Below, one piece after another: positions 1 to 64,000 of a stretch of 64,000 nucleotides of DNA (its first letter is position 1; the number at the start of each line of letters is the position of its first letter). The notes below the pieces were generated by a model, which worked only from the letters and a program-made list of their open reading frames with translations, was not told the DNA's origin and searched no databases. The DNA comes from an uncultured Rhodospirillaceae bacterium (GTDB taxonomy: Bacteria > Pseudomonadota > Alphaproteobacteria > Rhodospirillales > Magnetospirillaceae), in contig CAIUSV010000012.1 in the NCBI GenBank assembly GCA_903901915.1, positions 1 to 64,000 on the forward strand, written 5' to 3'. The translations under genes and the position numbers were made by a program.

Positions 1-131
1 ACTCATCGGGATTTGGTTAGGAGCAAGGCGACGCGCGGCTTATGCCGCGGAAGCCAAGGGTTTCGGAGAAACCCGCCCGGCGCATGAGGGCGCCGCTGAT
101 CGGTTGCGATCAGCGGGATCTGGTATGAGTG
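1..131. other. Non-coding 3' region with three hairpins
   Basis: Stretch downstream of hypX with no convincing gene. It holds three perfect inverted repeats: 34-49 (6-bp stem, TTAT loop), 58-74 (7-bp stem, GGA loop) and 93-116 (9-bp stem, 6-base loop). None is followed by a run of T on the minus strand, so a classical intrinsic terminator is not proven. They may protect or end the hydrogenase transcript, or belong to a repeat family. Confidence 0.4.
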
Positions 132-1757
132 CTACTTCCGGCGATGCCGCGCCAGATACAGCGGCGTGCGGCTTTTCGCCACCTTGTGGATGAAGTTGTA
201 GCGCGCCACGTGGTAGCTGGGATCGAAGCCGTAGAAGTTCAGCTTCATGTGTTCCAACTCCTCGGCGCGATAGCTCTCCAGGGGCTTGGCGGCCTCGTCG
301 GCGGCGCGGGCGAGGCGTTTGGCGATCAGGCGTTCGTCGAGGGCGGGATCGGCGGCCAGCGCCGCCGCCATTTCCTCGACCAGCCGGCGGAACTCGGGCA
401 CGTCGCGGCCGAAGCGGGAATCCACCAGCCCCAGTCGTTCGGCCTCGGCGGTTCCCATGGGCAGGCGGGCGGCGGTGACGTCGCGGGCCTTGTCCTCGCC
501 GCAGCGGCGCGGCAGCAGATAGGTCCAGTACTCCGACCCGTAGAGGTTGCCCATGCCCTTATAGTGAGGATTGAGCACCACGCCCTCGCGGGCCAGCACC
601 AGATCGGCGGCCAACGCCATGAAGACCCCGCCGGCGCCGGCATTGCCCTGCATGGCGGCGATCACCAGATGGCTGCCGCAGGTGATGATCTCGCGGCAGA
701 GGTCGTTCATGGCGTTGATGTTGCGCCAGGATTCCTCGGCCGGACTTGGGGCCGCCTCGATGGTGCCGAGATGGATGCCGTTGCTCCAGAAATCGGGGCC
801 GCCCATCAGGGCGATCACCCGGGTGGGGCGGGCGGCGGCGGTACGGAAGGCCTCGGTCAACCGGCGGCACTGGTCGGTACTCATGGCGCCGTTGACGAAG
901 GGGAAGTGCAGAAAGCCGACGCCGTGGCGCTCGTCGTACCAGATGTCGTGATAGCCGGGCTGCTCCGGCAGGTGGGCCACGTCCACCACCATGGCGGCCG
1001 GCAGTTTCAGCCCGTGCGCCTCGTCGGCGCGCAGGTGGCCGATCCACACCGCGCCGTCGGTGGTGGCGCGCATGATCGCGCCGTTGTGGTGCCCGAGCAG
1101 GGTTCCGGGAGGACCGCCGAACCCGGGGGCGGGGTGGGCGTCGTGCAGGTAGACCGATCGGTCCAGGATGGAGTCGCGCACTCCCGGCGTACCGTCGGCG
1201 GAGCGGATCTTGCGCAGCACGGTGGCGGTGTCGTCGCGGCTCCAGTCGATGGCGCGGTCGGCCTGACGCATGGCCGGCTTCCAGGTGGACGAGGCTGGGC
1301 GGCGGGGCCGGCGGGTGTCGATGGCTTCCAGCACCGCCCCAAGCGCGGCGTCGGCGACCTCGTTGCGGTAAAGGCTGGATTTGCTGGCATCGCGCATGGC
1401 AAAGCCGCGGCTGGCCCAGACCGGGCCGCCATCCATCTCGGCCTCGGCCTGCAGCACGGTGACGCCCCAGGTCTCGGCGCCCTCCAGGATGGCCCAATCC
1501 AGTGCCGCCGGTCCGCGATCGCCCTCGGGGCCGGGATGCACCACCAGACAGATGTGGTCGCGCCACACCGCCTCGGGGATGGCGCGCTTGAGGAAGGGGG
1601 CGACGATCAGGTCGGGCCGGGCCAGCTCGACCGCCTGGAGGGTGACGGCATCGTTGACGTCGAATTCGACGGTGACGTCGTGGCCAAGCGTTTCCAGCTC
1701 GACCCACAGGCGCTGGGTCAGGCTGTTGAACGAATGGGCAAGCAGCAGGATGCGCAT
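132..1757 (-). CDS. hypX: HypX/HoxX, CO-supplying hydrogenase maturation protein
   Basis: Last gene of the hydrogenase operon, 541 residues in two domains. The N-terminal part is like formyl-THF hydrolase/formyltransferase (HPG at residues 74-76, then a DGG turn near 109-111). The C-terminal part is crotonase-like, with a glycine-rich GNAGAGG stretch near residue 375. In the HypX family the first domain takes the formyl group of N10-formyl-tetrahydrofolate and the second releases CO for the Fe(CN)2CO centre under aerobic conditions. The chosen ATG shares one base with the hypE stop (TGATG). An in-frame start 12 codons upstream lies inside hypE and would add a non-conserved leader. Cytoplasmic. 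Family assignment is firm; physiological role is inferred from the family. Confidence 0.93.
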   Translation of the reverse strand: MRILLLAHSFNSLTQRLWVELETLGHDVTVEFDVNDAVTLQAVELARPDLIVAPFLKRAIPEAVWRDHICLVVHPGPEGDRGPAALDWAILEGAETWGVTVLQAEAEMDGGPVWASRGFAMRDASKSSLYRNEVADAALGAVLEAIDTRRPRRPASSTWKPAMRQADRAIDWSRDDTATVLRKIRSADGTPGVRDSILDRSVYLHDAHPAPGFGGPPGTLLGHHNGAIMRATTDGAVWIGHLRADEAHGLKLPAAMVVDVAHLPEQPGYHDIWYDERHGVGFLHFPFVNGAMSTDQCRRLTEAFRTAAARPTRVIALMGGPDFWSNGIHLGTIEAAPSPAEESWRNINAMNDLCREIITCGSHLVIAAMQGNAGAGGVFMALAADLVLAREGVVLNPHYKGMGNLYGSEYWTYLLPRRCGEDKARDVTAARLPMGTAEAERLGLVDSRFGRDVPEFRRLVEEMAAALAADPALDERLIAKRLARAADEAAKPLESYRAEELEHMKLNFYGFDPSYHVARYNFIHKVAKSRTPLYLARHRRK

Positions 1758-2821
1758 CAGCAGATTCTCGGCAATTGCTCGCCCGCCAGCCAATCGACGA
1801 TGCGGTTGCCGCCCATGTTGGTCCGCATCTGGACGAAGTGGTGGGAATCTTCGCGGCAGGCGCCGATGCGGGCGGCGTCGCCACCCAGCGGATGGCCCCG
1901 CATCACCGCCAGCAGCACATCCGCGTCGGCAGCGGCGCAGATGCAGATCAGCTTGCCCTCATTGGCGACGTAAAGCGGGTCGAGGCCCAGCAATTCGCAG
2001 GCGCCCATGACCTCGGCCTTGACCGGTACCGCCGCCTCGTCGATCAGCATGCCGACACCGGATTGGCTGGCGATCTCGTTCAGGGTCGCCGCCAGACCGC
2101 CCCGGGTGGGGTCGCGCAGCACCCTGATGCCGGGCACGGCGGCGACCATGGCCGCGACCATGGTGTGCAAGGCCGCCGAGTCCGACAGAATGGCGGTCTC
2201 GAAGCCCAGGGATTCCCGCTGGCTCATCACCGCGACGCCGTGGTCGCCCATGGTGCCGGAGATCAAGATGGCGTCGCCGGGCCGTGCCTTATCGCCGGAA
2301 ATCGCCACGCCGGGCGGCACCACGCCGATGCCGGCGGTGGTGATGAACAGGCCGTCACCCTTGCCTTTTTCCACCACCTTGGTGTCGCCGGTGACCACCG
2401 GCACGCCGGCGTCCTTGCTGGCCTTGGCCATGGACAGGACGATGCGCTGGAGGTCGGCCAGAAGAAAGCCTTCCTCGATGATGAAGCCGGCCGACAGCGA
2501 CAGCGGCACCGCCCCGGCCATGGCGACATCGTTGACGGTGCCGTGGACGGCAAGGCTGCCGATGTCGCCGCCGGGAAAGAACAGCGGGCTGATGACATAG
2601 CCGTCGGTGGTCATAACCATCCGTCCGCCCGTCAACAGTTCCGGGGGAACGTCGAAGGTGGCCTGATCGTTGCGTTGGTTCAGTGCGTCGTTGTCGAAGG
2701 CGGTGATGAACATCTCCTCGACCAGTTGGGCCATGGCGCGGCCACCGCCGCCATGGCTGAGATCGACGCGGCCCGAGGCGATGTCCAGCGGGCGGGGATG
2801 GGCGCGGCGGGGCAGGGTCAT
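1757..2821 (-). CDS. hypE: HypE, thiocyanate-forming hydrogenase maturation protein
   Basis: 354 residues, the usual size for HypE, of the AIR-synthase/PurM-like fold. HypE receives a carbamoyl group from HypF on its C-terminal cysteine and dehydrates it with ATP to a thiocyanate, the source of the two CN ligands of the active-site iron. The C-terminus reads PRIC, so the essential last cysteine (C354) is present. The glycine-rich GGRMVMTTDGY and GDTKVVEKGKGDG segments match the nucleotide-binding fold. The start ATG overlaps the hypD stop by four bases, implying translational coupling. Cytoplasmic, working in complex with HypF and then HypC-HypD. Confidence 0.96.
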   Translation of the reverse strand: MTLPRRAHPRPLDIASGRVDLSHGGGGRAMAQLVEEMFITAFDNDALNQRNDQATFDVPPELLTGGRMVMTTDGYVISPLFFPGGDIGSLAVHGTVNDVAMAGAVPLSLSAGFIIEEGFLLADLQRIVLSMAKASKDAGVPVVTGDTKVVEKGKGDGLFITTAGIGVVPPGVAISGDKARPGDAILISGTMGDHGVAVMSQRESLGFETAILSDSAALHTMVAAMVAAVPGIRVLRDPTRGGLAATLNEIASQSGVGMLIDEAAVPVKAEVMGACELLGLDPLYVANEGKLICICAAADADVLLAVMRGHPLGGDAARIGACREDSHHFVQMRTNMGGNRIVDWLAGEQLPRIC

Positions 2822-3954
2822 TCAGAGTTCTCCAGATCCCGGAACCGTCCGTAGGTCCAGTGGGCGGCACAGGCGCCTTCGGCCGAGACCATGCACGATC
2901 CCATGGGGTTTTCCGGGGTGCAGACGGTGCCGAACAGTTTGCAGTCGGTGGGCTTTTTCACGCCGCGCAGGATGGCGCCGCACTCGCAAGCCTTGTTGTC
3001 GGGCGGCGAGTCCTGGGGGACCTCCCAGCGGCGTTCGGCGTCCCAGGCGGCATAGGCCTCCTTGAGGCGCAGCGCCGAATAGGGCACCAGGCCAAGGCCG
3101 CGCCACTCGAAGGCGCGGCGCAGCTCGAACATCTCGGCCACCAGCGCCTTGGCCTTTTCGTTGCCGTCGCGGGTGACGGCGCGGGAAAACTCGTTCTCGA
3201 CCTCGAAGCGCCCCTGGTTGATCTGGCGCACCAGCATGCGCACCGCCTGCATGACGTCCAGCGGCTCGAAGCCGGCGATCACCACCGGGCGCTGGTATTC
3301 CTCGGCGAAGTATTCGTAGGGGCGCGAGCCGATTACGGTGGAGACGTGGGCAGGCCCGATGAAGGCGTCCAGCGTGACCGTCCCCAACTCGCGCACCTCG
3401 GGCGAATCGAGGATCTGGGCGATGGCCGACGGCGTCAGCACATGGTTGCAGAACACGCTGAAATTGCCCAGCCCCATGGCCTGGGCCTGCTTGATCGCCA
3501 CGGCGGTGGGCGGCGTGGTGGTCTCGAAGCCGATGGCGAAGAACACCACCTGACGCGCGGGCAGGCTTTGCGCCAGCTTCAGCGCGTCGAGGGTGGAATA
3601 GACCATGCGGACGTCGCAGCCCTCGGCCTTGGCCTTCAGCAGCGACAGCCGTTGCGATCCCGGCACGCGGAGCATGTCGCCATAGGTGCACAGCGTCACC
3701 CCCGGCTGCCGCGCCAGCCAGATGGCGGCGTCGATGCGGCCGATGGGCAGGACGCAGACCGGACAGCCGGGGCCGTGGATCATCCGCACATTGGCCGGCA
3801 GCAGGTCTTCCAGGCCATAGCGGCTGATGGCGTGGGTATGGCCGCCGCAGAATTCCATGATGTGATAGGCGCGCGCCGGATCGGCCTCGGCGGCGATGGC
3901 CTTGGCGATGCCCTGGGCCACGGCGCCGTCGCGGAACTCGTCGATGTATTTCAC
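2818..3954 (-). CDS. hypD: HypD, Fe-S scaffold of hydrogenase cofactor assembly
   Basis: 378 residues. HypD with HypC forms the scaffold on which Fe receives CN and CO. All family signatures are seen: FCGGHTHAI with Cys36, GPGCPVC with Cys64 and Cys67, and a C-terminal cysteine cluster (ACECGAILRG, DCKLF, VCTPENPMGSC) that binds a [4Fe-4S] cluster. I chose the GTG start at 3954 because it gives the family N-terminus (M)KYIDEFRD; the open frame runs further upstream but there it shadows hypC. It begins 22 bases after the hypC stop and overlaps hypE at its end. Confidence 0.95.
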   Translation of the reverse strand: MKYIDEFRDGAVAQGIAKAIAAEADPARAYHIMEFCGGHTHAISRYGLEDLLPANVRMIHGPGCPVCVLPIGRIDAAIWLARQPGVTLCTYGDMLRVPGSQRLSLLKAKAEGCDVRMVYSTLDALKLAQSLPARQVVFFAIGFETTTPPTAVAIKQAQAMGLGNFSVFCNHVLTPSAIAQILDSPEVRELGTVTLDAFIGPAHVSTVIGSRPYEYFAEEYQRPVVIAGFEPLDVMQAVRMLVRQINQGRFEVENEFSRAVTRDGNEKAKALVAEMFELRRAFEWRGLGLVPYSALRLKEAYAAWDAERRWEVPQDSPPDNKACECGAILRGVKKPTDCKLFGTVCTPENPMGSCMVSAEGACAAHWTYGRFRDLENSE

Positions 3955-3976
3955 GCCTTCGGCTCCGGAATGTATG

Positions 3977-4213
3977 TCACTCGGCCGGCTCCGGCGCGAA
4001 CTGCCCCATTTCCTCGAACAGCGCCAGGGTCCTGGCCGCCTCGTCGGGGTCGATGCGCGACAGGGCATAGCCGACATGGACGATGACGTAATCGCCCACC
4101 GCCACATCAGACACCAATGCCAGCGACACCGTCTTGGCGACGCCGCCGAGATTGACCTTGGCGGACTCGTCGGGTAACAGCTCGGTGACCAGGGCGGGAA
4201 GGGCAAGGCACAT
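3977..4213 (-). CDS. hypC: HypC, hydrogenase maturation chaperone (first copy)
   Basis: 78 residues starting MCLALP. Cys2, exposed after removal of Met1, is the essential residue that contacts the Fe(CN)2CO unit and then the large-subunit precursor. The OB-like core with VAVGDYVIVHVGYAL is typical. It lies 2 bases after the hypF stop and 22 bases before hypD, its scaffold partner. A second HypC-family gene is at 7718-7951, so this copy is probably the HypD partner and the other a large-subunit chaperone; that division of labour is inferred from position. Confidence 0.94.
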   Translation of the reverse strand: MCLALPALVTELLPDESAKVNLGGVAKTVSLALVSDVAVGDYVIVHVGYALSRIDPDEAARTLALFEEMGQFAPEPAE

Positions 4214-4215
4214 CT

Positions 4216-5298
4216 TCAGTCGTCCTCCGTGGTGGCGGCGATCCACGCCTGCCCCAGACTCAAACCGGCATCGCCGGGCGAAACCTTTGCCGCGGTCAGA
4301 GGCGTCAAGCGCAGCTCGCCCAGCCGCGCCACCAGACCACCGGCCAGCACCCGGTTGAGGAAGCAGCCGCCGCCCAGCGCCACCGTCCGGATGCCGGTGG
4401 CCTCGGCGGCCTCGGCGGCCCAGCGGGCCAGCGCCTCGATCAGGGTGCCGTGGAACAGATTGGCACCCAGGGCGGCATCGCCGCAAGAGTCCAGACGCGC
4501 CAGCAGCGGCAGCAGGTCAAGCACGCCCTCGTCGAGGGTGAAGCCACCCTCCATGGCGCGCGGCCGGTCGGCCAGCGCTTCCAGCGCCATGGGCGCCTGG
4601 CCCTCGAATTCGGCGACAAGGTGAATTCCCAGCAGACCACAGGCGGCGTCGAACAGCCGGCCGGCGCTGGAGGTCTCGGGGCAGTTCAGCCCCTTGTCCA
4701 GCACCTGGGCCAGCCGCGCGGCGGCGGGAATGGGGTTGAAGCGTGCCGCGATCTCGTCTCCCCGCCCCATGCGATGCAGGGCGGCGGCGGCCATGCGCCA
4801 CGGCTCGCGCGCCGCCCGGTCGCCGCCCGGCTGGGGCAAAAGGGCGAGGTGGCCGAGGCGGCGATAGCGGGGGCCGTCGCAGGCCAGCAGCTCGCCGCCC
4901 CACGATTGGTTGCCCGGTCCCAGTCCGAACCCGTCCAGCGCCAGCCCGATCACCGCGCCGTCATGGCCGTGTTCGGCGGCGATGGCGGCGGCGTGGGCGT
5001 GGTGGTGCTGCACCGCGACCTGGGGCAGATCAAGCGCCAGGGCGTAGCGGGTCGAGGCGAAATCAGGATGAAGGTCGTGGGCGACCCGCACCGGTTTCAC
5101 CCCCAACTCGGCCACCAGCGCCTCGACCGAGGTCTCGAACGCCGCGACCGCCTCGGAGGTGCCGAGATCGCCGTGAACCGCCGAGACGTACGCCCGGGCG
5201 CCGCTCGTCACGCAGATGGTGTTCTTCAGGAATGGCCCCACCGCCAGCACCGGCGGCACCGCGCGGGGCAGGGCGATGGTGGCGGCGATGGCGGTCAT
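4216..5298 (-). CDS. hypF: Short HypF, carbamoyltransferase domain only
   Basis: 360 residues where full HypF is about 750. Only the C-terminal Kae1/TobZ-like carbamoyltransferase half is present, including the metal-site motif [11 protein letters not shown] and the phosphate-binding signatures [10 protein letters not shown] and [10 protein letters not shown]. The acylphosphatase, zinc-finger and YrdC-like domains that make carbamoyl-adenylate are absent. The start ATG overlaps the hypB stop by four bases, so nothing has been cut off by a frameshift here: the upstream open frame lies entirely within hypB. A short HypF1 is known from the membrane-bound hydrogenase cluster of Ralstonia eutropha. 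A full-length HypF elsewhere in the genome may supply the missing activity. Confidence 0.9.
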
Positions 5299-6203
5299 GC
5301 CGTGCCCAGGCTTGCCTTCGCCGCCGCCAGCTTGGCCTCCAGCGCCGTGATCCGTTCGGCCACCGCCCGGCGGCGGCCCTCGGTGATCCAGGCCAGCCAC
5401 TGGTCGAAGCCCTCGCCGGTGCGGGCCGACAGTTGCAGCACCACGATGTCGGGATTGACCCGCCGGGCAAAGTCGATGCAGCGCGCCACGTCGAAATCGG
5501 TGTGGGGCAGCAGGTCGATCTTGTTGAGGATCATCAGCCCGGCGGCGGCGAACATGTCGGGGTATTTGAGCGGCTTGTCCTCGCCTTCGGTGACCGACAG
5601 GATCGCCACCTTGTAGGCTTCGCCCAGGTCGAAGGCGGCGGGGCAGACCAGATTGCCGACATTCTCGATGAACAGAACCGAGTCGTCGGCGGGGGCAAGG
5701 CGGGCGATGGCGCTTTCCACCATGTGGGCGTCGAGATGACAGCCCTTGCCGGTGTTGACCTGCAACGCCGGGATACCGGTGGCGCGGATGCGGTCGGCGT
5801 CGAAGCTGGTCTGCTGGTCGCCCTCGATCACCGCCACCGGGACCTTGGCCTTCAGCGCCTCGGCCGTGCGGCACAGCAGGGTGGTCTTGCCCGAACCGGG
5901 ACTGGAGACCAGATTCAGCGCCAGCACCCCATGCTCGGCGGCCCAGGCGCGGTTGCGGCCGGCGAAGTCGTTGTTGTGGCCGAGGATGTCGCGTTCGATC
6001 TGGACGATGCGGCTTTGACTCAGGCCGGGGACGTGGACCCCGGCGATACCCCGGCCATAGTGGATATGGCGGTCGTCGTCGTGGTGGTGATCGGGGCCAT
6101 GGTCATGTCCGTGATCGTGATCATGGGGGTGGGCGTGGTCGTGATCATGGGAATGGGCGTGGCCTTCCACCTTGGCGTCGCCGCAGCCGCAGACGGTGCA
6201 CAT
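5295..6203 (-). CDS. hypB: HypB, Ni-inserting GTPase with His-rich N-terminus
   Basis: 302 residues. The N-terminus has a CTVCGC motif (Cys2, Cys5, Cys7), the high-affinity metal site of many HypB proteins. It is followed by a His/Asp-rich stretch (about residues 15-48) that can store nickel. The SIMIBI GTPase core has a P-loop (GSGKTT, residues 103-108), a switch region with ENVGNLVCP and the NKID guanine-specificity motif. HypB delivers Ni to the large subunit with HypA, whose gene immediately precedes it with a one-base stop/start overlap. The start was set at the ATG giving MCTVCGC; an earlier in-frame ATG lies inside hypA. Confidence 0.96.
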
Positions 6204-6547
6204 CACTCGACCTCCACTTCCTTGATCCGCATCTCGGTCCCCGCCGTCACCGTCACCTGATAGCCGCCGCATCGTGGGCAGGGATCGGTGCGCGTGGCGA
6301 TCTCGACGCTGGCGCTACAGTCCATGCACCACGCGGTTCCGGGAACCCGGATGATTTCCAGCCGGGCATCCTTGGTGAGGGGATTGCCGGCGGCGACGGC
6401 GCCGAAGCAGAATTCCATGGAATCCGGTACCACCGTGGACAGCTCGCCGATTTCCAGCCAGACGGTCTTGATCCGGCTGAAGCCGTGGGTCGCCGCCTGC
6501 TCTTCCAGGATGCGGACCACCCCCTCGGTCAGCGACATCTCATGCAT
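6203..6547 (-). CDS. hypA: HypA, nickel metallochaperone
   Basis: 114 residues. HypA binds Ni through its N-terminal MHE motif (His2) and a structural Zn through two CxxC pairs, here Cys74/Cys77 and Cys90/Cys93. It hands nickel to the hydrogenase large subunit together with HypB. The start chosen gives the invariant MHEMSLTE N-terminus and overlaps the end of hupK by eight bases. Cytoplasmic. Confidence 0.96.
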
Positions 6548-7712
6548 ACTCGACCACCTCGACGGAGCAGGCGACGCAGGGGTCCAGCGCCGCGGCCAGC
6601 AGGCGGGCGCGCCACGCCAGGTCCGGCCCGGCGGCAACCCCCACCAATCCCCGGCGCAACGGCCCATCGGGGTGAAAGTTCCATTCGGTCGGCGCCAGGA
6701 TCTGGTAGCGGCGCACCACGCCCTCCTCAAGTTCGACGCGATGGACCAACAGGCCTCGGGCGGCATCGATCAGGCCGAAGCCGATGCCGCTGCCCGCGAT
6801 CGCGCCCGGGGCGCCAGCGTCGTCGGACAAATCTAGCACCAGTTCCTCCAGTTCGCGCAACGCCTCGGCGATCTCGACCAGCCGGGCGGCGAAGCGGGCG
6901 ATCAGGCCGTGGCCGTGCTCGACCAGCAATTCGGCGATCAGCGGCACATCGGCCTGACGGGCCAGGCTGCCGGTTTCCAGCGGCATGCCGGCGGTATCGG
7001 GGCGGGTGACGTAGCTGCCATCACGATCGCCGGCCAGCCGCCACGTCAGGTCGGGCGGCCCGGCCTCGGGCATCAGCGGCACCGGGCTGCGGCCGAATCC
7101 CGCCAGACCACCGTCGAGAATCCGCCGCAGCAATCGTGCCGCGATAGTCTCGCCGCGCCGGACCCAGGCGTGAAACAGCACCGGTTCCCGCAACCAGGTT
7201 TCCGGCGAGCCGGCGAATATCCGCGCGGCCACATCCTCGACCTGGCGCATCAACTCGATCAGCGTGCCGGGGTTGATCGCCAGCCGGCCGCCCCCCGCCT
7301 TCGCCCAGTCGCCGTCGGGGTAGAGGCCCCGCTTGGCGGCGGCGAGCATGGGGCGCAGGGGCTTGGCGGCGGCCAGCTCGGGCGGCTCGTCGAGCAATTC
7401 GGGCCAGTCGCGCAGAATGCCCAGGGCGTGCTCGCCCACGGTTTCCAGCTGCAGCAGGAAACGCCGCGCCATGCGCTGCGCCGGGCTGGGGACCACACCG
7501 GCGGCGGCCTCGATCGCGGCGGCGGCGGCCAGCCCCTGGGCGGTGCCGCACAGGGCGTAGACGGTGGGCAAGATGGTGGCCACCTGATCGGCGGTGCGCC
7601 CGGCCAGCAGGCGTGACGCCTGCGTCAGCCGGGTCGAGCGGATCTGGACCGAAGCCACCGCGCCGGCAGAGACATTGAGGGTGACGGCGATGCCGGTGTC
7701 GAGGGGGGGCAT
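6540..7712 (-). CDS. hupK: HupK-like degenerate hydrogenase large-subunit paralogue
   Basis: 390 residues, related to the nickel-dependent large subunit but unable to hold the full Ni-Fe site. The N-terminal RxCGxC motif is reduced to LCGTAQ, so the second cysteine is missing. The C-terminal motif DPCVAC is kept, but the following histidine is replaced (CSVE) and there is no cleavable tail. Such HupK proteins are thought to act as a scaffold during cofactor assembly in uptake-hydrogenase systems. It sits between the second HypC-family gene and hypA, as in hup operons. Family assignment rests on these motifs; its exact job is inferred. Confidence 0.82.
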   Translation of the reverse strand: MPPLDTGIAVTLNVSAGAVASVQIRSTRLTQASRLLAGRTADQVATILPTVYALCGTAQGLAAAAAIEAAAGVVPSPAQRMARRFLLQLETVGEHALGILRDWPELLDEPPELAAAKPLRPMLAAAKRGLYPDGDWAKAGGGRLAINPGTLIELMRQVEDVAARIFAGSPETWLREPVLFHAWVRRGETIAARLLRRILDGGLAGFGRSPVPLMPEAGPPDLTWRLAGDRDGSYVTRPDTAGMPLETGSLARQADVPLIAELLVEHGHGLIARFAARLVEIAEALRELEELVLDLSDDAGAPGAIAGSGIGFGLIDAARGLLVHRVELEEGVVRRYQILAPTEWNFHPDGPLRRGLVGVAAGPDLAWRARLLAAALDPCVACSVEVVEYA

Positions 7713-7717
7713 GCCCG

Positions 7718-7951
7718 TCAGGCTTGCCCGCTGGCCAGAACCTCGGAGAGGTAGGCCAATGCCTCGGCCGCCGCCTCGGGGGCGACCTTCTCGGCGGCGA
7801 AGTTGCCGCCGGCGCCGAGGATGAGGTAGTCCCCCACCGCCACCGGCTCGTCCAGCAGCATCAGGCTGGTGGTGCGGGTCTCGCCGAACGCCTCGACGGT
7901 GGCGGTACCGCCGTCGATGGCGACGATGCGCGACGGAACCGCCATGCACAT
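7718..7951 (-). CDS. Second HypC-family chaperone (HupF/HybG type)
   Basis: 77 residues beginning MCMAVP, with the essential Cys2 and the family core GDYLILGAGGN. Its place directly after the endoprotease and before hupK is that of HupF (or HybG), the paralogue that chaperones the large subunit of a specific hydrogenase. It is separated from the protease stop by a single base and from hupK by five bases. Clearly different in sequence from the other HypC at 3977-4213. Confidence 0.88.
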   Translation of the reverse strand: MCMAVPSRIVAIDGGTATVEAFGETRTTSLMLLDEPVAVGDYLILGAGGNFAAEKVAPEAAAEALAYLSEVLASGQA

Positions 7952-7952
7952 G

Positions 7953-8435
7953 CTAGGCCGCCAAGGGGCTTACGATGACGCCGATGCTGGTCAGTTCGGC
8001 GACCAGGGCGTCGACCACCGCCGACAGTCGGGCGGCGATCTCGGGCGACAATTCCATGGCGGTGTCGAAGGATTTCGGCTCGACCCCGATCAGCACGATG
8101 TTTTTCGGCATCAGGCCGTGGAAGTTCAGCGTCGCCAGCATGTCGCAGACGCCGACCTGATGCGGCGAGATCTTGGTCTTGAAGAAGGCGGGGATCTGAT
8201 CGCCCGACAGCCGGGTGATGGTGCCCGGCTCCTGCTTGGAGCGCATGGCGTCGGCGATCAGCAGATGATCGGCCCCCGAGACCTGATCCAGGCAATCCAT
8301 CCCCGAGGTGCCGCCGTCGATGACGTCGACCTCGGGCGGCAGCCGATAGCGGGCGACGAGCTGGTTGACGGCGTGGACACCCACGCCCTCGTCGGTGAGC
8401 AGGATGTTGCCGACGCCAAGGATGACCACGCGCAT
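7953..8435 (-). CDS. hybD: Hydrogenase large-subunit maturation endopeptidase (HybD/HupD)
   Basis: 160 residues of the HyaD/HybD family (peptidase M52). It removes the C-terminal tail of the large subunit after nickel insertion. The GxGN start motif and the three nickel-sensing residues line up with HybD: Glu16 (TDEGVG), Asp62 (IADAM) and His92 (SPHQ). It follows hybC but is separated from it by a strong hairpin at 8461-8488. The start ATG gives the family MRVVILGVGN terminus. Confidence 0.94.
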   Translation of the reverse strand: MRVVILGVGNILLTDEGVGVHAVNQLVARYRLPPEVDVIDGGTSGMDCLDQVSGADHLLIADAMRSKQEPGTITRLSGDQIPAFFKTKISPHQVGVCDMLATLNFHGLMPKNIVLIGVEPKSFDTAMELSPEIAARLSAVVDALVAELTSIGVIVSPLAA

Positions 8436-8460
8436 GGGATGTCCGTCTCTGTTAAGACAA

Positions 8461-8488
8461 ACTCCCTCTCCCGGGTGGGAGAGGGAGT
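8461..8488 (-). terminator. 12-bp hairpin between hybC and hybD
   Basis: A perfect 12-bp stem with a 4-base loop fills the gap between the hybC stop and the hybD start. Read on the minus strand it is followed by TTTGTCTT, a weak U-rich tract. It can act as a partial terminator or as a 3' stabiliser of the structural-gene mRNA, giving more hybOABC than maturation-gene transcript. The structure is directly visible; the effect is inferred. Confidence 0.7.
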
Positions 8489-8505
8489 GCAGCACGGAAA
8501 GGCTA

Positions 8506-10209
8506 CTACAGAGCCTTGACCTGAACCACTTCCTTGTTGTCCTCGACCACATGGACGGCACAGGCCAGGCAGGGGTCGAAGGAGTGGATGGTCCGCAGGA
8601 CTTCAAGCGGCTGCTCGGGGTCGGCGATGGGGTTGTCCATCAGCGAAGCCTCGTAGGGGCCGATCTCGTCGGTCTCGTCGCGCGGGCCGGCGTTCCAGGT
8701 GCTGGGAACCACGCACTGGTAGTTGGCGATCTTGCCGTCCCTGATGACCGTCCAGTGGGACAGCAGGCCGCGCGGGGCCTCGTGGAAGCCGAAACCCATG
8801 ATCTCGCCCTTGGGGAATACCGGCTTGTTGAAGGTGGCGACGTCGCCCTTGCCGATATTGCCGATCAGCGCCTGCCAGTTCTGCTGCAACACGTCGTGCA
8901 TCACGCCGCAGCGCACCGCACGGGCGGCGTGACGACCGATGGTGGAGTGCAGCGCCGCCAGCGGGATCTTCGATCCCAGCAGGCTGGACGCGGTGTCCAG
9001 CACCTTGTTGGCGTAGGTGATGGTCGGCTGGTGGCCGGCGGCGACACCGCACAGCACGTTGGCCAACGGGCCGACCTGGGCACGCTTGCCGTAGAAGGTC
9101 GGCGCCTTCAGCCAGGAATATTTGCCGTCATCCTGGAAGTCGGTGTAGTTGGGGGTGGTCTCGCCCTTATAGGGATGCAGCGGACCCGGCTTGGAATAGT
9201 TGTACCACGAGTGCTTGACGCTTTCTTCGACGCCGTCGCGCAGGAAGGCGTCGCCGAAGGCGGTGATCGGCTTGTACTTGCCCACGTCCCCGCCGGGGAT
9301 GTAGCCGCCGGGGGTCAGGAACTGGGTGCCCTTGCTGTCCATGGGGAAGTCGGGCGCCGACAGGTAGTTGGTGACACCGGCGCCATACTTGGTCCAATCG
9401 GCGTAGAAGGCGCCGACGGCGGCGATGTCCACCAGATAGACCTTGCGGATGAACTCGCCCAGGGCGTCCATATGCTCCTTCACCGCCAGCAACCGCTCGA
9501 TCGTCAGCACCGACTGGCTGTCGGTGGCGATGGGGTTGGAGACGCCGCCGACCGCCACGTTCTGGATGTGCGGGCTTTTCGAGCCCAGCAAGGTGACGAT
9601 CTTGTTGGCGTGACGCTGGGCGTCCAGCGCCTGGAGATAGTGGGCCACCGCCAGCAGGTTGACCTCGGGCGACAGCTTCATGGCCGGATGGCCCCAGTAG
9701 CCGTTGGTGAACGGCCCCAGCTGCCCGCTGCCGACGAAGCTCTTCAGCTTCTCCAGCGTCTGGGTCATGACGTGCTTGTTGTTGAGCGGCCAGTCCGACA
9801 GGCTTTCCGCCAACTGCGCGGTCTTGAGCGGATCGGCCTTCAGCGCCGAGACCACGTCCACCCAGTCCAGCGCCGCCAGATGATAGAAGTGGACGATGTG
9901 GTCATGGATGGCGTGGGCCGAGATGATCATGTTCCGGATGAACTGGGCGTTCACCGGGATCTCCAGGTTCAGCGCGTTTTCCACGGCACGGACCGAGGTG
10001 ATGGCATGCACGGTGGTGCAGACGCCGCAGATGCGCTGGGTGATGGCCCAGGCGTCGCGCGGGTCGCGGCCGAGCAGGATCAGCTCGACGCCGCGCCACA
10101 TCTGGCCCGACGACCAAGCCTTGGTGACCTTGCCCCCGTCGACCTCGACGTCGATGCGCAGATGGCCTTCAATCCGGGTGATGGGATCGATGGTGATTCT
10201 CTTGGACAC
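8506..10209 (-). CDS. hybC: [NiFe] hydrogenase large subunit, Hyb type
   Basis: 567 residues, catalytic subunit holding the Ni-Fe(CN)2CO site. The N-terminal pair RICGVC (Cys61, Cys64) and the C-terminal DPCLACAVH (Cys547, Cys550, His553) are intact. A 14-residue tail after His553 is the piece removed by HybD. The protein is carried to the periplasm together with the Tat-targeted small subunit. With hybO, hybA and hybB immediately upstream in the same order as E. coli hydrogenase 2, it belongs to the group 1c kind of membrane-linked H2-uptake enzymes. Confidence 0.97.
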   Translation of the reverse strand: MSKRITIDPITRIEGHLRIDVEVDGGKVTKAWSSGQMWRGVELILLGRDPRDAWAITQRICGVCTTVHAITSVRAVENALNLEIPVNAQFIRNMIISAHAIHDHIVHFYHLAALDWVDVVSALKADPLKTAQLAESLSDWPLNNKHVMTQTLEKLKSFVGSGQLGPFTNGYWGHPAMKLSPEVNLLAVAHYLQALDAQRHANKIVTLLGSKSPHIQNVAVGGVSNPIATDSQSVLTIERLLAVKEHMDALGEFIRKVYLVDIAAVGAFYADWTKYGAGVTNYLSAPDFPMDSKGTQFLTPGGYIPGGDVGKYKPITAFGDAFLRDGVEESVKHSWYNYSKPGPLHPYKGETTPNYTDFQDDGKYSWLKAPTFYGKRAQVGPLANVLCGVAAGHQPTITYANKVLDTASSLLGSKIPLAALHSTIGRHAARAVRCGVMHDVLQQNWQALIGNIGKGDVATFNKPVFPKGEIMGFGFHEAPRGLLSHWTVIRDGKIANYQCVVPSTWNAGPRDETDEIGPYEASLMDNPIADPEQPLEVLRTIHSFDPCLACAVHVVEDNKEVVQVKAL

Positions 10210-10222
10210 TGCTCAAGTCTCC

Positions 10223-11461
10223 TTACTCGGCGGCCGTCGAGGTCGAGTGGCCGGGAAGAATGGGGAATTTCCGGACGAATACGATGTAGGCAAGCACTTC
10301 GACGGCGATCACGCCGATGGTGACCAGGATTTCCGGCGCGCTGGGGAAGTAGTGCCAGCCCGGACCGGTGTCGTAGGCCACCAGGAAGGCGTCGATGCGG
10401 TACAGCACCGCGCCGGTCAGCATGCTCATGGCCGCCGCCAGCAGCTTGGACAACCGGGCGCGGTTGGCCGGGTTGGACAGCACCACCACCGGATAGACCA
10501 GCGCCGCCATCTCGATGACGAACATCAGGCTCTTGATACCGGAGGTGAACACCTTGAACACCGCGCCGCGTACGATCAGGTCGCCGAAGCGGATGATCAG
10601 GAAGGCCGCCAGCACGCCCATGATGATCTTGCCCAGCTTGGACAACAGCGGCAGTTCGTCGGCGATGTCGCGCTTGAACCCGACCGCCGCCACCGCCGCT
10701 TCGACGATGACGATGGCATAGCCCATGCAGACCGCCGACAGCAGGAACAGCAGCGGCAGCAGCGGCGTCTGCCACAGCGGATGGATCTGGTAGCCGTAGA
10801 CCACCAGCATCGATCCCAGCGAGGATTGGTGCATGGTCGGCAACAGCACACCCAGGCCGATGAATACGAACATCACCTTGTTGAGCGCCTTCCTGACCCC
10901 GGTCATGCCCAGGTGTTCGAGGAAGGTGGGCGAGAACTCGACCCACAGCACCAGGACGTAAAGGCTGATACAGGCGGCGACCTCGAACATGACCGAGCCG
11001 GTCTGGGCGTAGCTGGGCGACAGGATGTGCCAGAAGTTCCAGTAACGGCCGAGGTCGATCAGCACCGACAGGCCGCCCAGGGAATAGCCGAACACCGAGG
11101 CGGTCAGCGCCGGGCGAACCAGATGATGGTATTCGCCCTTGTTGAGGATATAGACCACCAGGGCCATGGCGTAGCCGCCGCAGGCGAAGCCGGTGGCGAT
11201 GACCACATCCCAGACCACCCAGATGCCCCAGGGATAGCCGTTGTTGATGTTGGTGACCGCGCCCAGGCCGTAGGTGAAGCGCTGGGCGAGGAAGAACAGG
11301 GCGATGCCGATCAGCGCCGCCAGGGCGATGGTGACCGGGGAAACCAGGCTGCCGCCGAGGGCGGTGGCCCTGGGCTTCGGCTTGCGATTCCGGTTGGCGA
11401 CCTCGCTGGGGATGGGGTGATTAACCATGGGAGTGTCCCCCGTGCTGGTCGTCATCGTCAT
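10223..11461 (-). CDS. hybB: HybB, NrfD-family membrane quinone-linked subunit
   Basis: 412 residues with about ten hydrophobic helices, family NrfD/PsrC/HybB. It anchors the complex and passes electrons between HybA and the quinone pool. The first ATG (11461) has a good AAGGA six bases upstream and overlaps hybA by 41 bases. A second ATG at 11428 (MVNHPIP) would give 401 residues and begin just before the hybA stop; the two cannot be told apart from sequence alone. A 13-base gap precedes hybC. Confidence 0.93.
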   Translation of the reverse strand: MTMTTSTGDTPMVNHPIPSEVANRNRKPKPRATALGGSLVSPVTIALAALIGIALFFLAQRFTYGLGAVTNINNGYPWGIWVVWDVVIATGFACGGYAMALVVYILNKGEYHHLVRPALTASVFGYSLGGLSVLIDLGRYWNFWHILSPSYAQTGSVMFEVAACISLYVLVLWVEFSPTFLEHLGMTGVRKALNKVMFVFIGLGVLLPTMHQSSLGSMLVVYGYQIHPLWQTPLLPLLFLLSAVCMGYAIVIVEAAVAAVGFKRDIADELPLLSKLGKIIMGVLAAFLIIRFGDLIVRGAVFKVFTSGIKSLMFVIEMAALVYPVVVLSNPANRARLSKLLAAAMSMLTGAVLYRIDAFLVAYDTGPGWHYFPSAPEILVTIGVIAVEVLAYIVFVRKFPILPGHSTSTAAE

Positions 11462-12425
11462 GATGATCCTTGGAACCGCGCCACGCCGCCGCCACCAGTC
11501 CGGCCAATGCCACCCCCGGCAGCATCAGGCCGCCATAAAGGGTGTGCTGCATGGTCTCGGAGGTCGCGGCGTAGGAGCGTTCGGGCAGGCCGACCGGCAG
11601 GGCCAGCTTGTCGAACGGAACGCCGGACAGGTAGCGCACCTGGGTGCCGCCGACTTCCTTCTGGCCGTAGACCTGATCCACGTACTCGGCCGCGGCCTTT
11701 TCGTGGGTGTCGCCGGAATCCGGGGTGCGGCGGGGGAACAGGGCGGGTTGGCCGGGGGTCATCGCCTTGCGGCGATCGATCTCGGCCGACAGCGCGGTGT
11801 AGGTGCCGAAGATGGTGGCGCCGGTCGGGCACTGGCCGGCACAGGCCGGGATCTTGCCCTCGGCCAGACGGTGCTTGCACAGCTGGCACTTGGCGATCTG
11901 CGGCGTCGGCGTGTCGTACTGGAACTGCGGCACCCCGAACGGGCAGGCGGCGACGCAGTAGCGGCAGCCGATGCAGGCGTCCTTGTTATAGCCGACGATG
12001 CCGGTGTTGGGGTCCTTGGTCATGGCCGAGACCGGGCAGGCCGAGACGCACGAGGGATCGCCGCAGTGCAGGCACGAACGCTTGATATGGGCAAAGCCGT
12101 TCTCGGCCTTGTCCTTATTCTCCATGGTGCCGTTCTGGTAGATCTTGATGACGTTGTAGGTGTAGCCGGACAGTTCCAGCGGCGTATCCCACAGCTTTTC
12201 GCCGACGTTGTTCTCGGGCGGCAGGTTGTTGGCGTCCTTGCAGCCCGACATGCAGGCCTTGCAGCCGATGCACAGCGTCGCGTCGTAGAGCAGTCCGAGG
12301 GCGTTCTCGGGGATCGGGTGGTTGTCCCGGGCCTCGGCGGGCGCCGGGGCAAGGGTGGCGCAGGCGGCGACCGCCGCCGTACCACCCACGCCCGAGCGCA
12401 GAAAGTTGCGTCTGGTGATGGTCAT
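11421..12425 (-). CDS. hybA: HybA, periplasmic four-[4Fe-4S] ferredoxin subunit
   Basis: 334 residues. The N-terminus is a twin-arginine signal (RRNFLR at 5-10, then an Ala-rich stretch). Four cysteine clusters follow, including CIGCKACMSGCKDA, CLHCGDPSCVSACP, CIGCRYCVAACP and CQLCKHR/CAGQCP. HybA wires the small subunit to HybB. Near the C-terminus is a hydrophobic membrane segment (GLMLPGVALAGLVAAAW), and the protein ends in a His/Asp-rich tail that may bind metal. It starts six bases after the hybO stop. Confidence 0.95.
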   Translation of the reverse strand: MTITRRNFLRSGVGGTAAVAACATLAPAPAEARDNHPIPENALGLLYDATLCIGCKACMSGCKDANNLPPENNVGEKLWDTPLELSGYTYNVIKIYQNGTMENKDKAENGFAHIKRSCLHCGDPSCVSACPVSAMTKDPNTGIVGYNKDACIGCRYCVAACPFGVPQFQYDTPTPQIAKCQLCKHRLAEGKIPACAGQCPTGATIFGTYTALSAEIDRRKAMTPGQPALFPRRTPDSGDTHEKAAAEYVDQVYGQKEVGGTQVRYLSGVPFDKLALPVGLPERSYAATSETMQHTLYGGLMLPGVALAGLVAAAWRGSKDHHDDDDQHGGHSHG

Positions 12426-12431
12426 GACGGG

Positions 12432-13559
12432 CTACCCCTGCTTGCCGGAACCCTGGTTGTCCTCGGACTTGCCGAGATTGCCGACCAGCTTGGAGCCGGC
12501 GCCGATGGCCAGTCCGCCCACCGCCGCGACGGTGGCGATGGCCCCCAGCGTGGCGCCGGTGCCCTGCTCTTCGACCACGCGGGCGTAGCCTACGGGCGGG
12601 CGCTGGTTCTGCAACTCGGCCAGGGCATGGATCGGCTTTTCAAAGCCGATATGCTTTTCGGTGCAGCCGATGCAGGGATGGCCGGTGCCCACCGGCCACG
12701 AGCCGCTGCCGACGTCGTTGAACAGGATCGCCGGGCAGTTGGCGTAGGTCTCGGGACCCTTGCAGCCCAGCTTGTACAGGCAATAGCCCTTGCGATGTCC
12801 CTCGTCGCCGAATTCCAGGGCGAAGCGGCCGGCGTCGAAATGGGCGCGGCGTTCGCAGTTCTCGTGGATCAGGCGGGAATAGGCGAACTTGGGGCGGCCC
12901 TTGTCGTCGACCGCCGGCAGGGCGCCGAAGGTCAGGAAGTGGACCACGGTGGACAGGAAATTGTAGGGGTTCGGCGGGCAGCCGGGAATGGTGACCACCG
13001 GCTTGGGCGCCAGGATCTCGGGCACGCCGGTCGATCCGGTCGGGTTGGGCGGGGTCGAGGGCATGCCGCCCCACGACGCGCACGAGCCGATGGCGATGAC
13101 GGCGGCGGCGCCCTCGGCGCATTCCTTGACCAGCTGCAGGGCGGTCTTGCCGCCGATCTTGCAGAAGATGCCGTCGTTCTTGACCGGGATGGCGCCTTCG
13201 ACGACCAGGACGTATTTGCCCCAGTTCTTCTTCATGGCGGCTTCCCGCGCCGCCTCGACCTGATGGCCGGCGGCGGCGAACAGGGTCTCGTGGTAGTCCA
13301 GCGAGATGATCTCAAGGATCAGCTTCTCGATGGTGGGATGCTCGGCGCGGAGCATGGACTCGGTACAGCCGGTACACTCCTGGAAGTGCAGCCAGATGAC
13401 GCTGGGGCGTTCCTTGGCGGTGATCGCCTTGGCGATCTCGGCCTCGGCGCCCTTGGGCAGGCCCATGGTCGCGGCCATGGCGGCGCAGAACTTGAGGAAG
13501 TCGCGGCGTTCGAGGTTGAACCGGTTGGCGATCTCGCGGGAAATCTCGGTGTCGTACAT
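12432..13559 (-). CDS. hybO: [NiFe] hydrogenase small subunit, Hyb type
   Basis: 375 residues and first gene of the operon. It carries a Tat motif (ERRDFLK, residues 17-23), the proximal-cluster cysteines Cys62 and Cys65 in ECTGC, Cys160 in GSCASWGG, later cysteines for the medial and distal clusters, and a C-terminal hydrophobic anchor (about 338-358). Position 64 is Gly and position 165 is Gly. The extra two cysteines that make the oxygen-tolerant 4Fe-3S proximal cluster are therefore absent, so this is a standard type. The ATG at 13559 was chosen because the longer open frame upstream runs across the promoter region. Confidence 0.95.
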   Translation of the reverse strand: MYDTEISREIANRFNLERRDFLKFCAAMAATMGLPKGAEAEIAKAITAKERPSVIWLHFQECTGCTESMLRAEHPTIEKLILEIISLDYHETLFAAAGHQVEAAREAAMKKNWGKYVLVVEGAIPVKNDGIFCKIGGKTALQLVKECAEGAAAVIAIGSCASWGGMPSTPPNPTGSTGVPEILAPKPVVTIPGCPPNPYNFLSTVVHFLTFGALPAVDDKGRPKFAYSRLIHENCERRAHFDAGRFALEFGDEGHRKGYCLYKLGCKGPETYANCPAILFNDVGSGSWPVGTGHPCIGCTEKHIGFEKPIHALAELQNQRPPVGYARVVEEQGTGATLGAIATVAAVGGLAIGAGSKLVGNLGKSEDNQGSGKQG

Positions 13560-13714
13560 TGTCCCCCACCTTGTCTGGCGCGTCGGGCCGTAGAACCGTC
13601 GGGGGAACCAAAGGAAGGTGCACTGGATGCCGAGCGCGGGGGATGTTTCCCCCGGCCGCTCCCCCTCCCTGGTGTCGCCCCGAAATTCTTGTTCTCGGTT
13701 GTGCAGCGCCATCA

Positions 13715-13732
13715 CCGCAAATGGCGTGCCAA
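13715..13732 (-). promoter_or_regulatory. Sigma-54 promoter of the hydrogenase operon
   Basis: On the minus strand the site reads TTGGCACGCCATTTGCGG, an almost exact -24/-12 element: GG at 13730-13729 and GC at 13718-13717 with the required ten bases between. Transcription should begin near 13705 and leave a leader of about 145 bases before hybO. Uptake hydrogenase operons of many proteobacteria use sigma-54 with an NtrC-type activator (HupR/HoxA); no such activator is in this window. Confidence 0.82.
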
Positions 13733-13838
13733 CTCCATCGGGTGGGACGGGCCGGGTGGGGAAAGGCCCTGATCCTCGTATGGGCAATGCCCTGGCGGGT
13801 GTTGCTTGAATGCTTCCAGTCAGCGTTGCCGCAAAACA

Positions 13839-13857
13839 CTGCAAAGTATGTTTGCAG
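13839..13857. promoter_or_regulatory. Perfect palindrome upstream of the sigma-54 promoter
   Basis: CTGCAAAGTATGTTTGCAG: 7-bp arms around a 5-base centre, centred about 143 bases upstream of the expected hyb start point. That is the usual place for the activator enhancer of a sigma-54 promoter. It also lies 18 bases beyond the alaS stop, so it could instead be part of a weak alaS terminator (TGTTTTG follows on the minus strand). The activator is unknown; the site does not match the TTG-N5-CAA pattern described for HupR. Confidence 0.45.
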
Positions 13858-13874
13858 CTATGGAAGAATTCATC

Positions 13875-16499
<2,625 letters not shown>

Positions 16500-16604
16500 T
16501 GGGGAGACCCTGACGCGAACGGATGTTGACCGGAAGAAGGGCTCGGTTTTAACCCGTGGCGCGGCGGGCTGTCCAGCGGTGGGGCGGTATGCTATCATCG
16601 CGGG

Positions 16605-17126
16605 ATGCGATGCGCCTTGCTTCTCGTAACCGGCTTTTTGCTTGCCGCCACGTCCGTTCGGGCGGCGGGACCGTTGCGGTGTCCCGAGGACGCCGACGGC
16701 GGCGCCTGCGTCTGGGGCCGGGTCGAGGGCTTCGACGGCGGCGCGGTGCAGGTCCGCGGCCTGCACATCGTCCTTGCCGGGCTGACGGTACCGGGACGCA
16801 AGGATCTGTGCGCCAGCCGCGCCGCGAAGGAGGAGTTCGACTGCGCCCGTCCGACGCGCAAGCGCATGGCCGAACTGGTGAGCAAGGGGGTGGCCTGCGA
16901 CGTCGTCGATGTCGGTTCGGGTCAATTATGGGGTCGCTGCCGGGTGGCCGACGGCGACCTGGGGCGGCTGCTGGTTCAGGCCGGGGTGGCCCGCGCCGCC
17001 AAGGACGGTCCCTATGGCGACTCGCAGAAGCAGGCGGTGGCGGCCAAGCGTGGGCTGTGGGCCGCCGACATGGTGCTGCCCAGGGACTGGGAAACCGCCC
17101 GGCGCAAGGCCGAGGACGAGGACTGA
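16605..17126 (+). CDS. Secreted staphylococcal-nuclease-like protein
   Basis: 173 residues with a clear signal peptide (about 1-20, ending VRAA) followed by an SNase/thermonuclease-like beta-barrel. The [21 protein letters not shown] stretch and the C-terminal [10 protein letters not shown] stretch are typical. The first catalytic Arg and Glu of active nucleases are not obvious in the [12 protein letters not shown] segment, so it may be non-catalytic. Likely periplasmic. It is divergent from alaS with a 105-base gap. Function unproven. Confidence 0.75.
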
Positions 17127-17127
17127 C

Positions 17128-17625
17128 CTATTCCGCCTTGGCGGTTTTCTTATGCTTTTTCGTCGCCTTGGCGCCGTCGCCCTTGGCCGCGTCGGTACAG
17201 GCGGTGAAGTCCTCGGGCCGTCCCACCGTCTCGCCGGCCAGGGCGGCCAGTTCGTGCGGGCCGCTGCGCAGCGCCCGGTCGAACAGCGGCGCGTGGGCCT
17301 CGCAGTAATCGGCCACCTCGTGGACGCGGATCGATTCCCGGTTGGTGACGACGGTGTTGTGGCGGTCGAAACCAGCGGCGCCCTTGCCGGTGCGGGTGAA
17401 ATAGGCCCGCATCACCTTGGCGTTGTCGGTCATGGTGGCGCCGTGGCGCTGGACATAGGCAGCCCATTTGCCGGGCATGGACGGGTCGTCGCCGCGGCAG
17501 TTGAGCGCCGCCACCTGCAACTCGTAATGAAGCTGGCGGACCTGGGCGGCGCGCAGTTCCTCGGGGGTGGCGCAAGGGGCCTTGGCCAGGGCGGGAACCG
17601 CCGCCAGCAGCAATGATCCGATCAT
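17128..17625 (-). CDS. Secreted protein of unknown function
   Basis: 165 residues from the ATG at 17625, chosen because it opens directly on a signal peptide (MIGSLLLAAVPALA). An ATG at 17703 would add 26 residues of poor signal quality. The mature part has three spaced cysteines that could form a disulphide and a Lys-rich end (KKHKKTAKAE). No family recognised. It lies tail to tail with the nuclease-like gene (one base apart) and begins downstream of murI on the same strand, so it may be read with murI. Confidence 0.6.
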   Translation of the reverse strand: MIGSLLLAAVPALAKAPCATPEELRAAQVRQLHYELQVAALNCRGDDPSMPGKWAAYVQRHGATMTDNAKVMRAYFTRTGKGAAGFDRHNTVVTNRESIRVHEVADYCEAHAPLFDRALRSGPHELAALAGETVGRPEDFTACTDAAKGDGAKATKKHKKTAKAE

Positions 17626-17714
17626 GAAAAGGCGATGCAAGACGCGGCCCCCGATGCCTGTGGACAGGGCGGCCAGTCTGACCATCGACGGGGCAAAGAT
17701 CAACCGGCTCGGCG

Positions 17715-18590
17715 TCAGAGGTCGGCCAGTTCGACTTCGGCCACCGGCCCCAGCGCGGGAAACAGCCGGGTGGCGATGCGGGCGAAGCGGTCGGGGGCAT
17801 CGGTGGCGATCAGGGTCAGGCCGCCGGTGCCGCCGGCGGGGGCCGGGCAGCCGGCCAGGGCCGTGGCCAGCAGGGCCGAGGTCGCCTCGGCGCAGTCCAC
17901 CAATCGCACCCCCGGCCCGGCGATGCGTCCCAGCGTCGGGGCCAGCAAGGGGAAGTGGGTGCAGCCCAGCACCAGGCAGTCAGCCGCGGCGCCGGCGCCG
18001 AACAGCGGCCCCAGGTAATGGCGCGCCACGCTTTCGACGATGGGGCCGTCGGTCAGTCCCTCCTCGGCCAAGGCGACGAACAGCGGACAGGGCACGCAGG
18101 TGACGCCGGCCTCTGGCCGCCGAAGGCCGATGGCCCGTTCGTAGGCGCCCGAGCGGCAGGTCCCCTCGGTGGCCGCGACCACGATCCGGCCGCTGGCCGA
18201 GGCCGCCGCCGCCCCGGCGGCACCGGCTTCGACCACGCCGAGTAGCGGTAGATGGGGAAACCGCCGGGCGATGGCGTCCAGCGCCACCGCCGAAGCGGTA
18301 TTGCAGGCCACCACCAGCGCCTTGATACCGCGAGCGACCAGGAATTCCGCCGCCTTGACGGCGTAGCGGGTCACCGTGGCCGGCGACTTGGTGCCATAGG
18401 GCTGGCGGGCGAGATCGCCCAGGTAGAGCAGGTGTTCGGCCGGCATGGCCCGCCGAATGGCCACCGCCACCGTCAAACCGCCTACCCCGGAATCGAAAAT
18501 ACCGATCGGAAGCGAGGCGGTAACAGCATCGTGTAAGGTAAATCCTGTAGGGGCGGCACCGATGGTCATGGGAATTCCGTCGTTAAACAT
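17715..18590 (-). CDS. murI: Glutamate racemase
   Basis: 291 residues. It makes D-glutamate for peptidoglycan. Both catalytic cysteines are present in their usual settings: VACNTAS (Cys in the first half) and GCTHFPLL (second half), together with the N-terminal FDSGVGG. Two starts are possible: ATG 18590, or ATG 18569, which begins MTIGAAPTGF. Other proteins of the family begin close to FDSGVGG, so the first ~25 residues are a non-conserved extension. Cytoplasmic. Confidence 0.94.
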   Translation of the reverse strand: MFNDGIPMTIGAAPTGFTLHDAVTASLPIGIFDSGVGGLTVAVAIRRAMPAEHLLYLGDLARQPYGTKSPATVTRYAVKAAEFLVARGIKALVVACNTASAVALDAIARRFPHLPLLGVVEAGAAGAAAASASGRIVVAATEGTCRSGAYERAIGLRRPEAGVTCVPCPLFVALAEEGLTDGPIVESVARHYLGPLFGAGAAADCLVLGCTHFPLLAPTLGRIAGPGVRLVDCAEATSALLATALAGCPAPAGGTGGLTLIATDAPDRFARIATRLFPALGPVAEVELADL

Positions 18591-18652
18591 GGCCCGGCCT
18601 GGAGTTCCGGAAAAATGTCTGGCGAAATGTGGCGAATTGTCGCGCCGGAGTC

Positions 18653-18680
18653 TTGGACATGGTCCAGTCTATCCTATAAG
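18653..18680 (+). promoter_or_regulatory. Sigma-70-type promoter of the sensor/phosphatase operon
   Basis: TTGGAC (18653-18658), 16 bases, then TATAAG (18675-18680). This places a start point near 18687, about 40 bases before the ATG at 18726. It lies within the longer open frame beginning at 18615 and so argues for the shorter start of the first operon gene. Confidence 0.55.
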
Positions 18681-18725
18681 CTGACCGGTGTCGCTTCGGT
18701 GGTTGTGGTTTGGGGCCGCGCGCCG

Positions 18726-19586
18726 ATGGAAGGGACGGGGGCCTTGGAGCAGACAGGAAAAAGCGATACCGGCGTTGCGCCTCGTGGCCTTCCGCCCCCC
18801 CGGCCGATCCGCTGGTCGTTGGCGCGCAAGGTCTCGCTGGCGCTTGTCGCCATCCTGATGTGCACCATGGTGGTGGCGGCCTTCTTCGCCTATTACAAGT
18901 TCGAGAGCGTTTACTCCTCCCTGGTGCAGTCGCGCTACAGTTTCGTTGTTTTTACCATCAAGAAGCGTGTCGAGGACAGCCTCAACCTGGGCTTCGCGCT
19001 GCGTCAGTTGCGCCAAGTGCAGGAAATCCTGGAGCGCGAGAAGCTGCGAGATCCCCAGGTCGTCGCCGTCGAGGTCTATGGCGCCAATGGCGAGATCCTG
19101 TTCGACACCGATCGTGGCGCCATCGGCACCAGGGTCTCGGACGATCTGGTGGCGGCCATCCGTGGCGGGGCCAATCAGGCGTTTGGCGCCCTCGACGAGG
19201 ATATGCTGATTGTCGGGCTGCCGCTGGTCAATACCCTGGGCAAGATCGAGGGTGGGGTGGTGCTGCGCTATCCCAGTTCCTATATCCAGCGCGGATTGGG
19301 CGGACTGCTGAGCCAGTTGAGCAAAACCGTGCTGGAGGAACTTGCCGTGTTCTCGGTGCTGGCGGTGCTGGGGCTTTACGCCCTGTTCGGCAGCGTCGGG
19401 CGCAAGCTCGGCAGCATGGAGCGCACGCTTGACGCGGTGATGTCGGTGGGCGGTCACGCGGTGGCCGAGGTCGGTGCCGACAATTTCGAGGAGCATTATG
19501 CCGAATTCATCGCCAAATCCCGCGAGGCGATGGACCACATTCGCGACGCCACCGACGAGGTCGGTCGGTTGGACCGGCTGCAATGA
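18726..19586 (+). CDS. Two-TM membrane sensor protein, first gene of the six-gene operon
   Basis: 286 residues. Layout: short cytoplasmic N-terminus, TM1 at about 36-57, an extracytoplasmic domain of about 150 residues with a PDC-like turn (VVAVEVYGANGEILFDTD), TM2 at about 208-233, and a cytoplasmic tail of about 55 residues rich in acidic residues. There is no kinase, cyclase or methyl-accepting domain, so it can sense but needs partners for output. The start was chosen downstream of the promoter at 18653-18680; ATG 18615 is the alternative. Its stop overlaps the next gene (ATGA). No named family recognised. Confidence 0.7.
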   Translation: MEGTGALEQTGKSDTGVAPRGLPPPRPIRWSLARKVSLALVAILMCTMVVAAFFAYYKFESVYSSLVQSRYSFVVFTIKKRVEDSLNLGFALRQLRQVQEILEREKLRDPQVVAVEVYGANGEILFDTDRGAIGTRVSDDLVAAIRGGANQAFGALDEDMLIVGLPLVNTLGKIEGGVVLRYPSSYIQRGLGGLLSQLSKTVLEELAVFSVLAVLGLYALFGSVGRKLGSMERTLDAVMSVGGHAVAEVGADNFEEHYAEFIAKSREAMDHIRDATDEVGRLDRLQ

Positions 19587-21688
19587 GGGGCCGGCAGATG
19601 ACGCTCGATCACACCCGTCCGCTGTTCGTCAGGTTGTTGCTGCTGGCCTTCCTGGTGTTGGTGCCCCCGGTGGCGCTGCTGGCCTACGAGGCGCTGGGGG
19701 AATTCTCCCAGGGGCTGGTGCCCGAAATGGACAAGAAGGCCGAGACGGTGGGCCATGATCTGGCCGCCAGCGTCGAGCGCGCCGTCGGCTATGGGATTCC
19801 GCTCAACCATCTCCAGGGGATGGACCAGTTCTTCGGCCCGGTCAGGGCGGCCAATCCCGAAATCCGTTATCTTGCCGTCACCGACCGCGACGGCCATATC
19901 CTGTTCCTCGACGGCATCGGCCGCGAGGTGCTGGAAGCCCATTTCGCCGTGGCCGATTTCGACGAAGGCGGCGGCAGGTCCCACAAGTCCAGTATCGGCG
20001 ATTTCTTCGATCTGGCGCTGCCGCTGGCGGGCAAGGCCGGTTCGGCCGGTCATATCCATGTCGGCATCGACAAGAATTACGTTCGCGGACTGGTGAACGA
20101 CATCATCATCGACCTGGGGGTGGTGACGCTGGTGTCGCTGCTGGTGGCGGTGGAGATCCTGCTGTTCGTGGTGACATTCAACGTCACCGGCCCGATGCGG
20201 GTGGTCGCCGCCGTCATCGATCGGGTGCGGCGCGGTGATTTCAGTCGGGTCTGCGGCGTCACCTCCGACGACGAGGTCGGCCGTTTCGTCCACGGATTCA
20301 ATGCCGCCATCCGTCTGGTCGATGAATTGTTCCGCCGTCTGTCCGCCTATATCGACGAGGTCAAGTCGGTCCATTTCGACCCCGGCGTGGTGGAGCGGGT
20401 GACCGATATCGAGTCGCGGGTGCGGTTCCTGTTCCGCTTCGCCCGTGATGGTCAGCCCGCGATCGTCAACGAGCATCAGGCCACGGATATCCGGCTGCCG
20501 CTGTTCCTGTTCGTGTTCGCTGAGGAAATTTCGCGGTCGTTCATGCCCATGTACATCCGCGACCTCTACGCCCCCATTCCCGGCCTGTCGCCCGAGATGG
20601 TGACCGCCCTGCCCATCGCGGTGTTCATGCTGTTCATCGCCGTGGTGTCGCCGTCGGCGGCGCTGACCTCGGCGCGACTGGGCAGCCGCCGGGTATTCCT
20701 GATGGGGCTGGTGCCGGCGACGGTGGGTTTTTTCATGTCGGCGTTGGCCCACAATGTCTACGACTTCATCGTGTGGCGGTCGGCGACGGCGATCGGCTAT
20801 GCCCTGGTCACCATGGCCTGCCAGGGCTATATCGCCCAGGTGTCGAAGCAGGGCAGCCGGGCCCAGGGCCTGGGGGTCTATGTCGGCGCCGTACTCACCG
20901 CCAGCGTCTGCGGCACCGGTATCGGCGGTGTCCTGGCCGAACGGGTCGGCTACCGCGCCACCTTTTCCATCGCGGCGGTCCTGGCGATCGTCGCCGGCTT
21001 GCTGATCTATCGCCTGATGGATGCCCGGCAGCCCGAGGCGGAAACCCATGCCCCCCGCAAGCGTCAATTCATCGGCCTGCTGCGGAACTGGCGGTTTTCC
21101 GCCCTGATCCTGTTCGCCGCCATTCCCAGCAAGATGGCGTTGACCGGCTTTTTCTTCTTCCTGGTGCCGCTGACCATGATGGCGCAGCCGCGTGCCGATC
21201 TTGGCGATGTGGCGCGACTGATGATGCTTTACCCGATTTCGGTGGTGCTGCTGTCGCCGCTGGCGTCGCGGCTGGCCGACCATACCGGGTGGAAGGCCGG
21301 ATTGGTGGCGGTCGGTGGGCTGATCGGCGGCGCCGGTCTGGTTCTGCCGGTGATTTCCGGCGAGACCGAGATGATCATGGCCGGCATCGTCCTGCTGGGG
21401 ATTTCCCACGGTCTGTCGGCCTCACCGCAACTGGCGATGATTCCCGACGTCTGCTGGACCGAATGCCGCAATATCGGCCAGACCAACGTCCTCGCCTTCC
21501 TGCGCCTGGCCGAGCGGGTCGGCAGCGTGGTCGGCCCGCTGTTGGCGGCGGCGTTCATTCCGCTGTACGGCTATACCGGCGCCATCGTCGCGTTGGGCGT
21601 GGTGGTGCTGGGCATGAGCATGGTCTTTGCCCTGTTGTCCTTCGCCTATGGTTCGGGCCCTCATATCGAGGCGGAGTTGGAGGAATGA
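19583..21688 (+). CDS. Sensor-HAMP-MFS transporter fusion
   Basis: 701 residues with an unusual architecture. TM1 (about 14-37) and an extracytoplasmic PDC-like sensor region (about 38-170, with LAVTDRDGHILFLDG) come first. TM2 (about 172-200) and a HAMP-like linker (about 200-250, containing DDEVGRFVHGFNAAI) follow. The rest, about 300-690, is a complete 12-helix major facilitator domain (GSRRVFLMGLVPATVGFFM; QGYIAQVSKQGSRAQGLGVYVG). A receptor front end thus appears to be joined to a transporter. ATG 19583 overlaps the previous stop; a second ATG at 19598 is possible. Substrate unknown. Next gene overlaps by four bases. Confidence 0.78.
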   Translation: MRGRQMTLDHTRPLFVRLLLLAFLVLVPPVALLAYEALGEFSQGLVPEMDKKAETVGHDLAASVERAVGYGIPLNHLQGMDQFFGPVRAANPEIRYLAVTDRDGHILFLDGIGREVLEAHFAVADFDEGGGRSHKSSIGDFFDLALPLAGKAGSAGHIHVGIDKNYVRGLVNDIIIDLGVVTLVSLLVAVEILLFVVTFNVTGPMRVVAAVIDRVRRGDFSRVCGVTSDDEVGRFVHGFNAAIRLVDELFRRLSAYIDEVKSVHFDPGVVERVTDIESRVRFLFRFARDGQPAIVNEHQATDIRLPLFLFVFAEEISRSFMPMYIRDLYAPIPGLSPEMVTALPIAVFMLFIAVVSPSAALTSARLGSRRVFLMGLVPATVGFFMSALAHNVYDFIVWRSATAIGYALVTMACQGYIAQVSKQGSRAQGLGVYVGAVLTASVCGTGIGGVLAERVGYRATFSIAAVLAIVAGLLIYRLMDARQPEAETHAPRKRQFIGLLRNWRFSALILFAAIPSKMALTGFFFFLVPLTMMAQPRADLGDVARLMMLYPISVVLLSPLASRLADHTGWKAGLVAVGGLIGGAGLVLPVISGETEMIMAGIVLLGISHGLSASPQLAMIPDVCWTECRNIGQTNVLAFLRLAERVGSVVGPLLAAAFIPLYGYTGAIVALGVVVLGMSMVFALLSFAYGSGPHIEAELEE

Positions 21689-22719
21689 GGCGGCTCCGCT
21701 TTCTGATCGCCGTCATGGTCACGCTTGCCGCCCTGGGGTGGGCCGGCACCGCCCCGGCGGCCGAGGGTCCGACGCCGGCCAGGCCTTTCCGCATCTACAT
21801 GGCGCTGTGGCGTGGCTGGGAAGACGCGGCCCAAGGGTTCAAGGACTATTTCACCAACCAGAACATCCCGGTTGAACTGATCATTCGCGACGCGGCGCAG
21901 GACAAGGCCAAGCTCAGGGAGTTCGTCGCCGAAGCCAAGAGTCTGAACGTCGATCTGGTCTTCACCTGGGGAACCACGGTCAGCGAAGAGATGCTGGGGC
22001 GTTACGACGATCCCGATACCGAATCGCATATCACCACGATTCCAGCCGTGTTCGCCATCGTGTCGCAGCCATTGGGCGGGGTGGTTCCCAGTCTGACCTC
22101 GTCGGGGCGCAACATCACCGGCACCACCTATCTGGTGCCCATGGAAACGCAGGTCAACCTGATCCAATCCTACCGGCCGGTCCGGCGGATGGGGATCGTC
22201 TACAACCCGCTTGAACGCAATTCCCAGGTCGCCATTCAGGAACTGATGGTGGTGGGGCATGCCTCCGGGTTCGAGCTGGTCACCCAGCCGGTGGAGGTGG
22301 TCGACGGCAAGCCCGTGGCGGCCAGCATTCCCGCCAAGGTGGCCCAACTGAAGGTGGCCAAGGTCGATTTCCTCTATATCCCTCCGGACACCTTCCTCAA
22401 CATCAACCGAGACACCCTTACCGGCGCGGCGCTGGCGCAGGCGATTCCCACCTTCGCCGCCGCCGAGAATCCGGTGGTGACCTCCAAGGCGATGTTCGGC
22501 GGCGTCTACCGCTACTATACCGTGGGCCAGCTTACCGCCTACAAGGCCGAGCAGATCCTGGTTCACAAGGTCAATCCGTCGGACATTCCCATCGATGCGC
22601 CTCGCCGGCTGTCGATCCTGATCAACATGCCGGTGGTTCGCCAACTGGGGCTGTATCCGCCCATGAACCTGCTGAGGCTGGCCGAGGTGATCGACCCGGC
22701 GGAAGGCAGGCCGCAATGA
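21685..22719 (+). CDS. Periplasmic ABC-type substrate-binding protein, orphan
   Basis: 344 residues with a signal peptide (about 1-27, ending APAAEG) and two-lobe binding-protein fold of the DUF534/TrpX-like family (YNPLERNSQVAIQELMVVGHASGFEL, then VDFLYIPPDTFLNINRD). No ABC permease or ATPase gene is nearby. It sits instead between the MFS fusion and a formyltransferase in a signalling operon, overlapping both by four bases. A good Shine-Dalgarno (GGAGTTGGAGGA) precedes the ATG. Likely role: presenting a ligand to the membrane sensors of this operon. Ligand unknown. Confidence 0.8.
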   Translation: MRRLRFLIAVMVTLAALGWAGTAPAAEGPTPARPFRIYMALWRGWEDAAQGFKDYFTNQNIPVELIIRDAAQDKAKLREFVAEAKSLNVDLVFTWGTTVSEEMLGRYDDPDTESHITTIPAVFAIVSQPLGGVVPSLTSSGRNITGTTYLVPMETQVNLIQSYRPVRRMGIVYNPLERNSQVAIQELMVVGHASGFELVTQPVEVVDGKPVAASIPAKVAQLKVAKVDFLYIPPDTFLNINRDTLTGAALAQAIPTFAAAENPVVTSKAMFGGVYRYYTVGQLTAYKAEQILVHKVNPSDIPIDAPRRLSILINMPVVRQLGLYPPMNLLRLAEVIDPAEGRPQ

Positions 22720-23630
22720 CCGGGAAGGCGCCCTTGCGCATCATCATCTGCACCAAACATGATCTCGCGGGCAGCCTGATCCTCAATACCCTGCTGCCGG
22801 CGATGAGCGATTGCACGGTCACGGTCCTGATGTCGGAAAAGACCCGACCGGTGGAAAATGCCGTGGCGGAACTGGCCGAGATCAAGTTCTTCGAGCGCGA
22901 CCTGCCGGTGGACACCCTGTTCCCCCTGCTGGATGCCGCCGAATCCGGAGGCACCGCGCCGCTGCTGACCTTCAAGGGGCTTGCCGCCCGTCACGGCGTC
23001 GCCATGCGTCCCATCAGCGATCTCAACGGGCCGGAGGGCGAGGCGCTGGTGCGTGATTTCGCACCGGACTTGATCATCTCCGCCCGGTTCTCTTTGATCT
23101 TCAAGCAGAACATCTACGATATCCCGCGGCTGGGTACCTACAATATCCATCCGGGGGCGCTGCCGCGCTATGCCGGGCTGTTCGCGCCGTTTCGCTGCAT
23201 GTTGGAAGGCGGGGCCAGCATCGGCTGCACGTTGCACCGAGTGGATTCCGGCATCGACACCGGCCCCGTCGTGGGCATCGGCTACCTGCCCATCGATCCG
23301 GATCGGTCGCTGTTGTGGCATGTGGTCAACACCTATCGGCCGGGTATCGACCTGTTTCTCGACCTGTTGGACCGGGTTCGCCAGGGGGCACCGGTGGCGG
23401 TCATGCCGCAGGATCGCAGCCAGCGCCGTTACGGCTCGTTGCCCGGTGCCGAGATGTTCCACGAATTCCGGGCCAAGGGGTTGAAGCTTTTCGACCCGGC
23501 CGAATACCTGGAGATTCTGTCCGGGTTCCTGACGCCGGGACAGGCGTTGCCGGTGATCATGGCTGGGTTTGGCGGGGCTGATGGTCGGATGAGCGGGCGG
23601 GGGGCATCATGCTGCTGCGTACCCGTGTAA
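22716..23630 (+). CDS. Formyltransferase of the Fmt/N10-formyl-THF family
   Basis: 304 residues. The formyl-THF catalytic motif is complete: NIHPG (Asn143, His145) followed by ALPRYAGLFAPFR, and Asp181 in VDSGIDTGP. The remainder is diverged from methionyl-tRNA formyltransferase and the tRNA-binding C-terminal domain is absent, so the acceptor is probably a small molecule such as a sugar-nucleotide amine or an amino-acid derivative. Overlaps the binding-protein gene by four bases and the phosphatase gene by 22. The last residues (CCCVPV) fall in this overlap. Cytoplasmic. Reaction class is firm, substrate unknown. Confidence 0.8.
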   Translation: MTGKAPLRIIICTKHDLAGSLILNTLLPAMSDCTVTVLMSEKTRPVENAVAELAEIKFFERDLPVDTLFPLLDAAESGGTAPLLTFKGLAARHGVAMRPISDLNGPEGEALVRDFAPDLIISARFSLIFKQNIYDIPRLGTYNIHPGALPRYAGLFAPFRCMLEGGASIGCTLHRVDSGIDTGPVVGIGYLPIDPDRSLLWHVVNTYRPGIDLFLDLLDRVRQGAPVAVMPQDRSQRRYGSLPGAEMFHEFRAKGLKLFDPAEYLEILSGFLTPGQALPVIMAGFGGADGRMSGRGASCCCVPV

Positions 23631-26413
23631 CGCTGATCGTTACCGTCACCTACTCGCTGTTGGTCGCCGGCCTTACCTTCGCCGGGCTGAAAAGCGAGGA
23701 ACTGGCGGACGAACGCTATGCCCAGGCCACCCTTAACGGCCAGCAGATCTTCTGGGACAAACTGGTCGAGAATACCCTGCAACGCCTGGACGCGGCCGCG
23801 CCGGTGATTCTGTCCAACGCCCCGATGATCGAGGCGGCGGCCCGTCACAGTCCTTCCCAGGTGCGTGAGGCGATGGCGGTGACGGCCGACGGGTTGGCGC
23901 GGCGTTCCGCCGTGGCGCGCTACGAGATCGCCGGCCTTGATGGCGAGTTGCTGTATTCCTCGCGCGGCTCGCTGTTGGAGACCGCCACGGTGGATGCGGG
24001 CACCATCCGGCTGATCGCCGAGACCGGCAAGCCGCGATCGGGCATCATGCAAGACAACGACAAGCGGTTCATCGCGGTGGAGACCCTGCCGCTGGCGGTG
24101 GCCGGCGGCCAGGTGGTGGCGGTGGCGACGATGATTTCCGACCTCCATCCGCCGCTGGACGAATTCAAGGCGTCCACCGGGTCGGACGTCTTCCTGGTCG
24201 ATCGCAGCGGCCGCATGACCGACGGGACCGGCGCCGAATTGTGGCGGATGTTCGATTCCAAGATATCGGTGCGCAAGAGCCGACTGGAAACCTGGAAGGA
24301 GGGGCACCGCTTCTTTTCGGTGGTGGTGTTCCCGTTGGGCGACGGACAGGGGCGGGTCATCGGCGCGCTGGTCAGCGCCCGGGACTCCACCGAGACCCAG
24401 GCGCGCCAGCACCAGATCCGCATGGTGGCGATCGGCGCGGTGGCGGGTTTCCTGGTGCTGGTGCTGGGGGTGTTCTCGCTGTATCTGCGCCGCTCGTTCG
24501 ACCCGCTGGACCAGGCCATCACCGTGTTGAACGCCCTGTCGCGCGGCGACACCTCGGTGACGTTGGATGTGCGCAACCAGAACGACGAGATCGGCCGCAT
24601 CGCCAGTACCGTCGGCGTCTTCCGCGAAAACGCCATCAAGATCGATCTGCTGGAGGAGCGGCGAGAGCGCCAGCGCCGCCGCCAAGAATTGTTCATCCGC
24701 CTGCAAATGCTGAAGCTGTCCGAAATGCTGGAGCAGGAAGCCCGCGAGGCGGTGCTGGACGACCTCAAGCAGATCGAGGCGCTGTCCAACCGGCCCGACG
24801 CTGCCGCGGGAGGCGAGGGCGGCGGCGGCAAGGGCGAATTGGAAGTGCTGGCGGTGGCGTTCCAGACCATGTCGTCGCGTATCCGCGAGCAGCACGAGCG
24901 CCTTGAATCCCTGATCGCCGAACGGACCCGTGATGTCGAGATTCTGCGCGAGGCGTTGCGCACCCGCGATCAGTTGGCGGCCCTGCGTCAGGAACTTGAT
25001 TTCGCCCGTGAATTGCAGCTCAGCTCGCTGCCGCAAGTGTTCCCGCCGTTCCCCGACCGTAGCGAATTCCAGATCCATGCCTCGATGGTTCCGGCCAAGG
25101 AGGTGGGCGGCGACTTCTATGATTTCTTCCTGATCAACCGCCACCACCTGGGCTTTGTCATCGGCGACGCCTCGGGCAAGGGCGTGCCGGCGGCCATGTT
25201 CATCGCCATCACCCGCAGTCTGGTCAAGGCGGTGGCGCCGCTATCGGCCACGCCGGGCGAATGCCTGGCCTTCGTCAACACCATGCTGTCGCGCGACAAC
25301 CCCCAGACCCTGTTCGCCACCTGTTTCTACGGTGTGCTAGATACCCGCAGCGGCGAAGTCGCGTTCTGCAACGCCGGCCATCCGCCACCGATGATCCGGC
25401 GCAGCACCGGCGAAGTCGAGGCCATCCGCGATGTGTCCGGCGTGGCGCTGGGGGTGATGGAGGACCTGGACTACGAGACCGGTTCCTTCCTGCTGCAGCC
25501 GGGGGACGTGGTGCATCTCTATACCGACGGCGTCACCGAGGCCCAGGATGTGGCGGACAAGCTGTACGACGAGCCGAGGTTGATGACCGAACTGGGCCGG
25601 ATCGAGGACACCGGTCCCGAGCAGGTGATTGCGCAGGTGCTGCGCTCGGTCGAGGGGTTTGTCGGCAACGCGCCGCAGTTCGATGACATCACCATGCTGA
25701 CCTTGCGCTATGACCGGGCGTCCGAGGATGCCGACGGTCCCCCCGAGCATGCGCCGCGGCTGATGTTGACCGGTTTCCAGGCGGCGGAGGCGGCGGCTTC
25801 GCCGCCCTCTGTCCCGTCTCCGCCCTCTATCCCGTCTCCGCCCTCTATCCCGTCTCCGGTCGCCGCCGCCCCGGCACCCATGCCGGTGGTTCGCGGGGTG
25901 GTGCGGCCGCCGCTGCCGAAGCGGCCGACCGGCGCTCCTGCCGCCGTTCCGCCACCGCCACCGCCACCGCCGCCGTTACCCGCTCCATCGCGATTGGCCG
26001 TGACCATCACCAACGATGTCGCCGAGCTGGAGCGATTGGCCGAGCTTGTGGACGAATTCGTCGAGAAGTCCCGCCTGCCCGAAAAGCTGTCGTTCAATCT
26101 GAACGTCTGCCTTGACGAGTTGATCACAAACATCATCTCCTATGGCTACGACGACGACCGTCAGCACGAAATTCAGGTCACTTTCAGCTACGATGGCCGC
26201 GAGTTCGTAACCGAGATCGTCGATGACGCCAACGAATACGATCCGTTCACCCAGGCGCCCGAGCCGGATCTGGATCTGGATGTGGATGACCGCCCCATCG
26301 GCGGTCTTGGCGTGTTTCTGGTCAAGGAGTTCATGGACAGTACCGATTACCGCCACGAAGACGGACGTAACACCACGACGTTGCGTAAGACGATCGAAGA
26401 ACAGGAGAGCTAG
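23609..26413 (+). CDS. Membrane sensor-HAMP-PP2C (SpoIIE) phosphatase with RsbW-like HATPase domain
   Basis: 934 residues. Order: TM1 (about 8-27); a large extracytoplasmic sensor (28-270, with VARYEIAGLDGELLYSS); TM2 (272-293); HAMP (293-346); coiled coil (347-470); a SpoIIE/PP2C phosphatase (about 475-710). The phosphatase carries the metal ligands GGDFYD near 501, GDASGKG and FDDITML near 690. A proline-rich linker (730-790) and a GHKL ATPase of the anti-sigma type (about 797-930; N box LDELITNIISYGY near 835, G box GGLGVFLVKEF near 899) complete it. It can in principle both dephosphorylate and phosphorylate the STAS protein encoded six bases downstream. Confidence 0.88.
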   Translation: MLLRTRVTLIVTVTYSLLVAGLTFAGLKSEELADERYAQATLNGQQIFWDKLVENTLQRLDAAAPVILSNAPMIEAAARHSPSQVREAMAVTADGLARRSAVARYEIAGLDGELLYSSRGSLLETATVDAGTIRLIAETGKPRSGIMQDNDKRFIAVETLPLAVAGGQVVAVATMISDLHPPLDEFKASTGSDVFLVDRSGRMTDGTGAELWRMFDSKISVRKSRLETWKEGHRFFSVVVFPLGDGQGRVIGALVSARDSTETQARQHQIRMVAIGAVAGFLVLVLGVFSLYLRRSFDPLDQAITVLNALSRGDTSVTLDVRNQNDEIGRIASTVGVFRENAIKIDLLEERRERQRRRQELFIRLQMLKLSEMLEQEAREAVLDDLKQIEALSNRPDAAAGGEGGGGKGELEVLAVAFQTMSSRIREQHERLESLIAERTRDVEILREALRTRDQLAALRQELDFARELQLSSLPQVFPPFPDRSEFQIHASMVPAKEVGGDFYDFFLINRHHLGFVIGDASGKGVPAAMFIAITRSLVKAVAPLSATPGECLAFVNTMLSRDNPQTLFATCFYGVLDTRSGEVAFCNAGHPPPMIRRSTGEVEAIRDVSGVALGVMEDLDYETGSFLLQPGDVVHLYTDGVTEAQDVADKLYDEPRLMTELGRIEDTGPEQVIAQVLRSVEGFVGNAPQFDDITMLTLRYDRASEDADGPPEHAPRLMLTGFQAAEAAASPPSVPSPPSIPSPPSIPSPVAAAPAPMPVVRGVVRPPLPKRPTGAPAAVPPPPPPPPPLPAPSRLAVTITNDVAELERLAELVDEFVEKSRLPEKLSFNLNVCLDELITNIISYGYDDDRQHEIQVTFSYDGREFVTEIVDDANEYDPFTQAPEPDLDLDVDDRPIGGLGVFLVKEFMDSTDYRHEDGRNTTTLRKTIEEQES
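25802..25855 (+). repeat. Three 18-bp tandem repeats in the proline-rich linker
   Basis: Three copies of CCGCCCTCTATCCCGTCT (one base differs in the first copy), encoding PPS(V/I)PS. They lie in the linker between the phosphatase and ATPase domains. Copy number may vary by slippage without breaking the frame. Confidence 0.8.
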
Positions 26414-26418
26414 GCCCC

Positions 26419-26748
26419 ATGGAAACCCGCGAAGAACACATCGGCGACGCCACCGTGCTGGTGCCCTTGGCCCGAGTGGACAGCGCCACCGCCAAGGCAT
26501 TCGAGGCGAAGGTGCTGGCGGTGGTCAACGCCGGCGGCCCCAAGATTCTGATTGATTTCGGCGAGCTGGACTATATTTCCAGCGCCGGTCTAAGAGTGGT
26601 CCTGGTCGGGGCGAAGATGACCCGTGGGGGCCGTAAATTCGCTCTGTGCGGCATGAAGCCCCACATCCGCGAGGTGTTCGACGTTTCCGGCTTCGCCAGG
26701 ATCTTGTCCATCTATTCCGATCGTGCCGCGGCCCTGGCGGCCATGTGA
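26419..26748 (+). CDS. STAS-domain anti-sigma-factor antagonist
   Basis: 109 residues, one STAS domain. The regulatory serine region reads DYISSAGLRV; by alignment with SpoIIAA/RsbV, Ser55 is the likely phosphorylation site. It ends the six-gene operon, six bases after the phosphatase/ATPase gene. That gene's protein carries both the phosphatase and the kinase-like domain expected to act on it. The downstream anti-sigma or other target is not in this window. A 7-bp inverted repeat (26752-26773) follows the stop but lacks a T run. Confidence 0.9.
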   Translation: METREEHIGDATVLVPLARVDSATAKAFEAKVLAVVNAGGPKILIDFGELDYISSAGLRVVLVGAKMTRGGRKFALCGMKPHIREVFDVSGFARILSIYSDRAAALAAM

Positions 26749-26889
26749 TCGTTGCCCCATGGCCTGGGGGCAAGGCGGCAATGCGCTGGCCGGTGTTGGC
26801 TCTTTGACGAAGCTGGACTAGGATGGTAGTCGGGTTCTATTTCTTTCGTCGTTGACAGCGGCGGCGGGGGGGCGGAGGGAGTACAATAA

Positions 26890-27123
26890 ATGACCGATCC
26901 GTTCAAGACCGTACTCGAAATGCAAAAGGCCATGGTCGAGGGCTGGATGCACTCGGCTGAACACATGATGAGCTACTGGCGGCACTGGATTGATTTGCAG
27001 GAACGCTTGGTCCATCAGGCCACCGCCTTCCATCGTGGCCATGTCGAGATTGATGATGGCCCCTCCTTCACCGGCAAGTATGGCAAGCGCCGGTTCGACA
27101 TCGACCCGGAACGCGACGTCTGA
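26890..27123 (+). CDS. Small helical protein of unknown function
   Basis: 77 residues, preceded by a strong GGAGGGA nine bases before the ATG. The first 50 residues are amphipathic helix rich in Met, His and Trp (MQKAMVEGWMHSAEHMMSYW), reminiscent of phasin-like or membrane-surface helices; the rest is basic and polar. No signal peptide. No family recognised. Stands alone between the STAS gene and a lipoprotein gene. Confidence 0.62.
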   Translation: MTDPFKTVLEMQKAMVEGWMHSAEHMMSYWRHWIDLQERLVHQATAFHRGHVEIDDGPSFTGKYGKRRFDIDPERDV

Positions 27124-27326
27124 AGGCGATCGCTCGCACGGCCGGGCGGCTGTCGTCGCCGGCCGTCCGCGGCGCGGGAGTGGGTGATTTCCTCCGGCGG
27201 CCGCTGATCCCAACCTCCAAATCAATCGGGTTGTGAACCGGTTCCAGCCGCTGGCGCGGTGACCGGAGCATGCTTCCTCACATCGGCGGACGGCCCTTTG
27301 GCCCGACGCCCCCTGAGGAGGTCAAA
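27124..27326. other. Intergenic region without a recognisable gene
   Basis: About 200 bases between two small genes. It holds an imperfect GC-rich inverted repeat just after the 77-residue gene (ACGGCC...GGCCGT, around 27138-27166) and ends in a strong GAGGAGG ribosome site (27315-27321). No clear promoter seen. Confidence 0.4.
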
Positions 27327-27731
27327 ATGCGTACGTTGTCGGTGTTGGTCGCGTGTGGGTTGATGTTGAGCGTTTCGGCCTGTGCCGTTCCGGTCGACCC
27401 GTTCGGTGCCCGCTATGTGGGCGGTGGCCATGCGGCGAACTATGCCGGCGACTATCGCGGCGAGTCTCGCCACCAGCACGATCGTCCCCAGGCGTCGGCG
27501 TCGCGATCTTATGCCCAGCCGGCGGATCGTCGCCAGCAGCAGACCGCCGCTCGTCAGCCGAGCCAGCCTCACGCCTCGCAGTCCCATACCCCGCAGTCGG
27601 CATCCTATCAGGTGCCGCACCGGCAGTCGCAGCAGACCCAGGCCCCCGCCGCTCGTGGCGGCCACGGTGGTCGGTCGGACGGCCGCGACACCGAGAGCTA
27701 CCGTAACCACGACTACCGGGGCAGGTCATGA
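27327..27731 (+). CDS. Small lipoprotein, Gln/His/Ser-rich
   Basis: 134 residues. The start ATG follows GAGGAGG and gives a lipoprotein signal with lipobox LSVSAC. The mature part is low-complexity and hydrophilic (Gln, Ser, His, Arg), with no family recognised. It would be anchored in the outer or inner membrane. The stop overlaps the start of the CheY-like gene (ATGA), so the two are probably made together. An earlier in-frame ATG at 27270 would put residues before the signal peptide and was rejected. Confidence 0.66.
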   Translation: MRTLSVLVACGLMLSVSACAVPVDPFGARYVGGGHAANYAGDYRGESRHQHDRPQASASRSYAQPADRRQQQTAARQPSQPHASQSHTPQSASYQVPHRQSQQTQAPAARGGHGGRSDGRDTESYRNHDYRGRS

Positions 27732-28093
27732 TGCCGCGAAACGTCCTGGTCATCGACGACTCATCGGTTACGGTGCGAAAGCTCACCGCCATGCTGGAGG
27801 ACATGGGCCATCGGGTCGTCGGCACCGCATCCAACGGGGTCGAGGCGGTGGAAGCCTACCGGCAATGGCAACCCGACGTGGTGACCATGGATATCACCAT
27901 GCCGGGCATGGACGGGATCGAGGCCACTCGGCGTATCCTTGCCGGCTTTCCCGACGCGGTGATCATCATGGTGACGTCCGAAGGCTGCCAATCGACGGTC
28001 ATGGCGGCGCTGGATGCCGGGGCGAAAGGCTATGTCCTGAAGCCGGTGCGCCCGGATTGGTTGGCCCGCACCATTGAAACCGGGATGCGATAG
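27728..28093 (+). CDS. CheY-like single-domain response regulator
   Basis: 121 residues, receiver domain only. The acidic pocket (Asp10, Asp11), phosphoacceptor Asp55 in VTMDITMPGMDG, Thr83 in MVTSEG and Lys105 in VLKPV are all present, so it should be phosphorylated by a histidine kinase. There is no output domain. It overlaps a lipoprotein gene by four bases and converges on rodA. Partner kinase unknown; it is not next to one. Confidence 0.92.
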   Translation: MMPRNVLVIDDSSVTVRKLTAMLEDMGHRVVGTASNGVEAVEAYRQWQPDVVTMDITMPGMDGIEATRRILAGFPDAVIIMVTSEGCQSTVMAALDAGAKGYVLKPVRPDWLARTIETGMR

Positions 28094-28101
28094 GTCCGGC
28101 G

Positions 28102-29265
28102 CTAGTCGTCGCTGATGCCGCGCCGAGAAATCGGGACATCGCGGTGGATGTAGGCGCTCATCACCAGCCCCCAGCCGAACAGCAATGACAGCATGGCGGT
28201 GCCGCCGTAGGAGATCAGCGGCAGCGGCACCCCCACCACCGGCACCAACCCCATCACCATGGCGGTGTTGATGAAGAAATACAGGAAGAAGGTGGTGGTG
28301 ACGCCATGGGCCACCAGACGGCCGAACTGGCTGCGGCAGCGCATGGCGATGGCGTAACCGAAGGCCAGCAGCAGGGCGTAAAGTCCCAGCAGTACCAACC
28401 CGCCCATCATGCCCCATTCCTCGGCGAACATGGTGAAGATGAAGTCGGTCTGTTTTTCCGGCAGGAAGTTCAGCCGGCTTTGGGTCCCCATCATGTAGCC
28501 CTTGCCGAACAGGCCGCCGGAACCGAGCGCGATTTTCGACTGGGTGATGTGATAGCCGGCCCCCAGGGGATCATCCTCGGGGTTCATGAAAATCAGCACC
28601 CGCTTTTTCTGGTATTCGCGCAGGAACTGCCAGGCCACCGGAATGATTCCCAGGCCGCCGGCGATCACCACCACGAATTTCCACACCCGGACCCCGGCCA
28701 TGAAGAACAGGGCGCCCGACGACATCACCAGCATCATGGCGGTGCCCAGATCGGGCTGCTTCAGCACCATGGCGGCGGGCAGGAACACCATGATCAGCGG
28801 TGGAATCAGGAACAGCGGGCGGCCGATCTCCTGCATGCCGGCGCCATGGAAATAGCGGGCCAGCGACAGAATCAGCGCCACCTTCATGATTTCCGAGGGC
28901 TGCAACTGGATGAAGCCGATATCGATCCAACGCTGGGCCCCCATGCCGACGGTGCCCTTGACCTCGACCGCGATCAGCAGCACCAGGGCGATGCCGTAAA
29001 GAACGTAGGCGTTGCGCATCCAGACGCGCAGATCCACCATCGCCACCGCGATCATGATGGCGATGCCGATGGCGAAACGCACCATTTGCCGCAGCGCCCA
29101 GGGGTCCAACGAGCCCTGCGCCGCCGAATACAGCGTGGCGAAGCCGATGCAGGAAATGGCGGTCAGCACCGAGATCAGCGACCAGTTGATCTGCCAGATC
29201 TTGTCGCGCATCGACATTTCGGTGCGGTTGAGGCGCGATGGCATGCGCGGCATCGGGCGTAGCAT
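28102..29265 (-). CDS. rodA: RodA, SEDS peptidoglycan glycosyltransferase of the elongasome
   Basis: 387 residues with about ten membrane helices, SEDS family. It polymerises glycan strands during cylindrical growth together with PBP2. Conserved stretches include LQPSEIMKVALILSLARYF, KQPDLGTAMM and GVPLPLISYGGTAML. The ATG shares a base with the mrdA stop (TGATG); the longer upstream frame is within mrdA. Last gene of the mreBCD-mrdA-rodA cluster. Confidence 0.96.
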   Translation of the reverse strand: MLRPMPRMPSRLNRTEMSMRDKIWQINWSLISVLTAISCIGFATLYSAAQGSLDPWALRQMVRFAIGIAIMIAVAMVDLRVWMRNAYVLYGIALVLLIAVEVKGTVGMGAQRWIDIGFIQLQPSEIMKVALILSLARYFHGAGMQEIGRPLFLIPPLIMVFLPAAMVLKQPDLGTAMMLVMSSGALFFMAGVRVWKFVVVIAGGLGIIPVAWQFLREYQKKRVLIFMNPEDDPLGAGYHITQSKIALGSGGLFGKGYMMGTQSRLNFLPEKQTDFIFTMFAEEWGMMGGLVLLGLYALLLAFGYAIAMRCRSQFGRLVAHGVTTTFFLYFFINTAMVMGLVPVVGVPLPLISYGGTAMLSLLFGWGLVMSAYIHRDVPISRRGISDD

Positions 29266-31145
29266 CAGAACCGCCTCAGATCGGGGGGGGGCGAGGAGGT
29301 GCCGCCCTCGGCGATGCGGGCGAGGTCGCGCTTTTGCACCTCGATCATGATGTCGCGGGCGATGGGCGCCGCCACCGCCGAACCGCCGCCGCCGTGCTCG
29401 ACCACCACGGCGATGGAATAGCGCGGATTCTCCTCGGGGGCATAGGCGACGAACAGGGCGTGGTCGCGCTCTTTCCAGGGCAATTGGTCGTTCTTCTTCA
29501 CCCCGGTTTCGCGCTCGCGCATGGTGATGCGGCGCACCTGGGCGCTGCCGGTCTTGCCCGACAGCCACATGCCCTCTTGGGTGATGCGTGCCCGGTAGGC
29601 GGTGCCGCCGGGCTCGTTGGAGACGCCGAACATGCCCTTGCGCACCAGGGTCAGCGACTGGCGCGACACCTCCAGGCTGGGCCAGTTGGGGGCGGGGCGA
29701 CCGCGGGCGGTTTTTTCGTCGATAAGATCGCGGGCGACATGGGGCACCACGGCGAAGCCGCCGTTGGCGACGCGCGCGGTCATGGTGGCAAGCTGGATCG
29801 GGGTGGCGGTGACATAGCCCTGGCCGATGCCGTTGATCAGGTTTTCGCCGGGATGCCAGACGTCCTTTAATACCCGCTTCTTCCACGCCTTGTCGGGAAT
29901 CAGTCCCGGCCGCTCGTTGGGCAGATCGACGCCGGTGGGCGCGCCCAGGCCGAAACGCCGCGCCATCTCGGCGATCTTCTCGAAGCCGGTGCGCCGGGCG
30001 ATCTCGTAAAAATAGACGTCGCAGGAGTTCTTGATCCCGCTGACCAGATCCTGGGCGCCGTGGCCTTCCTTTTTCCAGCAGTGGAACTTGATGCTGCCCA
30101 ATTGCAGGTGGCCGGGGCAGAACACCCGCATCTCGGGGGTGATGTCGCGGCCTTCCAGCGCCGCCAGGGCGGTCATCAGCTTGAAGGTGGAGCCGGGGGC
30201 GAACTGGCCGGCGATGGCCTTGTTGGATAGCGGCGAGCGGGGATTGGTGGACAGGTCCTTCCATTCCTCGCCCGACAGGCCGCGATTGAAAGAATTGGGG
30301 TCGAACGATGGGGTCGAGGCCATGACGATGACGTCGCCGGTGTGGATGTCCATCACCACCACCGCGGCGCTTTCGTCACCGAGACGCTGGGCGGCGTATT
30401 CCTGAAGCTTCATGTCCAGCGTCAGGTTGAGATCGACCCCCGGTTCGCCCTCCTTGCGCTCCAGTTCGCCGATCACCCGGCCGACGGCGTTGACCTCCAG
30501 CGAACTGGTGCCGTGGCGGCCGCGCAGCGCCATGTCGTAGATGCGCTCTACCCCGCCCTTGCCGATGCGAAATCCCGGCAGTTCCTCCAGCGGGTCGCCG
30601 GACAGGTCGGCCTCGGAGACCGCCGAGACATAGCCCAGGATGTGGGCGCCAAGGGATTCCAGCGGGTAAAAGCGGCTTTGGCCGACATCGATCACCACGC
30701 CCGGCAGATCGGGAGCGTTGACCTCGACCCGGGCAACTTCTTCCCAGGTCAGGTTCTCGCGCACGCTGATCGGCACGAAACTGCGCCGCCGCCTGACTTC
30801 CTTGTGGATGCGGGCGCGCTCGCCGTCGCCTACCGAGATGATGCGGCCCAGCGCGTCCAGGGTGTAGTCCAGCGACGGCGTCTGTTCCGCCACCACCATC
30901 ACCCGGTAATTGTGCTGGTTGACCGCCATGGCGATGCCGTTGCGGTCGAGGATCAGGCCGCGCGGTGGCGCCAGCAGGCGGGTGCTGATGCGGTTGTCCT
31001 CGGCCTGCATGGCGTATTTGTCGGCCTCCATGACCTGGAGGTAGTACATGCGCGCCGCCAGCGCCCCCATCAGCGTCGCCTTGCCGCCGGCCAGGATCAT
31101 GGCCCGGCGGCTGAACATCTTGGAGCGGTCGTTATCGTGGTACAT
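29265..31145 (-). CDS. mrdA: Penicillin-binding protein 2, transpeptidase of the elongasome
   Basis: 626 residues: short cytoplasmic part, one TM helix near residues 17-35, a PBP dimerisation domain and a transpeptidase domain. The active serine is Ser319 in GSTFKLM, and the KTG motif is in SGKTGSAQV. It cross-links peptidoglycan at the lateral wall with RodA. Fifteen bases after the mreD start side and directly followed by rodA. Confidence 0.96.
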   Translation of the reverse strand: MYHDNDRSKMFSRRAMILAGGKATLMGALAARMYYLQVMEADKYAMQAEDNRISTRLLAPPRGLILDRNGIAMAVNQHNYRVMVVAEQTPSLDYTLDALGRIISVGDGERARIHKEVRRRRSFVPISVRENLTWEEVARVEVNAPDLPGVVIDVGQSRFYPLESLGAHILGYVSAVSEADLSGDPLEELPGFRIGKGGVERIYDMALRGRHGTSSLEVNAVGRVIGELERKEGEPGVDLNLTLDMKLQEYAAQRLGDESAAVVVMDIHTGDVIVMASTPSFDPNSFNRGLSGEEWKDLSTNPRSPLSNKAIAGQFAPGSTFKLMTALAALEGRDITPEMRVFCPGHLQLGSIKFHCWKKEGHGAQDLVSGIKNSCDVYFYEIARRTGFEKIAEMARRFGLGAPTGVDLPNERPGLIPDKAWKKRVLKDVWHPGENLINGIGQGYVTATPIQLATMTARVANGGFAVVPHVARDLIDEKTARGRPAPNWPSLEVSRQSLTLVRKGMFGVSNEPGGTAYRARITQEGMWLSGKTGSAQVRRITMRERETGVKKNDQLPWKERDHALFVAYAPEENPRYSIAVVVEHGGGGSAVAAPIARDIMIEVQKRDLARIAEGGTSSPPPDLRRF

Positions 31146-31160
31146 GCCGCCGCGCCTTCC

Positions 31161-31676
31161 CTAAGCGTCCCGAAGGAAGGCCATCTGGGTGCGCGCCAGC
31201 GCCCAGGTGAGCAGCGGGAAGCTGCACAGCGTCATCAGGTACTCGAAGATCACCGCGGTGGGATCGATGGAACGGCCGAGGATGAGCGACACCAGTACCC
31301 AGGCCAGCCCGATGGCGCCGGCGGTCAACAGGCCGAACGCCCACCAGGTGACGGCGAAGGACTTGCCGAGGAAAAACTTGCGCTGCGACGCCGCCACCCC
31401 CTGCACCAGCAGCATCACCAGCCCGATCACCCCCAGCGGCGTGCCGTCGACGATATCGCACAGCAGGCCGATGACGAAGGCCAGCCAGGCCGGCAGCAGA
31501 TCGGGTCGGTAGATCGCCCAGTAATACACCCCCATCAGCGGCAGCATGGGCGCGATGCCGGACAGGCCGGGCAGATGGGTGGGCACGGCGGTAAGCAGCA
31601 GCAGGAACAGGGTGACGCCGAACGGGATCAGGTGGCGGACCCAGGTGTCCATCTTCACCCAGACCGAGGGCTTCAC
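31161..31676 (-). CDS. mreD: MreD, rod-shape membrane protein
   Basis: 171 residues with four to five membrane helices and the family stretch GLLCDIVDGTPLGVIGLVML. Part of the MreBCD elongasome scaffold in the inner membrane. The start overlaps the mreC stop by four bases. Confidence 0.9.
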   Translation of the reverse strand: MKPSVWVKMDTWVRHLIPFGVTLFLLLLTAVPTHLPGLSGIAPMLPLMGVYYWAIYRPDLLPAWLAFVIGLLCDIVDGTPLGVIGLVMLLVQGVAASQRKFFLGKSFAVTWWAFGLLTAGAIGLAWVLVSLILGRSIDPTAVIFEYLMTLCSFPLLTWALARTQMAFLRDA

Positions 31677-32560
31677 TCCTCCCTCCCCCGGCGGCGGCGC
31701 TCCGGCGGCGGGGGGCGCTCGAACGGCAGGATGCCGCCCAGCCCGAAATCGACGACACTGACGAATTCCAGCCGGTGGCGCTGGATGAACGGTTCCACCC
31801 GGATGATGCCGTCGGTGATGGACGATATCACGCCGATGGGCAGGCCGGGCGGGAAGGCGCCGCCCGAGGCCGCCGTCACCACCCGATCGCCCACCGAGAT
31901 GGTGGGGCTGCCGGCGATATAGTTGAGACGCGGCCGCGCCGAATTATCGCCGACCAGGATTGCCCGGGTACGGGTGGATTCCACCAGCACCGGGATGCGG
32001 GCGTTGATGTCGGTCAGCAGCAGCAGCCGCGACGAGCGCAGCCCGACTTCGGCGATGTGGCCGACCAGGGCCTCGCCCGACAGCACCGCCTGGCCCTTGC
32101 GCACGCCATCCTTCGAGCCGGCCCCCAGCAGCATGGAATGGCCGAAAGCCGATCCGAGGTCGCCGATCACCCGGGCGGTGACGAAAGCGGGATCGGGATC
32201 GGGAATGACGTTGAGCTGTTCGTGCAGCACCACGTTTTCCGAGTCCAGCCGGCGTGCCACCGTCTGCCAGTGCATCAGCCGGACATTCTCGTCCTTCAGC
32301 CGGGCGTTCTCGGCGCGAAGGTTGGCCAGTTCGTGGAAACTGTCGGTGATCTGGGCGACGGTGGCGGCCGGGCGCGCCATGGCGTCCAGCAGCGGCGCCA
32401 GCGCATCGGCCACCAGGGCGCGGGTGCGTTCGATCAGCAAGATGTCGGCCTTGCCCAGGATCATCAGGGCGACGGCGCCGACGATCAGGGAAAGGAAGGC
32501 AAAGCGCTGGACAAGCAGCCTCAACGTGGCGAGCCGACCTGCCGCACCCGACTGCTTCAC
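31673..32560 (-). CDS. mreC: MreC, rod-shape periplasmic scaffold
   Basis: 295 residues: one N-terminal TM helix, a coiled coil (about 75-115, ELANLRAENARLKDENVRL) and two beta-barrel domains. It activates PBP2/RodA. It uses a GTG start with a strong GGAGGGAG a few bases upstream. The C-terminal 15 residues are Pro/Arg-rich. Confidence 0.93.
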   Translation of the reverse strand: MKQSGAAGRLATLRLLVQRFAFLSLIVGAVALMILGKADILLIERTRALVADALAPLLDAMARPAATVAQITDSFHELANLRAENARLKDENVRLMHWQTVARRLDSENVVLHEQLNVIPDPDPAFVTARVIGDLGSAFGHSMLLGAGSKDGVRKGQAVLSGEALVGHIAEVGLRSSRLLLLTDINARIPVLVESTRTRAILVGDNSARPRLNYIAGSPTISVGDRVVTAASGGAFPPGLPIGVISSITDGIIRVEPFIQRHRLEFVSVVDFGLGGILPFERPPPPERRRRGREE

Positions 32561-32619
32561 CTGCTCCCTCCGTTCCGGGATGCTCGCCCTCGACCCATGG
32601 GCGACGCATCCACCATGCT

Positions 32620-32647
32620 ACTATATCTAGTGTCGCGATGCGACCAA
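32620..32647 (-). promoter_or_regulatory. Possible internal promoter before mreC
   Basis: On the minus strand TTGGTC, 16 bases, then TATAGT, inside the 119-base gap between mreB and mreC. It would let mreCD-mrdA-rodA be transcribed separately from mreB. Confidence 0.38.
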
Positions 32648-32679
32648 AAGATTTACCCGTGGAGATGCCGCCCCCACAG

Positions 32680-33726
<1,047 letters not shown>

Positions 33727-33757
33727 TCACTCAACATCCGATGTCGTCTGTCTGGAA

Positions 33758-33786
33758 GGCGCCGCAGGCTCGGCCGGTGCGGCGCC
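33758..33786 (-). terminator. Hairpin between leuA and mreB
   Basis: Perfect 9-bp inverted repeat (GGCGCCGCA / TGCGGCGCC) with an 11-base loop, 37 bases after the leuA stop. On the minus strand it is not followed by a T run, so it is at best a weak or Rho-assisted terminator. Confidence 0.4.
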
Positions 33787-33822
33787 ATTGTCCAAAACGG
33801 AGTCCAGGTGACCGAGGCTATA

Positions 33823-35367
33823 TCACGCCGGAAGCGCCCCAGGTGCGGTTTTTTGCCGCTTCACCAAAAGTTTGTTCAAGGCGTTGACATAGGCCCGCGC
33901 CGAAGCGACCAGGGTGTCGGTCTCGGCGCCCTGGCCGTTGACGGTCTTGCCGCTTTCCTCCAGCCGCACCGTTACCTCGGCCTGGGCGTCGGTGCCCTGG
34001 GTGACGGCGCTGACCTGATAGAGCTGTAGCCTGGCTTCGTGGGGGAACAGCGCCTTGATGGCGTTGAAGGTGGCGTCCACCGGGCCGTCGCCGGTGGCGC
34101 GCACCGACTTGACCTCGCCGTCCACCTCCAGTTCCAGTTCGGCCGAGGCGGGGTGGTGGCGGGTGCCGCACAGCACCTCCAGCGACACCAGCCTGACCCG
34201 ATCGTTGCCACGCACCACCGCGTCATCGACCAGGGCGACGATGTCTTCGTCGAACACGTCCTTCTTGCGGTCGGCCAGATCCTTGAAGCGGGTGAAGGCA
34301 TCCTCGACGGCGTTGTCTCCCAGCTCGTAGCCCAGCTCCTTCAGCTTGGCCTTGAAGGCGGCACGACCGGAGTGCTTGCCCATCACCAGATGCGAGCGGT
34401 GCAGGCCCACCGATTCCGGGGTCATGATCTCGTAGGTCTGGGCATGCTTGAGCACGCCGTCCTGGTGGATGCCGGATTCGTGGGCGAAGGCGTTCTTGCC
34501 GACGATGGCCTTGTTGGGCTGTACCACGAAGCCGGTGATGGTGGATACCAGCCGCGACGCCTTGGTGATGCACTCGGTCTTGATGCCGGTGCGGTAGGGC
34601 AGCCGGTCGGGACGGGTGCGCAGCGCCATCACCACCTCTTCCATGGCGGCGTTGCCGGCACGCTCGCCCAGGCCGTTGATGGTGCATTCGACCTGACGGG
34701 CGCCGTTAGCGACGGCGGCCAGCGAATTGGCCACCGCCAGCCCCAGATCGTTGTGGCAATGGACAGAGATGATGGCCTTGTCGATGTTGGGCACCCGGTT
34801 GAACAGCATGGCGATCAGGGCGCCATACTCGTCGGGAATGGCGTAGCCCACGGTGTCGGGGATGTTGATGGTCCGCGCGCCGGCGGCGATGGCGGCTTCG
34901 ACGCAGCGGCACAGGAAGTCTTGCTCGGTGCGCGATCCGTCCTCGGCCGACCACTCGACATCGCCGGTAAGGTTGCGGGCATAGGCCACCGACTCCGCCA
35001 CCTTGGCCAGCACCGCGTCCGGCTCCATCTGCAACTTGTACTTCATGTGCAGCGGGCTGGTGGAGAGGAAGGTGTGGATGCGGCCCCTGGCGGCGGGGCG
35101 GATCGCCTCGGCACAGCGTTCGATGTCGCCCCTGGTGGCGCGGGCCAGACCGCAGACGGTCGAATTGCGGACCGCCTTGGCCACCGCCTCCACCGCCTCG
35201 AAATCGCCGTTGGAGGCGATGGGGAAGCCGGCCTCGATGACATCGACCCCCATTTCCTCAAGCACCAGGGCGATGCGGACCTTTTCGTCCAGGTTCATGG
35301 AAGCGCCGGGGGATTGCTCGCCGTCGCGCAACGTGGTGTCGAAGATGATGACTGATGTCTGGTCCAT
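33823..35367 (-). CDS. leuA: 2-isopropylmalate synthase
   Basis: 514 residues, first committed step of leucine synthesis. The HMGL-like catalytic barrel carries DTTLRDGEQSPG at the N-terminus and HCHNDLGLAVANSLAA with the metal-binding histidines. A C-terminal LeuA regulatory domain for leucine feedback follows (about 390-514). A perfect palindrome lies 22 bases upstream of the start (35389-35404). Head of its own unit or end of the ilv region; DUF2461 lies upstream on the same strand. Confidence 0.95.
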   Translation of the reverse strand: MDQTSVIIFDTTLRDGEQSPGASMNLDEKVRIALVLEEMGVDVIEAGFPIASNGDFEAVEAVAKAVRNSTVCGLARATRGDIERCAEAIRPAARGRIHTFLSTSPLHMKYKLQMEPDAVLAKVAESVAYARNLTGDVEWSAEDGSRTEQDFLCRCVEAAIAAGARTINIPDTVGYAIPDEYGALIAMLFNRVPNIDKAIISVHCHNDLGLAVANSLAAVANGARQVECTINGLGERAGNAAMEEVVMALRTRPDRLPYRTGIKTECITKASRLVSTITGFVVQPNKAIVGKNAFAHESGIHQDGVLKHAQTYEIMTPESVGLHRSHLVMGKHSGRAAFKAKLKELGYELGDNAVEDAFTRFKDLADRKKDVFDEDIVALVDDAVVRGNDRVRLVSLEVLCGTRHHPASAELELEVDGEVKSVRATGDGPVDATFNAIKALFPHEARLQLYQVSAVTQGTDAQAEVTVRLEESGKTVNGQGAETDTLVASARAYVNALNKLLVKRQKTAPGALPA

Positions 35368-35388
35368 TGATTCGCCCGAGCGGCACCT

Positions 35389-35404
35389 GTGAAACCCGTT
35401 TCAC
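35389..35404. promoter_or_regulatory. Perfect 16-bp palindrome before leuA
   Basis: GTGAAACCCGTTTCAC: 7-bp arms around a 2-base centre, ending 22 bases before the leuA ATG. Its position suits an operator or a leader structure. A similar half-site (GTGTGAAAAACC) occurs about 50 bases further upstream. The binding protein is unknown. Confidence 0.45.
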
Positions 35405-35467
35405 CGCCGAACAAGGAAGTCTGTTTTGTGCCGCAAAGTCAACATGATCTTGTGTGAAAAACCTGCT

Positions 35468-36160
35468 TCAGGGGGCGGATTTTGCGTTTGAAAGGAAGCG
35501 GTAGAGGTCGGCCATGGCGCCAAGCCGGGTTGCGACCTCGGCCGGCAGGGCGTCGGAGAACACCAGCGGCTCCAGCGGGCGGTTACGGCAGAGAAAGGCG
35601 TTCTTGCGCTGGAACCACAGGGCGGCCTCGGGCGCCATGTCGGGGGCCGGACGCGGACGGCGATAACAGTCGCCCTCCAATGCGAAGCCGGCGGCCAGCG
35701 CCGGGGCCAGGGCATCGACGAAGGCGTGGGGGCGGGCGGCGATGGCGGTACGGATGCCGGCCATGGTCGCCGGGCTGGCGGCGTAGAACCCCATGCCGTA
35801 GCGATAGCCGCCGGGTCCCAGTTCCAGGAAGAACGCCGGCCGGTCCGGCCAGCCCTCGCCCCGGCGCTTGAAGCTGATCCACTGGTTGACCCGATAGGGC
35901 GATTTGTCGCGCGAGAACCGCACGTCGCGGCGGATGCGCGACACCGCGCCGCGCGGGTCGGTGACGAAGGCGGGGTCGATGGCCAGCATGGCCGGGGCCA
36001 GGGCGGCCAGCAGCGCCTGCAACGGCTGCTGCACCAGGGCGCGGTACTCGGCCTTGTGGGCGTTGAACCAGCCGGTGTCGTTGTTGCCGCCTAGCGCGGC
36101 GAGAAAGCGGGGGAAGTCGGGGGAAAAGCCGGAAAAGGCGGTCATCTGATCCGTGCTCAT
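35468..36160 (-). CDS. DUF2461 family protein
   Basis: 230 residues of the DUF2461/TIGR02453 family, of unknown function and cytoplasmic. The family core is seen in SRIRRDVRFSRDKSPYRVNQWISF and FFLELGPGGYRYGMGFY. ATG 36160 and ATG 36145 (MTAFSGFSP) are both possible; the latter fits the usual family start better. It begins just after the ilvC terminator. Confidence 0.82.
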   Translation of the reverse strand: MSTDQMTAFSGFSPDFPRFLAALGGNNDTGWFNAHKAEYRALVQQPLQALLAALAPAMLAIDPAFVTDPRGAVSRIRRDVRFSRDKSPYRVNQWISFKRRGEGWPDRPAFFLELGPGGYRYGMGFYAASPATMAGIRTAIAARPHAFVDALAPALAAGFALEGDCYRRPRPAPDMAPEAALWFQRKNAFLCRNRPLEPLVFSDALPAEVATRLGAMADLYRFLSNAKSAP

Positions 36161-36186
36161 CGGGCCGTGCTGTTCCTTGTCCTGAG

Positions 36187-36217
36187 AAAAAAAGCCCCGG
36201 CGGTTTCCCGCCGGAGC
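36187..36217 (-). terminator. Intrinsic terminator of ilvC
   Basis: On the minus strand a GC-rich 10-bp stem with one mismatch and a GAAA tetraloop is followed at once by seven T. It starts 27 bases after the ilvC stop. Textbook Rho-independent terminator. Confidence 0.93.
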
Positions 36218-36243
36218 CTTGGTGTCGGATAATCGCCGCCAGC

Positions 36244-37845
<1,602 letters not shown>

Positions 37846-39612
37846 CTACACCAGAACCATGCCGTCGGTTTCCGACCCCGGATTGTCGCGCGACCTGTCT
37901 TCCGGCCCCAGCACCATCTCGTTGTGCGCCATGCCCGGCATGATCATGGGGAAGACGTTCTCGGAGGCGTCGGTGCGCATCTCGACCACCACCGGGCGGT
38001 CCACCGCCAGCATCTCGTTGATGACGCCATCGACCTCGGACGGCGACTCGGCGCGCAGGCCGACGGCGCCGAACGCCTCGGCCAGCTTGACGAAATCGGG
38101 GTGATGAATCATGTGGCTTTCCGAGTAGCGGCCGCCGTGGATCAATTCCTGCCACTGGCGGACCATGCCCATGTATTGGTTGTTGAGGATGACCACCTTC
38201 ACCGGCAGGCGGTGTTGCACCAGGGTCGCCAACTCCTGGATGTTCATCTGGATCGACGATTCGCCGGCGATGTCGATCACCAGCGCCTCGGGATGGGCCA
38301 TCTGGACGCCCATGGCCGAGGGCAGGCCATAGCCCATGGTGCCCAACCCGCCCGAGGTCATCCAATGATGCGGCAGGTCGAATTTCAGGTGCTGCGCCGC
38401 CCACATCTGATGCTGCCCGACCTCGGTGCAGATATAGGGGTTGCGGTGCTTGGTCATCTCGTAGATGCGCTGGATGGCGTATTGCGGCTTGATCAGCTTG
38501 TTGGAGCCCTCGAACGCCAGGCAGTTGGAGGACCGCCAGCGGTCGATCTGCGCCCACCATGCCTTCAGCGCCTTGTCGTCCACCCGGGCCTGCTTGGCCT
38601 TCCACGCCTTGATCATGTCTTCCAGCACATGGGCGCAGTCGCCGACAATGGCCAGATCGACCGCCACGTTCTTGTTGATCGAGCTGGGGTCGATATCGAC
38701 GTGGATCTTCTTCGACTTGGGGGCGAAGCCGTCGAGCTTGCCGGTGACGCGGTCGTCGAAGCGGGCACCGATGTTGATCATCAGGTCGCAGTCGTGCATG
38801 GCCATGTTGGCCTCGACGGTGCCGTGCATGCCCAGCATGCCCAGGAACAGCGGGTCCGAGCCGGGGAAGGCCCCCAGGCCCATCAGGGTCAGGGTGCAGG
38901 GAAAGCCGGTCATGCGCACGAACTGGGTCAGCAGCTGGCAGGCCGCCGGGCCCGAGTTGATGACGCCGCCGCCGACGTAGAAGATCGGCCGCTTGGCGTG
39001 GGCGATCATCTCGACCGCCTTCTCGATGCCCTTCATGTCGCCCTTGACCTGGGGCTTGTACTTGGACTTCACCTTGGCCGGCGCCACGTACTCGCCCTTG
39101 TTCTGCACCACGTCCTTGGGCAGATCGATCAGCACCGGACCGGGACGGCCGGAGCGGGCGACGTGGAACGCCTCGTGCACCGTGCGGGCCAGGTCGTTGG
39201 TGTCCTTGACCAGATAGTTGTGCTTGGTGCACGGCCGGGTGATGCCGGTGATGTCGGCTTCCTGGAAGGCGTCGTTGCCGATCAGGTGGGTCGGCACCTG
39301 TCCGGTCAGGCAGACCAGCGGCACCGAATCGCACAGCGCATCGGCCAGTCCGGTGACGGCGTTGGTGGCGCCGGGGCCGGACGTCACCAGCACGCAGCCG
39401 ACCTTGCCGGTCGAGCGGGCATAGCCCTCGGCGGCATGGACGGCAGCCTGTTCATGGCGCACCAGCACATGGCGCAGCCGGTTCTGCTTGAACAATTCGT
39501 CGTAGATGGGCAGTACGGCGCCGCCCGGATATCCGAAAATCACCTCCACGCCCTGGTCGACCAGGGCCTTGAGGAGGATTTCCGCGCCGGTCAGCGTTTC
39601 GTGATGCGCCAT
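37846..39612 (-). CDS. ilvB: Acetolactate synthase catalytic subunit
   Basis: 588 residues, ThDP/FAD enzyme making acetolactate and acetohydroxybutyrate. Domains: PYR (catalytic Glu in LVRHEQAAVHAAEGYAR), central FAD domain and PP domain. The ThDP/Mg motif reads AGESSIQMNIQEL rather than the classical GDGSFQMN, a form I also associate with other alphaproteobacteria. The start MAHHETLTGAEILL was chosen over upstream in-frame codons that lie in a leader containing a strong hairpin. First gene of ilvB-ilvH-ilvC. Confidence 0.96.
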   Translation of the reverse strand: MAHHETLTGAEILLKALVDQGVEVIFGYPGGAVLPIYDELFKQNRLRHVLVRHEQAAVHAAEGYARSTGKVGCVLVTSGPGATNAVTGLADALCDSVPLVCLTGQVPTHLIGNDAFQEADITGITRPCTKHNYLVKDTNDLARTVHEAFHVARSGRPGPVLIDLPKDVVQNKGEYVAPAKVKSKYKPQVKGDMKGIEKAVEMIAHAKRPIFYVGGGVINSGPAACQLLTQFVRMTGFPCTLTLMGLGAFPGSDPLFLGMLGMHGTVEANMAMHDCDLMINIGARFDDRVTGKLDGFAPKSKKIHVDIDPSSINKNVAVDLAIVGDCAHVLEDMIKAWKAKQARVDDKALKAWWAQIDRWRSSNCLAFEGSNKLIKPQYAIQRIYEMTKHRNPYICTEVGQHQMWAAQHLKFDLPHHWMTSGGLGTMGYGLPSAMGVQMAHPEALVIDIAGESSIQMNIQELATLVQHRLPVKVVILNNQYMGMVRQWQELIHGGRYSESHMIHHPDFVKLAEAFGAVGLRAESPSEVDGVINEMLAVDRPVVVEMRTDASENVFPMIMPGMAHNEMVLGPEDRSRDNPGSETDGMVLV

Positions 39613-39672
39613 TTCAAGCACCCTGCTTCCTGTCGTTTCACCCGCCGGGAACGGCGGGCAGGTATGGATTGC

Positions 39673-39694
39673 CGCGCCGCCGCATGGCGGCGCG
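39673..39694 (-). promoter_or_regulatory. 9-bp hairpin in the ilvB leader
   Basis: Perfect 9-bp GC-rich stem with a GCAT loop between the miaA stop and the ilvB start, 61 bases before the ATG. No T run follows, so it is not a plain terminator; it may be a leader structure of the ilv operon or a weak end for miaA. Confidence 0.35.
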
Positions 39695-39716
39695 AGGGGC
39701 ACAACCTAGCCCCATG

Positions 39717-40658
39717 TCACCGGCCGGTCAAGAGGAACTGGCGAACTTTCAGAAAGATTACGGTTATTAAACTTTCCGAAAGTTGCGCAGATATGGTCTC
39801 TGACGCACGAATTTGATGGCGCGCCCAGGTCATCTGGCGTTTGGCGTAATTGCGGGTGGCCTGCCGGGCAGCGGCCACGGCGGCTTCCAGCGTCATCCGG
39901 CCGTCGAGGTGGGCGGACAACTCGCGCAGCCCCAGCGTCTTCATGACGGGCAGGGTGGGGTCGAGGCCGCGGGCCATGAGCGCCTCGACCTCGGCCGGCG
40001 CGCCCCGCCCGACCATTTCGGCGAAGCGGCGGTCGCAGGCGGCGTACAGGGCCGGGCGCTCGGGCGACATTACCACCGGGAACCAGTCGGCCGCCACTGC
40101 TCCGACAGGCGGAGCGGCCTGCCATTCGGCCAGCGATCGTCCGGTGGCCTCGATCACTTCCCAGGCGCGGGCCAGCCGCTGGGAATCGCCGGGATTCAGC
40201 CGCGCCGCCATGACCGGATCGCGCACCGCCAGCAGAGCGTGGAAGGCGGCGTTTCCCCGTTCGGCCAATCGCCACCGGGCTTCCCGGCGGATGTCGTCGG
40301 GGATCTCGGGGATGGGCGACAGCCCCTCCATCACCGTCTTGAGATAAAGCCCGGTGCCGCCGACGACGATGGGCAGGCGTTCCGCCGCCCACGCCGCGGC
40401 CATCTCGGCCGCCGCCAGATCGCGCCAGCGCGCCGCCGAACAGGCATCGGCGGCATCGAGCACGCCATAGAGCCGGTGCGGCGCCTTGGCCATGTCGTCG
40501 GGCGGCGGTTGGGCGGCGAGGATAGGCAGGGCGTCGTAGACCTGCATGGAATCGGCGTTGATCACCACGCCGCCGAACTCGCGGGCGATGGCCAGCGCCA
40601 GCCCCGACTTGCCCGAGGCGGTCGGGCCGGCGATGACGATGGCGGGGGGCGGGGTCAT
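39717..40658 (-). CDS. miaA: tRNA dimethylallyltransferase
   Basis: 313 residues. It adds an isopentenyl group to A37 of tRNAs reading UNN codons. P-loop GPTASGKS at residues 11-18, the INADSMQVY stretch with the catalytic Asp, and VVGGTGLYLKTVMEG are seen. ATG 40658 was chosen over a TTG three codons upstream. It follows the DUF1015 gene by 39 bases on the same strand. Confidence 0.95.
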   Translation of the reverse strand: MTPPPAIVIAGPTASGKSGLALAIAREFGGVVINADSMQVYDALPILAAQPPPDDMAKAPHRLYGVLDAADACSAARWRDLAAAEMAAAWAAERLPIVVGGTGLYLKTVMEGLSPIPEIPDDIRREARWRLAERGNAAFHALLAVRDPVMAARLNPGDSQRLARAWEVIEATGRSLAEWQAAPPVGAVAADWFPVVMSPERPALYAACDRRFAEMVGRGAPAEVEALMARGLDPTLPVMKTLGLRELSAHLDGRMTLEAAVAAARQATRNYAKRQMTWARHQIRASETISAQLSESLITVIFLKVRQFLLTGR

Positions 40659-40697
40659 TGCCGCCAATTCATCACCAAGACACCAAGTTGGAAGTCC

Positions 40698-41936
40698 CTA
40701 TCTCCAATCCAGCGGATAGCTGACGATGCCGTCGGCCAGCTTGGGCTCGAACCAGGTGGATTTGGGCGGCATCACCTGGCCCGAATCGGCCACCGCCACC
40801 AGATCCTCCATCTGGGTGGGGAACAGGGCGAAGGCCACCGCCATCTCGCCCGAATCCACCCGCTTTTCCAACTCGCCCAGGCCGCGCTTGCCGCCGACGA
40901 AGTCGATGCGCTTGTCCTTGCGCAGATCATTGATGCCCAGCACCGGCGCCAGCAGGCGGTCGGACAGCAGGCTGACGTCCAATCGCGCCACGGGATCGGC
41001 CGGCGGCGGGTTCTTCAGGCCCAGGCGGTACCATTGGCCCTTGAGGTAGAGGCCGAACGAGCGCGGTGCCGCCGGCTTGGCCTGACCGGAGGCCGGCTCG
41101 ACGGTGAATTCGGCTTCCAGTGCCTTGAGGAAGGCGGTGCGGTCGAGGCCGTTGAGATCCTTGGCCACCCGGTTGTAGTCGAAGATCTTCATTTCCTCGA
41201 TGGGGAAGGTCACCACCAGGAAGGACTCGTGGGCGGCGTCGGCGGGCTGGCCCGCCCGTCGGCCCGCCGCCACCCGTGAGGCGGCGGCCGAGCGGTGGTG
41301 GCCATCGGCGATATAGAGCGCCGGCATGGCGTCGAATGCCGCCGTCACCCGGGCCAGCATGGCGGCGTCATCCATCACCCACAGGGTATGGACGATGCCG
41401 TCGGCGGCGGTGACCTGATAGGCCGGCGGCCGCGCCGTCACCGTGGCGACGGCGGCGGCGATGTCGGGGTGGTTGCGGTGGGCCAGCAGCACCGGGCCGG
41501 TCTGGGCGTCGCAGGCATCGATCTGGCGGACGCGGTCGTCTTCCTTGTCCGGGCGGGTGAATTCGTGCTTGCGGATGCGGTTGACATCATAGGCCGCCAC
41601 CGAGCCGCCGCCGACGATGCCGGTCTGGACATGCTCGCCCATCTTCAGGCGGTAGACATAAAAGCAGGGGGTGGCGTCTTGTCGCAGCACGCCCTGGGCG
41701 ATCATCGCCTTCAGGTTCTCGGCCGCCTTGGCGTAGACCGCCGGGGAGTAGGCGTCGGTCCCGGCGGGCAGGTCGATTTCCGGCTTGGAGACGTGCAGGA
41801 ACGACAGCGGCTTGCCGGCGGCCATGGCGCGGGCCTCGTCCGACGACAGCACGTCATAGGGCGGCGCCGCCACCTCGGCGGCATGCTGGGGGGTGGGACG
41901 CAGACCGGGAAACGGGCGAAGCAGCGGCACGGGCAT
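40698..41936 (-). CDS. DUF1015 family protein
   Basis: 412 residues, full length for the DUF1015 (SerB-neighbour) family. Signature stretches are APPYDVLSSDEAR near the N-terminus, RKHEFTRPDKEDDR, and YIADGHHRSAAASRV in the middle. Function unknown; in many alphaproteobacteria it lies beside serine-synthesis genes, and here it is divergent from serB across 91 bases. Cytoplasmic. Confidence 0.88.
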   Translation of the reverse strand: MPVPLLRPFPGLRPTPQHAAEVAAPPYDVLSSDEARAMAAGKPLSFLHVSKPEIDLPAGTDAYSPAVYAKAAENLKAMIAQGVLRQDATPCFYVYRLKMGEHVQTGIVGGGSVAAYDVNRIRKHEFTRPDKEDDRVRQIDACDAQTGPVLLAHRNHPDIAAAVATVTARPPAYQVTAADGIVHTLWVMDDAAMLARVTAAFDAMPALYIADGHHRSAAASRVAAGRRAGQPADAAHESFLVVTFPIEEMKIFDYNRVAKDLNGLDRTAFLKALEAEFTVEPASGQAKPAAPRSFGLYLKGQWYRLGLKNPPPADPVARLDVSLLSDRLLAPVLGINDLRKDKRIDFVGGKRGLGELEKRVDSGEMAVAFALFPTQMEDLVAVADSGQVMPPKSTWFEPKLADGIVSYPLDWR

Positions 41937-42027
41937 GACGGGTCTCCGAAAAGGCGATGCCCGTGACCCTAACGCGGTTGTCTTGCCCTTGCCAACCCAT
42001 GTTGCGGTGCAGTAAAGGAGGCGTCCC

Positions 42028-42924
42028 ATGGAATACGTTCTTACACTGGTTGCCGGGCACGGACTCGACGGTCTCGACGCCTCGCTGGTTTCCGAGGTTC
42101 GCGGCGCCCTGCGCGCCCTGGGGGCCGAGGTCGGCGGCGCCCGCTGGCTGTCGCCCGATCGCGCCTGCGATCTCGATTTTTCCGGTCTTGATCCCGCCGC
42201 TGCCGATGCCATCGCTGGCCGCATCCTGGAGGGCTGGGCGGTGGACGTGGCGGCGCAGCCCGCCGAGGGACGGCGCAAGCGGCTGTTGGTCGCCGATATG
42301 GATTCCACCATGGTGATCGGAGAGACCCTGGACGAACTGGCCGATTTCGCCGGTCTCAAGGACCGCATCGCCGCCATCACCGCGCGGGCGATGAACGGCG
42401 AGATCGGCTTCGAGGCGGCGCTGCGCGAGCGCGTCGGGCTGTTGACGGGGCTGTCGGCCGACTGTCTGGCCCAGACCTGGGATCGCATCGAGTTCACCCC
42501 CGGCGCCCATCGGCTGGTGCGAACCATGAAGGCCCACGGTGCCACTGCCGTGCTGGTGTCGGGCGGATTCCGGTTCTTTACCGCCAAGGTGCGCGACGCC
42601 TGCGGCTTTGACCGCGACATCGCCAACGAACTGGGGGTCGAGGATGGCAGACTGACCGGTCAGGTCGGCGATACCATCATCGGCCGCGAGGCCAAGCTGG
42701 CGACGCTTAACGCTTTCTCGGCCGAGTTGGGGATCACGCCGCGTCTGGCGGTGGCGGTTGGCGACGGCGCCAATGACCTCGACATGCTGCGCGCCGCCGG
42801 TCTGGGGGTGGCGTTTCACGCCAAGCCGGTGGTGGCGGCCGAGGCCCGCGTCCGCGTCGATCACGGCGACCTCGGCTTCCTGCTCTATGCCCAGGGCTAC
42901 CGCGACGACGAGATGGTGGGGTAG
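42028..42924 (+). CDS. serB: Phosphoserine phosphatase
   Basis: 298 residues, HAD superfamily, last step of serine synthesis. An N-terminal ACT-like region precedes the catalytic motif DMDST (nucleophile Asp90, Asp92). Motif II is VLVSGGFRFF and motif III-IV GDGANDLDML. A strong AAAGGAGG precedes the ATG. It converges on the synthetase/GNAT gene with a three-base gap. Confidence 0.95.
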   Translation: MEYVLTLVAGHGLDGLDASLVSEVRGALRALGAEVGGARWLSPDRACDLDFSGLDPAAADAIAGRILEGWAVDVAAQPAEGRRKRLLVADMDSTMVIGETLDELADFAGLKDRIAAITARAMNGEIGFEAALRERVGLLTGLSADCLAQTWDRIEFTPGAHRLVRTMKAHGATAVLVSGGFRFFTAKVRDACGFDRDIANELGVEDGRLTGQVGDTIIGREAKLATLNAFSAELGITPRLAVAVGDGANDLDMLRAAGLGVAFHAKPVVAAEARVRVDHGDLGFLLYAQGYRDDEMVG

Positions 42925-42927
42925 GGC

Positions 42928-45579
42928 TTATCCCAGCTCCAGCACGGTGTCGATCACCTCGGGGTCTTCCGAGGGCCGGCGTTGGAAACCGTTTTTCAGC
43001 GCCAGCCGCAGCATCGCCTGATTCTCGGCCATGATCTGGGCGTAGATCGCCTTGGTGCCGCGCGCCTTCTGGTAGCGTACCGCCTTGTCCATCAGCATCG
43101 ATCCCAGGCCGGTGCCCTTCATGTCGGACCGGACCAGCACCGCCAGTTCGGCCTTCTGGTTGTCGGGATCGGCGACGGTGCGGATCACCCCCAGGGTTTC
43201 GTTGTGGCCATCCTTGCCGGTGCGGCTGGCGATGAAGGCCATCTCGCGGTCGTAATCGATCTGGGTCAGCCGGGCCATCTGGTGGTGATGGATCTGGCGC
43301 ACCTGACCGAAGAAGCGCAACCGCAGGTCCTGCGGCGTCATCCGCGCCATCAGTTCGGCGTGGGCGGGCTGGTCCTCGGGGCGGATCGGCCGCAGCATCA
43401 CCGCGCTGCCGTCGTGCAGGGCGGCCATCTCTTCCAGTTCGGCGGGATAGGGCAGGATGGCGAAGTTGCGCCGGTCGCTGTCTTCCATGGCGGCGACGCG
43501 CATGCGTACGTCCAGCGCCAGCACCCCGGTTTCGTCGGCGAACAGCGGGTTGATGTCGCAGGCGACGATTTCGGGATTGTCGGCCAGCATGCGCGACAGC
43601 CGTACCAGCACGTCGGCGATGGCGTCGCGGTCGGCGGCGGGGCGGTTGGGGCCGGCGTCCAGCAACCGCGCCACCCGCGTCCGCGCGATCATGCCCCTCG
43701 CCAGCGGCAGGTTGACCGGCGGCAGGCCGACGGTGTGGTCACGGATGACCTCGACGGCGCGGCCGCCCTCGCCGAACACCAGCATCGGCCCGAACAGCGA
43801 GTCGCAGGCGATGCCGGCGACCAGTTGGCGGGCATGGGGGCGGAACACCATGGACTGCACGGCGAAGCCCTCGATCCGGGTGCCGGGGCGGGTACGCTCG
43901 ATCCGGCGCAGGATGCCTTCGGCCGAGGCGCGCACCGCCTCGCCCGATTCCAGGTTGAGGGCGACGCCGCCGATGTCCCATTTCCGGGTGAGGTCGGCCG
44001 AAGCCAGGGTCAGCGCCACGGGATAGCCCAGCCGGTCGGCGGCCGCCACCGTCTCGTCGACGGTACCGGCCAGGATCGAGGGCTGTACCGGAATGCCGTA
44101 GGCCGTCAGCATGGCCTTGGCGTCGGCTTCGCCAAGCTGGCCGCCGGGGGTGTCGAGGCCGCGTCGGACGATGGGCCGGGCGATATCGTGGGCGCCGCCG
44201 AAGCCTTCGATGTGCGACGGCGGCGTCTCCATCAGCATGTCCTGGTTGCGCTGATAGTTGACCTGATGGCGGAAGGCGCGCACGGCGCGGCCGGGAGTGT
44301 CGTAGGTGGGCAGCCCGGCTTCGGCGAACAGCCGTCGTGCCGGTGCCGCCACCTCCTCGCCGACCCACGAGGTCAGCACGGCGCCGCCGTGACGGCGCTG
44401 GGTGTCGATCACCGCCTGGGCGGCCTCGATGGGGTCGGCCATGGCGTTGGGAGCGTGCACCACTAGGATGGCATCGACCTCGGCGGCCTCGATCAGCACC
44501 CGCAGCATCTCGGCATAGCGTTTGCCGGGGGCGTCGACGCCAAGATCCACCGGGTCGTCGGCGACCCAGCCGCGCGGCATCAGGGCGGCCAGCTTGCGCA
44601 GGGTTTCCTCGGATAATTCGGCGATCTGGCCGCCGCCGGGATCGCCCATCTCGGCCCGGGCCATCATGGCGGTGCCGCCGCCGTTGGAGACGATGGCCAG
44701 CCGGTTGCCCTTCATCGGCTTGGCCCGCGCCAGGGTCTCGACCGCGCCGAACAGTTCGTTGATGTCGTTGACCCGCAGCGCCCCGGCGCGTCGCACCGCC
44801 GCATTGAAGGCGTCGTCGGGCCGGGCCAGGGCTTCGGACAGGAAGGGGCCGACGGGGCGGTCCTCGGGCACCAGTCCGGCGCGGGCCAGCAGCACCGGCT
44901 TGTTGCGGGCGGCGGCGCGGGCGGCGGCCATGAAGTTGCGTCTGGCGCCGATGGATTCGATGTAAAGCAGGATCGCCCGGGTCTGGTCGTCATTGGCCAG
45001 ATAGTCCATCACGTCGGCGAAGTCGATATCGTCGCCGTCGCCCAGGCCGACGAAGTGGGAAAAGCCGATGCCGCGCGGCCGCGCCCAGTCCAGCACGGCG
45101 CTGCACATGGCGCCCGATTGCGACACCAGCGCCACCTTGCCCGGCAGCGCCGATACATGGGAGAAGCTGGCGTCGAGACCGACGCGCGGCACCAGCAGAC
45201 CCAGGCTGCCGGCGCCAAGCACGCGCAGGCCATGAGGGCGGGCGGCGGCCAGCATGGCGGCGCGATCGACGTCGGCGGCAATCACCACCGCCGCCTTGGT
45301 GCCTCGTCGCCCCAGCGCGTTCAGCAGGTCCGGCACCGTCGGTCCCGGCGTGCACAGCACGGCGAGGTCGGGAACCAGCGGCATGGCCTCGATGGTGGGA
45401 TAGGCCAGCACCCCGGCCACCGCCCGGTGGCGGGGATGAACCGGCATGATCGGCCCGGCGAAGCCGCCGGCCAGAAGATTGCGCATCACCACCGCACCGG
45501 CCGAGCGTGGCCGGTCCGAGGCGCCGATCACCGCCACCGAGGTGGGCTCGAACAGGAAGGAGAGGTTGCGGATGCTCAT
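42928..45579 (-). CDS. NDP-forming acyl-CoA synthetase/GNAT fusion (Pat-like lysine acetyltransferase)
   Basis: 883 residues. Order: CoA-binding domain (FEPTSVAVIGASDRPRSAGAV), succinyl-CoA-ligase-like domain, ATP-grasp domain (about 480-700), and a C-terminal GNAT acetyltransferase (about 735-875, with LAVLVRSDMKGTGLGSMLM). This is the Pat/PatZ/YfiQ architecture, which acetylates and so silences acetyl-CoA synthetase and other enzymes. The catalytic His of true acyl-CoA synthetases is not evident, which fits the Pat group. Cytoplasmic. Confidence 0.86.
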   Translation of the reverse strand: MSIRNLSFLFEPTSVAVIGASDRPRSAGAVVMRNLLAGGFAGPIMPVHPRHRAVAGVLAYPTIEAMPLVPDLAVLCTPGPTVPDLLNALGRRGTKAAVVIAADVDRAAMLAAARPHGLRVLGAGSLGLLVPRVGLDASFSHVSALPGKVALVSQSGAMCSAVLDWARPRGIGFSHFVGLGDGDDIDFADVMDYLANDDQTRAILLYIESIGARRNFMAAARAAARNKPVLLARAGLVPEDRPVGPFLSEALARPDDAFNAAVRRAGALRVNDINELFGAVETLARAKPMKGNRLAIVSNGGGTAMMARAEMGDPGGGQIAELSEETLRKLAALMPRGWVADDPVDLGVDAPGKRYAEMLRVLIEAAEVDAILVVHAPNAMADPIEAAQAVIDTQRRHGGAVLTSWVGEEVAAPARRLFAEAGLPTYDTPGRAVRAFRHQVNYQRNQDMLMETPPSHIEGFGGAHDIARPIVRRGLDTPGGQLGEADAKAMLTAYGIPVQPSILAGTVDETVAAADRLGYPVALTLASADLTRKWDIGGVALNLESGEAVRASAEGILRRIERTRPGTRIEGFAVQSMVFRPHARQLVAGIACDSLFGPMLVFGEGGRAVEVIRDHTVGLPPVNLPLARGMIARTRVARLLDAGPNRPAADRDAIADVLVRLSRMLADNPEIVACDINPLFADETGVLALDVRMRVAAMEDSDRRNFAILPYPAELEEMAALHDGSAVMLRPIRPEDQPAHAELMARMTPQDLRLRFFGQVRQIHHHQMARLTQIDYDREMAFIASRTGKDGHNETLGVIRTVADPDNQKAELAVLVRSDMKGTGLGSMLMDKAVRYQKARGTKAIYAQIMAENQAMLRLALKNGFQRRPSEDPEVIDTVLELG

Positions 45580-45707
45580 AGGCCGAAGGTCCGGCCACCC
45601 GGCCGAAATTGCAAGCGCCTTTTCGGCCGCCGCTCTTTTCGCCCGGCCCGGCTTGGTCTATGGTGCGCCTGCCGGGGTTCGGGCCTAGCAGTAGGGATTG
45701 TGATCGC

Positions 45708-46544
45708 ATGCGTGGAGTTGTCGTTGCCGTCGCCTTGATCCTGACCGCGGCCGTCTCCGTCCGGGCGGCGGACGAAGTACCGCCGCCGGCGTTGACGCAG
45801 CCTTTGCCCACCGCCGCGACCTCGGCGGCGACGCCGACCGAAGAAACGCCGGGCTTCCAGGCGATGCGGCCGTTGCCGGCGGCCGAGCCGGTCCCCGTCG
45901 CCTCTCCCGCGCCGGTCGTGTCGCCTGCTCCCACGCCCGCTCCGACACAGCCTTCCGCGCCGCTTCCGCCCGAGGCTGCCTCGCCACCGGCTCCAGCACC
46001 GGCGGAGTCGCCGCTGCCGGCCCGTCTGTCGGTCGATCCGATCATGGCGCTGGTCGCGGTGGCGATTTTGCTGCTGGGAGCCGTCATCGCCGGCATGGTC
46101 GGGGTGGCGGCGGCGGGGGCGCTGCACCGGCGTGAAACCGTCGCCCGCCGCGCGGCGGCGGCGGCGACCCTGGCGTTGGAGCTGGAAACCCGGTTGCAGG
46201 CGTTCGACGCGGTGCCGGTGCCGCCCAATGCCGACGCCGGGGTGTCATTCGTCTCGGCGGTGGCGGCGCTGGCCAGCCTCGATCAGGGCTGGCGGGCGGT
46301 GCAGGGTTCGGTCCATCTGCTGCCCGACCGGCTGGCGGGGCATCTGTCGGTGCACTATGCCGCCGTCCACCACGTCGCCAACCACGTCAAGGGCCAGTCG
46401 ATCGCCGCCGCGGTGCGGATGTTGCAAGCCAACCGCATCGGCGGCCATCCCAGTCCCGACGCCGCCGCCATGCGCGAAGCCCACGTCGAACTCGCCGCCG
46501 CCTTCCGTGGCGTCGACAAGATCATCCAGGGGCTGAAGGGCTGA
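45708..46544 (+). CDS. Pro/Ala-rich protein with signal and one TM helix, unknown function
   Basis: 278 residues from the ATG giving a signal-like N-terminus (MRGVVVAVALILTAAVSVRA). A long Pro/Ala-rich region (about 25-100) is followed by a TM helix (about 103-130, ALVAVAILLLGAVIAGMVGVAAAGAL) and a helical cytoplasmic or periplasmic domain of about 140 residues. No family recognised. An earlier in-frame ATG at 45609 would bury the signal. Converges on a small minus-strand gene two bases away. Confidence 0.65.
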   Translation: MRGVVVAVALILTAAVSVRAADEVPPPALTQPLPTAATSAATPTEETPGFQAMRPLPAAEPVPVASPAPVVSPAPTPAPTQPSAPLPPEAASPPAPAPAESPLPARLSVDPIMALVAVAILLLGAVIAGMVGVAAAGALHRRETVARRAAAAATLALELETRLQAFDAVPVPPNADAGVSFVSAVAALASLDQGWRAVQGSVHLLPDRLAGHLSVHYAAVHHVANHVKGQSIAAAVRMLQANRIGGHPSPDAAAMREAHVELAAAFRGVDKIIQGLKG

Positions 46545-46546
46545 TC

Positions 46547-46813
46547 CTACTTCGCCGGCTTGGCCTCGGTCTCGGCCTTGCCGGTGACGTCGTTCCATGC
46601 CTTTCCGGCGGCCTTGCGGGTGGCGCGGGCGGCGTCGCGGCTGGCGTGGCCGATGGCGCGGGTGGTGTCGCGGGCGGCATGACCGACGGCGGTGGCGCCA
46701 TCCTTGACCGCCTGCTTTCCCTTGTCGAAGGTGCCTTCCGGTTCGGCGGCGCCGGCATCCGCCCACGGCGCCAGGGCAAGCAGCACGGTCACGGCCGCAA
46801 GGAAACGGGTCAC
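46547..46813 (-). CDS. Small secreted protein with amphipathic repeats
   Basis: 88 residues with a GTG start that overlaps the M16 peptidase stop (GTGA). The signal peptide (VTRFLAAVTVLLALAPWADA) is followed by a basic/alanine-rich helix with a recurring pattern: GHAARDTTRAI then GHASRDAARAT. The repeats resemble LEA-like or surface-active helices, but no family is claimed. It probably shares the thrC-peptidase transcript. Confidence 0.6.
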   Translation of the reverse strand: MTRFLAAVTVLLALAPWADAGAAEPEGTFDKGKQAVKDGATAVGHAARDTTRAIGHASRDAARATRKAAGKAWNDVTGKAETEAKPAK

Positions 46814-48105
46814 GATTTCAGCCTTTCGACGATTTTCTCGAATCCCTCCACCTTGGCCAGCGGCCCGATGGCGGCGAAGGTGGGGGCGCCGGCGAACAGG
46901 CGGCGCGCCACCCGGGCGCAGTCGGCGGCGGTGATGGCCTCGACCTTGGCGACGACCTCGGCCACCGGCAGCGGACGGCCGTAGATGGCGATCTGGCGGG
47001 CCAACTGCTCGCACCGCGAGGTGGTGCTTTCCAGGCTCATCAGGATCGAGGCCTTGAGTTGGGCGCGGGCACGGGCGACTTCGGCGTCCCGCACTCCGGC
47101 GCCGACCTTGACGATCTCGTCGCACATCACCGGAATCAGTTCGGCAACCTCGTCCTCGCCGGTGCCGGCATAGACCCCGAACAGGCCGCCGTCGTCGTAG
47201 GACGAGGCGAACGAGTAGATGGAATAGACCAGACCGCGCTTTTCGCGCACCTCCTGGAACAGTCGGCTCGACATGCCGCCGCCCAGGAGGGTCGAGAGTA
47301 CCGAGGCGGTGTAGTAGTCGGGATCGTCATAGGCGACGCCGTCGAAGCCCAGCACCACATGGACCTGCTCCAGGTCGCGTTCCTCGCGATAGTCGCCGCC
47401 GACATAGCGGGCCGTTTCGCTGGTCGCCGCCACGAAGGGCGGCAGGCCGGAGAAAGCCTGTTCGGCGGCGTCCACCAGTTCGTCGTGATCGATGCGGCCC
47501 GACGCCGACAGCACCATCGACGGCGCCGAATAGTGTCCATGCATGTAGTCCAGCACGGTGTCGCGGCGCATGGCGCGGACCAGTTCCTCGCTGCCGAGCA
47601 CGGGGCGGCCCACGGGCTGGTCGGGATAGGCCACGGCCTGGAAGTGGTCGAAGATGATGTCGTCGGGGGTGTCGATGGCCTGGTTGATCTCCTGGACCAC
47701 CACCGCCTGCTCGCGCGCCAGTTCCTCGGCATCGAGGACGGAGTGCTGCAGGATGTCGGCGATGATATCCAGCGCCAGCGCCGAATCCTCCTTCAGCACC
47801 TTGGCGTAATAGGCGGTGTGGTCGCGGGCGGTATAGGCGTTGAGGTGGCCGCCGACGGCGTCCATCTCCTCGGCGATGTCCTGGGCCGAGCGCCGTTCGG
47901 TGCCCTTGAACGCCATGTGTTCCAGCAGATGCGAGACGCCGTTGATGCTGGCGGGCTCGTGGCGGGTACCGGCCTCGACCCAGACCCCCAGCGACGCCGT
48001 TTCCACCGTCGCCATGGGGTCGGTGACCACCCGCAGGCCAGACGGCAGGCGGGTTTCCTGGACGGAAGGGGTGTGGCGGCGTTCGACGGCCGGGCGAACG
48101 GTCAT
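46810..48105 (-). CDS. M16 family zinc peptidase (mitochondrial processing peptidase-like)
   Basis: 431 residues. The inverted zinc motif HLLEH is at residues 59-63, and the downstream Glu ligand lies in the helix after YAKVLKEDSALAL. The C-terminal half has the usual RLFQEVREKRGLVYSI stretch. In alphaproteobacteria this gene often lies next to thrC, as here (71-base gap). Related to the beta subunit of mitochondrial processing peptidase; its bacterial substrates are unknown. Cytoplasmic, no signal peptide. Confidence 0.93.
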   Translation of the reverse strand: MTVRPAVERRHTPSVQETRLPSGLRVVTDPMATVETASLGVWVEAGTRHEPASINGVSHLLEHMAFKGTERRSAQDIAEEMDAVGGHLNAYTARDHTAYYAKVLKEDSALALDIIADILQHSVLDAEELAREQAVVVQEINQAIDTPDDIIFDHFQAVAYPDQPVGRPVLGSEELVRAMRRDTVLDYMHGHYSAPSMVLSASGRIDHDELVDAAEQAFSGLPPFVAATSETARYVGGDYREERDLEQVHVVLGFDGVAYDDPDYYTASVLSTLLGGGMSSRLFQEVREKRGLVYSIYSFASSYDDGGLFGVYAGTGEDEVAELIPVMCDEIVKVGAGVRDAEVARARAQLKASILMSLESTTSRCEQLARQIAIYGRPLPVAEVVAKVEAITAADCARVARRLFAGAPTFAAIGPLAKVEGFEKIVERLKS

Positions 48106-48175
48106 TGTTTCGCCCTCGGGTGTCGGGCGCCCACTCCGTGGGCTTGGCTCCTCCGCTCGCGCTTTGCTTGCTCGC

Positions 48176-49579
48176 TCATGCCCGGTTCCGCCCGGCGAAG
48201 GCGCGGACGTAGCCCTTGAGTGCCGTCGCGTCGTTGGCCAGGGTGTCCATGCGTTCGGGGCGCTGGAACAGGTCGGCCAGATGCGGCGGCAGGGCGGGGC
48301 GGGTTCCGGTGGCCTTTTCCACCGCGTCGGGAAACTTGGCCGGGTGGGCGGTGGCCAGCGCCACCATGGTGGCGTCCTTGCGCGAGTGGCCCTTGAGGCC
48401 GGCGGCGATGCCGATGGCGGAATGGGGATCGACGGTCTCGCCGGTGCTGCGCTTCAACGCCCGCATGGCGGACAGCGTCGCCTCGTCGTCGAAGCGGTAG
48501 GCCTCGAACACCTGGCGCATGGCGGTCCACGCCCCCTGGGGCATGACCATGGCGCCATGGGCGCGGAACTCGCCCATCAGCTTGTCCACCGCGCCGCCGT
48601 CGCCATCCAGCGCCAGATACATCAGCCGCTCGAAATTGCTGGAAACCTGGATGTCCATGCTGGGCGACAGCGTCGGCACCACCCCGTCGGTGCGCATGAT
48701 GCCGCCCTCGAAGAAGCGGGTCAGGATGTCGTTGGTGTTGGAACCGACGATCAGCCGGTCTATCGGCAATCCCATCAGCTTGGCGGCATAGCCGGCGAAG
48801 ACGTTGCCGAAATTGCCGGTGGGCACGGCGAAGCTCATCGGCACGTCGGGCGCCCCCAGGGCGATGCCGGCGGCGAAGTAATAGACGATCTGGGCCATGA
48901 CCCTGGCCCAGTTGATCGAGTTGACCGCCGACAGGTTCAATTCGTCGCGGAACGCCTGGTCGTTGAACAGCGCCTTGACCAGATCCTGGCAGTCGTCGAA
49001 GGTGCCATCCACCGCGACGTTGCGGACGTTGGCGGACAGCACCGTGGTCATCTGGCGGCGCTGCACCTCGGACACCCGGCCCCTGGGATGGAGGATGACG
49101 ATATCCACCGCGGCGCGGTCGCGGCAGGCCTCGATGGCGGCCGAGCCGGTATCGCCCGAGGTGGCGCCGACGATGGTGACGCGCCGGCCCTTCTTCTTCA
49201 GCACATGGTCGAACAGCCGGCCGACCAGTTGCAGGGCGTAGTCCTTGAAGGCCAGGGTCGGGCCGTGGAACAGCTCCATGACCCATTGATTGTGGCCAAG
49301 CTGACGCAGCGGCGCCACCGCCGGATGGGCGAAGCCGGCGTAGGATTCGGCGCAAAGCCGGGCAAGTTCGCCGTCGTTCAGACAGCCGGCGACGAAGGGG
49401 CGCATCACCCGCACCGCCAACTCGGCGTAGGGCAAGCCGCGCATGGCCCGGATCTCGGCAGCCGAGAACTCCGGCCAGCTCTGGGGCAGGTAAAGACCGC
49501 CGTCACGGGCCAGACCGGCCAGCAGGACGTCGTCGAAATCAAGGACCGGCGCTTTGCCGCGCGTGCTTTGGTACTTCAA
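48176..49579 (-). CDS. thrC: Threonine synthase
   Basis: 467 residues, PLP enzyme of fold type II that makes threonine from O-phosphohomoserine. The PLP lysine is in GPTLAFKDYALQ and the phosphate cup in GATSGDTGSAAIEACRDR. I chose the TTG at 49579 because it gives the family N-terminus (M)KYQSTRGKAPV; an ATG seven codons upstream (49600, MARRGAP) would add a non-conserved leader. Likely first gene of thrC-M16 peptidase-small protein. Confidence 0.93.
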   Translation of the reverse strand: MKYQSTRGKAPVLDFDDVLLAGLARDGGLYLPQSWPEFSAAEIRAMRGLPYAELAVRVMRPFVAGCLNDGELARLCAESYAGFAHPAVAPLRQLGHNQWVMELFHGPTLAFKDYALQLVGRLFDHVLKKKGRRVTIVGATSGDTGSAAIEACRDRAAVDIVILHPRGRVSEVQRRQMTTVLSANVRNVAVDGTFDDCQDLVKALFNDQAFRDELNLSAVNSINWARVMAQIVYYFAAGIALGAPDVPMSFAVPTGNFGNVFAGYAAKLMGLPIDRLIVGSNTNDILTRFFEGGIMRTDGVVPTLSPSMDIQVSSNFERLMYLALDGDGGAVDKLMGEFRAHGAMVMPQGAWTAMRQVFEAYRFDDEATLSAMRALKRSTGETVDPHSAIGIAAGLKGHSRKDATMVALATAHPAKFPDAVEKATGTRPALPPHLADLFQRPERMDTLANDATALKGYVRAFAGRNRA

Positions 49580-49663
49580 GGGGGCGCCTCTCCGGGCCAT
49601 GTCGCAAAAGTGCTGTACACTAGCGGCGGATGGCCGGAGGGGCAAGCGGATGGGGAAGGGGGC

Positions 49664-49951
49664 CTATTTGCCCTTACCCTTGGCGGCGGGTTCGTTGCCC
49701 AGCGACTGCCACAGCGCCGTCAGGATTTCCATGTTGCGCTGGATTGCCGCCTGAAGCACCGCCGGCTGGACCGACATGAATGCTTGGGGATCGCGGATGG
49801 TGGCCAGTTGCTGGAACGCCTTGGCGTTGTTCTCGGCGATCTCGCGGGCGGCCTCGAAATTGGCGCGCTGGAACTCGGCGATCTTGGTGACGAAGGAGGC
49901 GGGGTTGGCGCTGAACTGCTCGAAGAATTTGGGGTCGAACGAGGGAAACAT
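49664..49951 (-). CDS. Phasin family protein
   Basis: 95 residues of the PHA-granule-associated phasin family: helical, with the pattern FVTKIAEFQRANFEAAREIAENNAKAFQQL and a Lys/Gly tail (AAKGKGK). It coats polyhydroxyalkanoate granules. A rather short member. A large hairpin (49971-50021) lies just upstream of its start. Confidence 0.85.
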   Translation of the reverse strand: MFPSFDPKFFEQFSANPASFVTKIAEFQRANFEAAREIAENNAKAFQQLATIRDPQAFMSVQPAVLQAAIQRNMEILTALWQSLGNEPAAKGKGK

Positions 49952-49970
49952 CGCGGCCTCCTAAGCCCTA

Positions 49971-50021
49971 GTGGAGAAAATCTAACATTTGCGTCCTACG
50001 CAAAAGTTAGATTTTTCCCAC
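49971..50021. terminator. 51-base hairpin between dehydrogenase and phasin genes
   Basis: Nearly perfect long inverted repeat: arms of about 22 bp, including TTTGCGT/ACGCAAA around a CCT loop and GAAAATCTAAC/GTTAGATTTTT outside it. A/T stretches lie in both flanks, so it can end transcripts from either strand. Its position, about 100 bases after the dehydrogenase stop and 20 bases upstream of the phasin start, suits a terminator for the dehydrogenase. It may also be a repeat element. Confidence 0.7.
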
Positions 50022-50119
50022 AGATCAATCAGTTGGTGGGCCGCTTCACCTGGCGCTTGGGAACCAGCGTCAGGATCGGACCTCTGGGGAATAGTCATAC
50101 GAATTTTGCACGTTTCCGC

Positions 50120-51070
50120 CTACGGCGCCACCACGTTGGTCGGATGGCCGGAAAAGAACGCCACCAGATTGGCGAAGGCCGAGGCGAAATAGATCTCGTA
50201 GCTGTCCTTCTCGACATAGCCGAGATGGGGGGTCGCCAGCACGTTGGGCAGGCGCAGCAGCGGATGCCTTGGGTCATGGACCGGTTCGCGCTCGAACACG
50301 TCGATGGCGGCGAAGCCCGGCCGCCCCGCCGCCAGCGCCGCTTCCAGCGCGCCGGTTTCGACCAGCTCGGCCCGGCTGGTGTTGACCAACAGCGCCCCCG
50401 GCTTCATGCGGGCGAGGTCGCTGGCGGTGACGATGCCCCGCGTTGCCTCCACCAATCGGAGATGGAGGCTGAGCACATCGGCGGTCTCGAACAACTCGTC
50501 GCGTTCGGCGGCGGCCGAATGGCCGTCGGCGACGGCGGCGGCGCGCGACGCCTCGCCCCCCCATACCAGTACCGGCATGGCGAAGGCGCGGCCATAGCCG
50601 GCCACCAGCCGGCCGATCTTGCCATAGCCCCAGATGCCCAGGGTGCGGCCGTGCAGGGCCTCGCCCATGTTGGTCTGCCAGTGTCCCGCCCTCAGCCCAT
50701 CGACCGCCGGCACCAGTTTCCGTCGCGCCGCCATGATCAGGGTCCAGGTCAGCTCGGCCGGGGCGACGGGCGAGCCGATGCCTTCGACGATGGTCACTCC
50801 GGCGGCGGCGCAGGCGGCACGATCGATGTGGCCGGCGATCCTGCCGGTCTGGCTGATGCATTTGAGCCGGGGTGTCCGGCGCAGGAAACCGGCGTCGATG
50901 CGGGTGCGTTCGCGGATCAGCACGACGGCGTCGGCCTCGGCCAGGGCGACGTCGGCTTGGCGGTCGCGGGCGAGATCGCCCAGGACGGTGACGCGATGGC
51001 CGTCCAGCAGCCGCATGGCTTCCAGGGTCCGGGCGGCGTGCTGGTAGTCATCGGGAATCACGATGTTCAA
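50120..51070 (-). CDS. D-2-hydroxyacid dehydrogenase family protein
   Basis: 316 residues, NAD-dependent D-isomer dehydrogenase fold. The NAD-binding GxGxxG is GIWGYGKIGR (about 145-154). The catalytic triad is visible: Arg in VNTSRAELV, Glu in FEREPV and His in ATPHLGYV. Substrate unknown (phosphoglycerate, glyoxylate-type or other 2-keto acids are possible); SerA-type regulatory domains are absent. Divergent from the receiver-pentapeptide gene. Confidence 0.88.
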   Translation of the reverse strand: MNIVIPDDYQHAARTLEAMRLLDGHRVTVLGDLARDRQADVALAEADAVVLIRERTRIDAGFLRRTPRLKCISQTGRIAGHIDRAACAAAGVTIVEGIGSPVAPAELTWTLIMAARRKLVPAVDGLRAGHWQTNMGEALHGRTLGIWGYGKIGRLVAGYGRAFAMPVLVWGGEASRAAAVADGHSAAAERDELFETADVLSLHLRLVEATRGIVTASDLARMKPGALLVNTSRAELVETGALEAALAAGRPGFAAIDVFEREPVHDPRHPLLRLPNVLATPHLGYVEKDSYEIYFASAFANLVAFFSGHPTNVVAP

Positions 51071-51232
51071 GGGCGGCCTCCGACTGAGGAAGACAGCATG
51101 AAACGGCGGAAGAAATGTCGCAATATGTCATGTGAGCGTCTGCACAATTGCTCCATCGTCCGTGCTTGATTAAGGTGCGGGTTCGGCATCGGGGAAGGAT
51201 GCCGGGGATGGCGGGAAAGGGTGGCGCGTTTG

Positions 51233-52810
51233 ATGAATCAGTCCGGCGGCGGCCAGGGCGCCACGGCGACCGAGTGGAAGAAGGTCCGCCTGCTGGTGTT
51301 CGGGCTGGATGACCAGTTCCGTTTTCTGGCGCGGCAGACCTTTCGCAAGCTCGCCATCCGCGAAGTGGTGTCCTTCAGTGTGCCGGCCGACACTCCTGGG
51401 CTGATGAAGCGTGGCGCCGATGTCGTTCTGGTGGACCTTGGCGAAAAGCCCGACGACGGTCTGGCGGTAATCGAGCGCCTGCGGCGGCCCGCCGGCAATC
51501 CCTATGACGACGTGCCGGTGCTGGTGGTGGCGTTCTCCCGTCAGACCGACATGGTCAACCGCGCCCGTGCCCTCGGCGTCGAGGGGGTGGTGGCCAAGCC
51601 GGCGACCGGCCAGGAACTGGAACGCCGGGTCGCCCAGGTGTTGGCCAGCCCGCGGCGGATGGCGCCGCCGGCAGCCCCGCCATCGCCGCCGCCGAAGCAG
51701 AATTTCATCAAGGACGTCCCGCCGTCGCCGCCGCCGGTTCCAGCGCCGCCGACTCCAGCGCCGGCGGTTCCGGCGGTAGCGGTAAATTCGCCGCGCCCCG
51801 ACCGCGAAGGGCCGTGGACCACCCTCACCGGCGGTGGTCCCGTCGCCGCCATGGAACCGGCACGGTCCCGGCCGCTGCCTCCGGCCGAACCGGCCGTCCC
51901 GCCGCCGTCGCGCCCTTCCGGCGGCAGGTTGGAGACGGGAGGTCCGGTGACGGCACCGCGCCGGCCCGCCGGGGGGAGGCTGGACGCCGGGGACATCGTT
52001 TCGGCGTCGGGCGGCAAGGGCGGAGGCAAACTCGACGCCGCCGATCTCGTCGCTCCCGTTGTCGCCAAGGCGTCGGTTCGGGGGATCGAAACCGCCCCGC
52101 CCGCCAACCCAGCCCCGCCCGCCCCGCCCGCCCCGCCCGCCCGCCCCGCCGTCCCGGCCCAACCAAAGCCCGCCCCCGGTCCGGTGGTTGATGCCGAAGC
52201 CGAACGCAAGCGGGCGGAAAAGCGCAAGGCGCTGTGGAAGGAGGCGTTGGCCAAATCCGGTCACGAGAAACGCACCGGCGGCGACGTCGCCAGCCTTGAT
52301 GTCGGGGCGATGGTCGCCGAACACGGCCAGTGGTTGCAGAGCAAGGGGGCTGAGGGCAAGCGCGCCAGCTTCGCCGGCCTGGACCTGGCCGGCGCGGATC
52401 TGACCGGCGCCATTCTGGCCAACGCGACCTTCCGCGAGGCCGACCTGTCGGATGCCTGCTTGTCCGAGGCCCGTCTCGACGGCTCGGACTTCCGGTACGC
52501 CAAGCTGTCGGCCGCCGATTTGGGCGGGGCCAATCTGGGGGTGGCGGCGCTGCGTCACGCCCGGCTTAACCTCAGCAATCTGGAAGGCGCCGTCCTGCGC
52601 GGCTCGGACCTGTCGGGTGCCACCCTGTCGGGCGCCCGCATGGCCGGTGCCGACCTGAAGGGCGCCATCATGATCGGCGCCGACCTGCGCCAGGCCGATC
52701 TGTCCAAGGTCGAAGGCCTGGTTCAGGGGCAGATCGAGAAGTCGCTATGCGACATGTCGACCCGGCTTCCCCCGGGCGTTTTCCGCCCAGGTCAATCCGG
52801 CGAGGATTGA
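51233..52810 (+). CDS. Receiver-linker-pentapeptide-repeat protein
   Basis: 525 residues. The N-terminal ~125 residues are a CheY-like receiver (acidic LDDQ, acceptor Asp in VVLVDLGE, Lys in VVAKPAT). A Pro/Ala/Gly-rich linker of about 200 residues follows. The C-terminus (about 375-500) is a right-handed pentapeptide-repeat helix (repeats of A(D/N)LxG, such as DLAGADLTGAIL and DLSGATLSGARM). The output is thus a protein-protein or DNA-mimic-like surface rather than a DNA-binding domain. ATG 51233 was chosen; a GTG at 51221 lies too close to the GGGAAAGG ribosome site. Partner kinase unknown. Confidence 0.78.
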   Translation: MNQSGGGQGATATEWKKVRLLVFGLDDQFRFLARQTFRKLAIREVVSFSVPADTPGLMKRGADVVLVDLGEKPDDGLAVIERLRRPAGNPYDDVPVLVVAFSRQTDMVNRARALGVEGVVAKPATGQELERRVAQVLASPRRMAPPAAPPSPPPKQNFIKDVPPSPPPVPAPPTPAPAVPAVAVNSPRPDREGPWTTLTGGGPVAAMEPARSRPLPPAEPAVPPPSRPSGGRLETGGPVTAPRRPAGGRLDAGDIVSASGGKGGGKLDAADLVAPVVAKASVRGIETAPPANPAPPAPPAPPARPAVPAQPKPAPGPVVDAEAERKRAEKRKALWKEALAKSGHEKRTGGDVASLDVGAMVAEHGQWLQSKGAEGKRASFAGLDLAGADLTGAILANATFREADLSDACLSEARLDGSDFRYAKLSAADLGGANLGVAALRHARLNLSNLEGAVLRGSDLSGATLSGARMAGADLKGAIMIGADLRQADLSKVEGLVQGQIEKSLCDMSTRLPPGVFRPGQSGED

Positions 52811-52938
52811 CCGCCGTCAAGGTGGCGGCCTTGTAACTCGTGTGAGTAATACCCAAGGTTTAGAGCGTGTGAGGTCGGTAGCGCCCGGGGCGAGATGGGG
52901 GCTCTGCCCCGTTGTGTCCTCAGTCGGAGGGTATTCCA

Positions 52939-54993
52939 ATGAAATGGCTCAGCAATCTCAGGATTTCGGCGAAGATTGCCGTGTCATTTCTGTTCCCCGT
53001 TCTGCTCATCCTAGGGTTGGCCGGCAGCATCATCGTCGACAAGGCCCATGTGGTGGCCGAGACGGGCACCTTGGCGGCGGTGGCGCCGCTTGCCGCCGAA
53101 CTCAGCGCCGTCGTACACGAGATGCAGAAGGAACGGGGCTCCTCGGCGATTTTCATCGGCAGCAAGGGTGAACGTTTCGGCGACGAGATGCGGGCGCAGC
53201 GCAAGGCGACCGATCAGGCGCGCGAACGGCTCGACCGCTCGGTGGCCAAGGTCGATCTGGCCGCGTTGGGCGCCGGCTTTCCCGCCAAGGTCGAGGCCGC
53301 CCACCGCCAAACCGAGGTCATGGCGGCCTTCCGCCCCTCCATCGATAGCCTGAGCGTCGATGCCAAGACGTCTTTCGCCACCTATACCGAGATCATCACG
53401 GCCCAACTGGCGGTGGTGGCGGAGATCGTGGCGCTGTCGGGCGACGTGCGCGTCGCCAACCGGATCACCGCCTATCTTCAGCTGATGGAGGGCAAGGAAA
53501 AGGCAGGCCAGGAGCGCGCCACCGCCGCCGGTGCCTTTGCCGCCGGCCGATTCGAGCCCGAGGCATTCCGCCGTTTCGTCGCCATCGTCGCCGAACAGCG
53601 GTTGCTGCTGAACGGATTCCTGGCTCATGCCACCCCGGCCGAAGCCGAATTCTATCGCACCACCTTGAACGTCGATGCCGCTCGCACGGTCGAGCGCATG
53701 CGTCAGGCCGGCTTCGACAGCATCGCCACCGGATCGGTCGGCACCATCACCGGGCCGGAATGGTTTGCCGCCGCCACCGCCCGCATCAATCTGCTGAAGA
53801 CGGTGGAAGATCGCGTCGCCGAGGACGTGCGGATGCTGGCGGCGGAGGTCAATGACGATGCCCGGCGGGTGCTTGGCGGCACCATCGTGGTGGCGGCGTT
53901 GCTGTTGGCGTTGGCGCTGGTGGTGGCGTGGGTGGTGGTGCGCGAGCTTACCGGGGCGGTAAAGGGGCTGGCCGCCACCATGGAACGCCTCGCCGCCGAC
54001 GATCTTCAGGTCGAAGTGGCCGGAACCGGGCGGACCGATGAGATGGGGGCCATGGCCCGCGCCGTCCAGGTGTTCAAGGAAGCGATGGTGCGGGGCCGCG
54101 ACATGGCGGCCGCCCAACGGGCCGGCACCGAGGCGCGTGAACGCCATGCCTCCGCCATCGAGGATCTGGTCGGCCGTTTCCAGGGGGCCGCCGCCGCCAT
54201 CGTGCAGGCGGTGACGTCGGCCGCCGGGGAGTTGCAGGGGACCGCCTCCCAGATGACCACGGCGGCAAGCGATACCAGTCACCGGGTGGCGGCGGTCAGC
54301 GCGGCGACCGAGCGGGCCTCCGCCAATGTGGAAACCGTCGCCGCCGCCGCCGAGGAGCTGACCGCTTCGATTTCGGAGATCAGCGGCCAAGTCAGCCGTT
54401 CCTCGGAAATTTCCGGGCGCGCGGTGTCCGAGGCCGGCGAGGCCCAGGTGGCGGTTACCAGTCTGTCGGCCATGGTCGGACGCATCGGCGATGTGGTGAC
54501 GCTGATCAACGACATCGCGTCGCAAACCAACCTGCTGGCGCTGAACGCCACCATCGAGGCGGCCAGGGCCGGCGAGGCCGGCAAGGGCTTCGCCGTCGTC
54601 GCCAACGAGGTCAAGGGCCTAGCCAATCAGACCGCCAAGGCCACCGGCGAGATCGGACAGCAGATATCGGCGGTGCAACAGCAGACCGAGACGGTGGTGG
54701 GCGCCATCGCCGATATCGTCGGTATCATCCGCGAGGTCGGTGAAATCGCCGCCGGCATCGCTTCGGCGGTGGAGGAGCAAAGCGCCGCCACCCGCGAAAT
54801 CGCCCGTAGCGCCAGCGAGGCCGCCTCTGGCACCGCCGCGGTCTCCAGTAACGTCGCCGGGGTTCAGGATGCCGCCGGCTGCTCGGGTGCCGCCGCCGAT
54901 CAGGTGCTGGCGGCGTCGGGGGTCATGGGGGAAGAGGCCGGTCGGCTGCGCGCGACCATCGACACCTTCCTGGCCGATATCCGGTCGGTGTGA
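52939..54993 (+). CDS. Methyl-accepting chemotaxis protein with NIT sensor domain
   Basis: 684 residues: TM1 (about 12-34), a periplasmic nitrate/nitrite-sensing NIT-like domain (about 40-300, with [18 protein letters not shown] and [14 protein letters not shown]), TM2 (about 312-335), HAMP and a cytoplasmic signalling domain. The hairpin tip [20 protein letters not shown], which contacts CheA/CheW, is intact. The start ATG follows GGAGGG. No che genes are nearby, so it works with a core set elsewhere. Ligand inferred from the domain only. Confidence 0.93.
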
Positions 54994-54999
54994 CGCCGG

Positions 55000-55623
55000 T
55001 CAGCCGGCGTTGACGGCATGCTTGACCCCGGGCAGGCATCCTTCCTTGCGGATTTCGTCCAGGCCGAGGCGGCCGTTGCGATCTGAATCGAGGCGGACGA
55101 AGTTCTCTTCGGCCAGGGCGATGAATTCGGCCAGACTGACCTTGAAGTCCAGATTGGCGTCGGCCGACATCACCGGGTCGGGAACTCCCGACGGCAGGGC
55201 CTTGGTGGCCCCGCCCGGTGCGTCCCGACGATCCCTGCCTTCCCGGCGTCCGGTCGGCAGATAGGCGGCGCGGAAGGTGGACAATTCGTCGGCGGTGATG
55301 AAGCCGTCGTGATCAAGATCCATGCGGCCAAATTGAACGCGGGCGTCGGCAAGAAACTCCTGGCGGTCGATGGCGCCGTCATGGTTGGCATCGACCCGCC
55401 CGAACCATCGTTCCAGGGCGTCATCGCATTGCGGCTGTCCGAACTCGGCGCCGGATAGTGGCTCGCCGTTGGGGCTGAACAGGACGATGGGCACCACCGG
55501 CTCCTCGTCGGTCGCTCCGCCGCCCCATTTCGGCAGTGGCGGCATCTGTGGCAACGTCGCATCGCAGGCGGCAAGGACGCAAACCAGGGCGGCCAGGGCG
55601 GCGAATTTCGACAGCGGCGGCAT
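55000..55623 (-). CDS. EF-hand lipoprotein
   Basis: 207 residues. The lipobox VLAAC near the N-terminus marks a lipoprotein. Four EF-hand loops follow (DANHDGAIDRQE, DLDHDGFITADE, a weaker one at DANLDFKVSLAE, and DSDRNGRLGLDE), so it likely binds Ca2+ in the periplasm or at the outer membrane. It is the last gene of the minus-strand group with the PLP and ATP-grasp genes (12-base gap), but its link to them is unclear. Tail to tail with the chemoreceptor gene. Confidence 0.85.
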   Translation of the reverse strand: MPPLSKFAALAALVCVLAACDATLPQMPPLPKWGGGATDEEPVVPIVLFSPNGEPLSGAEFGQPQCDDALERWFGRVDANHDGAIDRQEFLADARVQFGRMDLDHDGFITADELSTFRAAYLPTGRREGRDRRDAPGGATKALPSGVPDPVMSADANLDFKVSLAEFIALAEENFVRLDSDRNGRLGLDEIRKEGCLPGVKHAVNAG

Positions 55624-55635
55624 GGGGCGGCTCCG

Positions 55636-57726
55636 TTATTCGGGCATGTGGGCGGCGAGGTGGTCGAGATGATCCAGCAGCATGGCGATCTTGGCCAGGA
55701 TCAGCTTGGCCTCGGCGATTTCCAGATCAAGGAAGGCCCGCGCGGCGCGGCCGCCGGCCACCGCCTGGGGCGCGCCGGATACCAGCCTCGCTCCGGCGGC
55801 AAGACGCAGGCCGCACACGCCGTCGGCTTCGCTGCCGGCGATCAGTACCGGTTGCCCGATATGGGCGGATAGCCGGGCCAACCATTTTTCCTCGTCGCTG
55901 GCCTCGGCGGGCAGGAAGGGGGCGACGTCGCGGTTGAGCCAGCCATAGATCCGCCGGGTGGTGGCGAAATCCACCGGGGTATCGGTTCCCGGCCGGATCA
56001 GGGCGAAGGTGTAGATGGTCGTCAGTCCGTCCCAGCCTTGGCCGCTACTCAGCGGCCGGCGATCGGGTGGCCGCGTCGGCAGTGCGCGCAGATACGGCGC
56101 GTTGGCGATGGTCTCGCCGATGGCGTCCAGGAAGGTGGACAGGATATGCCGGGCTTCCGCCGCCGGTACCGCGTGGAACGCCTCCATTTCCCACAGCGCC
56201 GCCCGCCACCGCATCATCAGTCCCATATTATACTGATCGGTCAGTGTGTGGCAGAAATCCCGCCAGGACTCGGGCCAGCAAGACCGCTCGGTATAGGCGG
56301 CATAACCGGCGGGCAGGCTGGCTCCGGCCGAGGCTCGCGCCGCCATCGCCGGCGGTATCAGCAGCGCGCCGGCGAATGGCGGGCCGGTGAAGAATTTCGA
56401 TCCGGTGACGATGACCATGAAGCCATGATCGAGATAGGCGGCGACGGTCTCGCGTTCCAGCCGAAGCTGGGCGGCATCGACCACCACGTCGAGGCTGCCG
56501 GCGAAGCGCCGCGCCAATTGGCAGACGCACGCCACTCCGGGGGCCACCAATCCGGTCTTGGAGGTGTCGAGCAGATGCAGCAAGACCCGCCGGCCGGCGG
56601 CGACGGCGGCTTCGACCTGGGCGACGGCGGCTTCATCCACCTGTCGGGGGTCCAGCACCCCGCCGCGGTCGTCGCGCAGCGGCAGGGCAACGAGATCGAC
56701 CCGGGCGGCGGAGTCCACGTCCACCGGTTCACCCGCCGCTACCGTCCGCCCCAGCGCGGTCAGGCCGTTGTGGTGGCGGCCCGAGGCGGCGGGAACCACG
56801 GTGCTGCCGGTTTCCATCGGCGCGATGACGATGGTGGTCAGGGGGCGGCGGTCGGCGGCCAGGGCGATTTGCAGGGCATGCAGCTCGGCGTCGGTTCCCG
56901 ACGGAGCCAGCACGATATCGGTTCCCGGCGGTGCCCCGGTTTGCGCGGCGATGGCGACACGGATTTCGGCCTTGACCTCGGCGCAGGCGCCCGGCAGCCG
57001 CCCGGCCGTGGCGGCGGCTGCCAACCGTCGGCGCAGGGCCTCCGCCTGGGCGAAGGCCGCGTCCGAAATGGATGTGGCGGTGGTCGAGGCGAAGGTCAGA
57101 GCCTGCGGCCGTGGCCGGGGGCTGCATCCATAGCGGTTCAATCCGCTTTCGGGGTCAAGCCGCAGCCGGCTGTCGCCGTCGCGGGTCAGCAGCACGTCCA
57201 CCGGTGCCGCCAGCGCCCATGCCTGGCGGAACCACTCCCGCGCCGTCAGCGTCGCCAACTCGGCTTCCGATACCGGTCCGGCGGCACCATTCTGGGTGGC
57301 CAACAGCCGTTCCGCCAGTGCCGCCAGGGCGGCCGACGGGGCCGGCGGGTGATCGTCGCCCAACAGGCAGGGCAGTTCGGGATCGATCTGCGGCCGACAG
57401 GCGGCGCGTTCGGTCTGGTTCAGGGTGGCCAGCGCGAGGGCGGCGCAGTGGCCGGCAAGCAGTGCTACCGCGATACGCCGTTCCCGGCCGGGAACGGTGC
57501 GGGCCAGACGAAGCCACAGGGCGGTCTCGGCGGCGTGGCGGACAGCCATGCTCAACGTGGCTTCGCTGTCGCCGGCACCGGCGCCGATGGTGGCGTGGCC
57601 GCCATCGGCGGTGACGGTGAACGGTAGGCTTTGCCTGGCGCAATAGACCATGTCGAGACCGGCGCGCAACGGCCGGATCGCCGGGCGCAGCCGTATGCGG
57701 TCAAGAATGGCGGGGGAGTCGGCCAT
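55636..57726 (-). CDS. Large PLP-fold (aminotransferase/decarboxylase-like) protein
   Basis: 696 residues. The C-terminal ~480 residues are a fold-type-I PLP enzyme: phosphate cup APSGTDAELHALQIAL, PLP-pyridine aspartate Asp417 (VVDAAQLRLE) and Schiff-base Lys444 (TGSKFFTGPPF). The N-terminal ~200 residues are of a type I do not recognise. Closest in look to class V aminotransferases or Cys/Ser-processing PLP enzymes; exact reaction unknown. It follows the ATP-grasp gene by only five bases on the same strand, so the two are almost certainly co-expressed. The ATG giving MADSPAILDR was chosen over upstream codons inside that gene. Confidence 0.72.
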   Translation of the reverse strand: MADSPAILDRIRLRPAIRPLRAGLDMVYCARQSLPFTVTADGGHATIGAGAGDSEATLSMAVRHAAETALWLRLARTVPGRERRIAVALLAGHCAALALATLNQTERAACRPQIDPELPCLLGDDHPPAPSAALAALAERLLATQNGAAGPVSEAELATLTAREWFRQAWALAAPVDVLLTRDGDSRLRLDPESGLNRYGCSPRPRPQALTFASTTATSISDAAFAQAEALRRRLAAAATAGRLPGACAEVKAEIRVAIAAQTGAPPGTDIVLAPSGTDAELHALQIALAADRRPLTTIVIAPMETGSTVVPAASGRHHNGLTALGRTVAAGEPVDVDSAARVDLVALPLRDDRGGVLDPRQVDEAAVAQVEAAVAAGRRVLLHLLDTSKTGLVAPGVACVCQLARRFAGSLDVVVDAAQLRLERETVAAYLDHGFMVIVTGSKFFTGPPFAGALLIPPAMAARASAGASLPAGYAAYTERSCWPESWRDFCHTLTDQYNMGLMMRWRAALWEMEAFHAVPAAEARHILSTFLDAIGETIANAPYLRALPTRPPDRRPLSSGQGWDGLTTIYTFALIRPGTDTPVDFATTRRIYGWLNRDVAPFLPAEASDEEKWLARLSAHIGQPVLIAGSEADGVCGLRLAAGARLVSGAPQAVAGGRAARAFLDLEIAEAKLILAKIAMLLDHLDHLAAHMPE

Positions 57727-57731
57727 GGCCG

Positions 57732-58973
57732 TCAGGACGCATCCTTCTTGCCCGCCCGGGTGCGTAGCATGTCCTGGAAGGCGCGAAAGACCCGGTGCAT
57801 CTGGGGCGGCTTGTAGGGGAACAGCTCGGCGGAATCCATGGCATGAACGATCATCGGGGTGTTGGCCTCGAACAGCAGCAGACTGCCGTCGGGCATTTCG
57901 CCGCAGTCGATGATGAAATAGTCGAGGCCGAAGCGTTCGGTCATGGCGTCGAACGCCACCCGGTGGCGGGGGACGAAATCGTGGTCGAAGGTGGCGAAGG
58001 CCCGCGCTTCCTCGTCGCGCTTGTCCTGGCTGTTCTCCATGTCGGCGTTGAGGTAGTGGATCATCCAATGGCTCGACACCGCCATGTGGCAGATGTAGGG
58101 CCGGCCGTCGATCATGGCGACACGGTATTTGCGGAACAGGCCGTCGGGGCTGGCGTAGTCGATGAACCGAGCCAGATAGTATTCCTCGGCCGGTTCCTCG
58201 GTCATGTAGGCGGCGATGGCGTCGGCGTCCTCCAGCTTGGCCAATCCGCGGCCGGCGTGGGAATCGCGGGGGCGGACGATCACTGGAAAGGCGGCGTCGG
58301 CGGCAAGATCGCCCGGCTTCAGCTCGCCCCGTCCCAGCCGGGCCAGGGTGTCGGCGTCGATGCGTACGGTGGTGGGAATGAAGATGCCGTCGGCGCCGGC
58401 GATCAGGGCGCTGACGCCGTCGCGGGTCAGGTTCAGCAGCCGTCGGGGATCGTTGAGCACCGGTTGGCGCGGCCAGATGTCGGCGAACGAGGCGATGCGT
58501 TCGAGGATGGGACGGTTCTGCGCGCTTTCGCCGACGATGACCATGGCAAGGTCGTGATCGGGCACCGTCTCGGGCAGATCCAGCCCCGGCACCACATACA
58601 GAACATCGAGGCGGATGTCGGAATTTTCCAGCAGGAATTGCACCGGCACGTTGGACATCAGGTCCCCGGGCGCCGCGAAGGCCAGCAGGCGAAGGCAGTC
58701 GTCCCCCTGGGCGGCGGTGCCGTCGCGATAAATCTGCCGCTTGACCAGGGCATGGGGCTGGTAGCGCAGCCCGGCCTCGATCTGGCCCATCAGCACATGG
58801 ACGGTGCCAAGGTCCAGGATGGCGGCGGCGTCATCCGGGTCGGCGTTAAGCCGGTTCAGCAGCCCGAAGGCCAGCCCGGTCAGGCTTTCGCCACGGAACG
58901 CCATGGCGGTCAGCCGGGCCAGACCGAGAGATACCGGCGGGCCGGCGAGGGGTGATTCTGGTCCGCTTGTCAC
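57732..58973 (-). CDS. ATP-grasp ligase with TPR-like N-terminus
   Basis: 413 residues. The first ~60 residues look like one or two TPR-type helices (LNRLNADPDDAAAILDLG). From about 190 comes an ATP-grasp fold: Lys/Arg-rich nucleotide-binding stretch FPVIVRPRDSHAGRGLAKLED, and a Mg-binding LLLFEANTP near residue 370. Such ligases join an acyl-phosphate to an amine or thiol, for example making peptide-like bonds. Substrates unknown. Set between a decarboxylase gene and a PLP-protein gene. Confidence 0.75.
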   Translation of the reverse strand: MTSGPESPLAGPPVSLGLARLTAMAFRGESLTGLAFGLLNRLNADPDDAAAILDLGTVHVLMGQIEAGLRYQPHALVKRQIYRDGTAAQGDDCLRLLAFAAPGDLMSNVPVQFLLENSDIRLDVLYVVPGLDLPETVPDHDLAMVIVGESAQNRPILERIASFADIWPRQPVLNDPRRLLNLTRDGVSALIAGADGIFIPTTVRIDADTLARLGRGELKPGDLAADAAFPVIVRPRDSHAGRGLAKLEDADAIAAYMTEEPAEEYYLARFIDYASPDGLFRKYRVAMIDGRPYICHMAVSSHWMIHYLNADMENSQDKRDEEARAFATFDHDFVPRHRVAFDAMTERFGLDYFIIDCGEMPDGSLLLFEANTPMIVHAMDSAELFPYKPPQMHRVFRAFQDMLRTRAGKKDAS

Positions 58974-59032
58974 AACTTATTCCCTGCCTGGGTCGTCGGA
59001 TTCCACCGACAACGCTAAGTCGAATTGGTTAA

Positions 59033-60475
59033 TTATTCGCGTCGGGTGGCCGCGAACGCCAGGGTGGCGGCAAGCAGGCGGTCGATATCCGGTTCGGCGG
59101 TACGGTGGTTGACGATGGCGGCGCGGATGGCCAGCTTGCCGTCGATGGTGGTGGTGGACGGCGCCGCCAGTCCGGATTCGTGGAGGTCGGCGACGATCGC
59201 CGCGTTCAGCGCGTCGGCATCGTCGCCGCGATGACGGAAGCAGACGATGTTGAGTCCGACCGGCGCCAGCAGTTCCAGCCTCGGCTCGGCCTTGACGCAC
59301 CGTTCCAGATATCGCGCCATGGCGCAGGTCCGCGCGATGGCGGCCCCCAGGCGGTCGGTGCCGTAGACCTTGAAGGTGAACCACGTTTTCAGCGCCCGGA
59401 AGCCGCGTGACAGGTCGGGGCCGAAATCGCACGGCCACGGCGACCCCGCCGCCAGCCCCCTGGTCTCGCGCCGTAGATAGGCCGCTGGCGACGCGAAGGT
59501 GGCGCGGTGCGTTTCGCCGTCGCGTACCAGGATGTAACCGGCGTCATAGGGCACCTGTCCCCATTTGTGGAAGTCGAAAGCCAGCGAGTCCGATCGTTCG
59601 ATGCCGGCCAGCCGCGGTGCCAGTTCCGGCGCCAGCACCGCCAGCGCCCCGAAGGCACCGTCGATGTGGAACCACAATTCCTCGGCGGCGGCGATGTCGG
59701 CCAGGGCGGCCAGGTCGTCGATGGCGCCGGTATCGACGGTGCCGGCGGTCCCGACCAGCAGGAACGGCCGCTTTCCGGCAAGACGGTCGGCGGCGATGGC
59801 GTGGCGCAACTTCGCCGGATCGAGGCGGCCCCCGGCATCGGTGGCGATCAGCCGCAGCGCATCCGATCCCAGCCCGGACATTTCCATGGCCTGGCGGATG
59901 CAGCCATGGGCGGCGACCGAGGTATAGGCGACAAGCCCATCACCACCGGCGGCGGTCAGCCCGGCGCCTCGGACCCGCGGTCCCAGCACCCGGGTGCGCG
60001 CCACCAGCACGGCGATGAAATTGGCCATCGACGTTCCGGTGACGAAGAGGCCGCTGGCCTGCTCGGGATAGCCGAACATCTGGCGTACCCATAGCAGGAT
60101 CTGGCGCTCGACCTCGATCGGGGCATGATCACGGCCGCCGAGATTGGCGTTGAGACCCGCCGCCAGCATCTCGGCCAGCATGCCGACGACGGTGCCGCCG
60201 CCGTGGACCCACCCCATGAACCCGGGATGGGTGTTGCCGGGGCCGTAGGGCAGGATCTGGCCGAGGAATTCGTTGTGGACCTCGGCCAACCCGCTTTCCC
60301 GGCGGGGCAGATCGGCGCGGAAATGCTCGCGCACCCCGTCGGGTATGGGGCGCCACACCGGCCGTTCGGCGATGGAAGCGAGGTGGTCGAGCATGTCGTC
60401 GAGCATGCGGTGCGCCTGCCCGCGCAGAACCGGCCAGTCGGAGGGGTCGAGATCCGGCGGCCGTTCGGTGGTCAT
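59033..60475 (-). CDS. Group II pyridoxal-dependent decarboxylase
   Basis: 480 residues of the aromatic-L-amino-acid/glutamate decarboxylase family. The PLP lysine is Lys304 in FDFHKWGQV, the aspartate is in WFHIDGAFGAL, and NTHPGFMGWVHGG is the conserved substrate-side loop. It turns an amino acid into an amine and CO2; which amino acid is not clear. The start ATG gives MTTERPPDLDP and lies in a divergent promoter region shared with a Crp-family gene. First gene of the small PLP/ATP-grasp operon. Confidence 0.88.
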   Translation of the reverse strand: MTTERPPDLDPSDWPVLRGQAHRMLDDMLDHLASIAERPVWRPIPDGVREHFRADLPRRESGLAEVHNEFLGQILPYGPGNTHPGFMGWVHGGGTVVGMLAEMLAAGLNANLGGRDHAPIEVERQILLWVRQMFGYPEQASGLFVTGTSMANFIAVLVARTRVLGPRVRGAGLTAAGGDGLVAYTSVAAHGCIRQAMEMSGLGSDALRLIATDAGGRLDPAKLRHAIAADRLAGKRPFLLVGTAGTVDTGAIDDLAALADIAAAEELWFHIDGAFGALAVLAPELAPRLAGIERSDSLAFDFHKWGQVPYDAGYILVRDGETHRATFASPAAYLRRETRGLAAGSPWPCDFGPDLSRGFRALKTWFTFKVYGTDRLGAAIARTCAMARYLERCVKAEPRLELLAPVGLNIVCFRHRGDDADALNAAIVADLHESGLAAPSTTTIDGKLAIRAAIVNHRTAEPDIDRLLAATLAFAATRRE

Positions 60476-60568
60476 GGCGACGTTTGTTCCATCCTTAGGA
60501 TTACGACTGATACTATCGCACAACCGCGGAAAAAATGCCCTCCATTCGTCTGTCCGGCCAAGGCTGTA

Positions 60569-60597
60569 TTGTAATGCGTCGTCGCCTTGCCGATAAT
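60569..60597 (+). promoter_or_regulatory. Sigma-70-type promoter of the Crp-family gene
   Basis: TTGTAA, 17 bases, GATAAT. The start point near 60604 gives a leader of about 30 bases to the ATG at 60633. Confidence 0.5.
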
Positions 60598-60632
60598 CAA
60601 AAGGGGAACGGGTGCTGGGTTCGAGGGGTGTC

Positions 60633-61328
60633 ATGGACGTTGTTGAGGGCGCGTTGTCCCGCGTCTCGCTGTTTGCCGACGTGCTGCCCGCCGCACTGCG
60701 TGAGATCGAAGGCCGCTGCCGGTGGCTGAGCTTCGCTTCGGGCGAGCAGGTGTTCGACAAGGAAAGCGACACGCTTGATGTCTACTTCGTCATCGAAGGG
60801 GCGGTCCGTATCCTCAACTGCACCGGCGACGACCGTGAGGTGGCGCTGGCCGACGTGCTGGCCGGCAACTACTTCGGCGAACTTGCCGCCATCGACGGCA
60901 TGAAGCGGTCGGCACGGGTGATCGCCACCCGCGATTCCGTGCTGGCGGCGTTGGACGGGGCGTCGTTTCTGGAACTGATGCACGCCCATCCCGCCATCGC
61001 CCTCAAGGTACTGGAACGGCTGACCCGCATCGTCCGCAATCTCGACAGCCGGGTGGCCCAGTTGTCCACCCAGAACGAGGCCCAGCGGGTGTGGGGCGAA
61101 CTGTTGCGGTTGGCCGAGCCCGATCCGGCCAGGGCCGACGGATGGCATATTCCCGACCTGCCCAATCACAAGGAAATCGCCGCCTGGGCCGGTACCAGCC
61201 GCGAACTGGTCGCCCAGGCCATCGGCGAACTCGCCCGCGAGGGTGTCGTCCGGCGCAAGACCATGGGGCTGGTGATCTGCGATCTCGGCCGTCTGCAACT
61301 GATGGCGAGAACGCTGGGCGCGGCCTGA
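60633..61328 (+). CDS. Crp/Fnr-family transcription regulator
   Basis: 231 residues. The N-terminal cyclic-nucleotide-type beta roll has the phosphate-binding cassette FGELAAIDGMKRSARV, close to that of true cAMP receptors. The C-terminal helix-turn-helix reads HKEIAAWAGTSRELVAQAIGELAREGVV. There is no N-terminal cysteine set for an Fe-S cluster, so it is not an Fnr. ATG 60633 was chosen; a GTG at 60612 also has a ribosome site. Divergent from the decarboxylase operon, which it may regulate (inferred from position only). Confidence 0.88.
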   Translation: MDVVEGALSRVSLFADVLPAALREIEGRCRWLSFASGEQVFDKESDTLDVYFVIEGAVRILNCTGDDREVALADVLAGNYFGELAAIDGMKRSARVIATRDSVLAALDGASFLELMHAHPAIALKVLERLTRIVRNLDSRVAQLSTQNEAQRVWGELLRLAEPDPARADGWHIPDLPNHKEIAAWAGTSRELVAQAIGELAREGVVRRKTMGLVICDLGRLQLMARTLGAA

Positions 61329-61335
61329 CGAGCGG

Positions 61336-63405
61336 CTATTCCGCCGATCGCGGCAGGGTGAAGAAGAAGGTGCTGCCCTTGTCCGGCAGGGACGAGACCC
61401 AGATGCGGCCGTTGTGGTGCTGAACGATCTTGCGGCAGATGGCCAGTCCGATGCCGGTGCCCTCGTACTTGTCGTGGGTGTGCAGCCGCTGGAAGATGGC
61501 AAAGATCCGCTCGAAGAATTCCGAGGCGATGCCGATGCCGTTGTCGGCCACCGCCACGATCCATTCGCCGTCGCCGGCCTCGGCGGAGATGGCGACCTTG
61601 GGCGTCCGGTCGGGATGGCGGTATTTCAGGGCGTTGGAGATCAGGTTCTGCACCAGCCGCACCAGTTCGCTGCGCGATCCCGTCACCACCGGCAGTTCGG
61701 CGACGGTGATGATCGCCGAGGTCTCCTTGACCATCAGCGCCAGATTGCCGATCGCCGTCTCGACGATCTCGGCCAGTTGTACCGGCGCGAACGGGTCGCC
61801 GATCCGGCCGACGCGGGAGAAGTCGAGCAGGTCCAGCACCATCCGGTCCATGCGCAGGGCGCCGTCGCGGGCGAAGGCGATGAATTCGGCGGCTTCGGCG
61901 TCGAAACTGGCGCCATAGCGGCGGTCCAGCAACGAGATATAGCTGCTGATCATGCGTAGCGGTTCGCGCAGGTCGTGGCTGGCGACATAGGCGAACTGTT
62001 CCAGCTCGCGGTTGGACATGTCGAGGTCGGCCACCAGCTTCTTGAGGCGCTCGCGAGCCTCGACCTGATCGCTGACGTCGCGGCCGACCATCAGCAGGTG
62101 GGGCTTGTCGTTCATCGGGAACGAGGAATACTCGACTTCGACCCAGAAGGTCCGGCCGAAGGTCGAGGTGCATTGGGTTGCCAGCGCCTGGGGCTTTCCC
62201 GAGGCTAGTGCCGTTTCGGCGGCGGCCAGCATGCCCGACCGCTTCCATGAGTCCAGCCGGCGGAAATTCTGCCCCAGCATTCCCCCCACCGTGCCGCCGA
62301 TCATTCGTGCCGCCGCCTCGTTGGCCAGGATGCAGTCGCCTTCGGTATCATAGGCCGCCACCGCCGAGGTGGAGGCGGAAACCACGGCGGAATTCAGCTT
62401 CGACAGTTCCTCGACCTCGGACCGCGCCGCTTGCATGTCGCGGATGGACGCCTCGGTCCGCAGCCACGACCGCCGGGTCATCAGGAACAGCGCCAGGGTG
62501 GTGGTGGCGAACACCCCCACCAGGCCCGCCAGCTTGAACACCCTTTGGCGCCATTGGGCGATGTAGTCTTCGGTGGCCAGGGCGACGATGATGTAAAGCG
62601 GATGGGAGCCGACCTTGCGGAACGACACCGTCTTGACGTTGCTGTCGAATCCCGCCACCGACGTGAAGGTGCCGGCGCCGATCTGGGCCTTGACCATGGC
62701 CCGCAGTTCGGGGGAAACCGCCGAGTGGCCGATGGCCCGGCCTTCCGACGGCATCGGGTGGCGGGCGATCAGTCCCAGGTCGCCGTCGCGTAGGGCTACC
62801 GCGCCGTTGGGGCCGACGTCGAGGTGGGAAAACATCTCGGCCAGGCGATCCAGCCAGATCACCGCATAGGCGATGCCGGCAAAGGAACCGTCGGCGCGGT
62901 TGACCCGCCGCGACAGCACGATTTGCCAGTTGCCGGTGATGCGGCCCAGTACCGGCTTGGAGATGATCAGCCCGGCGCCGGGGGTATCGCGCAGCAGGTG
63001 GAAGTAGTCCCGATCGCCGATGTTGGGTCGCCCCCCCCGCATCGGTCCGGTCCACACCATGATATCGCCGTTTTCGTCGGTCAACCCCATGCTGTCCACA
63101 TCGGACAGGCGCCGGAAGAAGCCGATCAGGCTTTCGCCGCTGTCGTTCGCCGTGCCGCCCGCCTGAACGAAGTTGTCGGCAATGGTGTTCAGCGCCAGAT
63201 CGACCCGGCCGAACGTCGCCGCCAGATTCTGTTCGAGCACCTGGGCGAGGTTACGGGACGTAACCTCGGCCCGCTCCTCGTCGCGGTCGCGGGCCTGATG
63301 CGCCGCCAGCGCCGCCAGTCCCACCACCAGCAGGTTCAAGAGCACAATTCCGACGGCCAGCCGCCGGATGACCGGTGCGGAAGAAGACTGTGACGGGTCG
63401 AACAT
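61336..63405 (-). CDS. Membrane sensor histidine kinase with PDC, PAS, HisKA and HATPase domains
   Basis: 689 residues. TM1 near 15-37, a periplasmic dCache-like sensor (about 40-275, with GLTDENGDIMVWTGP and ISKPVLGRITGNWQIVLSRRV), TM2 (about 285-310), a PAS domain (about 340-450) and a kinase core. His477 in VASHDLREPLR is the phosphoacceptor; the ATPase boxes are NLISNALKYRHPD, DNGIGI and GTGIGLAICRKIV. No response regulator gene is adjacent. The ATG giving MFDPSQSS was chosen; one 13 codons upstream is possible. Converges on the Crp-family gene. Confidence 0.92.
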   Translation of the reverse strand: MFDPSQSSSAPVIRRLAVGIVLLNLLVVGLAALAAHQARDRDEERAEVTSRNLAQVLEQNLAATFGRVDLALNTIADNFVQAGGTANDSGESLIGFFRRLSDVDSMGLTDENGDIMVWTGPMRGGRPNIGDRDYFHLLRDTPGAGLIISKPVLGRITGNWQIVLSRRVNRADGSFAGIAYAVIWLDRLAEMFSHLDVGPNGAVALRDGDLGLIARHPMPSEGRAIGHSAVSPELRAMVKAQIGAGTFTSVAGFDSNVKTVSFRKVGSHPLYIIVALATEDYIAQWRQRVFKLAGLVGVFATTTLALFLMTRRSWLRTEASIRDMQAARSEVEELSKLNSAVVSASTSAVAAYDTEGDCILANEAAARMIGGTVGGMLGQNFRRLDSWKRSGMLAAAETALASGKPQALATQCTSTFGRTFWVEVEYSSFPMNDKPHLLMVGRDVSDQVEARERLKKLVADLDMSNRELEQFAYVASHDLREPLRMISSYISLLDRRYGASFDAEAAEFIAFARDGALRMDRMVLDLLDFSRVGRIGDPFAPVQLAEIVETAIGNLALMVKETSAIITVAELPVVTGSRSELVRLVQNLISNALKYRHPDRTPKVAISAEAGDGEWIVAVADNGIGIASEFFERIFAIFQRLHTHDKYEGTGIGLAICRKIVQHHNGRIWVSSLPDKGSTFFFTLPRSAE

Positions 63406-63468
63406 GATGCCTATGGAGCGTTGAACATCGGTGAAGAATAACAACCCCGAGGGCCGACGAACAGCGGT

Positions 63469-64000
63469 TTACGATGCGCTCCGTTTCTCCGTCGTCACGC
63501 CGCCGAAGTGTCGGTGGCGGAAATTGTTCAACGGCCGGTCGATCAGCCGAACCAATATCGCCGACAGGATCAACGAGGCGATCACCGCCACGTAAGGTAG
63601 GCTTTCCCGCCCCACCGACCCCTTGATGACGCCGACGACGAACAAATGGCTGATGTAGACGGGATAGGAAAGTTCGCCGAGCATGTCGTCCAGCCTGGAC
63701 TTTCTGGTGGCATTGAAGATCCAGGGCAGGGACGTCGCCACGATCAGCACGACGGCGATATAGCTCCACGGGTACAGGGGCGCCACCGTATGCCCGAAGC
63801 CGAAGCACGATACGATGACGACGGCCACCAGCGCGTATCCCATGGTCGTCGCCGGTCCGACCGGGCTTTCGCCGGAGAACTTCGCCAGATAGAACCGGCA
63901 CGCGCAGGCGCCCAGGCAGAAGGTTCCGATCTCGACCGGGAAAAAGGCGTTGATCCAATCCGCCCCCTGCCGCCAGTCCCCGGCATGGCCCGCCGACATC
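63469..64000 (-). CDS. Acyltransferase 3 family membrane protein, partial (5' end beyond window)
   Basis: Only the last ~177 residues are in the window. They form about five membrane helices ending in a polar tail, with the family stretch LGELSYPVYISHLFVVGVIKG and the end IDRPLNNFRHRHFG. Such OafA/YrhL-type proteins acylate surface sugars or lipids in the inner membrane. The N-terminal half with the catalytic His lies past the window end, so the specificity cannot be judged. Confidence 0.82.
   Translation of the reverse strand, partial: MSAGHAGDWRQGADWINAFFPVEIGTFCLGACACRFYLAKFSGESPVGPATTMGYALVAVVIVSCFGFGHTVAPLYPWSYIAVVLIVATSLPWIFNATRKSRLDDMLGELSYPVYISHLFVVGVIKGSVGRESLPYVAVIASLILSAILVRLIDRPLNNFRHRHFGGVTTEKRSAS

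What the first reader, a model, noticed from the sequence alone, without database searches (positions are those of the whole stretch)
18726..26748. Six-gene operon joining sensing, MFS transport, a binding protein, a formyltransferase and a partner-switching phosphatase/STAS pair
Five of the six genes overlap the next by 4-22 bases and the sixth follows after five bases, so they form one translation-coupled unit behind a plausible promoter. Three of the products share a two-TM layout with a PDC-like extracytoplasmic region. A fourth is a periplasmic binding protein that has no ABC partner. The output side is a PP2C (SpoIIE) plus GHKL ATPase and its likely STAS target. A formyltransferase sits in the middle. 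This combination is not one I know; it may sense a periplasmic small molecule, move it and control a partner-switching cascade.
Basis: partly seen in the sequence, partly recalled or inferred. Interest (0 to 1): 0.85.

Follow-up and report, generated by a model that had tools for sequence, protein, structure and literature searches.

The report
Sensor–transporter–binding-protein module driving partner switch
A six-gene operon in a Magnetospirillum-like bacterium carries a three-gene sensing module (a sensor, a sensor fused to a drug-exporter-like transporter, and a binding protein) that recurs as a unit in many other bacteria, sometimes feeding a phosphatase/kinase switch as here and elsewhere sitting inside the gene clusters of bacterial injection machines.

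Summary
The six genes are there, at 18726-26748: four junctions overlap by 4, 4, 4 and 22 bases, one leaves 5. The claimed promoter was not found. The conserved core is a triad: g1 (Cache/PDC sensor), g2 (Cache-HAMP-MFS), g3 (ABC_sub_bind protein without ABC partners). Of 80 relatives of g2 kept, 63 lie outside the window's family group; g1 is upstream in 62 of 63 (the miss is at a contig edge), g3 downstream in 63 of 63. Outputs differ: T6SS genes in 29 of 63, PP2C phosphatase in 18 of 63, type III secretion genes in a few loci. A formyltransferase of g4's own subfamily recurs in 16 of 63, in none of the T6SS loci, and is missing in 6 of 28 family loci: a real but optional part. In the window the output is an HsbR/HsbA-like partner switch with catalytic residues intact. 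Best reading: a periplasmic small molecule presented by g3 is sensed by g1/g2, whose exporter-like MFS domain moves or reads it, and this sets phosphorylation of STAS Ser55. Ligand, coupling and target are inferred.

The parts
18726..19586 (+). g1: two-TM Cache/PDC sensor, 286 aa, no output domain (an in-frame ATG at 18615 is possible; the close relative L083 aligns from about 18726)
   Evidence: model pLDDT 84; Foldseek WalK/DctB/DcuS/CitA sensor domains; no Pfam family
19583..21688 (+). g2: Cache sensor - HAMP - MFS, 701 aa
   Evidence: Pfam MFS_1 3.7e-37, HAMP 17.8 bits, below cut-off; model pLDDT 89, pTM 0.85
19703..20077 (+). g2 extracytoplasmic Cache domain (about residues 41-165)
   Evidence: secondary structure; hhalign to g1 98.5%
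20183..20332 (+). g2 HAMP-like segment (about residues 201-250; Pro204 in 42 of 42, Gly218 in 40 of 42 aligned rows)
20480..21652 (+). g2 MFS domain (about residues 300-690); exporter-like fold; conserved membrane charges E314, E315, R399, R641, E644
   Evidence: Foldseek NorA/MdfA/VMAT; conservation
21685..22719 (+). g3: ABC_sub_bind (PF04392) periplasmic binding protein without ABC permease or ATPase among the six
   Evidence: Pfam 8.2e-24; profile matches 3lkv, 6hni, 3lft
22716..23630 (+). g4: formyltransferase with N143, H145, D181 conserved; optional member
   Evidence: Pfam 6.4e-17; PDB matches Fmt/ArnA/WlaRD; residues; presence counts
23609..26413 (+). g5: membrane sensor - HAMP - PP2C (SpoIIE) - GHKL kinase (HATPase_c_2), 934 aa
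   Evidence: Pfam; PDB matches 3eq2, 3es2, 6k4e, RsbW
25139..25711 (+). g5 SpoIIE/PP2C domain; five aspartates conserved in 43 of 43 homologues (the first of them lies just before the Pfam stretch)
26009..26389 (+). g5 GHKL (RsbW-like) domain; N-box E and N and three G-box glycines conserved in 22 of 22
26419..26748 (+). g6: STAS anti-anti-sigma-type protein, 109 aa
   Evidence: Pfam STAS 1.1e-13; PDB SpoIIAA-type chains, best 2.1e-8
26581..26583 (+). codon of g6 Ser55, aligned with a serine of the SpoIIAA 'mdSSGL' motif; conserved in 33 of 33 homologues
   Evidence: that this serine is the phosphorylated one in SpoIIAA is recalled

Best explanation
The operon is a membrane signalling unit made of a widespread input triad and a partner-switch output. 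SHOWN by sequence: g1 (Cache sensor), g2 (Cache-HAMP-MFS) and g3 (periplasmic binding protein) form one conserved unit that occurs with different outputs; g1 and g2 carry related sensor domains and are fused in some genomes; the MFS part is the best conserved part of g2 and is modelled with a drug-exporter-like fold and conserved membrane charges; g5 and g6 have the residues needed for a phosphatase/kinase acting on a STAS protein. INFERRED: g3 binds a small molecule in the periplasm and presents it to the g1/g2 sensor complex; the HAMP segment links the sensor state to the MFS domain, so that transport and sensing are coupled; the state of the complex is read by the similarly built membrane sensor of g5, which shifts the balance between its PP2C and GHKL activities on Ser55 of g6; g6 then binds or releases a target that is not in the operon (a sigma factor, anti-sigma factor or diguanylate cyclase, as for HsbA). 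The formyltransferase g4 makes or modifies a molecule in this circuit. In other lineages the same triad sits with T6SS or T3SS clusters.
For: Triad: g1 upstream 62 of 63, g3 downstream 63 of 63 loci outside the family group; 29 of 29 other family loci. Fusions of g1 and g2: L114, L118, L140 (3 of the 63) and L076, L077. Sensor homology g1-g2 98.5%, g1-g5 92.4%. Cache fold, exporter-like MFS, MFS mean column conservation 0.56 against 0.39 for the sensor. Catalytic residues: PP2C 43/43, GHKL 22/22, STAS 33/33, formyltransferase N and H 28/29 and D181 27/29. Outputs: T6SS 29, PP2C 18, formyltransferase 16 of 63; T6SS marker proteins confirmed by Pfam; g4 homologues score E 8e-40 to 4e-91 and lie within 1.1 kb of g2 in 15 of 16, whereas the next best formyltransferase of the own genome matches g4 only at 3e-13. 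In L105 the triad lies with CesT, SseC and YscJ genes, an ECF sigma factor, PP2C, STAS and GHKL. Tree: T6SS rows form one group with one unclassified row; the window family is one clade, on the same side of a supported branch as 15 of 18 PP2C rows.
Against: No ligand, transport, phosphorylation or target is measured. The Pfam HAMP match of g2 is below its cut-off, and only 20 of 42 rows keep the Glu of the second HAMP motif. The 29 T6SS loci are nearly one clade, so they are not 29 independent events. 11 of the 63 loci show none of the scored output genes (some of these contigs are short). L121 has both PP2C and a VgrG-like gene (no other T6SS marker), so the two kinds of output are not cleanly exclusive. 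g5 as reader of g1/g2 rests on neighbourhood and partial sensor homology. In the window genome no T6SS sheath gene was found, so the secretion link says nothing direct about this organism.
Confidence: 0.55

Rival explanations
1. The MFS domain is no longer a transporter but the receptor itself, as in UhpC: it binds the ligand handed over by g3, and the Cache and HAMP parts only pass the state to partners.
For: Invariant membrane charges and the high conservation of the MFS part fit a binding cavity; none of the 29 T6SS loci has the formyltransferase with the triad. UhpC as an MFS sensor is recalled; one search gave only listings of papers that mention it.
Against: The fold is nearest to drug/proton antiporters and keeps the arginine R399 (42/42) and glycines G444 and G448 (42/42) of MFS motifs B and C, which suggests transport; the motif names and their meaning are recalled.
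Confidence: 0.3
2. The triad is chiefly a signal-regulated exporter or importer (nutrition or detoxification), and the partner switch only reports on it; co-location with T6SS and T3SS clusters reflects shared mobile islands.
For: MFS core and a binding protein are transport parts; some homologues lie on large plasmids (22 plasmid records with a match, 9 over at least 80% of g2).
Against: The sensor pair is as constant as the transporter; the T6SS linkage is kept across Vibrionaceae, Oceanospirillaceae and Rhodobacter-type families in similar positions.
Confidence: 0.2
3. The six genes are unrelated functions that happen to be co-transcribed; only g5-g6 form a working pair.
For: g4 is missing in 6 of 28 family loci; all 29 family loci share the murI neighbour, so family synteny alone could be inherited position.
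Against: Overlapping genes; triad conservation across families and in MAGs labelled Myxococcota and Thermodesulfobacteriota; g1::g2 fusions; recurrence of g4 with the triad and PP2C in other families in several arrangements.
Confidence: 0.05

Closest known systems
HsbR-HsbA (Pseudomonas aeruginosa) and CrsR-CrsA (Shewanella) partner switches (PMC6482189, abstract and passages seen)
   Same: PP2C and GHKL kinase domains in one protein acting on a STAS-type antagonist
   Different: HsbR/CrsR carry a receiver domain; g5 has a membrane sensor with HAMP instead and sits in an operon with the triad; no target gene among the six
SiaABCD (PMC7647112, abstract start and two passages seen; PMC8457831 and PMC7278518 listing only)
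   Same: SiaA is a membrane protein with HAMP and PP2C; g5 matches the SiaA model weakly (63.6 bits, cut-off 700)
   Different: the kinase is a separate protein (SiaB) and a diguanylate cyclase (SiaD) is co-transcribed; here the kinase is fused and no cyclase is among the six
UhpB-UhpC, an MFS protein used as sensor (recalled)
   Same: MFS fold coupled to signalling
   Different: as recalled, UhpC has no Cache or HAMP part and its partner is a histidine kinase
TorT-TorS and LuxP-LuxQ, binding protein plus sensor (recalled)
   Same: orphan periplasmic binding protein next to membrane sensors
   Different: output there is a histidine kinase; here an MFS protein and a PP2C switch
Flanking genes of VflT6SS1 of Vibrio fluvialis (PMC5371669, passages seen)
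   Same: [quoted passage not shown] our Vibrio furnissii locus L116 has the triad beside TssA-C
   Different: in the passages seen they are flanking genes with no role proposed; the sensor g1 and the wider conservation are not mentioned there

Membership tests
Partner-switching system (PP2C / GHKL kinase / STAS) | PP2C metal-binding aspartates | tested here: met
   five aspartates 43 of 43 homologues
Partner-switching system (PP2C / GHKL kinase / STAS) | GHKL N-box and G-box residues | tested here: met
   E, N and three glycines 22 of 22; RsbW match
Partner-switching system (PP2C / GHKL kinase / STAS) | STAS phospho-acceptor serine | tested here: met
   S55 in 33 of 33, aligned to the SpoIIAA SSGL motif
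Partner-switching system (PP2C / GHKL kinase / STAS) | phosphorylation-dependent exchange of partners | not testable with these tools
   needs biochemistry
HsbR type | N-terminal receiver domain | tested here: not met
   Pfam shows HAMP, SpoIIE and HATPase_c_2 (and a weak PAS_4), no Response_reg in g5
SiaABCD | separate SiaB kinase and SiaD cyclase in the operon | tested here: not met
   kinase domain fused in g5, no GGDEF among the six products
ABC importer | permease and ATPase with the binding protein | tested here: not met
   none among the six; the neighbour clusters of at least 4 loci that I identified include none, but some clusters were not named
Drug/proton antiporter-like MFS | 12-helix MFS fold of the NorA/MdfA type | tested here: met
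   predicted model; Foldseek TMt about 0.8 over about 400 columns
Drug/proton antiporter-like MFS | transport activity | not testable with these tools
   needs assays
UhpC-type MFS sensor | partner membrane histidine kinase | tested here: not met
   no histidine kinase among the six
T6SS/T3SS regulator (for the window organism) | secretion genes in the same genome | tested here: not met
   T6SS: no TssB (PF05591) in the own genome, control rang in 1 of 14. T3SS: only a weak test, no PF16697 match, but its control rang in 4 of 14 genomes that include non-T3SS organisms

The most novel reading that the evidence does not exclude
The Cache / Cache-HAMP-MFS / binding-protein triad is a new class of transmembrane signalling device in which sensor domains gate an exporter through a HAMP joint: cells export a self-made small molecule (in the formyltransferase branch an N-formylated one; in another branch perhaps one made by the alpha/beta hydrolase and histidine phosphatase) and sense its return through the binding protein, and use this to switch partner-switching cascades and contact-dependent injection machines (T6SS, T3SS).
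Probability: 0.22. Interest if true: 0.88.

Novelty: new variant of a known kind. Interest (0 to 1): 0.7.

Why it matters
It gives a common, testable input module to loci now annotated piecemeal as 'MFS transporter', 'ABC transporter substrate binding protein' or not at all, including inside T6SS and near T3SS clusters, where the signals that switch the machines on are often unknown (general knowledge; a 2023 review of T6SS regulation, PMC10482370, holds none of six terms looked up: MFS, major facilitator, substrate-binding, partner switch, HAMP, periplasmic binding). A HAMP segment joined to an MFS domain would also be an unusual coupling of sensing to transport.

Tried and rejected
Rejected or corrected: (1) the strict six-gene unit (g4 optional, outputs exchanged). 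(2) The promoter claim: 0 consensus sites, 1.5 expected; alphaproteobacterial promoters may not fit this pattern. (3) The CheY-like gene at 27728 as part of the operon: it lies 979 bases downstream and gave no kept hit (40 bits or more) in the 29 other family loci. (4) ABC importer: no permease or ATPase among the six. (5) Phage origin: no match of g2 in the phage collection. (6) A T6SS in the window genome: no TssB.

Led nowhere: Rfam (0 hits) and tRNA search (0); literature searches with combined terms (0 papers each; 1 unrelated paper; listings only, none opened). The view that the triad is not described rests in an open-licence library; one search listed 12 of 45 papers, of which two were looked into (PMC5371669, one passing mention; PMC10482370, no term found).

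Limits: T3SS markers came from few reference proteins, so T3SS is probably undercounted: 1 of the 63 (L105), while L066 (YscD), L071 (CesT), L074 (FlhB/YscU and FliP families, which flagella share) and L036 (CesT as annotated) are outside those 63. The PP2C count for the window family (4 of 17) is an artefact of my filter on the match end, as PP2C and GHKL are fused there; use instead. One search kept the best 80 of 90 relatives. 'Family group' means the 17 loci with g2 identity of 46% or more; I did not check the family of each of the other 63. Gene calls of the home-made caller are wrong in places (antisense ORF over g3 in the window, antisense ORFs in L107), so the counts use all open frames instead.
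Full report
WHAT IS THERE. Six genes on the + strand run from 18726 to 26748: g1 18726-19586, g2 19583-21688, g3 21685-22719, g4 22716-23630, g5 23609-26413, g6 26419-26748 (for the start and the g2/g3 junction). Junctions overlap by 4, 4, 4 and 22 bases and then leave 5. Divergent upstream lies murI. Downstream are a CheY-like gene (979 bases away) and, on the other strand, rodA and pbp2 (these two names from the look of the translations, not from a family search). Pfam gives MFS_1 and a weak HAMP for g2, ABC_sub_bind for g3, formyl transferase for g4, HAMP-SpoIIE-HATPase_c_2 for g5, STAS for g6 and nothing for g1. A consensus scan found no sigma-70-like promoter (0 against 1.5 expected).

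SENSORS. AlphaFold models built from alignments of loci give g1 a long helix, a Cache/PDC fold and a second long helix (mean pLDDT 84), with Foldseek matches to the sensor domains of WalK, sporulation kinase D, DctB, DcuS and CitA. g2 is modelled with high confidence (pLDDT 89, pTM 0.85) as helix, Cache-like domain, helix, HAMP-like segment, linker and MFS. Profiles of g1 and g2 align over 250 columns (98.5%), those of g1 and the g5 N-terminus over 158 columns (92.4%). A related PP2C protein in a distant locus carries a recognised Cache domain (L071 dCache_2).

TRANSPORTER PART. The MFS domain of g2 is nearest in fold to NorA, MdfA and VMAT, which are exporters or vesicular antiporters (recalled). 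It is the best conserved part of the protein (mean column conservation 0.56, against 0.39 in the sensor and 0.42 in the HAMP segment; 42 rows). Charged residues in predicted membrane helices are kept: position 314 acidic in 41 of 42, R399 42 of 42, R641 42 of 42, position 644 acidic in 42 of 42. The HAMP assignment is moderate: Pro204 42 of 42 and Gly218 40 of 42, but Glu231 in only 20 of 42, and Pfam is below its cut-off.

FAMILY LEVEL. A g2 match at E 1e-20 or better was found in 35 of 55 genomes of the window's family, own genome included (a few match only the MFS part); in the same genus in 13 of 16 other genomes. In the 29 other genomes with near-full-length matches the order murI, g1, g2, g3, [g4], g5, g6 recurs: g1-g2-g3 29 of 29; g5 28 of 28 and g6 26 of 26 where the contig goes on; g4 absent in 6 of 28 (L037-L041, L049) and with an internal gap in one (L044). 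All 29 share the murI neighbour, so these are mostly one inherited locus.

BEYOND THE FAMILY. A search of 398 genomes of the phylum found 12 with a match at E 1e-40, own genome included; at most two candidates per genome were scored and some of the 12 match only in the MFS part, so this is a rough figure. A scan of the species-genome collection kept the best 80 of 90 relatives. Of the 80, 17 form the window's family group (g2 identity 46% or more) and 63 do not (37% or less). In the 63, g1 lies upstream in 62 (the exception, L131, begins at a contig end) and g3 downstream in 63; in three (L114, L118, L140) g1 is fused to g2, as also in L076 and L077 from another search. This near-perfect linkage defines the triad as the functional unit.

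OUTPUTS CHANGE. T6SS genes lie beside the triad in 29 of 63; each of the 29 has at least two T6SS markers, and none has PP2C or a g4 homologue by my thresholds. The reference proteins behind the labels were confirmed by Pfam for TssA, TssB, TssC, TssK, TssF, TssM and a ClpB/ClpV-type AAA protein, Hcp, VgrG-type domains and DUF6931. Among the other 34, PP2C is present in 18 and g4 homologues in 16; alpha/beta hydrolase plus histidine phosphatase in 3. L121 has PP2C and a VgrG-like gene without other T6SS markers. T3SS genes are near the triad or its relatives in L105 (CesT, SseC, YscJ, with an ECF sigma factor), L066 (YscD), L071 (CesT), L036 (CesT as annotated) and probably L074, where the export proteins belong to families that flagella share. 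L067 has STAS and GGDEF genes next to the triad. A tree of g2 (80 rows, quick method, several long branches) groups the T6SS rows with one unclassified row, makes the window family one clade, and puts 15 of 18 PP2C rows on the same side of a supported branch as the window family. So T6SS linkage may have arisen once or a few times and been kept; 29 loci are not 29 events.

FORMYLTRANSFERASE. g4 is a homologue of Fmt and sugar N-formyltransferases; the residues of the Asn-x-His motif are kept in 28 of 29 homologues and Asp181 in 27 of 29, the rest being gaps (that these are the catalytic residues is recalled from Fmt). The 16 homologues beside the triad outside the family group score E 8e-40 to 4e-91 against the g4 profile and lie 15 to 1040 bases from g2 in 15 of 16 (6 kb in L130), whereas the next best formyltransferase of the window's own genome matches g4 at only 3e-13: this is a distinct subfamily tied to the triad. 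It occurs with Tistlia, Aquibaculum, Geminicoccus, Skermanella, an Azospirillum and Roseomonas-type bacteria, before the triad, inside it (L145: g1 g2 g4 g3), after it (L117) or convergent to it (L130). Its substrate is unknown.

SWITCH. g5 keeps the PP2C aspartates (43 of 43 homologues) and the GHKL N-box and glycines (22 of 22); g6 keeps S54 and S55 (33 of 33), S55 aligning with the SpoIIAA SSGL motif. The nearest studied design is HsbR-HsbA and CrsR-CrsA (PMC6482189, abstract and passages), with a membrane sensor and HAMP in place of the receiver domain. According to those passages the STAS-type protein there binds FlgM, HsbD or the kinase domain that holds RpoS; here no such target lies among the six genes.

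MECHANISM PROPOSED. A periplasmic small molecule is bound by g3 and presented to a g1/g2 sensor complex; g2 couples this state through its HAMP segment to an exporter-like MFS domain; the complex informs g5, which sets the phosphorylation of g6 Ser55. Only the parts list, their linkage, predicted folds and intact residues are shown; coupling, ligand, direction of transport and target are inference.

LITERATURE. Within the open-licence library, searches combining these terms led to one relevant remark: the left junction of VflT6SS1 of Vibrio fluvialis, identical in V. [quoted passage not shown] A 2023 review of T6SS regulation holds none of the six terms looked up (PMC10482370, term look-up only).

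VERDICT. A real, conserved and, within these searches, undescribed input module joined to a known kind of output. I file it as a new variant of a known kind; the triad itself could deserve more if its mechanism is shown.

Noticed in passing
L033, L072, L073, L108-L113, L116 and others: The T6SS clusters that hold the triad share a small protein of family DUF6931 (PF22011) next to VgrG; the family was clustered in 29 of the 100 loci examined.
   Followed up: partly
L100, L103, L126, L034: In another set of relatives the triad (or an MFS-only relative in L034) is accompanied by an alpha/beta hydrolase and a histidine phosphatase, another possible enzyme set for the same circuit.
   Followed up: partly
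L105, L106, L107, L124, L130: A second, parallel set of sensors (g1-like and/or g2-like without a recognised MFS) and a PP2C gene lies beside the triad; three of the MFS-less proteins were given to Pfam and matched no family.
   Followed up: partly
L067:11092-14175: Triad next to a STAS gene and two genes with GGDEF or GGDEF-EAL domains, suggesting a c-di-GMP output in that genome.
   Followed up: no
L044:11337-11958: The formyltransferase homologue in this close relative has an internal gap, so it may be decaying; six genus mates (L037-L041, L049) lack it.
   Followed up: no
L036: On the Nitratidesulfovibrio vulgaris plasmid pDVUL01 an ABC_sub_bind-type gene, a 987-aa MFS protein with a long N-terminus and a CesT chaperone gene lie together.
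   Followed up: no
L074, L067, L035, L078: A family of about 285 aa recurs near the triad in four loci (cluster 25); the L074 member has no Pfam match.
   Followed up: no
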